DNA from: an uncultured Paracoccaceae bacterium
GTDB taxonomy: Bacteria > Pseudomonadota > Alphaproteobacteria > Rhodobacterales > Rhodobacteraceae
DNA: 42,223 bases
Assembly: GCA_937922155.1 (NCBI GenBank)
Contig: CAKZVL010000003.1
Coordinates: forward strand, 1-42,223
Direction: 5' to 3'
In this document: one piece after another, positions 1 through 42,223 of the stretch
Layout of the letters: each line of letters starts with the position of its first letter
How positions within the stretch are numbered: the stretch's first letter is position 1
Notes under the pieces: model-generated
Told to the model about the DNA's origin: nothing
The model's database searches: none
The model's input: the letters and a program-made list of their open reading frames with translations, nothing else
Translations under genes and position numbers: made by a program

Positions 1-30
1 ATCAAAGCCCATATCAGTACACCTGCAACA

Positions 31-61
31 AAAACGGCCTAAGGGCCGTTCGTTTTCGTTT
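31..61 (+). terminator. Intrinsic-terminator-like hairpin
   Basis: AACGGCC (33-39) pairs with GGCCGTT (44-50) across a 4-base loop and is followed by a T-rich run (CGTTTTCGTTT). This is the form of a rho-independent terminator. It would end a plus-strand transcript entering from outside the window, just before the LicD-family gene. Confidence 0.6.
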
Positions 62-104
62 GTTCTGTGTTTGCGTGACCTCTGAATTGAGAAAAACTTC
101 CGAT

Positions 105-1604
105 ATGAGCATCAAATCACGTTTGCGTCCGCTGCACCTCCGACTTTTGAACAATACGCTGTATGAGGGGCTGTATCTTCTTGTGCGCCCCAAGGCTCGC
201 AAACCGCGAGAGCCGTTAGCCACAAGGACGACGGGCAAAATCTCCGCTAAACAGAAGTCGGGTTTGATGATGCAAGGCCGCGCCGATGTGATCAAGACAA
301 TGATCACTGCAGGCGATTATGACATTGCCCGATCGGTTCTGCGGAATTTGCAGGCCGATGCAGCGGGTGCCTCCGCCACCGCAATGTGCGAGCTAAAGGC
401 TGAGCTTTATCTAGCCCAATGTCGTCATGAAGACCTGCTGCGTGTCACCGACACTATGATCTCGCAACGGAACATGCCAACCGGGCACTACTATGCGGCG
501 CAAAGCTATTTTGCCCGTGGTCTCTATCAAGATGCCATGCACCACATCCAGGCTTGTCTGCTTGCCCGGCCGCACCACGCTGATTGCGTCTATCTCTTGT
601 GTGAACTTGCACAACGCACAGGACGGCCTGACATGGCCCGCGCCGCCCTGGAACGACTCGTGTGTCAATCACGCCGGATCAAGAGCTGGATCGTAATGGC
701 CAATCTTGTAGAAACCGACGAACACTACCTATCGATGCAGGCTGCCTGGACTAAGTGGACCAATGGCCTGATGAAGAAAGCCTATAGCAAGGATTCTCGT
801 GAATACCTTGCTCTTGGTGCGATGCGCATAAACAATTATGATCTGGCGAAAGAGATTTGGCGCAAATCCCTTTTCGCCGCGGCGAAACGCAAGTCCGGTT
901 TTGATGGCCTCAAAGTACGCAAGCCCAGCTATTCCTCATCCAGAGCCGAAGACGCCCTTTCAGACTTGAACGCCACGCTGCGCGCTGCATCGATCGAGAT
1001 GTTTTTGGTGAGTGGAACCCTGCTTGGCTGCGTACGTGAAGGCAAGCTTTTAGGTCATGACAAAGACATCGATGTCGGGATCTGGAGCACGGTCACACCC
1101 GAGGAGTTCTTTAGTGTTATTCACGCGTCAGGTCAGTTCATGATCCTTGCATCCCGCTCTGAACATATCATCCGGTTAAAGCATTTGAATGGCATCGCCG
1201 TTGATATTTTCTTCCACTATCAAGAAGCGGACGATTACTGGCACGCAGGGGTCAAGATGAAGTGGTCCAACACACCTTTCAAACTGATTGAACATGAATT
1301 TCTCGGCCAAACTCACCTGATCCCCGAGGACTACGATACCTACCTAACCGAGAATTATGGCGACTGGAAAACTCCCAAAATCGCATTCGACTCCGCCTTT
1401 GATACACCAAACGGCACGGTCTTGCACGAAGACGAAATGGTGATCCATGCCTTCAAGGGTTTGATGAACGCGTGCATCTCAGGGGTTGAAGGCGCGCCAA
1501 CGGTCTATCTGGATGATCTTGCCTCCCGCGGAGAAGAGGCCTTCGTCGACCGTTTCCGTGAACATCTGGAAACATACGACCCAGAGACTCTTGCGCGTCT
1601 CTAG
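105..1604 (+). CDS. TPR-LicD family protein (surface polysaccharide modification)
   Basis: The 499-residue product probably modifies a cell-surface glycan. LicD-family proteins are nucleotidyltransferase-fold enzymes that attach phosphocholine or related phospho-groups. Residues about 50-200 look like degenerate TPR repeats. The C-terminal half carries the LicD signature: SGTLLGCVRE, then the acidic motif HDKDIDVGI (about 318-326), then VDIFFHY (about 366-372). Late motifs YLTENYGDW and DTPNG are shared with the LicD-family gene at 1836, so the two are paralogues. I chose ATG 105; the frame is open upstream to a TTG at 60, but the added residues look non-conserved. It adjoins capsule export genes, which supports a glycan role. 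The transferred group and acceptor cannot be read from sequence. Confidence 0.8.
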   Translation: MSIKSRLRPLHLRLLNNTLYEGLYLLVRPKARKPREPLATRTTGKISAKQKSGLMMQGRADVIKTMITAGDYDIARSVLRNLQADAAGASATAMCELKAELYLAQCRHEDLLRVTDTMISQRNMPTGHYYAAQSYFARGLYQDAMHHIQACLLARPHHADCVYLLCELAQRTGRPDMARAALERLVCQSRRIKSWIVMANLVETDEHYLSMQAAWTKWTNGLMKKAYSKDSREYLALGAMRINNYDLAKEIWRKSLFAAAKRKSGFDGLKVRKPSYSSSRAEDALSDLNATLRAASIEMFLVSGTLLGCVREGKLLGHDKDIDVGIWSTVTPEEFFSVIHASGQFMILASRSEHIIRLKHLNGIAVDIFFHYQEADDYWHAGVKMKWSNTPFKLIEHEFLGQTHLIPEDYDTYLTENYGDWKTPKIAFDSAFDTPNGTVLHEDEMVIHAFKGLMNACISGVEGAPTVYLDDLASRGEEAFVDRFREHLETYDPETLARL

Positions 1605-1759
1605 CCGTCGTTGTTTGGTGCCTTTGGCAATTCAAACATAGTTGCAATGTCTCGGGCGATCTCACGGATAGTTCGGCAATCCTCAAAACCCGTCACAATC
1701 TTGGCTTCAATCAATTCAATTGACATAGCATCGTCGGTGTCGAGCAATTGATCTAACAT
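1601..1759 (-). CDS. Small conserved-looking protein, 52 aa, unknown function
   Basis: This minus-strand ORF starts at ATG 1759 with AGGA 6 bases upstream (GGATAGGATTTC then ATG). It ends in a TAG overlapping the stop of the convergent LicD gene by a few bases. The product is acidic: it begins MLDQLLDTDDAMSIELIEAK, continues through a helix-favouring segment IREIARDIATMF, and ends in PKAPNNDG. There is no signal peptide or membrane segment. It fills almost all of the space between the two LicD genes and is the only ORF there with a good ribosome-binding site. I do not recognise a family. It could be a small regulator or adaptor, or a chance ORF. Confidence 0.5.
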   Translation of the reverse strand: MLDQLLDTDDAMSIELIEAKIVTGFEDCRTIREIARDIATMFELPKAPNNDG

Positions 1760-1835
1760 GAAATCCTATCCCTTCACTCTCATGGATAGGTTTACAGTAC
1801 ACCACGAGTTTGTCAGTTTTGTTAAAGCAATGTAA

Positions 1836-3191
1836 ATGTCTTACGACAGAAGCGTTCTGAATGCTGGATTGCGATATTTACTGTTTTATGTTCAACCCAA
1901 CACAGGCAAATGTCTGGATGAGCACCTGAAAACCGGAGGACGGCAGGCAATGAAACTGCGCCTAGAAAAAAGCTTTCGGTTATTGAAGTTTCTCAACCGG
2001 GATCAGCCAAAAATTGTCCGAATGTCCGCAGCCGGTTTTGGTTATCTGTTGGCCTTTGTCGCGACGGGTCACCATGTCTTGGCGGCAGAGGTTGCAAGCC
2101 GGTTTTGGGCCTACAATGACTTCAAACTCGGCGCGCGCCGCCTCGCTTGGTATGCTCGGCGTGGATGGATCAACCTTGATGTCTCTCAAGATGATTTTTT
2201 CGACATGACCGAAGGTTTGGATGACAGGCAGTTAGCCGCGCTCGCAAAATTCTGTTCGTCTCGCGGCCCCAAGAATGATGCGATCATAGCCGCAGCTAAT
2301 CGGGTGTTTATCACCGCCCGCCGACTGGACAATGATAAGGACCCAAGCGCGCGCGCAGCCCATCTGGCCGTCTTCAACACAGCCGCCGACAATCTTCTAA
2401 GACAATCCGATCCCGATGCGCCGGCCCATGAAAAAAAGGGCGCACGTAAAGGCGATTTTCCAGTCGCCAATGCGAAACAAACCTTAGATGATTTCATGAC
2501 CTTGTTTCCGGTCGATCAGGTTCCTTGGTTTGTTATCTCAGGCACGTTCTTGGGTTTGGTCCGTGAGAAAGGTTTTTTGCCCCATGACTATGACATTGAT
2601 CTAGGATTGTTCGAAGATCAGGCGGACATCCCGGCCCTCCGTCAGGCAATCTTGGAAAGTGATCGATTTGTATTAAAGAAATACGATCATCATGCCTCCA
2701 GCCTAGTGCCCGCACCGGCAACCCCCAAAAACCCCGAGATGCCGTATATTTTGAAAATCATCCACGTTAACGGCGTTCATATCGACTTGTTCTTCCACTA
2801 CCGCGATCAATCTACTTACCCAGAAATGCACTGGCACGGATCATCGCTGCACCGATGGAACAACAGCGCATTCGACCTGGTGCCCTATCCGTTCTACGAC
2901 ATGACGGTTTTGGGCCCAGCTGACGCTGATAGATATCTGACCGAAAACTACGGCGACTGGCGCACGCCAGTGACCGAGTTTAACTGCACAACCGACACGC
3001 CCAACCTTGCTGTTGTGCGTCATCCCATTGCCTGTGCCATTTTCTTGAAACGTTTTATGCTCAACAAGTACACGTCGCCCGACGATGCTGCAAAGTTGAA
3101 ATCATCTCTCCTCTCAGCTGGCGTTTTGACAGAGGCCGCAGATGGAACACTAACCGCGACGTGTGACAAATTTTTGGATTCCTATTTATGA
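1836..3191 (+). CDS. LicD family protein
   Basis: The 451-residue product has a LicD-type catalytic domain in its C-terminal half. Visible motifs are ISGTFLGLVRE, then HDYDIDLGL (about 250-258, the likely metal/nucleotide acidic cluster), then HIDLFFHY (about 315-322), then YLTENYGDW and TDTPN. All have direct counterparts in the gene at 105-1604. The N-terminal ~200 residues are helical and basic and show no obvious TPR. The likely role is transfer of a phospho-substituent to capsule or other surface polysaccharide. ATG 1836 is used; ATG 1950 is a possible later start. No clear Shine-Dalgarno precedes 1836, so the start is uncertain. The stop overlaps an ATG in the ATGA pattern. Confidence 0.78.
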   Translation: MSYDRSVLNAGLRYLLFYVQPNTGKCLDEHLKTGGRQAMKLRLEKSFRLLKFLNRDQPKIVRMSAAGFGYLLAFVATGHHVLAAEVASRFWAYNDFKLGARRLAWYARRGWINLDVSQDDFFDMTEGLDDRQLAALAKFCSSRGPKNDAIIAAANRVFITARRLDNDKDPSARAAHLAVFNTAADNLLRQSDPDAPAHEKKGARKGDFPVANAKQTLDDFMTLFPVDQVPWFVISGTFLGLVREKGFLPHDYDIDLGLFEDQADIPALRQAILESDRFVLKKYDHHASSLVPAPATPKNPEMPYILKIIHVNGVHIDLFFHYRDQSTYPEMHWHGSSLHRWNNSAFDLVPYPFYDMTVLGPADADRYLTENYGDWRTPVTEFNCTTDTPNLAVVRHPIACAIFLKRFMLNKYTSPDDAAKLKSSLLSAGVLTEAADGTLTATCDKFLDSYL

Positions 3192-3313
3192 TGAAATTCC
3201 TTCGTAAGTTCTCTCACAAGAAAGAGCTGCGCGATCTTTGCCACCATCTAATCGCAAAGGGTACGAACTACCCGACAAGGACAGTGTCTAACATTAGGCT
3301 CAGCTGTCCTTAG
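3188..3313 (+). CDS. Possible small ORF coupled to the LicD gene, 41 aa
   Basis: An ATG at 3188 overlaps the LicD stop codon (ATGA) and opens a 41-codon frame beginning MMKFLRKFSHKKELRD and ending at TAG 3311-3313. The product is short and basic, with no recognised domain. The ATGA overlap would allow translational coupling. The ORF runs 14 bases into the end of the convergent kpsT gene and over an inverted repeat. It may be only the tail of the transcript, so it is listed as doubtful. Confidence 0.2.
   Translation: MMKFLRKFSHKKELRDLCHHLIAKGTNYPTRTVSNIRLSCP
3277..3311. terminator. Inverted repeat between convergent genes
   Basis: AAGGACAG (3277-3284) and CTGTCCTT (3304-3311) are perfect inverted arms. 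An inner CTAA/TTAG pair (3288-3291 and 3294-3297) lies inside the loop. It sits where the LicD and kpsT transcripts converge, so it could act as a two-way terminator. There is no strong T-run on either side, and the right arm lies in the last codons of kpsT. Confidence 0.3.
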
Positions 3314-3968
3314 TGGTGCCAAGATTGTGGTGATGATGCGCGATGGCTTCCTCCAGATCATCGTAGTAGGTCAGCAAACCGTCTTCTAGCACCGCCCCCG
3401 TTTCGCACAACTGACGCACCTGATCCATGCTATGTGACACAACGACCGCACCTGCGCTTTTCATGCGTTCCTCAAATACAAGGCGGCTCTTGCGTTTGAA
3501 CGCAGCATCACCGACGGACGTCACCTCATCCACAAGGTAGGTATCAAACGGGATCCCGATAGAGATGCCAAACGCGAGGCGAGATCGCATACCAGACGAA
3601 TACTTGCGTACCGGCAGATCAAAGTGGGAGTCTAGCTCAGCGAAATCTTCCACAAACTCCGTCAGATCATCTGTGTCGACACCATAGACACGCGCAATAA
3701 AGCGGGTGTTTTGGCGCCCAGTCAGATCGGCATGAAAACTACCCGAAAATCCGACAGGCCAAGAGATCGATCCAGTAATCCGGATGGTGCCGCTGTCAGG
3801 CTGCATGCCGCCACCAATCATCTGCATTAGCGTCGATTTTCCAGCACCATTGCGCCCCAGCAAGGCAACTGAAACCTTACTTGGAAAGGTCGCCGTAATA
3901 TCCCGCGCAACGTACTTCAGGCCAACCGGTGTTCCGAAGCTTTTTGAAAGGTCCTGAAATTCGATCAT
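3300..3968 (-). CDS. kpsT: Capsular polysaccharide ABC exporter, ATP-binding protein (KpsT-like)
   Basis: This 222-residue cytoplasmic ATPase powers export of capsular polysaccharide together with KpsM. It has Walker A GRNGAGKST (38-46), the signature YSSGM (123-127), Walker B YLVDE (144-148) followed by VTSVGD (the KpsT/Wzt-type D-loop region), and the switch histidine in VVSHS (179). Length fits KpsT (about 220 aa). I chose ATG 3968: it is preceded by AAGG, lies 8 bases after the kpsE stop, and gives the usual MIEFQDLSKSF beginning. The frame is open upstream to 4061, but that extension overlaps kpsE and looks spurious. No C-terminal glycan-binding extension of the Wzt O-antigen type is present. 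Confidence 0.92.
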   Translation of the reverse strand: MIEFQDLSKSFGTPVGLKYVARDITATFPSKVSVALLGRNGAGKSTLMQMIGGGMQPDSGTIRITGSISWPVGFSGSFHADLTGRQNTRFIARVYGVDTDDLTEFVEDFAELDSHFDLPVRKYSSGMRSRLAFGISIGIPFDTYLVDEVTSVGDAAFKRKSRLVFEERMKSAGAVVVSHSMDQVRQLCETGAVLEDGLLTYYDDLEEAIAHHHHNLGTTKDS

Positions 3969-3976
3969 GAACGGCC

Positions 3977-5176
3977 TTACCGACGATCCCGAAGTGCATA
4001 GTAGATCAATGTCAAAATCGCCCAGGTCAGAAATCCGAACAAGGCAACAATACTGATCCAAAGCGGCTTGTTGGGAAATTCCGCACGTTCTGCCAACGTT
4101 GGTTGAATATAGGCGGCAAGGTATAGGCTTTGGCGATTAGCCTCGGCGCGGGCCGCATCAAACGCATTTAGGGTGGCAGCATAGGTCTGTTCCGCAATCT
4201 CGCGTTCAATCGTCAAACGTTCAAAGCCCGCGATGGTGGTTGCATAACTCTCTTCACCATCGCTCGCACTGCCCGCCCCAAACTGTCGGCGTTCATCGCG
4301 GATGCGCGCCTCGATCACTTCAATTCGACGTTCGGCCTGTTCAAGACGCGGGTCACCGTCGCGGGTTGACGACAGTAGCAAATCAAACTCGATCAAAGCC
4401 TCCGCCAATTGCGCCTGTAGCGTGTTCAAGAGGCCCATCTGGCCTTGTATGTCCGCAGTCGGGTCAACGATTTCGTTGGTAATACGAAACGCTGTCAGCG
4501 CCTCTCGTGTCTCTTTCAATCGCGCGATAGCTAGATCCAGATCGTCCCGCGCGTAACGGGTCGCATCCTCGCGCGCGATTGCCGACAGCGCGTTGATCAT
4601 CTCTGTGCTTTCAGCAAAAATTGTCTCTGCCACTAGCTTTGCCTCTTCTGGATCAAAGGCGAGAACGCGCAGTTCCATCAGGCCAGAGTTGCCATCATAG
4701 GCAATGCGCACCATGCGCTGCCAATACGCGGACAGATCTTCGATTGTGCCGTCAGGATCAAATCCGAAAACCGGATCCGTCTCAACATATCTTGAATATA
4801 AACTGCGCAGATCCAGTTGCTCATCCACTGACCGAACTAGGGACTGACTGCGGATGAATTCATATAGAATGTCCGCGTCACCAGAGGTAGAAGCCCCCAA
4901 AGTGCTCCCCAATCCACCCAAAAGATCAGTTGCACTGCTGACATCTTCGGAACGAACGGTAAAGGCTACGGTAGAGGCATATTGATCCTCTGCTCGCTCG
5001 TACAAATACCAAGCCGCAATGACCGTCGGCGCAATAACAAGCAGGACAAAGCTAAACAACATCCCCCAATGTCGCTTGCGTGACTTTGCCTTCTTGGCAA
5101 CAGGACGAATGACCACCGGCGATGGTTTTGCCGCAGGTGGTTTTGGCTTCGCAGTTTTGGGTTTTGGTTCTGGCAT
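3977..5176 (-). CDS. kpsE: Capsule polysaccharide export inner-membrane protein (KpsE/CtrB-like)
   Basis: This 399-residue polysaccharide co-polymerase-type protein bridges the KpsMT exporter to the outer-membrane channel. It has a lysine/proline-rich cytoplasmic N-terminus, a first membrane span (MLFSFVLLVIAPTVIAAWYLY), a long periplasmic coiled-coil-prone segment rich in Glu, Arg and Ala, and a second span near the C-terminus (PLWISIVALFGFLTWAIL). The motif ASTVAFTVRSED after span 1 is typical of the family. ATG 5176 has GAGG at a good distance. A TTG at 5215 would add 13 residues and is an alternative start. It lies directly upstream of kpsT and is divergent from kpsM. Confidence 0.88.
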   Translation of the reverse strand: MPEPKPKTAKPKPPAAKPSPVVIRPVAKKAKSRKRHWGMLFSFVLLVIAPTVIAAWYLYERAEDQYASTVAFTVRSEDVSSATDLLGGLGSTLGASTSGDADILYEFIRSQSLVRSVDEQLDLRSLYSRYVETDPVFGFDPDGTIEDLSAYWQRMVRIAYDGNSGLMELRVLAFDPEEAKLVAETIFAESTEMINALSAIAREDATRYARDDLDLAIARLKETREALTAFRITNEIVDPTADIQGQMGLLNTLQAQLAEALIEFDLLLSSTRDGDPRLEQAERRIEVIEARIRDERRQFGAGSASDGEESYATTIAGFERLTIEREIAEQTYAATLNAFDAARAEANRQSLYLAAYIQPTLAERAEFPNKPLWISIVALFGFLTWAILTLIYYALRDRR

Positions 5177-5409
5177 TTTGGCCTCGGGCCTATCGTCAGG
5201 TTTTACGTTAACCAAGAGTGTCCAATGGTCTTGGTATTGATAACGCTAAATCTTGGAAGGTCACGGGAAAAGTCCAACTTTCTCTTCAATTGGTGTTGAG
5301 GACCCAAACCAGATCAAATCAGAATGGCGATGCCCACAACAAACGACAGCCTTGTCGCAGACCTGTGCATCGGGTTAAGCAGGGCCAAGCCGAGCCGAAA
5401 GTAGTCCCG
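5177..5409. promoter_or_regulatory. Divergent intergenic region kpsE/kpsM
   Basis: About 230 bases separate the two oppositely oriented capsule-export genes, and both promoters must lie here or inside the genes. The plus-strand frame is open through this region, so a longer kpsM is formally possible. The translated segment, however, is polar and low in complexity and does not resemble KpsM. No convincing -35/-10 pair or operator palindrome was recognised. Confidence 0.4.
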
Positions 5410-6198
5410 ATGACGCCGATCCGTGGTGAATTGCCACCCCTGACCTCGACCCGCTCTATTCTCGCGCTTGTCCTGCGCGAGATGAGCTCGACCTATGGTC
5501 GATCCCCAGGTGGCTACATTTGGGCCGTGGTTCAACCCATTGGCATGATCCTCATTCTGGCGCTTGGTTTTTCATTGCTGATCAGGGCCCCATCGCTGGG
5601 AACAAGCTTTTTGCTCTTTTACGCCACAGGCTATCTGCCCTTCGATCTATACAATCATCTGGTGAAAAAGATCTTGGCCGCCCTCACCTATTCACGTGCG
5701 ATGTTGGCCTATCCCAGGGTCATCTGGCTAGACGCCATACTGGCGCGATTTTTTTTGAACACACTGACCCAGTTGACGGTTTTTTGCATCGTGATCACTG
5801 GTATCCTGATGTTCGACAACACACGCACAATCATCACCGTTCAACCCATTCTGCTTGGACTTGCGATCGCTGCAGGCCTTGGTTTGGGCGTGGGAATGAT
5901 GAACTGTTTGCTGATTGGTCTGTTTCCCGTTTGGAAGATCATTTGGGGGATCTTGACGCGCCCCATGCTCATCGCATCCGGGGTGTTGTTTATCTATGAG
6001 GACCTGCCACCATTTGTGCAGGACATCCTTTGGTGGAACCCCGTATTGCACGCCACAGGGCTTGTACGACAGGGATTCTATCCCACCTACAACGCCAGCT
6101 ACGTTTCGGTTCCCTACTGCTTGCTTGTGTCAATGCTACTCACTGCAATGGGGCTGTTATTTTTGCGCGCCTACAATAGAAAAACACTGTCACGCTGA
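5410..6198 (+). CDS. kpsM: Capsular polysaccharide ABC exporter, permease (KpsM-like)
   Basis: This is a 262-residue ABC-2-type permease that forms the membrane channel driven by KpsT. The N-terminal cytoplasmic segment TSTRSILALVLREMSSTYGRSPGGYIWA is characteristic of KpsM/Wzm proteins. It is followed by about six hydrophobic spans, including VQPIGMILILALGFSLL and ILLGLAIAAGLGLGVGMMN. The ending, with NPVLHATGLVRQGFYPTY and then a final span, is also typical. ATG 5410 gives the usual length (about 260 aa); upstream in-frame ATG/GTG codons would add an unrelated 64-residue extension. The gene is on the opposite strand from kpsE-kpsT and converges on the dehydratase gene with 7 bases between stops. 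Confidence 0.88.
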   Translation: MTPIRGELPPLTSTRSILALVLREMSSTYGRSPGGYIWAVVQPIGMILILALGFSLLIRAPSLGTSFLLFYATGYLPFDLYNHLVKKILAALTYSRAMLAYPRVIWLDAILARFFLNTLTQLTVFCIVITGILMFDNTRTIITVQPILLGLAIAAGLGLGVGMMNCLLIGLFPVWKIIWGILTRPMLIASGVLFIYEDLPPFVQDILWWNPVLHATGLVRQGFYPTYNASYVSVPYCLLVSMLLTAMGLLFLRAYNRKTLSR

Positions 6199-6205
6199 AA
6201 CGAGC

Positions 6206-8116
6206 CTAGGGTTGCTTCCGCTCTTTGGCCCGTTCCAATTCTTCAGCAGGCTGTGGGGCTGACGTTTGCGCCACCCAGCGGTTCAGCACGACACGCAGAG
6301 CCAATTCATCCCGCGCATCGACCGCCGAACGTAGTCCCTTAATCGCAGCTGCGACCTCAATCTCGCTTAGCTGACCTTCGCGGGCTTTCATGATCTTGGG
6401 GTGCAGCGTTGTCAGCTCACCTTTGCCGATCATCAGTTCTTCATGCATCTTTTCACCGGGCCGTAGACCCGTCATCATGATCTCAATATCGCCATTGGGG
6501 TTGGCACCATCGCGCACCGAATACCCTGCGGCCTTGATCATCTGCTGCGCTAGATCATGGATCGGCACCGGATCACCCATGTCCAACACAAATACGTCGC
6601 CACCTTCACCAAAAGATCCCGCCACAAGCACCAAACGGGCCGCTTCCGGGATCGTCATGAAATAGCGCGTTACGTCCTTGTGGGTCAGCGTAATTGGTCC
6701 GCCCTTGCTAATCTGTTCCTCAAACAACGGGATGACCGATCCAGACGATCCGATCACATTGCCAAATCGTACCATGGAAAAAATTGTACCTTTGCCCGCC
6801 TCAACCCGGCGGCGGGCAAGGTTTTGCACAACAATTTCCGCCAAACGTTTGGAGGCACCCATAGTGTTGGTCGGGCGCACAGCCTTATCCGTCGAAATCA
6901 GGATAAATCTCTCCACGCCCGTATCAGACGCAGCAGTGGCTAATGCCAAGGTACCCAGCACGTTATTGGCCGCACCAACAATCGCGTTTTGTTCGACCAA
7001 AGGCACATGCTTATAGGCGGCTGCGTGCAGCACGACTTGTACGCCTTCGTCTTCCATAACTTTCGCAACATGGGCCTGATCCATCACCGACCCAAGGACA
7101 GAAACGATCGGTATTTTGATCCCTTCGATCAGCGCCTTCATCTCCATATCAATGGTATAAAGCGCATGTTCGCTCATCTCAAAAAGAACCAGCTTTTTGG
7201 GGCGAAAGGTCAGCACCTGACGACAAAGTTCTGATCCGATGGAGCCTCCGGCCCCCGTGATCATAACAGTGCGCCCCGCATATGCAGCGGCACCGCCCGG
7301 CAATTCTTCGTCCAATGCAGCCCGTCCTAGGAACTGCCCGGGGATAACGGGCCGCAATTGTTCAACAATGGTCGAACCCTGCGCCATCTGCGCAAAAGAT
7401 GGGAGGGTCTCAACACCCAACCCCATGTTTTCTAAACGTCGCGAAAGTTGGATCATCCGCGGTCTGCTCATCTGTGGCATCGCAATCAATACGCGTTCAA
7501 CGCGGCGGGTGCGGATCAGATGGCTAATCTTTTTGGGCGAATGCACGCGCAGGCCCTGCACCATTGATCCATGTAAACTCTTGTTGTCGTCTATATACCC
7601 GACCGGAAAAATCGTCTCATCGGTCCGCAAAGCTGCCGCCAATTGCCGGCCAGTTGACCCTGCCCCGTAAACAAGAACGCGCATCTGCGACGTTCCCCGT
7701 CGATGGACCGCCAAAAGCAGCTGTAGCAAAATGACACGGAACGCCACTGCCCCAAGAAAATAGATCATCGTAAAGTTCAAAAACACCGATAGCGGCGTCC
7801 CGTACTTTGCCAACTGATCCAAAATCACGGCAGACAGGCCCAAAAGAAGCGTCTGCAGCGCCGTCAGCATCATTGCGCGGGTTTCATAGGCTTTTAGCTG
7901 GATACGATAGGTATTGGTCACAATCGCGAGCAATGCGGCAATCCCCATCAACAGCGGCAAAGCCAATTTATTTACAAGTGGAAAGTCCAGAACCGCCAAG
8001 CTGTTATGATGCAGCGCAAATGCCGCCATCAACGCGATCGGTGCAAGAACCACATCGATTGTCAAAAGGAACGCCCATTTGGCTTGCCTAGGAATCGTTG
8101 TGACAAAGTCGTACAT
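6206..8116 (-). CDS. Nucleoside-diphosphate-sugar 4,6-dehydratase (CapD/WbpM/FlaA1-like membrane protein)
   Basis: This 636-residue polysaccharide biosynthesis enzyme probably converts UDP-GlcNAc to the UDP-4-keto-6-deoxy sugar. The N-terminal third has about four membrane spans. A first Rossmann-like segment carries GAGSTGRQLA (about 150-160), and the catalytic extended-SDR domain begins at ITGAGGSIGSELC (about 284-296). The usual Tyr of YxxxK is replaced by Met (MGASK, about 419-423). That substitution is known in WbpM/PglF-type dehydratases and so argues for this subfamily. STDKAVRPTN lies just before it. ATG 8116 is preferred; a GTG at 8125 is possible. It heads a minus-strand group with the initiating transferase and a sugar epimerase upstream. 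Confidence 0.88.
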   Translation of the reverse strand: MYDFVTTIPRQAKWAFLLTIDVVLAPIALMAAFALHHNSLAVLDFPLVNKLALPLLMGIAALLAIVTNTYRIQLKAYETRAMMLTALQTLLLGLSAVILDQLAKYGTPLSVFLNFTMIYFLGAVAFRVILLQLLLAVHRRGTSQMRVLVYGAGSTGRQLAAALRTDETIFPVGYIDDNKSLHGSMVQGLRVHSPKKISHLIRTRRVERVLIAMPQMSRPRMIQLSRRLENMGLGVETLPSFAQMAQGSTIVEQLRPVIPGQFLGRAALDEELPGGAAAYAGRTVMITGAGGSIGSELCRQVLTFRPKKLVLFEMSEHALYTIDMEMKALIEGIKIPIVSVLGSVMDQAHVAKVMEDEGVQVVLHAAAYKHVPLVEQNAIVGAANNVLGTLALATAASDTGVERFILISTDKAVRPTNTMGASKRLAEIVVQNLARRRVEAGKGTIFSMVRFGNVIGSSGSVIPLFEEQISKGGPITLTHKDVTRYFMTIPEAARLVLVAGSFGEGGDVFVLDMGDPVPIHDLAQQMIKAAGYSVRDGANPNGDIEIMMTGLRPGEKMHEELMIGKGELTTLHPKIMKAREGQLSEIEVAAAIKGLRSAVDARDELALRVVLNRWVAQTSAPQPAEELERAKERKQP

Positions 8117-8214
8117 GCTGCTCACCGTACTGGCTAAATGTCATTAAGCTCTTTACTGGCCTCGTGCGGAACAAATAGGCGGTTTTTCGTGAAAGATGAA
8201 GCGCAATCTATCCG

Positions 8215-8829
8215 TTACTTCGAACCGGTGAACACCCGCACAATAGTACGCCACAGCAAAACTGCATCAAAGCATACAGACCGATGTTCCAAGTAGATCA
8301 GATCAAGTCTGGCCTTCACCGGGATACACCGCCGACGATAGACATCATCAGTAGCCTGCGCCGAAGTGCAATCTCGCAAAAGCTCCGCTTCACGCGCATG
8401 AAAAACAAGGGTGGCTAGTCCAGTGATCCCGGGTCTTGCTTTCAGGACCTCATTGTAAAGGCCTGGATAGGCATCGACGTAGACACGCAGTGGCGGACGC
8501 GGTCCGACAAAGCTCATGTCGCCCGTTAGCACATTCCAGATTTGTGGCACCTCATCCAGACGCGTTTTGCGTAACACTTTATGTATACGTCCGATCCGAT
8601 CATCCTTGTCACCGCCCGTCACACCACCATTCTCATCACTGGGCCGCATCGTGCGCAATTTGATCAGTCGAAACGGCAAACCAGGTGCCTTCATCCGTTC
8701 AGAAACATAGAATATTGGCCGTCCCTCCACCGCCAACAAAAGAAGACACAAAAGGGCAAGGGGCACGGCCAGCAAGCAGGCAAGCACAGCCGCTAAGGCT
8801 ATATCAAATATACGTTTTGTCGGTATCAT
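8215..8829 (-). CDS. Initiating sugar-phosphate transferase (WcaJ/PglC-type)
   Basis: This 204-residue monotopic phosphoglycosyl transferase (bacterial sugar transferase family) would load the first sugar-phosphate onto undecaprenyl phosphate at the inner membrane. It has one N-terminal hydrophobic helix (about 8-34), then FRLIKLRTM, GRIHKVLRKTRLDEVPQIWNVL with the catalytic Asp-Glu pair, and GDMSFVGPRPPL, all hallmarks of the family. Only the C-terminal catalytic core is present, as in PglC, without the extra WcaJ N-terminal spans. ATG 8829 overlaps the stop of the upstream epimerase gene (ATGA) with GGGG upstream, so translation is probably coupled. Confidence 0.9.
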   Translation of the reverse strand: MIPTKRIFDIALAAVLACLLAVPLALLCLLLLAVEGRPIFYVSERMKAPGLPFRLIKLRTMRPSDENGGVTGGDKDDRIGRIHKVLRKTRLDEVPQIWNVLTGDMSFVGPRPPLRVYVDAYPGLYNEVLKARPGITGLATLVFHAREAELLRDCTSAQATDDVYRRRCIPVKARLDLIYLEHRSVCFDAVLLWRTIVRVFTGSK

Positions 8830-9617
8830 CGCAAAACCCCGCAAGCGCGTGCCTGTGCGATTAAGTCTTCGGAATTGGCTGGCATTACATCAACAAGCGA
8901 CGTCAATAGCGCAACGTCGAGCTCCAATTTTGGTACTGCTGTCTCGGGCGCAACCTTCCAATACCAATCGGCCCCTGCCGCCTCTAACAGGCTCTGCATG
9001 GACACAAGTCCGGGCTGGGCAACGTTGATGACCTTGGGCCGCTCAGCAAGCCTGAGCAGGCCGGTGAACACGCCCGCCAAAGTCCGCAAACCAATCATGG
9101 ATCGTATCGGCCCTGAGCCATCGCTAAATTGATCCAACGCAACCGGCCCATTGCGAAGATTTTTGATTAGCATATCAGCACCCACCACGTTCCCGATGCG
9201 CAGACAAGTTACGTTGTCGCGATCTGCGACGCTCTGCTCAACCGCCAACTTGGCTTCCCCATAGAGGGAGTTTGGTCGGCATGGGGAGTTTTCGGACAAA
9301 GACCCTGCTTGCACCCCATAGACCGCTTGCGACGACGCCACCAGAACAGGAACACCAAGGCTGGCGCCTATTTCACAGGCCGCTTTAGCCAATGCGACCT
9401 GTGTTCTTTTTGCATCACCTACCGTTCCAACCAGCGAAATGACAGCGCTGCAACTCAACTTTGGGGGCGCGTCATTCAAGATATCCCAGTGCAAAAACCC
9501 TTCTTTTGGATGTCGAGACTGCCAAGTCGGTGAAGATTCAAACAGATCCGCAGCCCCAAATCGCAACATTCCTCCAATTTGGCCTGTTGCCCCTAATATC
9601 AAAGGTCCTGATGTCAT
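8826..9617 (-). CDS. NAD-dependent sugar epimerase/dehydratase family protein
   Basis: This 263-residue SDR-type protein has the nucleotide-binding motif GATGQIGG (9-16), SSQAVYG (95-101) and the catalytic YxxxK as YGEAK (119-123). It is probably a nucleotide-sugar 4-epimerase, reductase or dehydratase that supplies the precursor for the adjacent sugar transferase, whose start it overlaps. At 263 residues it is shorter than typical GalE-type enzymes (about 310-330), with a compact C-terminal substrate lobe. ATG 9617 has no strong ribosome-binding site. The exact sugar substrate cannot be assigned. Confidence 0.78.
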   Translation of the reverse strand: MTSGPLILGATGQIGGMLRFGAADLFESSPTWQSRHPKEGFLHWDILNDAPPKLSCSAVISLVGTVGDAKRTQVALAKAACEIGASLGVPVLVASSQAVYGVQAGSLSENSPCRPNSLYGEAKLAVEQSVADRDNVTCLRIGNVVGADMLIKNLRNGPVALDQFSDGSGPIRSMIGLRTLAGVFTGLLRLAERPKVINVAQPGLVSMQSLLEAAGADWYWKVAPETAVPKLELDVALLTSLVDVMPANSEDLIAQARACGVLR

Positions 9618-9706
9618 TGAGCATCTTTAGCGGCTAGAGAACGCTCGCGGAAGGCCCAAAAAATCAACAAAAACAAGGCAATTGACGTTAAAGTAATCCT
9701 TCGACG

Positions 9707-9736
9707 AGAAAATGGCCGTCCCATAAGGAACGGCCA
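9707..9736 (-). terminator. Intrinsic-terminator-like hairpin after the desaturase gene
   Basis: Read on the minus strand, TGGCCGT (9736-9730) pairs with ACGGCCA (9719-9713) around a 10-base loop and is followed directly by TTTTCTCG. This suits a rho-independent terminator for the desaturase transcript, about 125 bases past its stop and before the epimerase gene. Confidence 0.5.
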
Positions 9737-9769
9737 AACTCATCACACCACGATTAAGGGCCAAACTCA
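9732..9769. repeat. Two direct copies of GGCCAAACTCA
   Basis: GGCCAAACTCA occurs at 9732-9742 and again at 9759-9769, 27 bases apart start to start. The second copy runs into CACACACACAAACG (9768-9781), the same 14-mer found again at 26517-26530. The repeats lie upstream of the minus-strand epimerase gene and could be regulator sites. No protein is assigned to them. Confidence 0.45.
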
Positions 9770-9825
9770 CACACACAAACGCTCGACCCTTGCTTTCATC
9801 TACTACTGAAAACCACCTAATTAAG

Positions 9826-9845
9826 CTAGCATTAACTAGCATTAA
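9826..9845. repeat. Tandem 10-bp repeat CTAGCATTAA x2
   Basis: Two exact adjacent copies of CTAGCATTAA lie at 9826-9835 and 9836-9845, just past the desaturase stop codon. A 10-bp period places both copies on one helix face. It may be a binding site in the leader of the downstream epimerase operon, or simple local duplication. Confidence 0.45.
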
Positions 9846-9859
9846 TTTCTCTTAAGTGT

Positions 9860-10786
9860 TCACTCCGCAGGAAATGCCGGTGTGGCTTCAGATCGTACCG
9901 CGCTTTCAGATCGACGTGTTGCATTACTCCGTTTTGCGTAGTCTGAGTCCCACTCCAACAGGCGATGGCAAGATTCCAAATGTCGTGCAGGAATTTGTGG
10001 AAACAGGTGATGCACAAGGTGAAAGCAATCTGAGCGGGGAAACAAAAGCCAACGAACCAACCCAGGAGCAACAATGTTACGCGACGCATCCAGCTCATCC
10101 TCCGATGCGACAAGCCCCGCGTGATCCATACAATCCGTCCAGTAATTCAAGGCCGAATAGATCAACAGGAATGGCACAAAGACCATGACAAGCGCAGTCA
10201 CAGGTTGAAACGCCAGCAACGCAAAGGCCGACACGATCAGCGCATACTTCATCACCATGAACACTTTGCCGTCTTTGTCTGACAGGTTTGCTCCCAAGTA
10301 ATACGGCAGGTGACGCCCGATTAAAGGTGTCACAATGTGACGCGCAAGTGTTTTTGGCGTCAGCGGATCATGCAATCGCAAATCCTCTATGCCTTGAAGA
10401 TCCATATCATGTTCATAGTCGCCAAGATGCTTATGATGCGTCAAATGCTCATCCCGGTAGTCGGTAAAACAGCTCAGAACAGCAGACGCGCAAACGCTGC
10501 CCAGCAGTTTATTTTCCGCGCGGTCCTCCACGAACGAGGCATGGCTACATTCATGAACGATATTATTAAGGCCGCGGCAACGCGTTGCGACGAAAACCAT
10601 CAAAAAGGCGATCAGCGCATAGCTTGCAGTCCCGTCCGCGTAGTGAATTGCAACGTGTCCCGCTATGATGGCGAACAGCATTTGCAGCAGATATGATGCT
10701 ACAATTATGCGGCCTTCCCAACGTGCGTAACGCGTTAGTCCAGAGAATTTGCGCATGTAGCGCGATCGAAGTGTGTGTCCTGACAT
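9860..10786 (-). CDS. Membrane fatty acid desaturase family protein
   Basis: This 308-residue integral-membrane di-iron enzyme would introduce a double bond or hydroxyl into a lipid chain. All three histidine boxes are present: HECSH (78-82), HLTHHKH (114-120) and HLVHH (256-260). They are separated by hydrophobic segments at about 27-45, 55-70, 180-215 and nearby. I chose ATG 10786 because a run of six G sits about 5 bases upstream and the product then begins MSGHTLRSRYMRKF; the frame extends to 10831. It is transcribed alone, divergent from an ArgP-like regulator. A carotenoid hydroxylase/ketolase or ornithine-lipid hydroxylase role cannot be excluded from motifs alone. Confidence 0.85.
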   Translation of the reverse strand: MSGHTLRSRYMRKFSGLTRYARWEGRIIVASYLLQMLFAIIAGHVAIHYADGTASYALIAFLMVFVATRCRGLNNIVHECSHASFVEDRAENKLLGSVCASAVLSCFTDYRDEHLTHHKHLGDYEHDMDLQGIEDLRLHDPLTPKTLARHIVTPLIGRHLPYYLGANLSDKDGKVFMVMKYALIVSAFALLAFQPVTALVMVFVPFLLIYSALNYWTDCMDHAGLVASEDELDASRNIVAPGLVRWLLFPRSDCFHLVHHLFPQIPARHLESCHRLLEWDSDYAKRSNATRRSESAVRSEATPAFPAE

Positions 10787-10867
10787 ATCAGCCCCCCAGC
10801 TAATGACGAAGCCCACACTACAACTTTGCAATTGACCTTTAAAAATGAGTATTGCTAATATGCCATT

Positions 10868-10881
10868 AGATCATGTGATCT
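10868..10881. promoter_or_regulatory. Palindromic site between desaturase and LysR genes
   Basis: AGATCA (10868-10873) and TGATCT (10876-10881) are exact inverted arms around a 2-base centre, in an AT-rich 217-base divergent intergenic region. The position fits an operator shared by the two genes, possibly for the adjacent LysR protein. The classical LysR motif T-N11-A was not clearly placed on it. Confidence 0.35.
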
Positions 10882-11003
10882 TAAGATAAGGCGTGATAAT
10901 ATCGCATTCGGAAACAATGTGCATCAAATGTGGTTTTCTTATACTATATTCGAACAACTACTATTAATATATAAGCTGGACTTATGAAACGGATGGGAAA
11001 AAA

Positions 11004-11909
11004 ATGATCGACTTTGACTATGTTGCACTGAATGCGCTCGCCGCTGTGGTGCGTGAAGGATCATTTGAGGCGGCTGCGCGCACATTGAATGTGACTCAAT
11101 CCGCTGTAAGCCAGCGAATCAAGCATCTCGAAGAACGTACCGGGGCCATATTAATTGTTCGTGGACGGCCTTGCGTCCCCACCGATTTGGGCCTTCAATT
11201 ATGTCGCCACATCGACCACGTTTTACTGCTTGAACATGAAATAAAAAAGAACATGGATGACGGTTCTGGCGACACCAACAAAGCCGCCGTTCTGCGCATA
11301 GTCGTCAACAACGATAGCCTCGCAACATGGTTCCCCTCTGTCGTGCGCCGCGCTCAAAAAGAGATTAATGCCCATCTAGAAATCCTATCCGATGATCAGG
11401 AACATTCCGCTGAACATTTGAAATCTGGCGAAGCCTTTGCTGCCCTGACGGCAACCGAGCAGAACGTGCAAGGCTTTAAGCAAATCGCGCTTGGTCAAAT
11501 GGAATACACCGCAACTGCCTCCAAAGAATATCACAACCGCGAACTGAAAGATGGCGTCACCCTCGAAACACTGAGCCATGCGCCAGCCCTCGTCTTTGAT
11601 CGCAAAGACCAGCTTCCTCACCAATGGCTGACGCGTGCCTTCGGCGAAGCCACTGACCTCAACTATTGCATGATGCCATCTTATGAGGGGTACTTGTCCT
11701 GCATCAGTAACGGTACAGGTTGGGGAATGATGCCGACTGTCACAATCGAACGGCAACTGAAGTCTGGGCAATTGGTCGAATTGGTGCCCAATACACGCAT
11801 CAACGTGCCGCTCTACTGGCATTCCAGTAATCAAGGCGCTGATGTCTTCCGTAAGCTGGCCGAAATCGTCACAGATGAGGCCAAGAAAAGCTTGGCTCCT
11901 CGCGCATAG
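11004..11909 (+). CDS. LysR family transcriptional regulator, ArgP/LysG-like
   Basis: This 301-residue DNA-binding regulator has its N-terminal winged helix-turn-helix at about 20-43 (SFEAAARTLNVTQSAVSQRIKHLE). The QSAVSQRIKHLE stretch, and the later LLLEHE segment, closely resemble ArgP/IciA. The C-terminal half is the LysR effector domain. ArgP homologues usually control a divergent lysE/argO exporter, but here the divergent neighbour is a desaturase and the downstream convergent genes are tctABC, so its target is unclear. GGATGGGAAAAAA before ATG 11004 supplies the ribosome-binding site. The gene stops 15 bases before the tctA stop. Confidence 0.85.
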   Translation: MIDFDYVALNALAAVVREGSFEAAARTLNVTQSAVSQRIKHLEERTGAILIVRGRPCVPTDLGLQLCRHIDHVLLLEHEIKKNMDDGSGDTNKAAVLRIVVNNDSLATWFPSVVRRAQKEINAHLEILSDDQEHSAEHLKSGEAFAALTATEQNVQGFKQIALGQMEYTATASKEYHNRELKDGVTLETLSHAPALVFDRKDQLPHQWLTRAFGEATDLNYCMMPSYEGYLSCISNGTGWGMMPTVTIERQLKSGQLVELVPNTRINVPLYWHSSNQGADVFRKLAEIVTDEAKKSLAPRA

Positions 11910-11924
11910 TTAAAGAGAAAGCGA

Positions 11925-13430
11925 TCAGTCAGTAACCGCTTGCGGCCGTTTCAGGATATTGCGCAAGAACATTGGCGCGACAAATCCTACAATCGCGGCT
12001 AGCCAAAGCCCTACGGCAATTGGACTTGAAAACAGGTAGGCTACATTGCCGTCTGACAAGGTCATGGCGCGCCGCAGCGCATCCTCCATGTTCCCGCCCA
12101 AAAGAATGCCAAGGATCACTGGCACTGTGGGCACATCAAGCTTGCGCAGGAAATATCCCAAAACACCAAAACCGATCAGCATTAGCAGGTCAAAATAGCT
12201 CCCCGTCAGCGAATAAATACCGGTGAACGAAATTAAAGTCACACCGGGTAGCAATATCCAAGCGGGCACCGTCAAGATTTTCACGAAAATCTTCACCATT
12301 GGCACATTCATGATCAGCAGTACCACGTTAGCGATCAAAAGGGATGCAATCAGCCCCCAAACCACATCCGGGTTATCCCGAAACAGCGTCGGCCCCGGCG
12401 TTATGTTCAACGTCATCAACAGCGCCAGCAAAACCGCTGTGGTCCCCGACCCCGGCACACCCAGCGTCAACATCGGAACCAAAGCACCGCCAGCAGCGGC
12501 GTTGTTACCAGCCTCAGGCGCGGCAACGCCTTTTGGAACACCAGTTCCAAACCCACCCTTTTCACCGGCGATAGATTTCTCCGACATATAGGCAAGGAAC
12601 GACCCAAGCGAAGCCCCCGCTCCCGGCAGCACCCCGGCAATGAACCCAACAACAGACGCGCGCAGCATCGTCCATGAGGTTTGCTTGATGTATCGCCAAG
12701 GGATCGTCACCTTCTCAAGGATCACACCGATCGATGAACCCTTACCGTGGCTTTCGATGAAAAAGAACAGCTCAGCAATCGCGAACAGGCCAACAATAGC
12801 GACAAGGAAATCAACGCCATCATAAAGGTGCAGATTGCCTCCCGTCAGACGCGGCAGACCAGAGGATGAATCCACGCCAATCATCGCAATACCAAGGCCA
12901 ATACACGCGGCAATCGCCGACTTTGCTTGGTTACTGGACGCTATTCCGCCCAACGTACAGAACGCGAGCAGATACAGGGCAAAATACTCCGCAGGACCAA
13001 ACAGAAATGCCACACGCGCCAGCACCGGGGCCAATAGGATCAACCCAATAGTCGCGAACAAGGCCCCAACAAAAGAGGCAACGCCAGACAAAACCAGCGC
13101 ATTGCCAGCCTCACCTCGTTTGGCCATGGGGTAGCCATCCAAGGTCGTCATCAAAGCAGGTTCATCGCCCGGAATGTTCAGCAGAATCGAACTGATCCGC
13201 CCACCATACATCGCGCCGTAGTAGACAGAAGTCATCAGAACGAGGGCCGAGGTCGCATCAAGTCCAAGTGCGAATGAGATCGGGATCAAGATCGCCACAC
13301 CGTTTGACGGGCCAAGCCCCGGAAGCGCGCCAATAATCGTGCCGATAAAACAACCGATCACAGCCAACATTAACGTATAAGGTGACAGCGCAACCGAAAA
13401 TCCCAGTGCAAGATTGGCAAGGGTTTCCAT
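11925..13430 (-). CDS. tctA: Tripartite tricarboxylate transporter, large permease TctA
   Basis: This 501-residue, roughly 12-span inner-membrane carrier couples ion-driven uptake of a carboxylate to the TctC binding protein. The duplicated family motif is visible: GALPGLGPSNGVAIL near residues 37-51 and GVLPGAGASLGSFLAY near 268-283. The segment GVPGSGTTAVLLALL also fits. ATG 13430 is preferred over the adjacent TTG 13433 and starts 3 bases after the tctB stop. It is the last gene of the minus-strand operon tctC-tctB-tctA. Confidence 0.93.
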   Translation of the reverse strand: METLANLALGFSVALSPYTLMLAVIGCFIGTIIGALPGLGPSNGVAILIPISFALGLDATSALVLMTSVYYGAMYGGRISSILLNIPGDEPALMTTLDGYPMAKRGEAGNALVLSGVASFVGALFATIGLILLAPVLARVAFLFGPAEYFALYLLAFCTLGGIASSNQAKSAIAACIGLGIAMIGVDSSSGLPRLTGGNLHLYDGVDFLVAIVGLFAIAELFFFIESHGKGSSIGVILEKVTIPWRYIKQTSWTMLRASVVGFIAGVLPGAGASLGSFLAYMSEKSIAGEKGGFGTGVPKGVAAPEAGNNAAAGGALVPMLTLGVPGSGTTAVLLALLMTLNITPGPTLFRDNPDVVWGLIASLLIANVVLLIMNVPMVKIFVKILTVPAWILLPGVTLISFTGIYSLTGSYFDLLMLIGFGVLGYFLRKLDVPTVPVILGILLGGNMEDALRRAMTLSDGNVAYLFSSPIAVGLWLAAIVGFVAPMFLRNILKRPQAVTD

Positions 13431-13433
13431 CAA

Positions 13434-13922
13434 TCAGTGCCCCACAAATGGAATAAGAATACTAATCGCGTCCCACAACTTTTGCGGTGTCGGAATACGA
13501 TAGGCCACGATATTGCCCAGCATGAGCACAAATTTAAAAACGACGAATAAAAGGGCCGATAACCCGATCCCCGCTAGAACAGCGTTCCGCGCGTTGGGCA
13601 TGATCTGATAGCTTAGGATCGCTGCTGTAATCGCCGTGGGCAGGATAAAACCCAAAGGCGTAATCATCACCGCATAGACGGCCAAGACAATAACCGCGAC
13701 GACCAAATTACCCCACGTGCGGCTCGCAGGCCAATCGGGGTCGGGGTCCGGCTTGAACACCAGCACCAGCGACGAAATGGCAGCAACAGCGCCAATCAAA
13801 ACCGGGAAAAGCTTGGGCAGATACTCACCAGAAAACATGTTCGTCTGAATCTGAGTGGCAGCCGCGATGTACGCGACTGCCGTGATCAAGATTACCAGAC
13901 CGAAAATACGGTCTGACGCCAT
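13434..13922 (-). CDS. tctB: Tripartite tricarboxylate transporter, small subunit TctB
   Basis: The 162-residue membrane protein has four predicted spans (about 8-24, 38-56, 80-115 as two helices, and 125-145), the normal size and topology of TctB, which partners TctA. Its ATG (13922-13920) shares bases with the tctC stop (TAATG), so the two are translationally coupled. Sequence conservation is low in this family; the call rests on topology and position. Confidence 0.88.
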   Translation of the reverse strand: MASDRIFGLVILITAVAYIAAATQIQTNMFSGEYLPKLFPVLIGAVAAISSLVLVFKPDPDPDWPASRTWGNLVVAVIVLAVYAVMITPLGFILPTAITAAILSYQIMPNARNAVLAGIGLSALLFVVFKFVLMLGNIVAYRIPTPQKLWDAISILIPFVGH

Positions 13923-14902
13923 TACTGGGTAACCCCCAGTTCAGCACTCATCGTTGCAATGCTGTCGACCAGGCCATCAACGTAAGACTGGAAATCACCG
14001 CCAACACGGGTGAACGGTGCAAGCCCATTATCCGCCATCGCCTGTGCCCATTCCGGGCTATCCGCCACTTGCTGCAATTTGCCTGCCCACTCTTCAAAGC
14101 GTGCGTCGCTAATGCCCTTTGGCACGTAAAGACCACGCCAGTTCACGGCCACCACAGGAAAGCCCTGCTCGGTCGCGGTTGGAATGTCTTCAAAGCCGGG
14201 AACGCGCTCGTCCGTCAGCACTGCGATCACACGGATGTCGCCATTGGCAAGGAAGGACACAACTTCGGACATGTCCCCTGTCATCGCTTGGGTAAATCCA
14301 CCAACAGTCTGCGTGATTGCATCTGCGCCACCGTCAACCCCGATGTATTTGACGGATCCAATGTCGGTAAAGCCTGCTTCCTTCAGAACCATCAACGGCT
14401 TTAGGTGATCAAATCCACCAACAGCAGATCCACCTGCAAACGCGACAGAACCCGGATCAGCAAGGATCGCGTCGACCAGATCGTTCAGCGACTGGAATTC
14501 GCTATCAGCAGCAACCGCGATCACACCCGGATCAGCACCGATAGCACCAACAAAGCGAACCTCATCAGCTGTGCGGCCAGCATAGGCGTTTTGGGCCAGA
14601 CGTGTTGTTGTCGCAGAAGACGCTGCAATGATCAGATCGGCGTCATCGCCGCGCTCATTAACGACAGTGTTATAGGCAAGGCCGCCACCGGCACCGGGCA
14701 TGTTTGTAACCTGCACGGGCTTATCAACCGCACCGATATCAAACAGAATCTTTCCGATCTGGCGACAGGTGAAATCCCAGCCACCGCCGGGGTTTGCAGG
14801 TGCGATACATTCAGCAGCACTGGCTGCAGTGGTCATCGCGCCGGTTGCGGAAAATGCAACAACTGCACCCGTTACAACCGCCTTCATAAAACGATGTTTC
14901 AT
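13922..14902 (-). CDS. tctC: Tripartite tricarboxylate transporter, periplasmic binding protein TctC (Bug family)
   Basis: This 326-residue exported receptor has a signal peptide ending near TAASAAE (about residue 30). The mature N-terminus IAPANPGGGWDFTCRQI and the segment NMPGAGGGLAYN are the ligand-loop motifs of Bug/TctC proteins, which bind a carboxylate through these glycine-rich loops. The strong ribosome-binding site GGGAGG precedes ATG 14902. As the first gene of the operon it may be the most expressed. Neither loop identifies the ligand; the divergent AtuA/DUF4387 genes suggest it is the substrate of that pathway. Confidence 0.92.
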   Translation of the reverse strand: MKHRFMKAVVTGAVVAFSATGAMTTAASAAECIAPANPGGGWDFTCRQIGKILFDIGAVDKPVQVTNMPGAGGGLAYNTVVNERGDDADLIIAASSATTTRLAQNAYAGRTADEVRFVGAIGADPGVIAVAADSEFQSLNDLVDAILADPGSVAFAGGSAVGGFDHLKPLMVLKEAGFTDIGSVKYIGVDGGADAITQTVGGFTQAMTGDMSEVVSFLANGDIRVIAVLTDERVPGFEDIPTATEQGFPVVAVNWRGLYVPKGISDARFEEWAGKLQQVADSPEWAQAMADNGLAPFTRVGGDFQSYVDGLVDSIATMSAELGVTQ

Positions 14903-15054
14903 TAGTTTCCTCCCTATGATCCCGGCGCACTAATGCGCGCCTAAGTGGTTTACTCCTCCAGCAAACTAGAGGAAGCTTGACCACATCAGAATGAAAAATC
15001 AAGGCGCATTACTTTGCGGTCCTGTACTCAGCCACCTTCATCAAGGAGAGTCCA
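14903..15054. promoter_or_regulatory. Divergent promoter region tctC / AtuA-family gene
   Basis: The 152-base gap between two oppositely transcribed genes must contain their promoters. GCGCACTAATGCGC (14926-14939) is a small inverted repeat (GCGCA/TGCGC). AAGGAGAG precedes the plus-strand ATG 15055 and GGGAGG precedes the minus-strand ATG 14902. The shared region suggests co-regulation of transport and catabolism. Confidence 0.45.
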
Positions 15055-16413
15055 ATGACGCGCGTACTAATTCCTTCAGGCGCTCTCGGGCTTGGCTTTG
15101 ATCACGATGCCCTGATGAAAGGTGTTGCCAACAAACCTGACATCATTGCCATTGATGGCGGTTCAACCGACAGCGGCCCTGCGTATTTGGGGCAAGGGGT
15201 GTCCAAATATTCATCCGCATCGACCAAGGTGGAATGGCGCGATCTCTTGCTTGCACGTGAAAAGGCCGGTGTGCCTTTGGTCATTGGCACGGCAGGCACC
15301 TGCGGCAGCGATCAAACGGTGGATTGGCTGTTTGACTTGACCCAACAGATCGCAAAAGAAGACGGCCTGAAACTCACAGTCGCGCTACTTTACTCTGGGC
15401 AAACGCCGGACGTCATGGCAAGCGCTATTGAAAGTGGCGCGCTCCAACCGCTCCCCGCCGCGCCTGAATTGACAATAGAGATCATTCAAAGCTGCACCAA
15501 TATTGTTGCCCTCGCCGGAGCCGAACAAATCCAAAAGGCCATCACAACCGGTGCAGACGTGATTATCGCAGGGCGGGCAACCGATACAGCAACCATCGCG
15601 GCCCTTCCGCTGATGCGCGGTGACCATCCGGGTGCCGCATGGCACGGGGCCAAAGTTGGCGAATGCGGTGCCATTGCGACAAGCCAACCCAACACTGGGG
15701 TGATCCAAATTGATTTCGACGACACAGGGTTCACCATTCTACCCTTAGCAGACGACACCTATGCGACCCCAAACAGCGTATCTGCGCACATGCTTTATGA
15801 AAACTCCGACCCATTTCTTCTATATGAACCCGGCGGGCATCTGGACGTCACCCATGCGACCTACACAGCGCTTGATGAACGCACCGTCCGCGTCGAAGGA
15901 TCAATCTGGGTGCCGGGGCCCTACACCGTAAAATTAGAGGGCGCGCGAATTGCAGGCTATCAAAGCGTCAGCATCGCAATGCTACGCGAACGCAGATACG
16001 TCGAGAACGTTCAAACATGGGCAAACGATATCAAGGTCAAGTGCCACGCCAAAGCGAGCCAACGTTTGGGCCTCTCTGCATCTGATTTTCAGATCGACCT
16101 GCGACTGATTGGCGTCAACGCAGTACTAGGTAACATGGAAACACAAACCTCAACCCCGCACGAGGTTGGGGTCATGGGCGTTATCACCGCACCAACAGAA
16201 GCCCTCGCACAAGAAATAAACAAAATGCTGAACCCCTACCTATTGCATCATCCCCTGACGGAGGAAGAACCGATGCCCACCTTCGCCTTTCCGTTCTCTC
16301 CACCAGAGATGTCGCGCGGCGCAATCTATGAATTTTGCATGCACCACATTCTAACGCTCAACGATCCAATGGACGCGTTTCGACTTGAGGTGCGGAAGCT
16401 TGCAAATGTCTGA
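15055..16413 (+). CDS. AtuA family protein (DUF1446, acyclic terpene utilization-like)
   Basis: The 452-residue product belongs to the AtuA/DUF1446 family, named from the acyclic-terpene (citronellol/geraniol) pathway of Pseudomonas; the biochemical reaction is not settled. It begins with RVLIPSGALGLGFD, followed by IDGGSTDSGPAYLG and the loop VIGTAGTCGSD, a conserved layout for the family. Further landmarks are DVIIAGRATDTATIAALPL and LYEPGGHLDVTHATY. AAGGAGAG lies ahead of ATG 15055. The last codons overlap the DUF4387 gene, its usual partner. Divergence from tctCBA suggests that the imported carboxylate is the substrate. A role in terpene use specifically is not shown. Confidence 0.82.
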   Translation: MTRVLIPSGALGLGFDHDALMKGVANKPDIIAIDGGSTDSGPAYLGQGVSKYSSASTKVEWRDLLLAREKAGVPLVIGTAGTCGSDQTVDWLFDLTQQIAKEDGLKLTVALLYSGQTPDVMASAIESGALQPLPAAPELTIEIIQSCTNIVALAGAEQIQKAITTGADVIIAGRATDTATIAALPLMRGDHPGAAWHGAKVGECGAIATSQPNTGVIQIDFDDTGFTILPLADDTYATPNSVSAHMLYENSDPFLLYEPGGHLDVTHATYTALDERTVRVEGSIWVPGPYTVKLEGARIAGYQSVSIAMLRERRYVENVQTWANDIKVKCHAKASQRLGLSASDFQIDLRLIGVNAVLGNMETQTSTPHEVGVMGVITAPTEALAQEINKMLNPYLLHHPLTEEEPMPTFAFPFSPPEMSRGAIYEFCMHHILTLNDPMDAFRLEVRKLANV

Positions 16414-16717
16414 GCTTGGGGACCTCGCCGAAAAAGTCCGATCAAAAAACGCCGGGCCATTCTGGCTGACCATCGACATTTTCTGCGGGTCACCAGATCG
16501 CTTTGCCCATATCGCACTTCATTTGAACAATGACTATATCGCGCGACGACTTGCCGTCTCGGTAACTGACATAAAGCGATTCGATATTCCCGACCTAAAC
16601 GTCATCAAAATTTCGCTGCCTAGGCCGAGCATCCAAGGCACGCGCAATGATCGTGACATGCACGGCGCACAATGGGCAAACATTCTGGCTGAAATGGAAA
16701 TGCCCGACATGGGTTAG
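16406..16717 (+). CDS. DUF4387 family protein
   Basis: The 103-residue soluble protein starts at ATG 16406, overlapping the AtuA-family stop by 8 bases, with GGAAG upstream. Family-like segments are LAEKVRSKNAGPFWLTIDIF near the N-terminus, FDIPDLNVIKISLPRP in the middle and a closing DRDMHGAQWANILAEMEM. DUF4387 genes are commonly paired with DUF1446/AtuA genes, and the pair may form one enzyme with a large and a small subunit. The function is otherwise unknown. Confidence 0.8.
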   Translation: MSELGDLAEKVRSKNAGPFWLTIDIFCGSPDRFAHIALHLNNDYIARRLAVSVTDIKRFDIPDLNVIKISLPRPSIQGTRNDRDMHGAQWANILAEMEMPDMG

Positions 16718-16730
16718 AGCCATCAGCGTC

Positions 16731-17849
16731 CTAAAGATCAGTCCACGCCGCATCGTCATTGGATGAACGCTGGCACGCATCGACAAAGCTCACGCCATCC
16801 AAACCTTCCTGCAAGCCGACGATGGCGCTCCCATCGATATCCTGACCCATCATAACAGCGGCCGCCTCCCGATAAAGCGTCGCAAACGCCTCCAGATATC
16901 CTTCAGGATGACCCGCAGGGATCCGACTGACCGCCGCAGCCGCAGGATGCGCCGCAGCGCCACCTCGTGTGATCAATTGCGGGGCTTCACCCGCCTTGGT
17001 AAACCACAATTGATTAGGCTGTTCCTGTGCCCATTTGATTGATGCTTTGCTTCCGTAGACGGCCAAGGTCAAATTATTCTCATTCCCAATGGCGACCTGA
17101 CTGGCCCAAATATAACCGCAAGCGCCACTTTCAAACTGCAACCGCACACGGGCATCATCATCAACTAAGCGGCCTTTTACATGGGACGACAAATGTGCCC
17201 GGACAGACTTCGCTCGCGATCCTAGGACAAAACAGGATAGGTTATGGGCATGGGTGCCAATGTCGCCAATCGCGCCACCGCCCGCTTGGGCGGGATCGGT
17301 GCGCCACTTTGCCTGCTTATTGTCCGGCGCAGGGGCATCACTCAGCCAGTCTTGCAGATAATTCGCCTCCACCATGCGCACATCTCCCAATGCGCCTTCC
17401 GCCACCATCTGCCGTGCTTGGCGTATCATTGGATATCCCGTGTAGTTATGGGTCAAAAAGAAATGGCCATTTGATGCGTCTGCTGCAGCGATCAGGCTTT
17501 CGGCCTGCGCCAAGGTCGCAGTCATCGGCTTGTCGCATATAACCGAAATATCTTCGGCCAAGAACGCTTCGGCAATGGCGCCATGCAGATGGTTGGGCGT
17601 CACGATAGACACCACATCAATCCCATCATCGCGGGCGGCTTCGACTTTGGCCATTTCGCGAAAATCAGCATAAGACCGTTCCGGGTCAACACCCAACTCA
17701 GCGGCAGAGGCATGCGCGCGCGCAGCATCAGACGCAAACGCACCCGCGACTAAATCATAACAACCGTCAAGCCGCGCTGCGATCCGGTGCACGCCCCCGA
17801 TAAATGCGCCCTGACCACCGCCCACCATGCCAAGCCGAAGTTTTCTCAC
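16731..17849 (-). CDS. Gfo/Idh/MocA family oxidoreductase
   Basis: This 372-residue NAD(P)-dependent sugar or sugar-derivative dehydrogenase has the N-terminal Rossmann motif GMVGGGQGAFIGG (about 7-19), SIVTPNHLH and the EKP-equivalent as CDKPMT. The C-terminal domain carries GGGAIGDIGTHAHNL, giving the Asp and His (DxxxH) typical of active family members. The start is GTG 17849, one base after the preceding isomerase stop. It is the last gene of the eight-gene sugar operon. By position and family it is a candidate for one redox step of a 3-keto-glycoside route. Substrate and direction are inferred only. Confidence 0.88.
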   Translation of the reverse strand: MRKLRLGMVGGGQGAFIGGVHRIAARLDGCYDLVAGAFASDAARAHASAAELGVDPERSYADFREMAKVEAARDDGIDVVSIVTPNHLHGAIAEAFLAEDISVICDKPMTATLAQAESLIAAADASNGHFFLTHNYTGYPMIRQARQMVAEGALGDVRMVEANYLQDWLSDAPAPDNKQAKWRTDPAQAGGGAIGDIGTHAHNLSCFVLGSRAKSVRAHLSSHVKGRLVDDDARVRLQFESGACGYIWASQVAIGNENNLTLAVYGSKASIKWAQEQPNQLWFTKAGEAPQLITRGGAAAHPAAAAVSRIPAGHPEGYLEAFATLYREAAAVMMGQDIDGSAIVGLQEGLDGVSFVDACQRSSNDDAAWTDL

Positions 17850-17850
17850 C

Positions 17851-18903
17851 TCAAAAACCCATCATCTTGTGCAAAGCAGCCGTATCTGAACTGCCACCCG
17901 CAAAATCATCAAACGCTTTGTCCGTACGACGAATGATGTGATCTGCAATAAAGGACGCGCCTTCCGCGGCACCTTGCTCTGGATGCTTAAGACAGCATTC
18001 CCATTCCAGCACGGCCCAGCCCTCAAACCCATATTGGGTCAGCTTAGAAAAAATGCCCCTGAAATCCACCTGACCATCGCCAAGCGACCGGAAACGCCCC
18101 GCCCGTTCCGTCCAATCGGCGTAGCCCGAATAGACTCCTTGCCGCCCATTTGGATTAAACTCTGCATCCTTTACGTGGAACGCGCTGATACGGTCATGAT
18201 AGATGTCGATAAACGCCAAATAATCCAATTGCTGCAAAAGGAAGTGCGACGGATCATAGGTGATCCTACAACGCTCATGATTGTCCACCGCCGCCAAGAA
18301 TCGTTCAAACGTTGTGCCATCAAACAGGTCTTCACCGGGGTGAATCTCAAATCCAAAATCGACCCCATGGGCGTCATAAACATCCAATATTGGTTTCCAC
18401 CGACGCGCGAGTTCACCAAAGGCTTCCTCGATCAAACCCGCCGGGCGCTGTGGCCACGGATACAGATAAGGGAAAGCAAGTGAGCCGGAAAAACCAACCG
18501 CCCCCGACAAACCTAAATGCTGGGATGCCTTGGCCACCTTCGTGACCTGATCAACGGCCCATACCTGACGGTCCGCGGGCCTCTGATGCAACGCTTCCGG
18601 GGCAAAGGCATCAAATGCGGCATCATAGGCTGGATGCACCGCAACAAGCTGGCCTTGCAAATGACAAGACAGCTCAGTGATCGCAACGCCATGTTCACCG
18701 CAAACGCCCGCTATTTCATCGCAATAGGTTTTACTCTCCGCCGCTTTGTCTAGATCAATGACCCGCGCATCCCATGACGGAAGTTGCACGCCCTTATACC
18801 CCAAATCGGCCGCCCATTTCACAATCGAAGACAGCGAATTAAACGGCGTTTCATCCCCCATAAATTGGGCAAGGAAAATGGCAGGGCCTTTAATGGAACT
18901 CAT
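17851..18903 (-). CDS. Sugar phosphate isomerase/epimerase-like TIM-barrel enzyme
   Basis: The 350-residue protein has the xylose-isomerase-like TIM-barrel fold. Putative metal ligands lie in FEIHPGEDLF, TYDPSHF, AFHVKDAEF and VLEWECC, the strand-end positions expected for Glu, Asp, His and Glu. The family includes isomerases and epimerases and also 3-keto-sugar eliminases and hydratases. ATG 18903 is preceded by GGAGAG at a good distance. It is flanked by two Gfo/Idh/MocA genes, the neighbourhood typical of 3-keto-glycoside enzymes. A simple isomerase role remains possible. Confidence 0.85.
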   Translation of the reverse strand: MSSIKGPAIFLAQFMGDETPFNSLSSIVKWAADLGYKGVQLPSWDARVIDLDKAAESKTYCDEIAGVCGEHGVAITELSCHLQGQLVAVHPAYDAAFDAFAPEALHQRPADRQVWAVDQVTKVAKASQHLGLSGAVGFSGSLAFPYLYPWPQRPAGLIEEAFGELARRWKPILDVYDAHGVDFGFEIHPGEDLFDGTTFERFLAAVDNHERCRITYDPSHFLLQQLDYLAFIDIYHDRISAFHVKDAEFNPNGRQGVYSGYADWTERAGRFRSLGDGQVDFRGIFSKLTQYGFEGWAVLEWECCLKHPEQGAAEGASFIADHIIRRTDKAFDDFAGGSSDTAALHKMMGF

Positions 18904-18927
18904 TGTTTAACTCTCCGTCTTTCAGGG

Positions 18928-20049
18928 TCACGTCAGAAGCATGCGGGCTTGATCAGGCAATAAAACGTCAGGACGCTCGCAAGTCGTTGTCATTGTCATA
19001 ACTTGACCAGACTCCCCCGCTTCTAAGATGGCCGTCATAACCTCAACAACATGGGTCGCATAGGCGTCGTTACATCGATGCTGGTGACCAGCCGCAATGG
19101 ACAAGGCCATATCGGCCAAACCAGCACCACGATAATTGGCACGCACCTCTTCAAAGTTCGGAACGCTAAACGGATGCTCCCAAGATTTTTCAACCGGCGC
19201 CGCACCCGGCGCCGTCACCGTCAACACGCCGCCAAAGAAGTTCGGGTCAGGGACGTTCATGGTCCCCTCTGTGCCATAAAGCTCCATGATGGGGTGGGTA
19301 CTGGCGACAACATCCCAGCTGGCCAGCAAGGTAATGATCGCTCCGCTTTTAAACGACAACACCGCATGAATGGTTGTGGGCGTTTCAACCGATACGGTTT
19401 CACCATTACGCGGACCATTCGCGATTGTGCGCTCTTCCCGCGCCGCACCGGTAAAGCTTGTGACCTTTTCAACTGGCCCCAATAGCTGCACCAAATTGCA
19501 AATGTAATATGGCCCAAGATCAAGGATCGGACCCCCGCCTTTCTGGAAAAAGAAGTCCGGGTTGGGATGCCAGTCTTCCATCCCGCTGGACATAACCACG
19601 GCGGTGCCGGACATGACCTTACCGACCTCACCTGCATCGATCAGATTACGTGCCAACTGATGGCTGCCCCCCATAAACGTATCCGGGGCAGACCCAATGC
19701 GCAGACCCTTTGATCGTGCTATGTCACCCAGCTCCTGCGCCTCCGCGAGGCTCAGAACAAATGGCTTTTCGGAATAAACATGCTTGCCAGCCTGCAAAAT
19801 GGCACGGGACACCTCAACATGCGCTGCCGGGACCGTGAGATTGATGATAAGATCAACATCATCAGCTGCCAACAACCCGTCAACCGTTTCAGCTCGCACG
19901 CCAAATTCCTTGGCCCGCGCAGTGGCGTTGTCCATGTTGATGTCCGCAACCGCGACAATCGTGTACCCCTTAAACGTTGGGGCAAGCTTCAAATAAGCCG
20001 CCGAAATATTTCCGCATCCAATGATGCCAACGCCCAATTCCTTAGTCAT
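18928..20049 (-). CDS. Gfo/Idh/MocA family oxidoreductase
   Basis: This 373-residue NAD(P)-dependent oxidoreductase has the Rossmann motif GIIGCGNISAAY near the N-terminus and the cofactor-site motif HVYSEKPF. The C-terminal domain contains GGGPILDLGPYYICNL, in which Tyr follows the catalytic-region Asp instead of the His seen in the sister gene at 16731-17849. The two are therefore different subgroups and probably catalyse different steps. I chose ATG 20049, which overlaps the upstream isomerase gene by 8 bases; the frame extends to 20097, but that part lies inside the neighbour. Confidence 0.87.
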   Translation of the reverse strand: MTKELGVGIIGCGNISAAYLKLAPTFKGYTIVAVADINMDNATARAKEFGVRAETVDGLLAADDVDLIINLTVPAAHVEVSRAILQAGKHVYSEKPFVLSLAEAQELGDIARSKGLRIGSAPDTFMGGSHQLARNLIDAGEVGKVMSGTAVVMSSGMEDWHPNPDFFFQKGGGPILDLGPYYICNLVQLLGPVEKVTSFTGAAREERTIANGPRNGETVSVETPTTIHAVLSFKSGAIITLLASWDVVASTHPIMELYGTEGTMNVPDPNFFGGVLTVTAPGAAPVEKSWEHPFSVPNFEEVRANYRGAGLADMALSIAAGHQHRCNDAYATHVVEVMTAILEAGESGQVMTMTTTCERPDVLLPDQARMLLT

Positions 20050-20806
20050 ACGTCTTCTCCCAAAGCGTGGTGAACGCCGCAGCAGACGTGCGGGCATAGG
20101 CTATGGGATCGCTCGGCTTATCATGTTCCAGCGCATAGATCAGATCCGCAGACGCGCTGCGGCACGCCTGCAAGAGCGCGGCCCAGTCCATTGTACCCGC
20201 GCCAAGATCTGCCCAACCATCTTCGTCCACGTTGGTGCCATCGGCCGCAATGTCTTTGACATGGATGCACGACAAACGACTGCCGTACATTTTTACATAT
20301 TCCATTGGATCACGGCGCCCACGCACAATCCACGCTAGATCCGCTTCCCATGTCATATCCGGTGCCTTACCCAATAGAATGTCCATCGGCGTGCTGCCAT
20401 CCGCAAGGGCAACGAATTCAAAATCATGGTTGTGCCAGCCAAAGGAAATACCCTCAGCCGCATATAGCTTTGCAGCCGCGTTCAACCGCGCAGCCAGTTC
20501 TTCGTAGCCCTTGGCCGTTGTGGGTCGATCCTTTTCATCAAGGTACGGGGCAAAAACGCGCGACATGCCCATGGTTTTCACAATAGCCATCGTTGCTGCA
20601 AAATCAGCCTCAATATCAGCCAAAGCCATATGACCCGTCGGCATGGCGATCCCATTCGCATCCATCGCTGCACGGTAGGCAGCAGGGTCTGCGTAAACGC
20701 CACCATACCCTTCGACATGGCGAATTCCCATTGCGGGCAGTTCAGCCAAAAGGGCGATTTGATCGGCGTGTTCCCGCATTGAATATAGCTGAAGTGCAAG
20801 CGTCAT
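20042..20806 (-). CDS. Sugar phosphate isomerase/epimerase-like TIM-barrel enzyme
   Basis: The 254-residue xylose-isomerase-like TIM barrel has likely metal and substrate residues in FGWHNHDFEF, WEADLAWIV, CIHVKDIAAD and YALEHDKPSD. It is about 100 residues shorter than the isomerase at 17851 and belongs to another subgroup; proteins of this size and motif set are often annotated as IolE/IolI-like or 3-keto-sugar-acting. ATG 20806 has AGGGAA upstream. It lies between the ABC-transporter ATPase and a Gfo/Idh/MocA gene, overlapping the latter's start. Confidence 0.85.
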   Translation of the reverse strand: MTLALQLYSMREHADQIALLAELPAMGIRHVEGYGGVYADPAAYRAAMDANGIAMPTGHMALADIEADFAATMAIVKTMGMSRVFAPYLDEKDRPTTAKGYEELAARLNAAAKLYAAEGISFGWHNHDFEFVALADGSTPMDILLGKAPDMTWEADLAWIVRGRRDPMEYVKMYGSRLSCIHVKDIAADGTNVDEDGWADLGAGTMDWAALLQACRSASADLIYALEHDKPSDPIAYARTSAAAFTTLWEKTYD

Positions 20807-20821
20807 GTTGTTTTCCCTAAG

Positions 20822-21901
20822 TTAGAGACGGATCTCAGTTGTTTTGTCGAATAGATGCAGCCGCGCTGCGTCAAACCCAATTGCCAGTGTTTCGCCCGAC
20901 TTCAGGCCAGATTGCCCCGCCGTGCGCACACGAACAGACTGGCCTGCGAAGTTGACCCAAACCAATGTGTCAGACCCCATCGGTTCCACGATATCAATCT
21001 CGGCCGTACCGGAATAAGTCGCGCCCTTCGCGGCCTCGCCTGTCAGAATATGCTCAGGACGAATACCCAGCCATGCCGCCCCATTGGTCTGCGCGTCTGC
21101 GGCAAATTCATACCCTGTCACATCGACACTAAACCCATCACAATTGAACACTTTTCCGTCCAACTGCCCGGTAAACAAATTCATCGCAGGCGACCCAATA
21201 AAATCCGCCACGTACTTGTTGCACGGCTTGGCATAAATGACCTCAGGCGTATCCAGCTGCATGATCATCCCGTCTTTCATGATCGAAATACGGTCCGCCA
21301 GCGTCATCGCCTCAACCTGATCATGGGTCACATAGATCATTGTGTTCTTTAACTGCTGATGCAGACGCTTTAGCTCAACCCGCAAATCGGTGCGCAGCTT
21401 TGCATCCAAGTTTGATAACGGTTCATCAAACAAGAACACATCCACATCCCGCACCAGCGCACGGCCAATCGCAACGCGCTGCCGCTGTCCACCAGACAAG
21501 GCGCCGGGTTTACGGTCTAGCAAGGGTGCAATCTGCAAAATCTCTGCGGCGCGATCGACGCGTTTCTTGATTTCGTCTTTCGGGACCTTCGCGTTCTTTA
21601 GACCGAACATCAGGTTCCCGCGCACCGTCATCTGCGGGTAAAGCGCATAGGATTGAAACACCATTCCGATCCCACGATCAGATGGCTCAGCCCAAGTGAC
21701 ATTGCGACCCTTGATAAAGATCTGCCCATCTGTGACGTCCAATAGCCCAGCAATGCAGTTCAACAGTGTCGATTTTCCGCAACCCGATGATCCAAGCAAG
21801 ACCAAAAATTCGCCTTCTTGGATGTCGATGTTCAGATCCTTCAAAACTTTGACCGCACCAAAGTTCAAATCCAGGTTTTTGATTTCTACTGAGTTTACCA
21901 T
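20822..21901 (-). CDS. Sugar ABC transporter ATP-binding protein (MalK/UgpC type)
   Basis: The 359-residue CUT1-type ATPase has Walker A GSSGCGKST (37-45), signature LSGGQ (135-139), Walker B FLFDEP (156-161) and the switch His in YVTHDQ. A C-terminal regulatory OB/TOBE region of about 110 residues includes GIRPEH. ATG 21901 gives the standard MVNSVEIKNLDLNFG start, 4 bases after the permease stop; the 20-residue upstream extension overlaps that permease and is rejected. It energises the two permeases encoded just upstream. Confidence 0.93.
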   Translation of the reverse strand: MVNSVEIKNLDLNFGAVKVLKDLNIDIQEGEFLVLLGSSGCGKSTLLNCIAGLLDVTDGQIFIKGRNVTWAEPSDRGIGMVFQSYALYPQMTVRGNLMFGLKNAKVPKDEIKKRVDRAAEILQIAPLLDRKPGALSGGQRQRVAIGRALVRDVDVFLFDEPLSNLDAKLRTDLRVELKRLHQQLKNTMIYVTHDQVEAMTLADRISIMKDGMIMQLDTPEVIYAKPCNKYVADFIGSPAMNLFTGQLDGKVFNCDGFSVDVTGYEFAADAQTNGAAWLGIRPEHILTGEAAKGATYSGTAEIDIVEPMGSDTLVWVNFAGQSVRVRTAGQSGLKSGETLAIGFDAARLHLFDKTTEIRL

Positions 21902-21905
21902 AAGA

Positions 21906-22811
21906 TCAGCCTTTGACTGCGCCCGCGGCAATGCCGCGCACAAAAAGTTTGCCAGAGGCAAAGTAAATGATGAGTGGGACCAAACCGGTCAGCAACGTTG
22001 CCGCCATGTTGACGTTATATTCCTTAACGCCCTGAACCGAATTGACGATGTTATTCAGCTGCACCGTCATCGGATAGGTCGCAGGCTTGGTATAGATTAC
22101 GCCGAACAAGAAATCGTTCCAAATCCCAGTAACCTGCAAAATAACCGCAACCACAAAAATTGGCAGCGCCATCGGCAACATGATCTGGAAATAAATCTGC
22201 CAAAAACCGGCGCCATCCACACGGGCCGCTTTAAACAGCTCTTCCGGGATGGAAGCGAAGTAATTTCGAAACAAAAGCGTCAAAATCGGCATGCCAAAGA
22301 TCGTGTGGACCAACACCAACCCACCGATCGACCCCATCAATCCCAGTTCACGCAGCAGGATCACAATGGGATAAAGCATAGTCTGATAAGGTATAAAGGC
22401 GCCAATAATCAGGATCGTGAAAAACACCTCAGACCCTTTGAACTTCCAATTCGACAAGGCATAGCCGTTCACCGATGCGATCGCGATAGACAGCACAATG
22501 GAAGGGATCAGAATACGAACCGAATTGCCAAATCCGCGCGACAGTCCATCGCAGTTGATGCCCGTACAGGCCTGCGACCACGCCTTCACCCAAGGTTCAA
22601 ACGTAACCTCCAAAGGCGGGCCAAATACATTGCCCATACGAATTTCCGGCATACCCTTCAGCGAGGTAACGATCATGACATACAGCGGCAAAAGGTAGTA
22701 CACCGAAACCAAGATCAATGTGCCGTAAAGGAATATGTTGCCGCGCGAAAACGCTTTCTTCGGCTTTGGTCCGCGTGGACCTGCCGCCATGTTAGTTGTC
22801 ACATCAGCCAC
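21906..22811 (-). CDS. Carbohydrate ABC transporter permease (MalG-like)
   Basis: This 301-residue inner-membrane permease has six spans and the cytoplasmic EAA loop as ELFKAARVDGAGFWQIYFQIMLP, which docks on the ATPase. The first span is LYGTLILVSVYYLLPLYVMIVTSL. I prefer GTG 22811 because GGAGGG lies about 7 bases upstream and it overlaps the preceding permease stop by 8 bases. TTG 22826 and ATG 22790 are alternatives. The large loop after span 1 (about residues 50-90) carries two Cys within ACTGINC, which may form a periplasmic disulfide. Confidence 0.9.
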   Translation of the reverse strand: MADVTTNMAAGPRGPKPKKAFSRGNIFLYGTLILVSVYYLLPLYVMIVTSLKGMPEIRMGNVFGPPLEVTFEPWVKAWSQACTGINCDGLSRGFGNSVRILIPSIVLSIAIASVNGYALSNWKFKGSEVFFTILIIGAFIPYQTMLYPIVILLRELGLMGSIGGLVLVHTIFGMPILTLLFRNYFASIPEELFKAARVDGAGFWQIYFQIMLPMALPIFVVAVILQVTGIWNDFLFGVIYTKPATYPMTVQLNNIVNSVQGVKEYNVNMAATLLTGLVPLIIYFASGKLFVRGIAAGAVKG

Positions 22812-23721
22812 GCTTGCGCCCTCCAAATTCGAGATAGGCCCAAGGGATCAAGATCACCACAACAGAGCAAAGCATCATCGTAGACGCCGCAAAGCCTTGC
22901 CCAAGATTTTGGGCGCGGAACATCAACTCGATCACATACTTTGCCGGTACTTCTGACGATAGCCCTGGCCCACCGCCGGTCTGGGCAACGACCAGATCAT
23001 AAAGCTTGATGATACCCGACGCGATCAACACAAGCGCTGTGACAAACACAGGCCGCATCATGGGAATGATCACAACCAGATAAGTCTTGATCGTTCCGAT
23101 CCCATCAACCTTAGCCGCTTTCCATATGTCTTCATCAATGCCGCGCAATCCCGCCAGCATAATGCACATGATCAAACCTGATCCTTGCCAAATCCCGGCA
23201 ATCAGCAGCCCAAAAATCACAATATCTGGATTGTTGAGCGGATCAAAATTAAACGACCCCCACCCCCAGCTACGAACAAGGCTCTGAAGACCAAAATCGG
23301 GATTCAAAATCCACTGCCAAGCGAGCCCCGTCACAACGAAAGACAGCGCAAACGGATAAAGAAAAATAGTCCGAAAAGCGCTCTCGAACCTGATCTTGCG
23401 ATCAAGGCAGGCCGCAAGAGTAAAGCCGATCACGAGGGTCAGGATCATGGAACAAAAGCCATAGATCGCAAGGTTCTTGATCGAAATAATCCAGCGATCA
23501 GAAGACCAAAGCCGTTCATACTGATCAAAACCAACCCAATTCGTTTTGGGTAACATGCGCGATCCGGTGAACGAATAGACAACCGTCCAGAGTGTTCCGC
23601 CAACAAAAACCACCAGCGCCGTCAAGATCATGGGGATCGAGGCAAGCTTGGCCATCTTGTTCTTAAACAACCGACTTGGCCGCTTGACAGATTGAGACGT
23701 AGGGTCCGAGACCACGGTCAT
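22804..23721 (-). CDS. Carbohydrate ABC transporter permease (MalF-like)
   Basis: The 305-residue permease partners the MalG-like protein. The N-terminal cytoplasmic tail precedes a span at about residues 28-52 (SIPMILTALVVFVGGTLWTV), and the EAA loop reads DIWKAAKVDGIGTIKTYLVVIIP. It lacks the large MalF-specific periplasmic P2 domain, as is usual for glucose/mannose-type CUT1 systems. ATG 23721 is about 80 bases after the binding-protein stop; the gap holds a hairpin. It precedes and overlaps the second permease gene. Confidence 0.92.
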   Translation of the reverse strand: MTVVSDPTSQSVKRPSRLFKNKMAKLASIPMILTALVVFVGGTLWTVVYSFTGSRMLPKTNWVGFDQYERLWSSDRWIISIKNLAIYGFCSMILTLVIGFTLAACLDRKIRFESAFRTIFLYPFALSFVVTGLAWQWILNPDFGLQSLVRSWGWGSFNFDPLNNPDIVIFGLLIAGIWQGSGLIMCIMLAGLRGIDEDIWKAAKVDGIGTIKTYLVVIIPMMRPVFVTALVLIASGIIKLYDLVVAQTGGGPGLSSEVPAKYVIELMFRAQNLGQGFAASTMMLCSVVVILIPWAYLEFGGRKRG

Positions 23722-23760
23722 CGTGTCGGCTCCAAATTAGGAAAATCTATAGGCGTAAGT

Positions 23761-23787
23761 GGCCCGGCAGCGCATTACTGCCGAGCC
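23761..23787 (-). promoter_or_regulatory. Hairpin between binding-protein and permease genes
   Basis: Arms 23761-23770 (GGCCCGGCAG) and 23778-23787 (CTGCCGAGCC) form a 10-bp stem with one G-U pair and a 7-base loop. No T-run follows. In CUT1 operons such hairpins stabilise the binding-protein mRNA and lower expression of the permeases downstream, which is the likely role here. Confidence 0.55.
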
Positions 23788-23804
23788 TGTCCGTGAGGGG
23801 ACGT

Positions 23805-25034
23805 TTAGTCAGCAGCTTCGATGATGTCAGCGTATCGAGCTTGCGCTTCTGCTGCTGTCATATCACCTGCCCAGAACTGTGCTTGCAGATCTTCAAGCTG
23901 CAACTGAGTGTCCTGCGAAAAGGTAATGTCTGCAGACGGCAACACACCGCCATCAGCAAGGATGCCAAGACCCTTTTGCATGCAGCCGTTTGCAGACGAC
24001 ATGTCAATGTCACCCCGCACAGGCAAAGATCCCTTTGCAAGGTTAAAGGAAACTTGAACCTCAGGCGAAATCAACAACGCTGCCAGCTCTTTCTGCGCCG
24101 CAGTGATTTCTGGGTCATCGTTGACAGGGAAATAGAACGCATCGCCACCTGTATCCAGAACAGGGTTCAAGCCAAGACCCGGCAGGCAAGAATAATCTTC
24201 GCCTTCCACTTGCTCTGCAACAGAAAATTCGCCCTGCGCCCAATCACCCATAATCTGCGCACCGGCCGTACCAGTGATAACCATGTTTGTGGCTTGGTTC
24301 CAATCTTGGACATTGGATTCAGCTGCAAACGCACGTGCCGCTGCAACTGCTTCAAAGGCAGCGGTGTATTCAGGGCCGCGTGCAACATCAGCGTTCTTGT
24401 CGATGTTAACAGCGTTCCATGCCTCTTGACCCGCAACCGCAAGGGTGATCGCACCGAATGCGATGTTCTGCTGCCAACCTTGCTGACCCATGGCCAACGG
24501 CAACGTACCCGCCGCTTGCAGATCATCAGCGGTTTCTACAAATTCATACCAATCGGTCGGAACATCAAGGCCCGCTTTTTGATAAGCATCATGTGACAAC
24601 CAAATCCACTGAGCAGAGTGAATATTGACGGGAACACAGAAAATCTTGCCGTCCAATGTACAGGCGTCCAGCAATGATGATGGGTTCACAATATCAGCCC
24701 AGCCACCCGCTTCAGCAACGTCTGTCAGATCAAGCAATAGACCCGCTTCAATCAGCTCCTCGGCCTGACGACCGTGGTTGAGCTGAGTAGCCGCCATTGG
24801 GTCACCGCCAAGGATGCGTGAAATAATGATAGGGCGGGCCGTCCCGCCAGAGCCTGCAATCGCGCCATCAACCCAAGTGTTGCCTGTCGCATTCCATGCT
24901 TCAGCAAACTTTGAAACGGCTGCCGCTTCACCGCCGGATGTCCACCAATGGGTGACCTCCAGTTCAACAGCATTCGCAGTGGACGCAGCCGTCATAGCCG
25001 TTCCGACCAACAAGGCCTTCATTACTTTAGACAT
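23805..25034 (-). CDS. Sugar ABC transporter substrate-binding protein (GtsA/glucose-mannose-like)
   Basis: This 409-residue periplasmic receptor is the first gene of the sugar operon. The signal peptide has a likely cleavage after TANA (residue 22). The mature start contains VTHWWTSGGEAAAV and an AGSGGTA loop, closely resembling the glucose-type binding protein GtsA of Pseudomonas, so a gluco-configured sugar or glycoside is a reasonable ligand. Later AQLNHG and AQWIWLSHDAYQKAGLD fit family 1 sugar-binding proteins. GGGAGG precedes ATG 25034. A hairpin follows the gene. Ligand identity is inferred. Confidence 0.9.
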   Translation of the reverse strand: MSKVMKALLVGTAMTAASTANAVELEVTHWWTSGGEAAAVSKFAEAWNATGNTWVDGAIAGSGGTARPIIISRILGGDPMAATQLNHGRQAEELIEAGLLLDLTDVAEAGGWADIVNPSSLLDACTLDGKIFCVPVNIHSAQWIWLSHDAYQKAGLDVPTDWYEFVETADDLQAAGTLPLAMGQQGWQQNIAFGAITLAVAGQEAWNAVNIDKNADVARGPEYTAAFEAVAAARAFAAESNVQDWNQATNMVITGTAGAQIMGDWAQGEFSVAEQVEGEDYSCLPGLGLNPVLDTGGDAFYFPVNDDPEITAAQKELAALLISPEVQVSFNLAKGSLPVRGDIDMSSANGCMQKGLGILADGGVLPSADITFSQDTQLQLEDLQAQFWAGDMTAAEAQARYADIIEAAD

Positions 25035-25090
25035 CTTTTTCCTCCCAGAAAATGCGGATTCCCGCTAGTGATTTCGTGATTACGCCTTTA

Positions 25091-25104
25091 TGCAATCGAT
25101 TACA
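25091..25104. promoter_or_regulatory. LacI-family operator-like palindrome
   Basis: TGCAATCGATTACA is a near-perfect palindrome (one mismatched pair) with the central CG step typical of LacI-family operators. It lies 57 bases upstream of the binding-protein start, in the 143-base gap shared with the divergent LacI gene. A weaker related sequence, TGTAATTGATCA, occurs at 25140-25151. The adjacent LacI protein is the obvious candidate to bind here. Confidence 0.65.
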
Positions 25105-25177
25105 TTCCAACTGGGATTGAATGTTATGTCAAGAAAATATGTAATTGATCAGACTACAAAGTAGGATACAGGACAAC

Positions 25178-26212
25178 ATGGGATCCAAATCCTCAACGCT
25201 CCAAGACGTTGCACGAGTTGCCGGGGTTTCGACCGCAACTGTTTCGCGTACCCTTTCCAATCCTGATGTCGTCTCCGAATCAACGCGGATTCGTGTTGCG
25301 CAAGCAGTCAAGGAAACGGATTACCGTATTAATCGTGCCGCACGCAGCCTGCGCACTCAACGCGCCCATTCGGTTTTGGTCCTCCTGCCTAATCTAGCCA
25401 ACCCATTCTTTTCATCGATCCTAGAAGGAATATCACGCCACCTTTCTCCCAAAGGGTATTCAATGCTCATAGCGAGCACCAATCAGGTGCAAGCCAGTGG
25501 TGAGCGCCTCATCGACTATTTTGAAGATGCCCGTGCTGACGGCATGATAATTCTCGATGGCAGCTTGGATTCTCATCTCGTCGAGATTTTGGAAAACGCA
25601 CCGCAGTCCAATCGTATCATTTTCGCCTGTGAATGGATCGATAACACCAGCTTTCCCGTGGTTCGTTGCGAAAATAAGCAAGGCACGCGCATCGCTGTGA
25701 ACCATCTCTATGATCTTGGGCACCGCAAAATCGCGCATGTCACAGGGCCAGACGGAAACGTCCTAAGCCATAGACGCAAGTCCGCCTTTATCGAAGAAAC
25801 TTCCGCTCTAAACCTTGACCTGAAACCGGAATGGGTCATCGACGGTGATTTCTCTCTCGCCGCTGGATGCCAGGCCGCGCAACGCTGGATCGCTCTCACT
25901 GATCGCCCAACAGCCGTCTTCTGCGCCTCTGATCAACTTGCGCTCGGATTCATGGCAGAATTGTCCCGCCACAACTTTACAGTGCCTGACGACGTATCTG
26001 TCATGGGTTTTGACGACCTTGACCTCGCGGAACAATATATCCCGCCCCTGACCTCCATTAAACAAGACCGCCTGATGATTGGTGAAGCAGCAGCCAAAAT
26101 GCTGATGGAACGGATTGCCGCTCCTCACGCGAAACACAGTAACGATGGCGCTGTAATTCCAGTGTCATTGATCGCCCGTGCCAGCACGGCACAGCTTAGA
26201 TCTGCTGCCTGA
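25178..26212 (+). CDS. LacI family transcriptional regulator of the sugar operon
   Basis: The 344-residue repressor-type regulator has its N-terminal helix-turn-helix in TLQDVARVAGVSTATVSRTL and the hinge in AARSLRTQRAHSVLV. A periplasmic-binding-protein-like effector domain follows (LPNLANPFFSSILEGI onward, with DLGHRKIAHVTGP and VMGFDDLDLAEQ). AGGA precedes ATG 25178; the frame extends 11 codons upstream to 25145, but that stretch is non-conserved. It is divergent from the transporter operon across a palindromic operator, so it probably regulates that operon and itself. The inducer is likely the imported sugar or an intermediate. Confidence 0.92.
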   Translation: MGSKSSTLQDVARVAGVSTATVSRTLSNPDVVSESTRIRVAQAVKETDYRINRAARSLRTQRAHSVLVLLPNLANPFFSSILEGISRHLSPKGYSMLIASTNQVQASGERLIDYFEDARADGMIILDGSLDSHLVEILENAPQSNRIIFACEWIDNTSFPVVRCENKQGTRIAVNHLYDLGHRKIAHVTGPDGNVLSHRRKSAFIEETSALNLDLKPEWVIDGDFSLAAGCQAAQRWIALTDRPTAVFCASDQLALGFMAELSRHNFTVPDDVSVMGFDDLDLAEQYIPPLTSIKQDRLMIGEAAAKMLMERIAAPHAKHSNDGAVIPVSLIARASTAQLRSAA

Positions 26213-26457
26213 ACTTTCACAATCGCCTAAGTTTGGCCAAACCCGGTACCACCAAAAATCTGGATTTTGACCAACAGGTTTGCTGCGATTCGACCCATTC
26301 ATGACAAGAAATCGCCACTGCAAATGTTACAGAATTATCTATTCTTATGACAAATTAGAATCTGTTTAAGGAATGTGACGCCCAAAGACACAATTGACCC
26401 CTGCTAAATAGGGCGATCCGCATTTCATGGCAGAAACTTGTCATTATGCCCCAATTT

Positions 26458-26472
26458 GAAACGTATCGTTTC
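26458..26472. promoter_or_regulatory. Palindrome GAAACG-TAT-CGTTTC
   Basis: The arms GAAACG (26458-26463) and CGTTTC (26467-26472) are perfect inverted copies around TAT. Outer bases extend the symmetry weakly (TT on the left, AA on the right). It lies about 105 bases before the preferred Hint-gene start and could be an operator for a LacI-type regulator. Nothing shows which protein binds it. Confidence 0.4.
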
Positions 26473-26516
26473 CAAGTCTAGGGGTGATCTCTGCCCGAGT
26501 TGCTGAATAGTGAGGG

Positions 26517-26568
26517 CACACACACAAACGGCGGCACACACACTTATGACACATACACACCTCACATT
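26517..26568 (+). repeat. CA-rich repeat tracts in the Hint-gene leader
   Basis: CACACACACAAACG (26517-26530), CACACACAC (26535-26543) and ACACATACACACCTCACA lie just ahead of the gene. Similar tracts follow it: ACACTCACACAAACG near 27055, CAGACACACACAG near 27112 and AACACACAAAAC near 27150. The first 14-mer also occurs at 9768-9781. CA repeats near start codons can raise translation in E. coli; a comparable effect here is speculative. Confidence 0.5.
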
Positions 26569-26575
26569 GAGCCGG

Positions 26576-27094
26576 ATGAAAAGCTTGGCCTCCTACCTTG
26601 GATCGCCACGCGCTACTTCACTCACACACTCCGGTTTCTTGCCAACGACAGTCATTGCAACTCCAGATGGCTGGCGGTCCGCATCCAGCATTCTGCCGGG
26701 CGACTTGGTTTCGCCGCCCGGCGGAATAGCTGTGCGCGTTCACGACGTACAGATGACTAGTATCGACCCCTACGAAAGCGATGCCGAACCTATCTATATT
26801 CCCAGTTATGCTTTGGGCAACCTGACGGACATGACGGTCCTACCGGATCAAGTGTTCAAACTGTCAAAAAACATATTGGGCGTACAACACACCACTCACA
26901 ACGGACAGGTCAAAGCACGCAATCTCATCGGTCTCAATGGTATCCGCACCTGCGACACAGATGATATGCCAACAGCCATCACTTTGACCTTCGAAAGAGA
27001 GACCGTAATCTGTTGCGCACACGGCAGCTTTGCGGTCTGCAGCCAGACACAAAACACTCACACAAACGAATTTGGGCCCCTCCTCACTGCCTAA
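26576..27094 (+). CDS. Stand-alone Hint-domain protein
   Basis: The 172-residue product is dominated by a Hint (hedgehog/intein) fold of the type common in Rhodobacterales. FLPTTVIATPDGWRSASSIL followed by PGDLV is the block-A/N2-like start, and ITLTFERETVICCAHGSFAVC is the distal core. The residue before TTVIAT is not Cys or Ser, so self-cleavage by the intein mechanism looks lost. There is no attached secreted domain (these Hint units usually sit at the end of large exported proteins). ATG 26576 is chosen because Hint homology begins about 20 residues later; the frame is open to 26510, but that part is encoded by CA repeats. Function is unknown. Confidence 0.65.
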   Translation: MKSLASYLGSPRATSLTHSGFLPTTVIATPDGWRSASSILPGDLVSPPGGIAVRVHDVQMTSIDPYESDAEPIYIPSYALGNLTDMTVLPDQVFKLSKNILGVQHTTHNGQVKARNLIGLNGIRTCDTDDMPTAITLTFERETVICCAHGSFAVCSQTQNTHTNEFGPLLTA

Positions 27095-27155
27095 ACAAGA
27101 ACAAGAGCAGACACACACAGAAAACCAGTTAACGCAGGTTGACGAAAAAACACAC

Positions 27156-27205
27156 AAAACCCCAGTATAAGGTGTCCGCATGTTGCGGGCACCTTATCTG
27201 GTTTT
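27156..27205. terminator. Long bidirectional terminator hairpin
   Basis: ATAAGGTG (27167-27174) pairs with CACCTTAT (27190-27197). Inside it CCGCA (27176-27180) pairs with TGCGG (27184-27188) around a 3-base loop, giving about 14 pairs including one T-G. AAAAC lies on the left flank and GGTTTT on the right, so it can terminate both the Hint gene (plus) and the isocitrate dehydrogenase gene (minus). Confidence 0.75.
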
Positions 27206-27216
27206 AGGGTCGCGAA

Positions 27217-29400
27217 TTATCCGATGATCGCGTTTAATGTGGCGGACGGGCGCATCACTGCCGCCGTCTTCACTTCATCCGTTAAATAGTACCCACCAAG
27301 GTCCACAGGCTGACCACTGGCCGCCTTGATCTCTGACACAATCGTATCCGCCTTTGATGCCAATTCAGCCGCAACAGGTGCAAAAGCCGTGGCAAGTGCG
27401 CTGTCATCAGACTGCGCCGCCAGCGCCTCGGCCCAATACAGCGCAAAGTGGAAATGGCTGGTACGATTATCATCCTGGCCAACTTTGCGTCCCGGTGATT
27501 TGCCCATCGACAACAGTTTTTCAGTGGCCGCGTCCACAGCATCGCCCAACACCTTACCTTTAGCCCCACCCGCAAATCGCAAGCTTTCGCCAAGAGCGCA
27601 GAATTCACCCAGTGAATCCCAGCGTAAATGGTTTTCCTCAACCAGTTGTTCAACGTGCTTGGGCGCAGAGCCCCCTGCCCCCGTTTCAAACAATCCACCA
27701 CCTTGCATCAATTTGACGACGGACAACATCTTGGCCGATGTGCCGACTTCCAGAATGGGGAACAGGTCGGTCAGATAGTCGCGCAGCACGTTGCCTGTGA
27801 TGGCAATGCAGGTCGCGCCTGTGCGGATTTCTTCCATGCTGGCGCGGGTCGCCGGGATCGGCGCCATGATTTCGAACCTGTCCGTCAATCCCTTCGCCGC
27901 CAGCGCAGGGGTGACATATTTCAACAGCTCTGCGTCATGGGCGCGGGTCGTATCCAGCCAGAAAATCGCACGGCAATTTTCAGCCGCTTGACGTTCAATC
28001 GCCAGCTCAATCCAGTTTTCAATCGGAGCCTTGCGGGTGGACGCCATGCGCCAGATATCACCAGCAGCGACCTTATGGCTCATCAAGACCGTATCACCGT
28101 TCATGACACGCATCGTACCCGCCTCGGCGACTTCAAACGTGGTGGGGTGGGATCCGTATTCTTCGGCCTTTTGGGCCATCAAACCGACGTTCTGAACAGT
28201 GCCAGATGTGACAGGGTCAAGGGCACCGGTTTCTTTGAAATAATCAATGCTCGCCGAATAAACCCCGGCATAGGAACTATCGGGAATCACACAGGTTGTA
28301 TCACCTTCATTGCCATCAGGGCCCCAACCCTTACCACCAGCACGGATGACAGCGGGCATAGACGCATCAATAATCACATCAGACGGGACATGCAGGTTGG
28401 TAATCCCCTTATCAGAATTCACCATATAAAGCGGCGGACGGCTGGCAAGCGTCTCTTCAATCTCTTTCAGGATCGCGGCACCGCCATCCATCTCTGCGAT
28501 CTTGTCCAACATCGTGCCCAAACCGCCATTTGGGTTGATCCCTGCGGCCTCAAACGCGACGCCATGGGCCTCAAACACAGGGGCCAAATAACGACGCACA
28601 CAATGGCCAAAGATAATCGGGTCTGACACTTTCATCATCGTCGCCTTCATGTGCAGCGAAAACAGCGTGCCTTCCTTTGCAACCTCCGCAATAACACCGT
28701 CGTAAAACGCGGTCAGGGCTTTGACAGACATAAAAGTGCAATCCACGATTGTGCCCGCAGGCATCGACAGCCCATCTTTCAACACGGTCACACCCGACCC
28801 GCCTTCGTGTTCAATGCGCAAAGTCGCCGCATCAGACAGCGTGACGGATTGTTCATTGGAACGGAAATCATCAGCGCCCATCGTGGCCACGCGGGTTTTG
28901 CTATCGCTCACCCACTTACCCATCCGGTGCGGGTTGGCGCGTGCAAATGCCTTAACGGCCGCAGGGGCACGACGATCAGAATTACCCTCGCGCAAGACAG
29001 GATTCACAGCTGATCCTTTGATCGCATCATACTTTGCACGGACAGCCTTTTCAGCAGCAGTTTGCGGGTCCTCAGGGTAATCGGGCAATGCAAACCCTTG
29101 CCCTTGCAATTCCTCGATGGCTTCAACCAACTGTGGGACCGATGCAGAAATGTTGGGCAGCTTGATAACGTTGGCATCAGCCGTTTTCACTAGCTCTCCC
29201 AATTCGGCCAAATCATCCGATTGCCGCTGATCGGCAGCTAAGTGATCAGAAAAGGCGGCGAGGATACGGCCAGCAAGCGAGATATCGCGGGTCTCTACAT
29301 CCATGCCCGCTTCTGTCAGAAATCGACGAATAATCGGCAACAATGACGCAGCAGCAAGCTGCGGTGCTTCGTCGACTTTGGTATAAATGATTTTGGCCAT
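27217..29400 (-). CDS. icd: Monomeric NADP-dependent isocitrate dehydrogenase
   Basis: This 727-residue TCA-cycle enzyme oxidises isocitrate to 2-oxoglutarate with NADP. The N-terminus [20 protein letters not shown] and the internal motifs [44 protein letters not shown] and [19 protein letters not shown] are those of the monomeric class, unrelated in architecture to the homodimeric Icd. Length agrees with the family (about 740). I chose ATG 29400 with GGAG upstream; the 14-residue extension to 29442 is not family-like. It stands alone between a long terminator and a SnoaL-like gene on the same strand, with a palindrome about 50 bases before its start. Confidence 0.95.
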
Positions 29401-29450
29401 GATCAGTCTCCATTCGCTATGCAAGAATCCGTTGAGGGCCACTTACCGCG

Positions 29451-29472
29451 ATTGTATACCGTCGTCTACAAT
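29451..29472. promoter_or_regulatory. Palindrome upstream of icd
   Basis: ATTGTA (29451-29456) and TACAAT (29467-29472) are perfect inverted arms 10 bases apart, with a partial inner match. On the minus strand TATACAAT overlaps a plausible -10 box for icd, so a bound regulator would block transcription. TTGTA...TACAA symmetry is seen at GntR-type operators; no such regulator is encoded in this window. Confidence 0.4.
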
Positions 29473-29522
29473 AGAACGATCAAAACTCGCGAACTCTGAC
29501 ACACCCGTGCATTCCAAATTTC

Positions 29523-30524
29523 TTACCGACCGGGCAACTCTTCCATACGCGTCAGTATATCAACGCCCAAGCCATTCCAGAAATGTAATAGATCGATAAA
29601 GATCCAATTCTCGGCGAGCTTGTCGTCGCGGCGTCGATAAATGTCGATCACGCGCATCTCGCCGCGCGTCTCACTTGCAGGCATCCCCATAAAGCCACCT
29701 GCATGCACCGCGGTAAAATTCGGCCAGCCAAAGAACCCGCCAAAATGGCCCTCGGCCATGCGACAAATATGGTTCGTCTTGGAACGGTCCTTAAACGCGG
29801 CACGAAAGGGGGCTGAATGCTGTTTCGCATATCTTTCGATTGTATATGTCGCACCGATCCCTGCAGGACCCCACCAAATCATGTCGTCATGCCACGTCCG
29901 CGCCAGTTCTTCTTCCAATGGAAGGCCAAGCGCCCAGGTACCAAGATCCCCGATCATTGCATTGATGGCAGCCAAGGTTGCTTCGCCTGCTGCGGCAGGC
30001 TGAACACCCCACAGCAAACCATCATGCGTCCTCGGCCCCGGTTGCACCAAATGGGCGGCAGTTTGCGGTGGAAACGGGTTTAGCCCGGCTTGCAACATCA
30101 GATGTGGGATGTCGAAATACATCGCCGTCTCCACAATCTTGCCGTTCTCGATCTTGTTAAATTCGCAATACCGCAGAAAGGCCATTTTGCCAGTTGGCCG
30201 AATGCCCAACCACGGATGATCAAACAACCCCATAAGATGCCCCATGGAAACAACCCAAGTGGACTGAAACCCATCAATCTCATTACGCCCAGCCATGAAG
30301 ATATCCATGCGGCGCTGCATTGATGTCAATGATTTGCGCAGCGGGTTCCAAAACGTCTCAGAGACAGCCTGCGGTCCAATCAACTCATTAAACGGGTGGA
30401 ATCCACGCCAGTGACAGTCGGGCGCATAATACTGCTCCAACACAGTGCCAATCGCCGCACCCGTCGCCATGTCCAGGTTTGCATAAAGATCGATAACAAG
30501 CTGTTTTTCTTTACTAAAATCCAT
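29523..30524 (-). CDS. SnoaL/NTF2-like protein, two-domain (copy A)
   Basis: The 333-residue product contains two SnoaL/NTF2-like alpha+beta cone domains (about 5-150 and 180-325). This fold forms hydrophobic pockets in cyclases, hydratases and isomerases. Motifs are CHWRGFHPFNELIGPQAV in domain 1, GIRPTGKMAFLRYCEF, and WWGPAGIGATYTIERY in domain 2. It shares DIP and PTG blocks with the gene at 34984-36027, a clear paralogue. ATG 30524 has GGAG upstream; the frame runs on to 30575. The gene is divergent from the ABC-transporter operon across a palindromic operator, so it probably belongs to the same regulon. The reaction is unknown. Confidence 0.8.
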   Translation of the reverse strand: MDFSKEKQLVIDLYANLDMATGAAIGTVLEQYYAPDCHWRGFHPFNELIGPQAVSETFWNPLRKSLTSMQRRMDIFMAGRNEIDGFQSTWVVSMGHLMGLFDHPWLGIRPTGKMAFLRYCEFNKIENGKIVETAMYFDIPHLMLQAGLNPFPPQTAAHLVQPGPRTHDGLLWGVQPAAAGEATLAAINAMIGDLGTWALGLPLEEELARTWHDDMIWWGPAGIGATYTIERYAKQHSAPFRAAFKDRSKTNHICRMAEGHFGGFFGWPNFTAVHAGGFMGMPASETRGEMRVIDIYRRRDDKLAENWIFIDLLHFWNGLGVDILTRMEELPGR

Positions 30525-30591
30525 GATCGAACTCCAATCCACTTGACCCTCGATAAAAGCCTTGCCTAAGCACAAACCGGCTGTCTAGTCT

Positions 30592-30611
30592 TTTTGCATA
30601 CGTGTGCAAAA
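30592..30611. promoter_or_regulatory. LacI-family operator-like 20-bp palindrome
   Basis: TTTTGCA (30592-30598) and TGCAAAA (30605-30611) are perfect inverted arms with a central TACGTG that is symmetric except for one pair. The central CG and the overall form are those of LacI-family operators. It lies 25 bases before the ATPase start and 68 bases before the divergent SnoaL-like start, so one site could control both directions. The LacI protein encoded at 36074-37093 is the likely ligand. Confidence 0.7.
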
Positions 30612-30635
30612 CGAATCTAACTTTGGGGATGCAGA

Positions 30636-31688
30636 ATGGCGGAAATTCAGCTTCGTAACATTTCGAAGCGATGGGGCAATTTCGTTGGCGTCGACAATTT
30701 CGATCTCACAATTGCTGATAAGGAATTTCTAGTTCTTCTCGGCCCATCGGGGTGCGGAAAGACAACGACCATGCGCATGATCGCCGGCCTCGAAGACGTC
30801 ACCGAAGGCGAAATCCTCGTGGACGGTAAGGTCATCAATGACCTTGAACCAAAGGATCGCGATGTCGCGATGGTGTTCCAATCTTACGCGCTCTACCCGA
30901 ATATGAATGTTTACGACAACATTCGTTTTCCTCTGAAAGTACGCGGCGTTGATGCGGCCACTCATGACCAAAAAGTCCGCCGCGCCAGCGCGATGGTTGA
31001 ACTCGACGACTTTTTGCACCGCCGCCCGGCAGAGCTATCGGGCGGTCAACGTCAGCGGGTGGCGCTTGCCCGCGCAATTGTACGCGAACCAAATGTGTTC
31101 CTGATGGACGAACCACTCTCAAATCTTGACGCAAAGCTGCGCGTGTCGACCCGTGCTCAGATCAAAAACCTCAGCCACGAACTCGCCGTGACCACCGTCT
31201 ATGTAACGCACGACCAGATCGAAGCGATGACACTGGCAGACCGCGTTGTCGTGATGGAAAAAGGCGTTGTTCAACAGGTCGGCAGCCCGACTGAAATCTA
31301 TGACAAACCCGCCAATGCCTTTGTCGCCAGCTTCATCGGCAGCCCGGCCATGAACCTAATCAGCGGAACAGGAAAAAATCGAGCTTTCTCTGCACCAGAC
31401 GTCAATGTTGCTGACCTGAATGTGCCCGATGGTGCCGTAACGCTCGGCTTCCGCGCAGAGGATGCGCAAATCGCAGATGGGCGCGCGGGCCAAATAAACT
31501 CTACAATTTACACCCTCGAACTTTTGGGGGACGCGACGATGGTAACGGTGCGCATTGGCGGAACACTTGTCAGTGTCAAAGCAGACAAGAATTTCCGCGC
31601 CGATATCCACGACCCGGTCTCGATCCGCGTCCCCCCAGAAATTTGCCATCTGTTTGATGCTCAAACAGGGGCACGTATCGGAGAATAA
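30636..31688 (+). CDS. Sugar-type ABC transporter ATP-binding protein (MalK/UgpC type)
   Basis: The 350-residue CUT1-type ATPase has Walker A GPSGCGKTT (36-44), signature LSGGQRQR, Walker B VFLMDEPLSNLD, switch His in YVTHDQIEAMTLADR and a C-terminal TOBE-like part (GFRAEDAQIADG). GGGGATG precedes ATG 30636. It opens the plus-strand operon, an unusual position because the binding-protein gene more often comes first. It is clearly a paralogue of the ATPase at 20822-21901. Confidence 0.92.
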   Translation: MAEIQLRNISKRWGNFVGVDNFDLTIADKEFLVLLGPSGCGKTTTMRMIAGLEDVTEGEILVDGKVINDLEPKDRDVAMVFQSYALYPNMNVYDNIRFPLKVRGVDAATHDQKVRRASAMVELDDFLHRRPAELSGGQRQRVALARAIVREPNVFLMDEPLSNLDAKLRVSTRAQIKNLSHELAVTTVYVTHDQIEAMTLADRVVVMEKGVVQQVGSPTEIYDKPANAFVASFIGSPAMNLISGTGKNRAFSAPDVNVADLNVPDGAVTLGFRAEDAQIADGRAGQINSTIYTLELLGDATMVTVRIGGTLVSVKADKNFRADIHDPVSIRVPPEICHLFDAQTGARIGE

Positions 31689-31728
31689 CCTCCGCACCAA
31701 TCTCCCGGCGCCAAGTCGGGGACATCAT

Positions 31729-31753
31729 TGATGCGTGATTGCAAGGCGCATCA
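31729..31753 (+). promoter_or_regulatory. Intercistronic hairpin ahead of the binding-protein gene
   Basis: TGATGCG (31729-31735) and CGCATCA (31747-31753) form a 7-bp stem with an 11-base loop, in the 89-base gap between the ATPase and binding-protein genes. It ends about 12 bases before the AGGGAG ribosome-binding site. It may protect the 5' end of a processed binding-protein mRNA. Confidence 0.4.
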
Positions 31754-31777
31754 GACAATAGAAACAGGGAGAAAGAC

Positions 31778-33010
31778 ATGTTTCACAAAACACTCGCGCT
31801 CGCCGGAGCGATGACAATTCTGACGGGAACAACAGCGATCGCTGGCTGTGGCCTGTCCTCAGGAAACGTCAACATTTTGGGCAATGACTTTGCGGCCATT
31901 CAGGCCGTTGTCGCAGCCGCTAAAGAATGCGCCAGCGATGGGGTCACGGTCGAATCCAACCTCACCACCGAACACCGCGACCTTCAGGTCGCAGCGCTCA
32001 CCGCCAATCCGGCTCAGTACAGCGCCGCAATCGTTGCCAACAGCTCAATCGTCCCTTTACTAAACGACGGGCTTATCCGCCCACTTGATGATCTGGTCGC
32101 AAAGCATGGCCAAAACCTTCAGCAAAACCAGCTGATCGTCATTGACGGAAAAGTCATGGCCGTGGCCTTCATGGCCAATGCTCAGCACTTGTTCTACCGC
32201 TCCGACATCTTGGAAGCAGCAGGCGTCGATGTACCAACAACATACGATGAAGTCGTCGCAGCAGCTCAGAAAATTGAATCCATGGGCCTGATGGATGATC
32301 CTGTCATCCTGAACACCAAAACAGGTTGGAACTTGGGTGAAGAATTTGTGAATATGTATATGGGCACCGGCGCTGATTTCTTCACGCCCGGCACTGCCGA
32401 GGTCGCGATCAACAACGAAAACGGTGTCGCGGCCCTCAATATGCTCAAGGCTCTGACGGAATACTCTAACCCCGACTACTTGACCTTCGATTCAAACGCC
32501 ACTGCCGCACTTTGGGAAGGCGGCCAAGCAGCTCTCGGCATCATGTGGGGTTCACGCGGGGGTCCAATCCTTGATGATGAAGGCTCCACGAGTGAGATCA
32601 CAGGCTCCACCGTTCTGGCCGGTGCGCCAACCCTGATGGGCGACAACGTTGCATCCACGCTTTGGTGGGATGGCTTTACGATTGCGGCCAACATCAGCGA
32701 TGAGGACGCAGAAGCCACTTTTGTCGCAATGGTCAACGGCATTTCCGACAACGTCGTCAAGGCAAACAACGATGACGCAGTCTGGTTAAGCCCGGTTTAT
32801 GAACCAAACCCAGCGTCAGCAGGCGTTGCGGCAACCGCCTCTGCCGGTGCGACGCCCTATCCAATGATCCCGTTTATGGGTCTGCTTCACACTGCATTGG
32901 GCGCGGAACTGACAGAATTCTTGCAAGGCTCCGAAAGCGCTGAACAAGCGCTCGCCGACGTAGAAGCGGCCTATACGACCGCCGCAAAAGAGCAGGGCTT
33001 CCTGCAATAA
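31778..33010 (+). CDS. ABC transporter substrate-binding protein (sugar-type, family 1)
   Basis: The 410-residue exported receptor has an N-terminal signal MFHKTLALAGAMTILTG ending in TAIAGC. The IAGC resembles a lipobox, so it could be lipid-anchored; cleavage as a normal signal peptide is also possible. The mature region begins with VNILGNDFAAIQAVVAAAKECASDGV and continues with VMAVAFMANAQHLFYRSDILEAAGVD and GGQAALGIMWGSRGGP, fitting CUT1 binding proteins. AGGGAG precedes ATG 31778; the frame extends 13 codons upstream. A strong hairpin follows. The ligand is unknown; the enzymes downstream do not resemble an ordinary sugar pathway. Confidence 0.88.
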   Translation: MFHKTLALAGAMTILTGTTAIAGCGLSSGNVNILGNDFAAIQAVVAAAKECASDGVTVESNLTTEHRDLQVAALTANPAQYSAAIVANSSIVPLLNDGLIRPLDDLVAKHGQNLQQNQLIVIDGKVMAVAFMANAQHLFYRSDILEAAGVDVPTTYDEVVAAAQKIESMGLMDDPVILNTKTGWNLGEEFVNMYMGTGADFFTPGTAEVAINNENGVAALNMLKALTEYSNPDYLTFDSNATAALWEGGQAALGIMWGSRGGPILDDEGSTSEITGSTVLAGAPTLMGDNVASTLWWDGFTIAANISDEDAEATFVAMVNGISDNVVKANNDDAVWLSPVYEPNPASAGVAATASAGATPYPMIPFMGLLHTALGAELTEFLQGSESAEQALADVEAAYTTAAKEQGFLQ

Positions 33011-33016
33011 GCAAAA

Positions 33017-33046
33017 GGTGTGACGCCGCATCGCCGGCGTCGCACC
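33017..33046 (+). promoter_or_regulatory. Strong hairpin after the binding-protein gene
   Basis: GGTGTGACGCCG (33017-33028) pairs with CGGCGTCGCACC (33035-33046) as a 12-bp stem with one G-U pair and a 6-base loop. No T-run follows. It probably stabilises the binding-protein mRNA against 3' decay and reduces expression of the permease genes, mirroring the hairpin at 23761-23787. Confidence 0.6.
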
Positions 33047-33074
33047 ACCACACATCCCCTAATCGGATACCTGC

Positions 33075-34103
33075 ATGACCCACCGCAGCTTTCTCATGTT
33101 CATTTTGCCGTCTTTGGCCGCGATGATTTTGTTCATTGCACTGCCTTTGGTGTCTGTCGTGGTGCAGTCTTTGCATATCGAACATGAACAAGTGCTGAAG
33201 GTCACAGAAAACTGCGGCCCGTTCGGCTGCAAAGAAGAAACAACCGTCGATGCCGAAGCCACCGCCGCACTCCGGGCTGAAAAACCCATTGGCCGTTTCA
33301 ACGGGCTCGGCACCTATTTTGACCGCGGGCATCTAGCGATCGAGGACGTTGCAACGGCTTGGGCAGAACGCACCTCGCTCAGCGGCTTCTTTTCAGACCT
33401 CTACAATCTGCCGCTTTACAAGGCGATTGCATTCACCATCACTTACACCGTCGTTGTGACGCCACTGACAATTCTACTGGGCCTGATGATCGCCCTCGGC
33501 GTGAACCGTGTGACACCAATACTCAAGGGGCCGACGATTTTCGTCTCACTCCTACCGATGATCGTCACACCGCTGATCGGCTCCCTCATTCTGTTTTGGA
33601 TGATTGATGCACAGGGCATCATTGGAAAGTCGTTACAATTTATCTTCGATGATCCCGAACTCTCGCTCAAAGCATCCCCTCCTCTAACATGGATCACGCT
33701 CATGACCTACGGCGTCTGGCACTCCGCGCCCTTTGCGTTTGTCGTGTTCTATGCCGGCCTTCAAACCGTGAACACCGACACGCTAGAGGCCGCGCGCATC
33801 GACGGTGCCGACCGATGGCAACAGGTCCGATACGTGATCATCCCGCATTTGATGCCTCTCGTCGTCTTCATTTCCCTGATACAGCTGATGGACAATTTTC
33901 GCGTCTTCGAACCGATTGTCGGCTTCTCAGCAGAGGCGAACGCAACCTCTCTTTCCTATATCATCTACAGTGACCTGCGCGGGGACACGATGCGCTTCAA
34001 CTCTGCTGCGGCCACATCCGTGCTCACCGTGCTTGGGGTCATCGTGCTGTTGCTGCCTGTCCTGATCCGCACTTGGCGCGATTTCAAAGGAAAGGTCGTC
34101 TGA
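33075..34103 (+). CDS. ABC transporter permease (MalF-like)
   Basis: The 342-residue permease has a first span at about 7-31, then an extended periplasmic segment of about 80 residues containing Cys47 and Cys52 (NCGPFGCKEE), a possible disulfide. The core spans follow, with the EAA loop DTLEAARIDGADRWQQVRYVIIP. The ending FRVFEPIVGFSAEANATSLSY is characteristic of a CUT1 subgroup common in Rhodobacterales. The stop shares bases with the next permease start (TGATG), indicating coupling. Confidence 0.9.
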   Translation: MTHRSFLMFILPSLAAMILFIALPLVSVVVQSLHIEHEQVLKVTENCGPFGCKEETTVDAEATAALRAEKPIGRFNGLGTYFDRGHLAIEDVATAWAERTSLSGFFSDLYNLPLYKAIAFTITYTVVVTPLTILLGLMIALGVNRVTPILKGPTIFVSLLPMIVTPLIGSLILFWMIDAQGIIGKSLQFIFDDPELSLKASPPLTWITLMTYGVWHSAPFAFVVFYAGLQTVNTDTLEAARIDGADRWQQVRYVIIPHLMPLVVFISLIQLMDNFRVFEPIVGFSAEANATSLSYIIYSDLRGDTMRFNSAAATSVLTVLGVIVLLLPVLIRTWRDFKGKVV

Positions 34104-34984
34104 TGGCAAATTCCGCCAGAAAAGGGCCGTCCTCCCTGACAATCTTTTCCACGGCCTTTGTGTTGCTGTGGATCGTCATCGCCTCTTTTCCGTTCCTATG
34201 GACGCTCTGGGGCTCGTTCAAAGTACAGGGCGATTTCTTTTCCAAAGCTGACTGGCGCTATGCCCTGAACGGCACACGCACGCTGGTCGAAACCGGCGGC
34301 CAATTTACCGGCGCCGGTTACGCAGGCGCTTGGATCGAACAAGAGTTTTGGCGTGCTGCCCTCAACACCACCATCGTAGTTTTTTTCACCGTGGTGATCT
34401 CACTAACGCTCGGAACTTTGGGCGGCTATGCCCTTGCCCGCTCTGGTTACAACTACGCCTTCTGGTTGCTGATGATCGCGCTGGTCTTTCGGGCGATGCC
34501 CCATATCACACTGGTATCAGGATACTTGTTGCCGTTCTTTCAATGGAACTTGTGGGGCCACTTGCCCACAACCATCATCGTCCTCGTAGCCATCAACCAG
34601 CCCTTCACGCTTTGGATGCTGCATTCCTTCTTTTTGAACATTCCCAAAGATCTGGACGAAAGCGCGATGGTCGATGGCTGCACGCAATTTCAAGCGTTCC
34701 GATACGTCATAATCCCAGTCATGTGGCCCGGTGTCATCACAACCGGACTGTTCAGCTTTTTACTTGCCTATAATGACTTCATCGTCACTGCGATGCTCCT
34801 GTCCAGAGACAATCAAACAATGGTGCCGGCCATCGCAGGGTTCCTCGGCTCAACCTTTGAAGAGGGCAACGTAATGTTTGCTGTCGCCGCCGTGGTGTCG
34901 ACAACCGCGCCTCTCTTTGTGCTCGTCATGTTTTTCCAACGCCAGATCGTATCAGGCCTGACCGCAGGCGCCGTGAAAGGCTGA
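34103..34984 (+). CDS. ABC transporter permease (MalG-like)
   Basis: The 293-residue permease has its first span at about 17-37 (FVLLWIVIASFPFLWTLWGSF) and an extended periplasmic loop (about 40-85). The EAA loop reads DLDESAMVDGCTQFQAFRYVIIPV. I chose ATG 34103 with AAAGG upstream, overlapping the previous stop as TGATG; the frame extends 10 codons further upstream inside the preceding gene. Its own stop again overlaps the next start, so the permeases and the SnoaL-like gene form a coupled chain. Confidence 0.9.
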   Translation: MANSARKGPSSLTIFSTAFVLLWIVIASFPFLWTLWGSFKVQGDFFSKADWRYALNGTRTLVETGGQFTGAGYAGAWIEQEFWRAALNTTIVVFFTVVISLTLGTLGGYALARSGYNYAFWLLMIALVFRAMPHITLVSGYLLPFFQWNLWGHLPTTIIVLVAINQPFTLWMLHSFFLNIPKDLDESAMVDGCTQFQAFRYVIIPVMWPGVITTGLFSFLLAYNDFIVTAMLLSRDNQTMVPAIAGFLGSTFEEGNVMFAVAAVVSTTAPLFVLVMFFQRQIVSGLTAGAVKG

Positions 34985-36027
34985 TGATGACACCAACCGC
35001 GCTCAAAAAACTGATCGAACCGCTGCAAGCCGCGATGTCAGAGTTTGCACAAACGCCTGTGCGCGCAGCTTTGGATAACCTGTTCACAGCCGATGCCCAA
35101 CTCCGGCTCTGCCATCCCTTTGGTGATCTGACGGGACCAACCGCGCTTTATGACACGCTCTATGCCCCCCTGCTCGCAGCGATGCCAGATCTTGAACGCC
35201 GCGATATGATCGTGATGGCGGGTACAACGCCAGAAGGGCACGATTGGATCGGAACAATGGGCAACTACATGGGGACATTTGTCGCCCCATGGCTCGACAT
35301 CCCGCCCACCGGCCAATTGACCCATATGCGCTATCATGAATTCTTTTGCGTCCATGACGGCAAAATCACCGAGATGCAGGCGATTTGGGACATCCCAGAA
35401 GTGATGATCCAAGCCAACGCATGGCCGCTCGCACCGCAGTTGGGCCGCTTTCTTTGTACGCCTGCGCCCATGACGCAAGACGGGCTCAATATCACTGGCA
35501 ACGGTGATGCAGCTATGACCCGTGTGATTGATATGCTGACCGATCTTTGCCGCCACCCCGCCGAAGGGGAGCCAGAGATCATGAACCTCGAAACCCACTG
35601 GCACCCGCGGTTCAATTGGTACGGGCCCACTGGAATCGGAACCTCTCGCGGCATCGCAGGTTTCCGCCATTGGCATCAGGCCCCGTTCCTGCGCGGCATG
35701 CCCGATAGAAAACTCGATGCGATGGGCGCGCTCATGTCCCATTGGGTTGGGGAAGGGAACTACGTCTGCGAAACCGGCTGGCCCAACATGCGCCTGACAC
35801 TTTCTGGCGACGGATGGATGGGCATCCCACCCGTGGACAAGGAAGTCTTGATGCGTTCGCTCGACTTCTGGCGCGTCGAAGGCGGCTTGATCCGCGAAAA
35901 CTGGGTGCTCGTTGATCTGCTGGATATCTACCGGCAAATCGGGCTGGATGTCTTTGCACGCCTATCCGAATTCAACAAAACCCGCCCCCTAGGCACGATA
36001 GACCTTGGCGATGGGATGACGGCATGA
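34984..36027 (+). CDS. SnoaL/NTF2-like protein, two-domain (copy B)
   Basis: The 347-residue product has two SnoaL-like domains and is paralogous to copy A at 29523-30524. Shared blocks include HPFxxLxGPxA, MGxxMGxFxxPWLxIxPTG, WWGP/WYGP with xGIG, and a closing DLLxxWRxIGLDVxxR-like tail. Repeated His and Glu in domain 1 (MRYHEFFCVHDGKI) suggest a polar pocket. The start ATG overlaps the permease stop (TGATGATG; the second ATG at 34987 is equally possible). Its position directly after the permeases implies that it acts early on the imported compound. The reaction is not known; family members include cyclases, isomerases and hydratases. Confidence 0.8.
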   Translation: MMTPTALKKLIEPLQAAMSEFAQTPVRAALDNLFTADAQLRLCHPFGDLTGPTALYDTLYAPLLAAMPDLERRDMIVMAGTTPEGHDWIGTMGNYMGTFVAPWLDIPPTGQLTHMRYHEFFCVHDGKITEMQAIWDIPEVMIQANAWPLAPQLGRFLCTPAPMTQDGLNITGNGDAAMTRVIDMLTDLCRHPAEGEPEIMNLETHWHPRFNWYGPTGIGTSRGIAGFRHWHQAPFLRGMPDRKLDAMGALMSHWVGEGNYVCETGWPNMRLTLSGDGWMGIPPVDKEVLMRSLDFWRVEGGLIRENWVLVDLLDIYRQIGLDVFARLSEFNKTRPLGTIDLGDGMTA

Positions 36028-36074
36028 CCTCTCCAAAAACGCCAAGCTGTGACAGCGGGGGCAAATCAGACTGA
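36024..36074 (+). CDS. 16-codon bridging ORF between SnoaL-like and LacI genes (doubtful)
   Basis: An ATG overlapping the SnoaL stop (ATGA) opens a 16-codon frame (MTSPKTPSCDSGGKSD). Its stop overlaps the LacI ATG (TGATG). Ribosomes could therefore pass without a break from the SnoaL-like gene to LacI, which has only a distant GGGGG as ribosome-binding site. It may serve coupling rather than make a functional peptide, or be chance. Confidence 0.2.
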   Translation: MTSPKTPSCDSGGKSD

Positions 36075-37093
36075 TGCCCGAAACCAAAGTCACCTCCGCC
36101 CAAGTAGCCACCCTCGCCGGGGTCAGCCAATCCGCTGTCAGCCGCGTCTTCACGAACGGGGCATCAGCGTCAGAAAAGACCTCGAAAAAAGTGCGCGAAG
36201 CAGCGCTTAAACTCGGCTATCGCCCCAACAACATCGCCCGCGCTATGGTCAGCGGCAAAAGCCGGATGATCGGTCTGGTCGTCGCCTATCTGGAAAACCA
36301 ATTCTACCCTCAAGCCGTCGAAAAACTCTCCGCCGCCTTGCAGGACCAAGGCTATCACATCCTGATTTTCATGGCGAACACCGCAACAGGTAAAATCGAC
36401 GACGTGCTGGACGAAATTCTGGACTATCAGGTCGACGGCATCATCGCGGCCTCAGTCGCGCTGTCCTCGCACCTTTTGGATCGCTGCCAATCCGCAGGGG
36501 TGCCAGTCGTCCTTTTCAACCGCTCCCAAGATAAACGAACATTATCCTCGGTCACATCAGACAACGTGCGCGGCGGACACAAAGTCGCAGAGTTTATCGC
36601 CGCCAGCCAACCAGCGCAGATCGGCTACATCGCAGGTTGGGAAGGGGCGTCCACACAGCGCGACCGTGAACAAGGCTTTGTCCAAGGACTGGCAAACGCA
36701 GGCCGTCAGATCGACGTCCGCGAGGTCGGCAATTTTCACAAAGACAGTACGCGCGCGGCCACACTCGCCATGTTTGATCGCGCCACGCCACCAGATGCCG
36801 TGTTTGCCGCCAATGACCACATGGCCTTTGTCGTGATGGATACGCTGCGATTTGAACTTGGGCTTTCTGTTCCAAATGACGTTTCTGTCGTCGGTTATGA
36901 CGACGTGCCAACCGCCGCTTGGCTGTCATATGATCTGACCACTGTACGCCAGCCTGCCAATCAAATGGTGGCACAAACGGTTCAAACCCTGCTGGCACAA
37001 ATCAATGATGCCAACGCCAGCCCCCGTCAAATTGCCATTGATGGCCCACTCATCGTGCGTGGGTCAGCCCGACGACCCCAAGGATCAAAATAA
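36074..37093 (+). CDS. LacI family transcriptional regulator of the SnoaL/ABC cluster
   Basis: The 339-residue regulator has its helix-turn-helix in TSAQVATLAGVSQSAVSRVF and the hinge in NNIARAMVSGKSRMIGLVV. The effector domain runs from residue ~65 to the end (LENQFYPQAVEKL, DGIIAASVALSS, VVGYDDVPTAAWL, TTVRQPANQMV). It is distinct from the LacI protein at 25178. It sits inside the operon it probably controls, with the 20-bp palindrome at 30592-30611 as likely operator, so it should be autoregulated. The inducer is probably the imported substrate. Confidence 0.9.
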   Translation: MPETKVTSAQVATLAGVSQSAVSRVFTNGASASEKTSKKVREAALKLGYRPNNIARAMVSGKSRMIGLVVAYLENQFYPQAVEKLSAALQDQGYHILIFMANTATGKIDDVLDEILDYQVDGIIAASVALSSHLLDRCQSAGVPVVLFNRSQDKRTLSSVTSDNVRGGHKVAEFIAASQPAQIGYIAGWEGASTQRDREQGFVQGLANAGRQIDVREVGNFHKDSTRAATLAMFDRATPPDAVFAANDHMAFVVMDTLRFELGLSVPNDVSVVGYDDVPTAAWLSYDLTTVRQPANQMVAQTVQTLLAQINDANASPRQIAIDGPLIVRGSARRPQGSK

Positions 37094-38064
37094 TGAAATC
37101 ATATGCCAACAAATGGACGGACTTTCCCGACTACATCATCGGGATTACCAACGAAATCTGGGAAAGCCGCGGGATTGAAACGCTTAATCGATATTATGCC
37201 TCCGATATCCCAGTGCGCAGCCCAATGGGCATCCAGATCGGCAATGAAGCGGTCAAAGCCTCCACAATGGCCACGATCAACGAATTTCCAGACAGACAGC
37301 TATTTGCCGATGATGTCATCTGGTCCGATGATGCAGAACATGGCCACCTGTCCTCTCACCGCTTAATCACCCAAGCCACCCACGCGCGCGACGGACAGTT
37401 CGGCCCTGCCACGTACAAGAAATGGTGCGTGCGTGTCATCGCAGATTGCGCCGCCAAAGGGGAAACAATCTATGACGAATGGCTCGTGCGCGACTACGGC
37501 GGAATTGTCCGTCAAATGGGGCTCGACCCGGCCACGTTTGCCGCCCAACTGATCGAAAATGAAGGTGGCCCCGACAAAGCAACAGCAGTCTTCCTACCCG
37601 AAAATGATGTCGATGGCGGCTACCACGGGCGCGGCAACGACAACCCTTGGGGCCAAAAATATGCCGATATCCTGCAACGCATCATGGATCAGGATTTCAA
37701 CCACATTTTTGAAGCATATGACCGCGCAATAGCGGGCGAATATGCAGGCGGCCAAACAACGCTTGGTCGCGATGACAGCGTCGCGTTCTGGCTGGGGCTT
37801 CGCTCTTCGTTTCCAAATGCCGAATTCAAAATTCACCACCAGATCGGCATGGACGCTGACATGCTCAGCCCACGCGCCGCTATTCGTTGGTCCCTTGATG
37901 GCACACATGACGGCTGGGGCAGCTTTGGCGCACCAACCGGCAAACGGGTCCACGTCTTTGGCATGTGCCACGCCGAATTCGGGCCATGGGGCCTGCGCCG
38001 CGAATGCGCGCTCTATGATGAAATCGCAATTTGGAAACAGATCTTGATGGATCCAGCAAGCTGA
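37093..38064 (+). CDS. SnoaL/NTF2-like protein, two-domain (copy C, divergent)
   Basis: The 323-residue product has two NTF2/SnoaL-like domains (about 10-150 and 195-320), but direct motif sharing with copies A and B is weak. Landmarks are LNRYYASDIPVRSPMGIQIG, ADDVIWSDDAEHGHLSSHRL, KKWCVRVIADC, FEAYDRAIAGEY and a closing FGPWGLRRECALYDEIAIWKQI. It starts at ATG 37093, sharing bases with the LacI stop (TAATG). Acidic and His residues in the putative pocket (DDAEHGH) hint at acid-base or metal chemistry. It lies between the regulator and the bicupin. Confidence 0.72.
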   Translation: MKSYANKWTDFPDYIIGITNEIWESRGIETLNRYYASDIPVRSPMGIQIGNEAVKASTMATINEFPDRQLFADDVIWSDDAEHGHLSSHRLITQATHARDGQFGPATYKKWCVRVIADCAAKGETIYDEWLVRDYGGIVRQMGLDPATFAAQLIENEGGPDKATAVFLPENDVDGGYHGRGNDNPWGQKYADILQRIMDQDFNHIFEAYDRAIAGEYAGGQTTLGRDDSVAFWLGLRSSFPNAEFKIHHQIGMDADMLSPRAAIRWSLDGTHDGWGSFGAPTGKRVHVFGMCHAEFGPWGLRRECALYDEIAIWKQILMDPAS

Positions 38065-38099
38065 TAATCACACCAGCTTCCACACTCAAAGGACACCAG

Positions 38100-39065
38100 A
38101 TGACACCGCAAGATATGGAAACCCGCATCGTTCGCTATGGCGAACTTCAGCCTTGCAAGACGGCCTTCATCGACGCCCACACGCCGGGAAGCGACCAGAA
38201 AGAGAACTTTACCATCATCGGTGGCGGCGTGTCTGAATCACCGGATCAACACGTGCATATCGCCATCCCGCATGGCTTTAACATCGGTGCCGCAGGCCAA
38301 CCGCCGCGCTGCCGCAACTCCATGCACAATCACCGAACTGCCGAGGTGTTCTTTATCCTGTCAGGCCGCTGGCGTTTCTTCTGGGGCGAAAAAGGCGACG
38401 CAGGTGAGGTGATCCTCGAAAAGGGTGACATCATCAACATCCCAACCAACATCTTTCGCGGGTTCGAAAACATCGGAACCGACTACGGGATGATCATGGC
38501 CATCTTGGGCGGCGACGATGCAGGCGGTGGCGTCATCTGGGCGCCGCATGTGATCGAGGATGCCAAAGCGCACGGGCTCATCCTTGGCAACGATGGCAAG
38601 CTATATGACAGTAAAAAGGGCGAAAGCCTGCCAAAGGGGATCGACCCCATGCCCCTGCTGACCAAGGACGAGCTGGCAAAGGTAAACACCCCCACTGCCG
38701 AACAGGTCGTCGGGGGCTACGTGCGCCGCTATCTTGATATGGTTGCCCTTGCCGACGACGCCCCCATAAAAGTCATCGGCGAAAACGGCATCATCCGCGA
38801 CAAGCCGGGTTTTGAGGTGGATTTTATCACCCGCGCCAGCGCAACCGAGGACACGCATTCTCATGACAGACCATCGGTACTGATGCCCGTCACAGGCCAC
38901 TGGCGCGTCAACTGGGACGGCGGCAGCGCGACCCTCGCCCCCGGTGACACCATGTCTGTGCCTGAAAACCTTGCCCATTCGGCCGTTCCCGCAATGACTG
39001 GTGAAGCCGCGCTCTATCATGTCATCTCTACCGATGATCCCGCTGGCGCAACCTGGGTGGGGTGA
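38100..39065 (+). CDS. Bicupin (two-cupin-domain) protein
   Basis: The 321-residue protein has two cupin domains, as in dioxygenases, isomerases and other metal enzymes. The N-terminal cupin has MHNHRTAEVFFILSG (two His and Glu, motif 1), while its motif 2 reads GDIINIPTNIFRGFEN with no His at the usual place. The C-terminal cupin has DTHSHDRPSVLMPVTG (two His) and GDTMSVPENLAHSAVP, keeping the motif 2 His. The pattern suggests one altered and one more complete metal site. ATG 38100 with AAAGGA upstream is chosen; the frame extends to 38031 inside the previous gene. The substrate is unknown. Confidence 0.8.
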   Translation: MTPQDMETRIVRYGELQPCKTAFIDAHTPGSDQKENFTIIGGGVSESPDQHVHIAIPHGFNIGAAGQPPRCRNSMHNHRTAEVFFILSGRWRFFWGEKGDAGEVILEKGDIINIPTNIFRGFENIGTDYGMIMAILGGDDAGGGVIWAPHVIEDAKAHGLILGNDGKLYDSKKGESLPKGIDPMPLLTKDELAKVNTPTAEQVVGGYVRRYLDMVALADDAPIKVIGENGIIRDKPGFEVDFITRASATEDTHSHDRPSVLMPVTGHWRVNWDGGSATLAPGDTMSVPENLAHSAVPAMTGEAALYHVISTDDPAGATWVG

Positions 39066-39067
39066 AC

Positions 39068-39760
39068 ATGCAGCAGCCGCTTATCTTACTCCCGGGAATG
39101 ATGTGCGATGCACGTTTGTTTGCGCCACAAATCGCAGCCCTGTCCGCCCATATGCCAATCATGGTGATGCCCCTTAACAGCGACAACACAATCGCGGGTC
39201 TCGCAAGCGCGATCTTGGAAAAGAGCCCACCAACTTTCGCGGTCGCGGGGCTCTCCATGGGCGGTATCGTCGCGATGGAAATCATCCGTCAAGCGCCAAA
39301 GCGCGTCACACGCCTTGCCCTGATGGATACCAACCCCATGGCCGAAGTTGCAAAAGTCTCCACCAATCGGGAGCGGCAGAAACAGCACGTTCGCGAGGGG
39401 CGTTTGAAACAGATCATGCACGATGAGCTGATGCCAAACTACCTAACCGATGGCCCGAATAAACCGGATATCCTGAAACTTTGCGCCGCAATGGCCGACG
39501 ACATCGGCGCCGATACGTTCCTCACCCAGTCCGAAGCATTGGCCACCCGTCCGGACCAGCAAGACACCTTGCGCGCGGTGGACGTGCCCACACTGATCCT
39601 ATGCGGCCGCGATGATCGTCTATGTCCAGTCGAACGCCATGAACTCATGCACGCGCTTGTCCCAAACTCCACGCTGACAATCATCGATGGCGCAGGCCAC
39701 CTTCCCACGCTCGAACAACCTGAATTGACAAATAAGGCCCTGAATAAATGGATGACGTGA
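39068..39760 (+). CDS. Alpha/beta hydrolase
   Basis: The 230-residue serine hydrolase has its nucleophile Ser in the elbow GLSMGG (GxSxG), a likely acid Asp in LCGRDDRLCP and a catalytic His in DGAGHLPTLEQP near the C-terminus. The N-terminal ILLPGMMCDARLF loop forms the oxyanion region. ATG 39068 with GGGGTG upstream is preferred; GTG 39062 overlaps the bicupin stop. It probably cleaves an ester, lactone or C-C bond in the pathway of this operon. Confidence 0.88.
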   Translation: MQQPLILLPGMMCDARLFAPQIAALSAHMPIMVMPLNSDNTIAGLASAILEKSPPTFAVAGLSMGGIVAMEIIRQAPKRVTRLALMDTNPMAEVAKVSTNRERQKQHVREGRLKQIMHDELMPNYLTDGPNKPDILKLCAAMADDIGADTFLTQSEALATRPDQQDTLRAVDVPTLILCGRDDRLCPVERHELMHALVPNSTLTIIDGAGHLPTLEQPELTNKALNKWMT

Positions 39761-40458
39761 CACTGCCCGACGACCTGCTCAAACTGATGCAATCCGTCGA
39801 CACGCCCACTGTCTGCAACGCAATCGAAGTGGCCCAAGGCAAACGGGGTTTTGACAATTATACCAAACGTACCATGCTCGCCTCCGACGCCGAGGCACCC
39901 GCAATCGTCGGCTTTGCCCGCACGGCAAAGATCGCAGGTCGAAAGCCACCAACAGAAACCCCCGACGTGATCCGCGCGCGCCGCATGTCCTACTTTGAAC
40001 ATATGGCGTCGGGCACAGGTCCAACCTTGGCCGTGGTCGAAGACATCGACGGCGATCAAGCCGTCAGCGCGTGGTGGGGCGGTGTCCATACCGCCGTCCA
40101 CAAAGGGCTCGGGCTCAAGGGTGCTGTGACAAACGGCGTGATGCGCGATCTTGGGGATATGGAACCGGGATTCCTGGTGCTTGCCGGCGCACTGGGGCCA
40201 AGCCACGCATTCGTCCACGTGCGCGATATCGGCTGCCCCGTGTCTATCTTCGGCATGCAGGTCAATGACGGTGATCTTGTTCATGCCGACAGACACGGCG
40301 CACTTGTCGTCCCAAAGGACGTAATCCCAAAACTGTTTGCCGCCATCAATAAACTTTTGGACACAGAGGCGCTGATCATAGGCCCTGCGCGACAAGACGG
40401 GTTTGATTTTGAAAAGCTAAAATCAGCTTGGGCCGCCTTTGAAAACGCGCGCACCTAA
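39748..40458 (+). CDS. RraA family protein (HMG/CHA aldolase-like)
   Basis: The 236-residue protein is of the RraA/4-hydroxy-4-methyl-2-oxoglutarate aldolase family. Motifs are VDTPTVCNAIE near the start, WWGGVHTAVHKGLGLKGAVTNGVMRDLGDM (phosphate/pyruvate and Arg-Asp motif) and NDGDLVHADRHGALVVP toward the end. Family enzymes cleave or decarboxylate oxo-acids with a divalent metal; RNase E-inhibitor members share the fold. The catabolic context favours an aldolase or decarboxylase role giving pyruvate or oxaloacetate-type products. The start overlaps the hydrolase gene by 13 bases. Confidence 0.87.
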   Translation: MDDVTLPDDLLKLMQSVDTPTVCNAIEVAQGKRGFDNYTKRTMLASDAEAPAIVGFARTAKIAGRKPPTETPDVIRARRMSYFEHMASGTGPTLAVVEDIDGDQAVSAWWGGVHTAVHKGLGLKGAVTNGVMRDLGDMEPGFLVLAGALGPSHAFVHVRDIGCPVSIFGMQVNDGDLVHADRHGALVVPKDVIPKLFAAINKLLDTEALIIGPARQDGFDFEKLKSAWAAFENART

Positions 40459-40607
40459 ATGTCCAAAATACCAAGGGCCAAGGCCAAGTTGAAACAGACA
40501 TTGCCAATCTTGTAGCCAGTACCGGCGGAACATGATGTTGACGCCGGATTTTGGAATAGCCTACCGTGGTCGTCGCGTCAGAACCGAAAGGAACGCTGAA
40601 GGTGTCA

Positions 40608-42223
40608 ATGCGAACTCACGCGCAAGCGGTCGTTATCGGTGGGGGCGTCATCGGATGTTCAATCCTCTACCACCTCACAAAACTCGGTTGGACGGATGTT
40701 GTCCTCCTAGAACGTGACGAGCTTACCTCAGGCTCCACGTGGCACGCCGCCGCGAATATCCACGGGTTGCACGACAACGCCAATATCTCGCGCCTGCAAC
40801 ATTACACCATGAACCTCTACAACGCGCTAGAAGAAGAAACAGGTCAATCCTGCGGTGTCTTTCAACCCGGTTCCCTCTACCTCGCCCAAACAGAAGCCCG
40901 CGAACATCAGTTGAAACTGCAAGCGGCGAAAGCCAAACTTTATGACATGGAATTCAGCGAAATTTCGCAAGACCGCGCAGAAGAATTGCATCCGTTGGTC
41001 AATTTCGATGGTGTCCGCTGCATCATGTGGGAACCCAGCGGCGGCAACGTCGACCCCTCAGGTGTCACCAATGCCTATGCCGCAGGCGCACGCCAACGCG
41101 GCGCACAGATCAACCGCTTTACCCCCGTCACAGGCACCGAACAACAGCCCGATGGCAGCTGGATCGTGCGCACCCCAAATGGCGATATTCAGACCCAATG
41201 GGTGATCAACGCCGCTGGCCTCTGGGGCCGCGAAGTGGCTGCGCTCGCCGGGATTGAGGTGCCTTTGCAACCCACCGAACACCAGTATTTCGTCACCGAA
41301 ACGATTACAGAGGTTGAAACCATGGGTCGTCGCCTCCCCTCGGTCGCGGACCGTGACGGCGAATACTACTTGCGCCAAGAGGGCAACGGCCTGCTCATCG
41401 GCGCATATGAAAAGGGCATGAAATTCTGGGCCGAAAACGGCACGCCTCTGGACTTTGCCCATGACCTTTTCGCCGACGATCTAGACCGGATCATGGACAA
41501 CGTGATGCGCGCCATGGATCGCGTGCCCGTCGCCGCCTCCGCAGGGGTCAAACGGGTCATCAACGGCCCAATGATATGGTCGCCAGACAGCAACGTGGTG
41601 TTGGGCCCAATTCCTGAGCTGAAAAACTATTTCATGTGCGGCGGCATCATTCCCGGCTTTAGCCAATCTGCCGGCATGGGCCTCATGGTGGCGCAATGGA
41701 TCATAGAAGGAGAGATGCAGTACGATATGTTCTCTTGGGACGTCGCGCGCTTTGGCCTTTGGGCGAACGATAAAAAATTCGTCAAAGAAAAGGTCGAAGA
41801 CGTCTACTCCCACCGCTTTGCCATCCACTACCCCAACGAAGAACGCGCCGCTGGCCGACCACTGAAAACCCGCCCCGTCTATGAAATACAAAAAAACATG
41901 GGCGCCGTCTTCGGACTGAACTACGGCTGGGAACATCCCCAGTGGTTTGCCGATGAACCGGGGATGAAAGACACCAACGGATTTACCCGTCAAAATTGGT
42001 GGGAACCCGTCGGCAAAGAATGCACCATGTTGCGCGAACACGCGGGCATCATCGACATCTCCAACTTTGCCAAATACCGCTGCAAAGGGCCTGACGCCGA
42101 AAGCTGGCTTAACAGCATCTTCGCAAACCGAATGCCCAAAACAATCGGCCGCTCCTGCCTGACCCCACTTATCGGTGTGCGCGGTGGGATCGCTGGCGAT
42201 GCGACCGTGACGCGCGTGGCAGT
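40608..42223 (+). CDS. FAD-dependent oxidoreductase, dimethylglycine/sarcosine dehydrogenase-like (3' end outside window)
   Basis: At least 538 residues are visible; the gene runs off the window end. The N-terminus carries the FAD motif VVIGGGVIGCSILYHL, followed by LLERDELTSGSTWHAA and DPSGVTNAYAAGARQRG, as in the DMGDH/sarcosine dehydrogenase family. The later segment GLNYGWEHPQWF, then EHAGIIDISNFAKYRCKGPDAESWLNSI, begins the GcvT-like folate-binding half. Such enzymes oxidise N-methyl (or related) groups and pass C1 units to tetrahydrofolate. ATG 40608 has AAGG upstream; the 149-base gap before it shows no clear promoter, so it may belong to the same operon. Confidence 0.9.
   Translation, partial: MRTHAQAVVIGGGVIGCSILYHLTKLGWTDVVLLERDELTSGSTWHAAANIHGLHDNANISRLQHYTMNLYNALEEETGQSCGVFQPGSLYLAQTEAREHQLKLQAAKAKLYDMEFSEISQDRAEELHPLVNFDGVRCIMWEPSGGNVDPSGVTNAYAAGARQRGAQINRFTPVTGTEQQPDGSWIVRTPNGDIQTQWVINAAGLWGREVAALAGIEVPLQPTEHQYFVTETITEVETMGRRLPSVADRDGEYYLRQEGNGLLIGAYEKGMKFWAENGTPLDFAHDLFADDLDRIMDNVMRAMDRVPVAASAGVKRVINGPMIWSPDSNVVLGPIPELKNYFMCGGIIPGFSQSAGMGLMVAQWIIEGEMQYDMFSWDVARFGLWANDKKFVKEKVEDVYSHRFAIHYPNEERAAGRPLKTRPVYEIQKNMGAVFGLNYGWEHPQWFADEPGMKDTNGFTRQNWWEPVGKECTMLREHAGIIDISNFAKYRCKGPDAESWLNSIFANRMPKTIGRSCLTPLIGVRGGIAGDATVTRVA

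Follow-up and report, generated by a model that had tools for sequence, protein, structure and literature searches.

The locus described here raises two linked questions: what may be expected of a Hint domain that stands alone in its gene and lacks its nucleophile, and whether the CA-rich sequence on both sides of that gene has a role of its own. The gene lies in the window, by which we mean the whole stretch of DNA that was analysed (42,223 nt; contig C3 of a 2.99-Mb genome). Its open frame, 26510–27094 on the + strand with a GTG start, is intact. The Hint_2 gene proper is placed at 26576..27094 (+) and encodes 172 residues from ATG 26576 (194 if GTG 26510 is used); ATG 26576 is the likely start because the starts chosen for relatives sit similarly far from the GT.VAT motif. 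The Pfam Hint_2 profile (PF13403) matches residues 42–168 of the long ORF (E 2.6e-10), and the score of 41.3–41.5 bits lies above the curated cut-off of 28.4. An earlier note had described the gene as stand-alone, and alone it is, since a LacI-type regulator gene (25190 to about 26212, +) lies upstream and a convergent isocitrate dehydrogenase gene (icd, from 27217) downstream.

The transcript would run from near 26490, a 5′ end that we infer, through the Hint gene to a terminator-like hairpin at 27167..27197 (+), where the 3′ CA tract stops. A search for sigma-70-type promoters on the + strand of 26200–27300 found none. Upstream of the leader lies a perfect palindrome, GAAACGTATCGTTTC (26458..26472), present in the window in this one exact copy; it is a possible operator, which we take to resemble that of LacI. 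An inverted repeat, AAAACCAGTTAA (27121–27132) and TTATCTGGTTTT (27194–27205), has a second arm that overlaps the terminator-like hairpin. Plasmid records searched with the Hint protein and phage records searched with 26300–27250 gave no match.

The protein is predicted to adopt the Hint/intein fold (pLDDT 80.5). Structure comparison returned 14 PDB chains at E<=0.001, all of them inteins or bacterial intein-like (BIL) domains, with matches spanning residues 17–158 of the model and 2lwy as the best of them (Z 14.7; rmsd 2.0 over 119 aligned positions); a sequence search of solved structures was weak (best E 0.0046). In the structural alignment, 18 rows start at chain residue 1; that residue falls on model residue 20 in 17 of them and on residue 19 in the other (7cfv). 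Residue 20 is a glycine (SGFLPTTVIAT) that replaces Cys1, with no Cys, Ser, or Thr at the position, in keeping with the earlier note's remark that the nucleophile before TTVIAT is missing. The histidine of block B, a designation we presume to be the customary one, is likewise replaced, by Gln92, so that the structure prediction which had been proposed for the active-site Cys and His finds the fold with Gly20 and Gln92 at those sites. Cys155 is present, and Cys is common there in the family.

Relatives were gathered by a profile scan of a genome collection in which each of 84,980 species is represented once, which yielded 236 confirmed relatives and from which the best 80 loci were kept, using a pattern that favours typical members; a first search of genome contigs with the single window protein had returned no relative. 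The residue alignment comprises 111 stand-alone rows, which reduce to 100 distinct domain sequences, together with seven longer Cys-type proteins. Of the 100 distinct stand-alone members, 99 have Gly at position 1 and one has a gap there; at the block-B His position, 99 have Gln and one has Ala. The longer proteins keep both Cys and His (7/7). Since the same two replacements are fixed throughout, the altered site is a property of the family and not an accident of the window gene. The Hint_2 profile matches all 31 of the aligned stand-alone members to which it was applied, and 85 of 394 family genomes have a match to the window protein at E<=1e-6, a count to which some Cys-type Hints may contribute. 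These stand-alone proteins constitute a conserved Rhodobacteraceae family, which we term pseudo-Hints. With Gly at position 1, Gln at block B, a short chain, and no other domain, the window protein is a divergent member, and falls under Hint_2 rather than under the active Hint domains.

Because of Gly at Cys1 and Gln at the block-B His, no N–S acyl shift should occur, and the pseudo-Hints are apparently dead enzymes that have kept their fold. They probably act instead as a non-catalytic binding module. In NCBIfam, neither of two Hint proteins found a family, and among the open-access papers listed none dealt with Rhodobacteraceae Hint proteins that stand alone and lack the Cys. One study describes the Hint domain as over-represented in strongly responding Rhodobacteraceae (PMC12487129).

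The family has a characteristic home. Of the 80 loci, 73 have a sulfotransferase-family gene upstream in the same orientation and 68 have a convergent fadB gene downstream; 62 have the two together, and 79 have one or both. The window gene, between LacI and icd, lies outside this usual sulfotransferase–Hint–fadB locus, which is carried by its genus mates, as a typical copy in genome G002 and a diverged one in G001. The latter (L337, 3606–4139), a strongly diverged syntenic pseudo-Hint of 177 residues that retains Gly and Gln, was overlooked by the single-sequence search. In the window's own genome, fadB, whose start is cut by the contig end, has a mechanosensitive-channel gene as its neighbour, and neither a Hint nor a sulfotransferase gene is found at that locus; nor does this 95%-complete assembly hold a homolog of the G001 sulfotransferase at E<=0.001.

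A second neighbourhood, outside the fadB locus, was found in genome G050, in the order desaturase–LysR–Hint–double cold-shock gene–Hint, with a third pseudo-Hint copy at the usual fadB locus (L340). Apart from its match to itself, the window protein finds its best counterpart in the 394 genomes in the first G050 Hint (38% identity, E 1.9e-14). The window itself contains a fatty acid desaturase family gene (9863..10801, −) and a LysR-type regulator gene (11004..11906, +) that are 62% and 59% identical, respectively, to the desaturase near the first G050 Hint and the LysR directly upstream of it; here the pair (9863–11906) lies about 15 kb from the Hint gene, with tricarboxylate- and sugar-related genes between. 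The window Hint probably belongs to this second type of neighbourhood, later spread by insertion. The earlier note had raised past rearrangement; a rearrangement agrees with a locus that differs from the only partly matching G050 neighbourhood, but it would have moved the gene, not split it. A tree of 50 rows does not confirm a G050-type origin: it gives the window row no position with support, and it joins the first G050 copy to the one at the fadB locus of G050 (90/86), not to the window gene. The desaturase–LysR–Hint arrangement was found in none of 16 further loci fetched, and plasmid records searched with the window desaturase gave no match at E<=1e-40. At the G050 locus (L339, 3415–5528; G050:C71), the double cold-shock gene sits between two pseudo-Hints, the first of which ends about 35 nt before it. 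Adjacency of Hint and cold-shock genes was also sought more widely: by motif it occurred among 128 loci in G050 only (two overlapping loci, one place), and by homology at 0 of 80 loci.

We turn to the CA tracts. The leader (26510..26570, +) has 10 CACA in 61 nt, in runs at 26517–26526, 26535–26543, and 26550–26566, and holds 12 ACA clustered near the start codon. A CACACAC run follows in the variable N-terminal coding tail (26620..26629, +). At the other end, the variable C-terminal coding tail (27047..27068, +) is CA-rich, as is an A-rich 3′ region (27095..27160, +; A 51% and T 8% over 27095–27170); over 27045–27160 (116 nt) there are eight CACA. The description of CA-rich sequence on both sides of the gene is therefore accurate. 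No perfect run in the transcript exceeds five CA units, which sets the tracts apart from a classical phase-variable microsatellite.

The window as such is not rich (20 matches to CACACA against 27.8 expected), and 10 of the 20 fall within 26517–27156, all on the + strand; within 26500–27200, CACA starts 24 times and TGTG once. In a sample of 440.8 kb, consisting of the window and 20 stretches of its own genome read on both strands, about 15% of that genome, the sense strand of the Hint gene has the highest density (24 CACA per 700 nt; runner-up 12). All 20 stretches come from contigs with CACACACA sites, so the sample is not biased against competitors. Among 14,680 tiles of 60 nt, at least four CACA occur in 11 and at least six in one. 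The CA-rich transcript is thus real, and unusual within this genome sample. Nor is the bias limited to the flanks, since coding bases contribute: the coding part (26576–27091) has nine CACA, where synonymous shuffling predicts 4.0 (p 0.014), and 11 other window genes show no such excess (p 0.13–0.95). All six His codons are CAC. The core by itself (26639–27040) shows no significant excess (four against 2.2 expected, p 0.16). A synonymous excess implies a cause that acts on nucleotides and not only on amino acids.

Conservation of the tracts, which the earlier note had proposed to check, is not seen. Against 30.7 CACA per kb in the window gene, 15 Hint loci of relatives have 0–4.4, a second set of 29 rows has 0–6.5 (row L134 being cut at an internal stop), and the 80 loci have a mean of 2.5 (sd 2.1; maximum 9.1; L272 cut at an internal stop); the three sets overlap in part. 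The nearest Hint relative has 2.4 per kb and no CA leader. As far as the relatives examined show, none has comparable CA-rich flanks, and the tracts are lineage-specific; being absent from relatives and above synonymous expectation, they constitute a lineage-specific trait at the nucleotide level.

What might such a trait do? A study of enterobacterial mRNAs reports that ACA motifs near the ribosome site raise translation, that dppA expression dropped more than 100-fold when its four ACAs were replaced, and that such enhancers are masked and silenced by the GU-rich RNA GcvB (PMC3879156). By analogy, we envisage that the Hint mRNA acquired CA/ACA-rich ends and CA-biased synonymous sites, seemingly only in this lineage, and that its open, ACA-rich leader would raise ribosome loading as ACA motifs do in enterobacteria, with the further possibility that a GU-rich RNA could mask it. 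The predicted fold of the leader is mostly an open 44-nt loop, closed by six pairs (GUGAGG/CCUCAC, 26510–26515 with 26560–26565). Translation enhancement of the ACA type appears to be the likeliest function of the tracts, with drift as its main rival. We lean, by a modest degree, toward a combined reading in which a diverging pseudo-Hint, encoded outside the usual locus, is translated from an mRNA whose CA-rich ends act at the RNA level.

Several observations temper the enhancer. Neither the nearest Hint relative nor the cold-shock relatives described below have a CA leader, which fits neutral drift equally well. The 71-nt leader is as stable as its shuffles (z −0.02) and hence no less structured, and the start region (26510–26640) is more structured than shuffles (z −2.8). 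A leader enhancer does not account for the 3′ tract, and the coding core, as noted, lacks a significant excess of its own.

The most serious alternative is relaxed constraint, which we consider appreciably less probable, though far from negligible: the gene would be a displaced, decaying, or fast-drifting copy, its CA runs the functionless product of slippage and mutation bias. The window gene has the longest end branch of the 50 rows (3.82) and is missing the GDPF family motif and the C-terminal segment, features that leave room for relaxed constraint and weigh against the enhancer. The tracts are densest in the leader, the tails, and the 3′ region and not significant in the core; first-position GC is 0.52, against 0.56–0.65 in 11 other window genes; and the genome's own fadB locus lacks Hint and sulfotransferase. 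Against decay stand the intact frame with its confident Hint model, the retained Gly/Gln/Cys signature, and the strong strand bias across the transcript, and short separate runs spread over 650 nt do not resemble a single slippage event.

Comparison with other CA-rich sites bears on both readings. The own genome has 42 overlapping CACACACA matches, treated as 32 loci, and genes judged by eye to have a CA tract just before the start include a double cold-shock gene, a DUF6456 gene, a CAP-domain lipoprotein gene, and the gene of an uncharacterised 196-residue protein. Near gene starts, however, the CACACACA count over 106 loci in four genomes (13 sense, 8 antisense; p 0.38) is not significant; it was made mechanically, and several of its labels are visibly wrong because spurious ORFs compete. 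The double cold-shock gene (L006; G000:C77, 5166–5195, −) has two CA runs just before its start, and this tract, too, is not shared: eight CACA in the 180 nt upstream, against 0–3 in the 21 remaining rows, which represent 20 other genomes and a paralog from the own genome (the highest two being G002 and G011). Among 198 family genomes, 31 have paired CA tracts, and the own genome has them at four distinct places; of 28 places in other genomes, some (L152, L156, L164) look leader-like and others repeat- or coding-like. In genome G123, a near-identical gene for a small exported-looking protein recurs with the same CA-rich leader (L156, L241, L242, L245); this shared motif was rejected as a regulon, the four leaders being copies of one gene. 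Elsewhere in the own genome (L068; G000:C173, about 6869), CACACACA lies, by eye, in the loop of a CCCGGCTA hairpin between genes for a sugar-binding protein and a permease, a possible intercistronic attenuator. In G050, a CA-rich leader (L339, about 672–690, +) precedes a small gene resembling DUF1127, and a 12-nt complement to this leader is found again in the desaturase gene next to it, within the GU-rich 3′ region.

The earlier note had also suggested a small-RNA target, and one candidate partner was found, a structured intergenic RNA on the − strand after the window desaturase gene (9706..9850). Its fold is strong (z −5.9; 0 of 200 shuffles as good), a GU tract fills exactly the 14-nt loop of its 11-bp stem, and a terminator-like hairpin (9736–9713, −) follows. 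The loop region is complementary to leader positions 26517–26530 over 14 contiguous nt; besides its own site, only the Hint leader among the 32 CACACACA loci has this full match, the best of the other 30 reaching 12. An upstream TTAA-N7-TTAA resembles what we take to be a CtrA box. Such an RNA would pair with the CA leader and repress or protect the Hint mRNA in the manner of GcvB, and the proximity of desaturase and Hint in G050 points the same way. The complementarity is suggestive, but statistically weak and not significant genome-wide: AACG follows CACA at 29 of 3260 sites (0.9%), so that 31 places would be expected to yield about 0.3 such 14-nt matches. Whole-segment duplex energies rank the Hint windows 908th (27031) and 1,339th (26491) of 29,318; they do not single the leader out, and were rejected as a pointer to it. 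The element is not conserved in G050, the one neighbourhood relative (fold z 0.1, no CA leader); no promoter match was found for it, Rfam gave nothing reliable, with no hit in the window at gathering thresholds and a sub-threshold match to BSnc119 (19.4 against 115 bits) that was taken as chance, and plasmid records searched with its DNA gave no match. We regard this pairing as improbable. Less probable again is its extension to a two-part circuit, in which the GU loop of the desaturase 3′-end RNA would pair with the pseudo-Hint CA leader and with weaker CA sites, the Hint gene having formerly resided in the desaturase neighbourhood and the set of CA leaders including that of the RNA-binding double cold-shock protein; in G050, a cold-shock gene lies directly beside the first Hint.

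It is very unlikely that the tracts code for an N-terminal extension rich in His and Thr, or for a short leader peptide: GTG 26510 and ATG 26546 are in frame, but the relatives examined have no such residues and no CA-coded extension, so the tracts are not the ordinary coding sequence of a longer gene, and the CA excess is also synonymous. Scarcely tenable is the idea, put forward in the earlier note, that the stand-alone state is the scar of a Hint domain cut out of a larger exported protein, for although the Cys-type Hint domains of family genomes do lie in longer ORFs (296–692 residues from stop to stop), a search for the missing upstream domain found Hint proteins standing alone in relatives too, as a conserved Cys-less family that has a synteny and residue changes of its own.

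A widespread group in which the loss of both Hint catalytic residues is fixed, and which shows strong synteny with a sulfotransferase, would mean that a major bacterial family has put the Hint fold to new use as a non-catalytic module. Set beside the Cys-type Hint_2 domains of longer Rhodobacteraceae proteins, the pseudo-Hints are alike in profile match and predicted fold but stand alone, have exchanged Cys1 for Gly and His for Gln, and in 90 of the 100 distinct members have swapped the Cys-type ES/ETFxPG end for a segment ending in Cys. BIL domains and class 3 inteins are the closest structures to the window model, yet identity is about 15%, and unlike them the window Hint has no nucleophile and is not embedded in a host protein. 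For the mRNA, the parallel is with the ACA enhancers and GcvB target leaders of enterobacteria (PMC3879156), which share with it clustered ACA/CA upstream of the start and, for GcvB targets, a GU-rich partner, here a candidate. The CA-rich Hint mRNA could accordingly offer a simple place to test ACA enhancers and control by GU-rich RNA outside enterobacteria. It differs from those enterobacterial leaders (PMC3879156) in belonging to another bacterial class, in carrying CA also in its coding tails and 3′ region, and in having a tract that is not conserved in the relatives examined.
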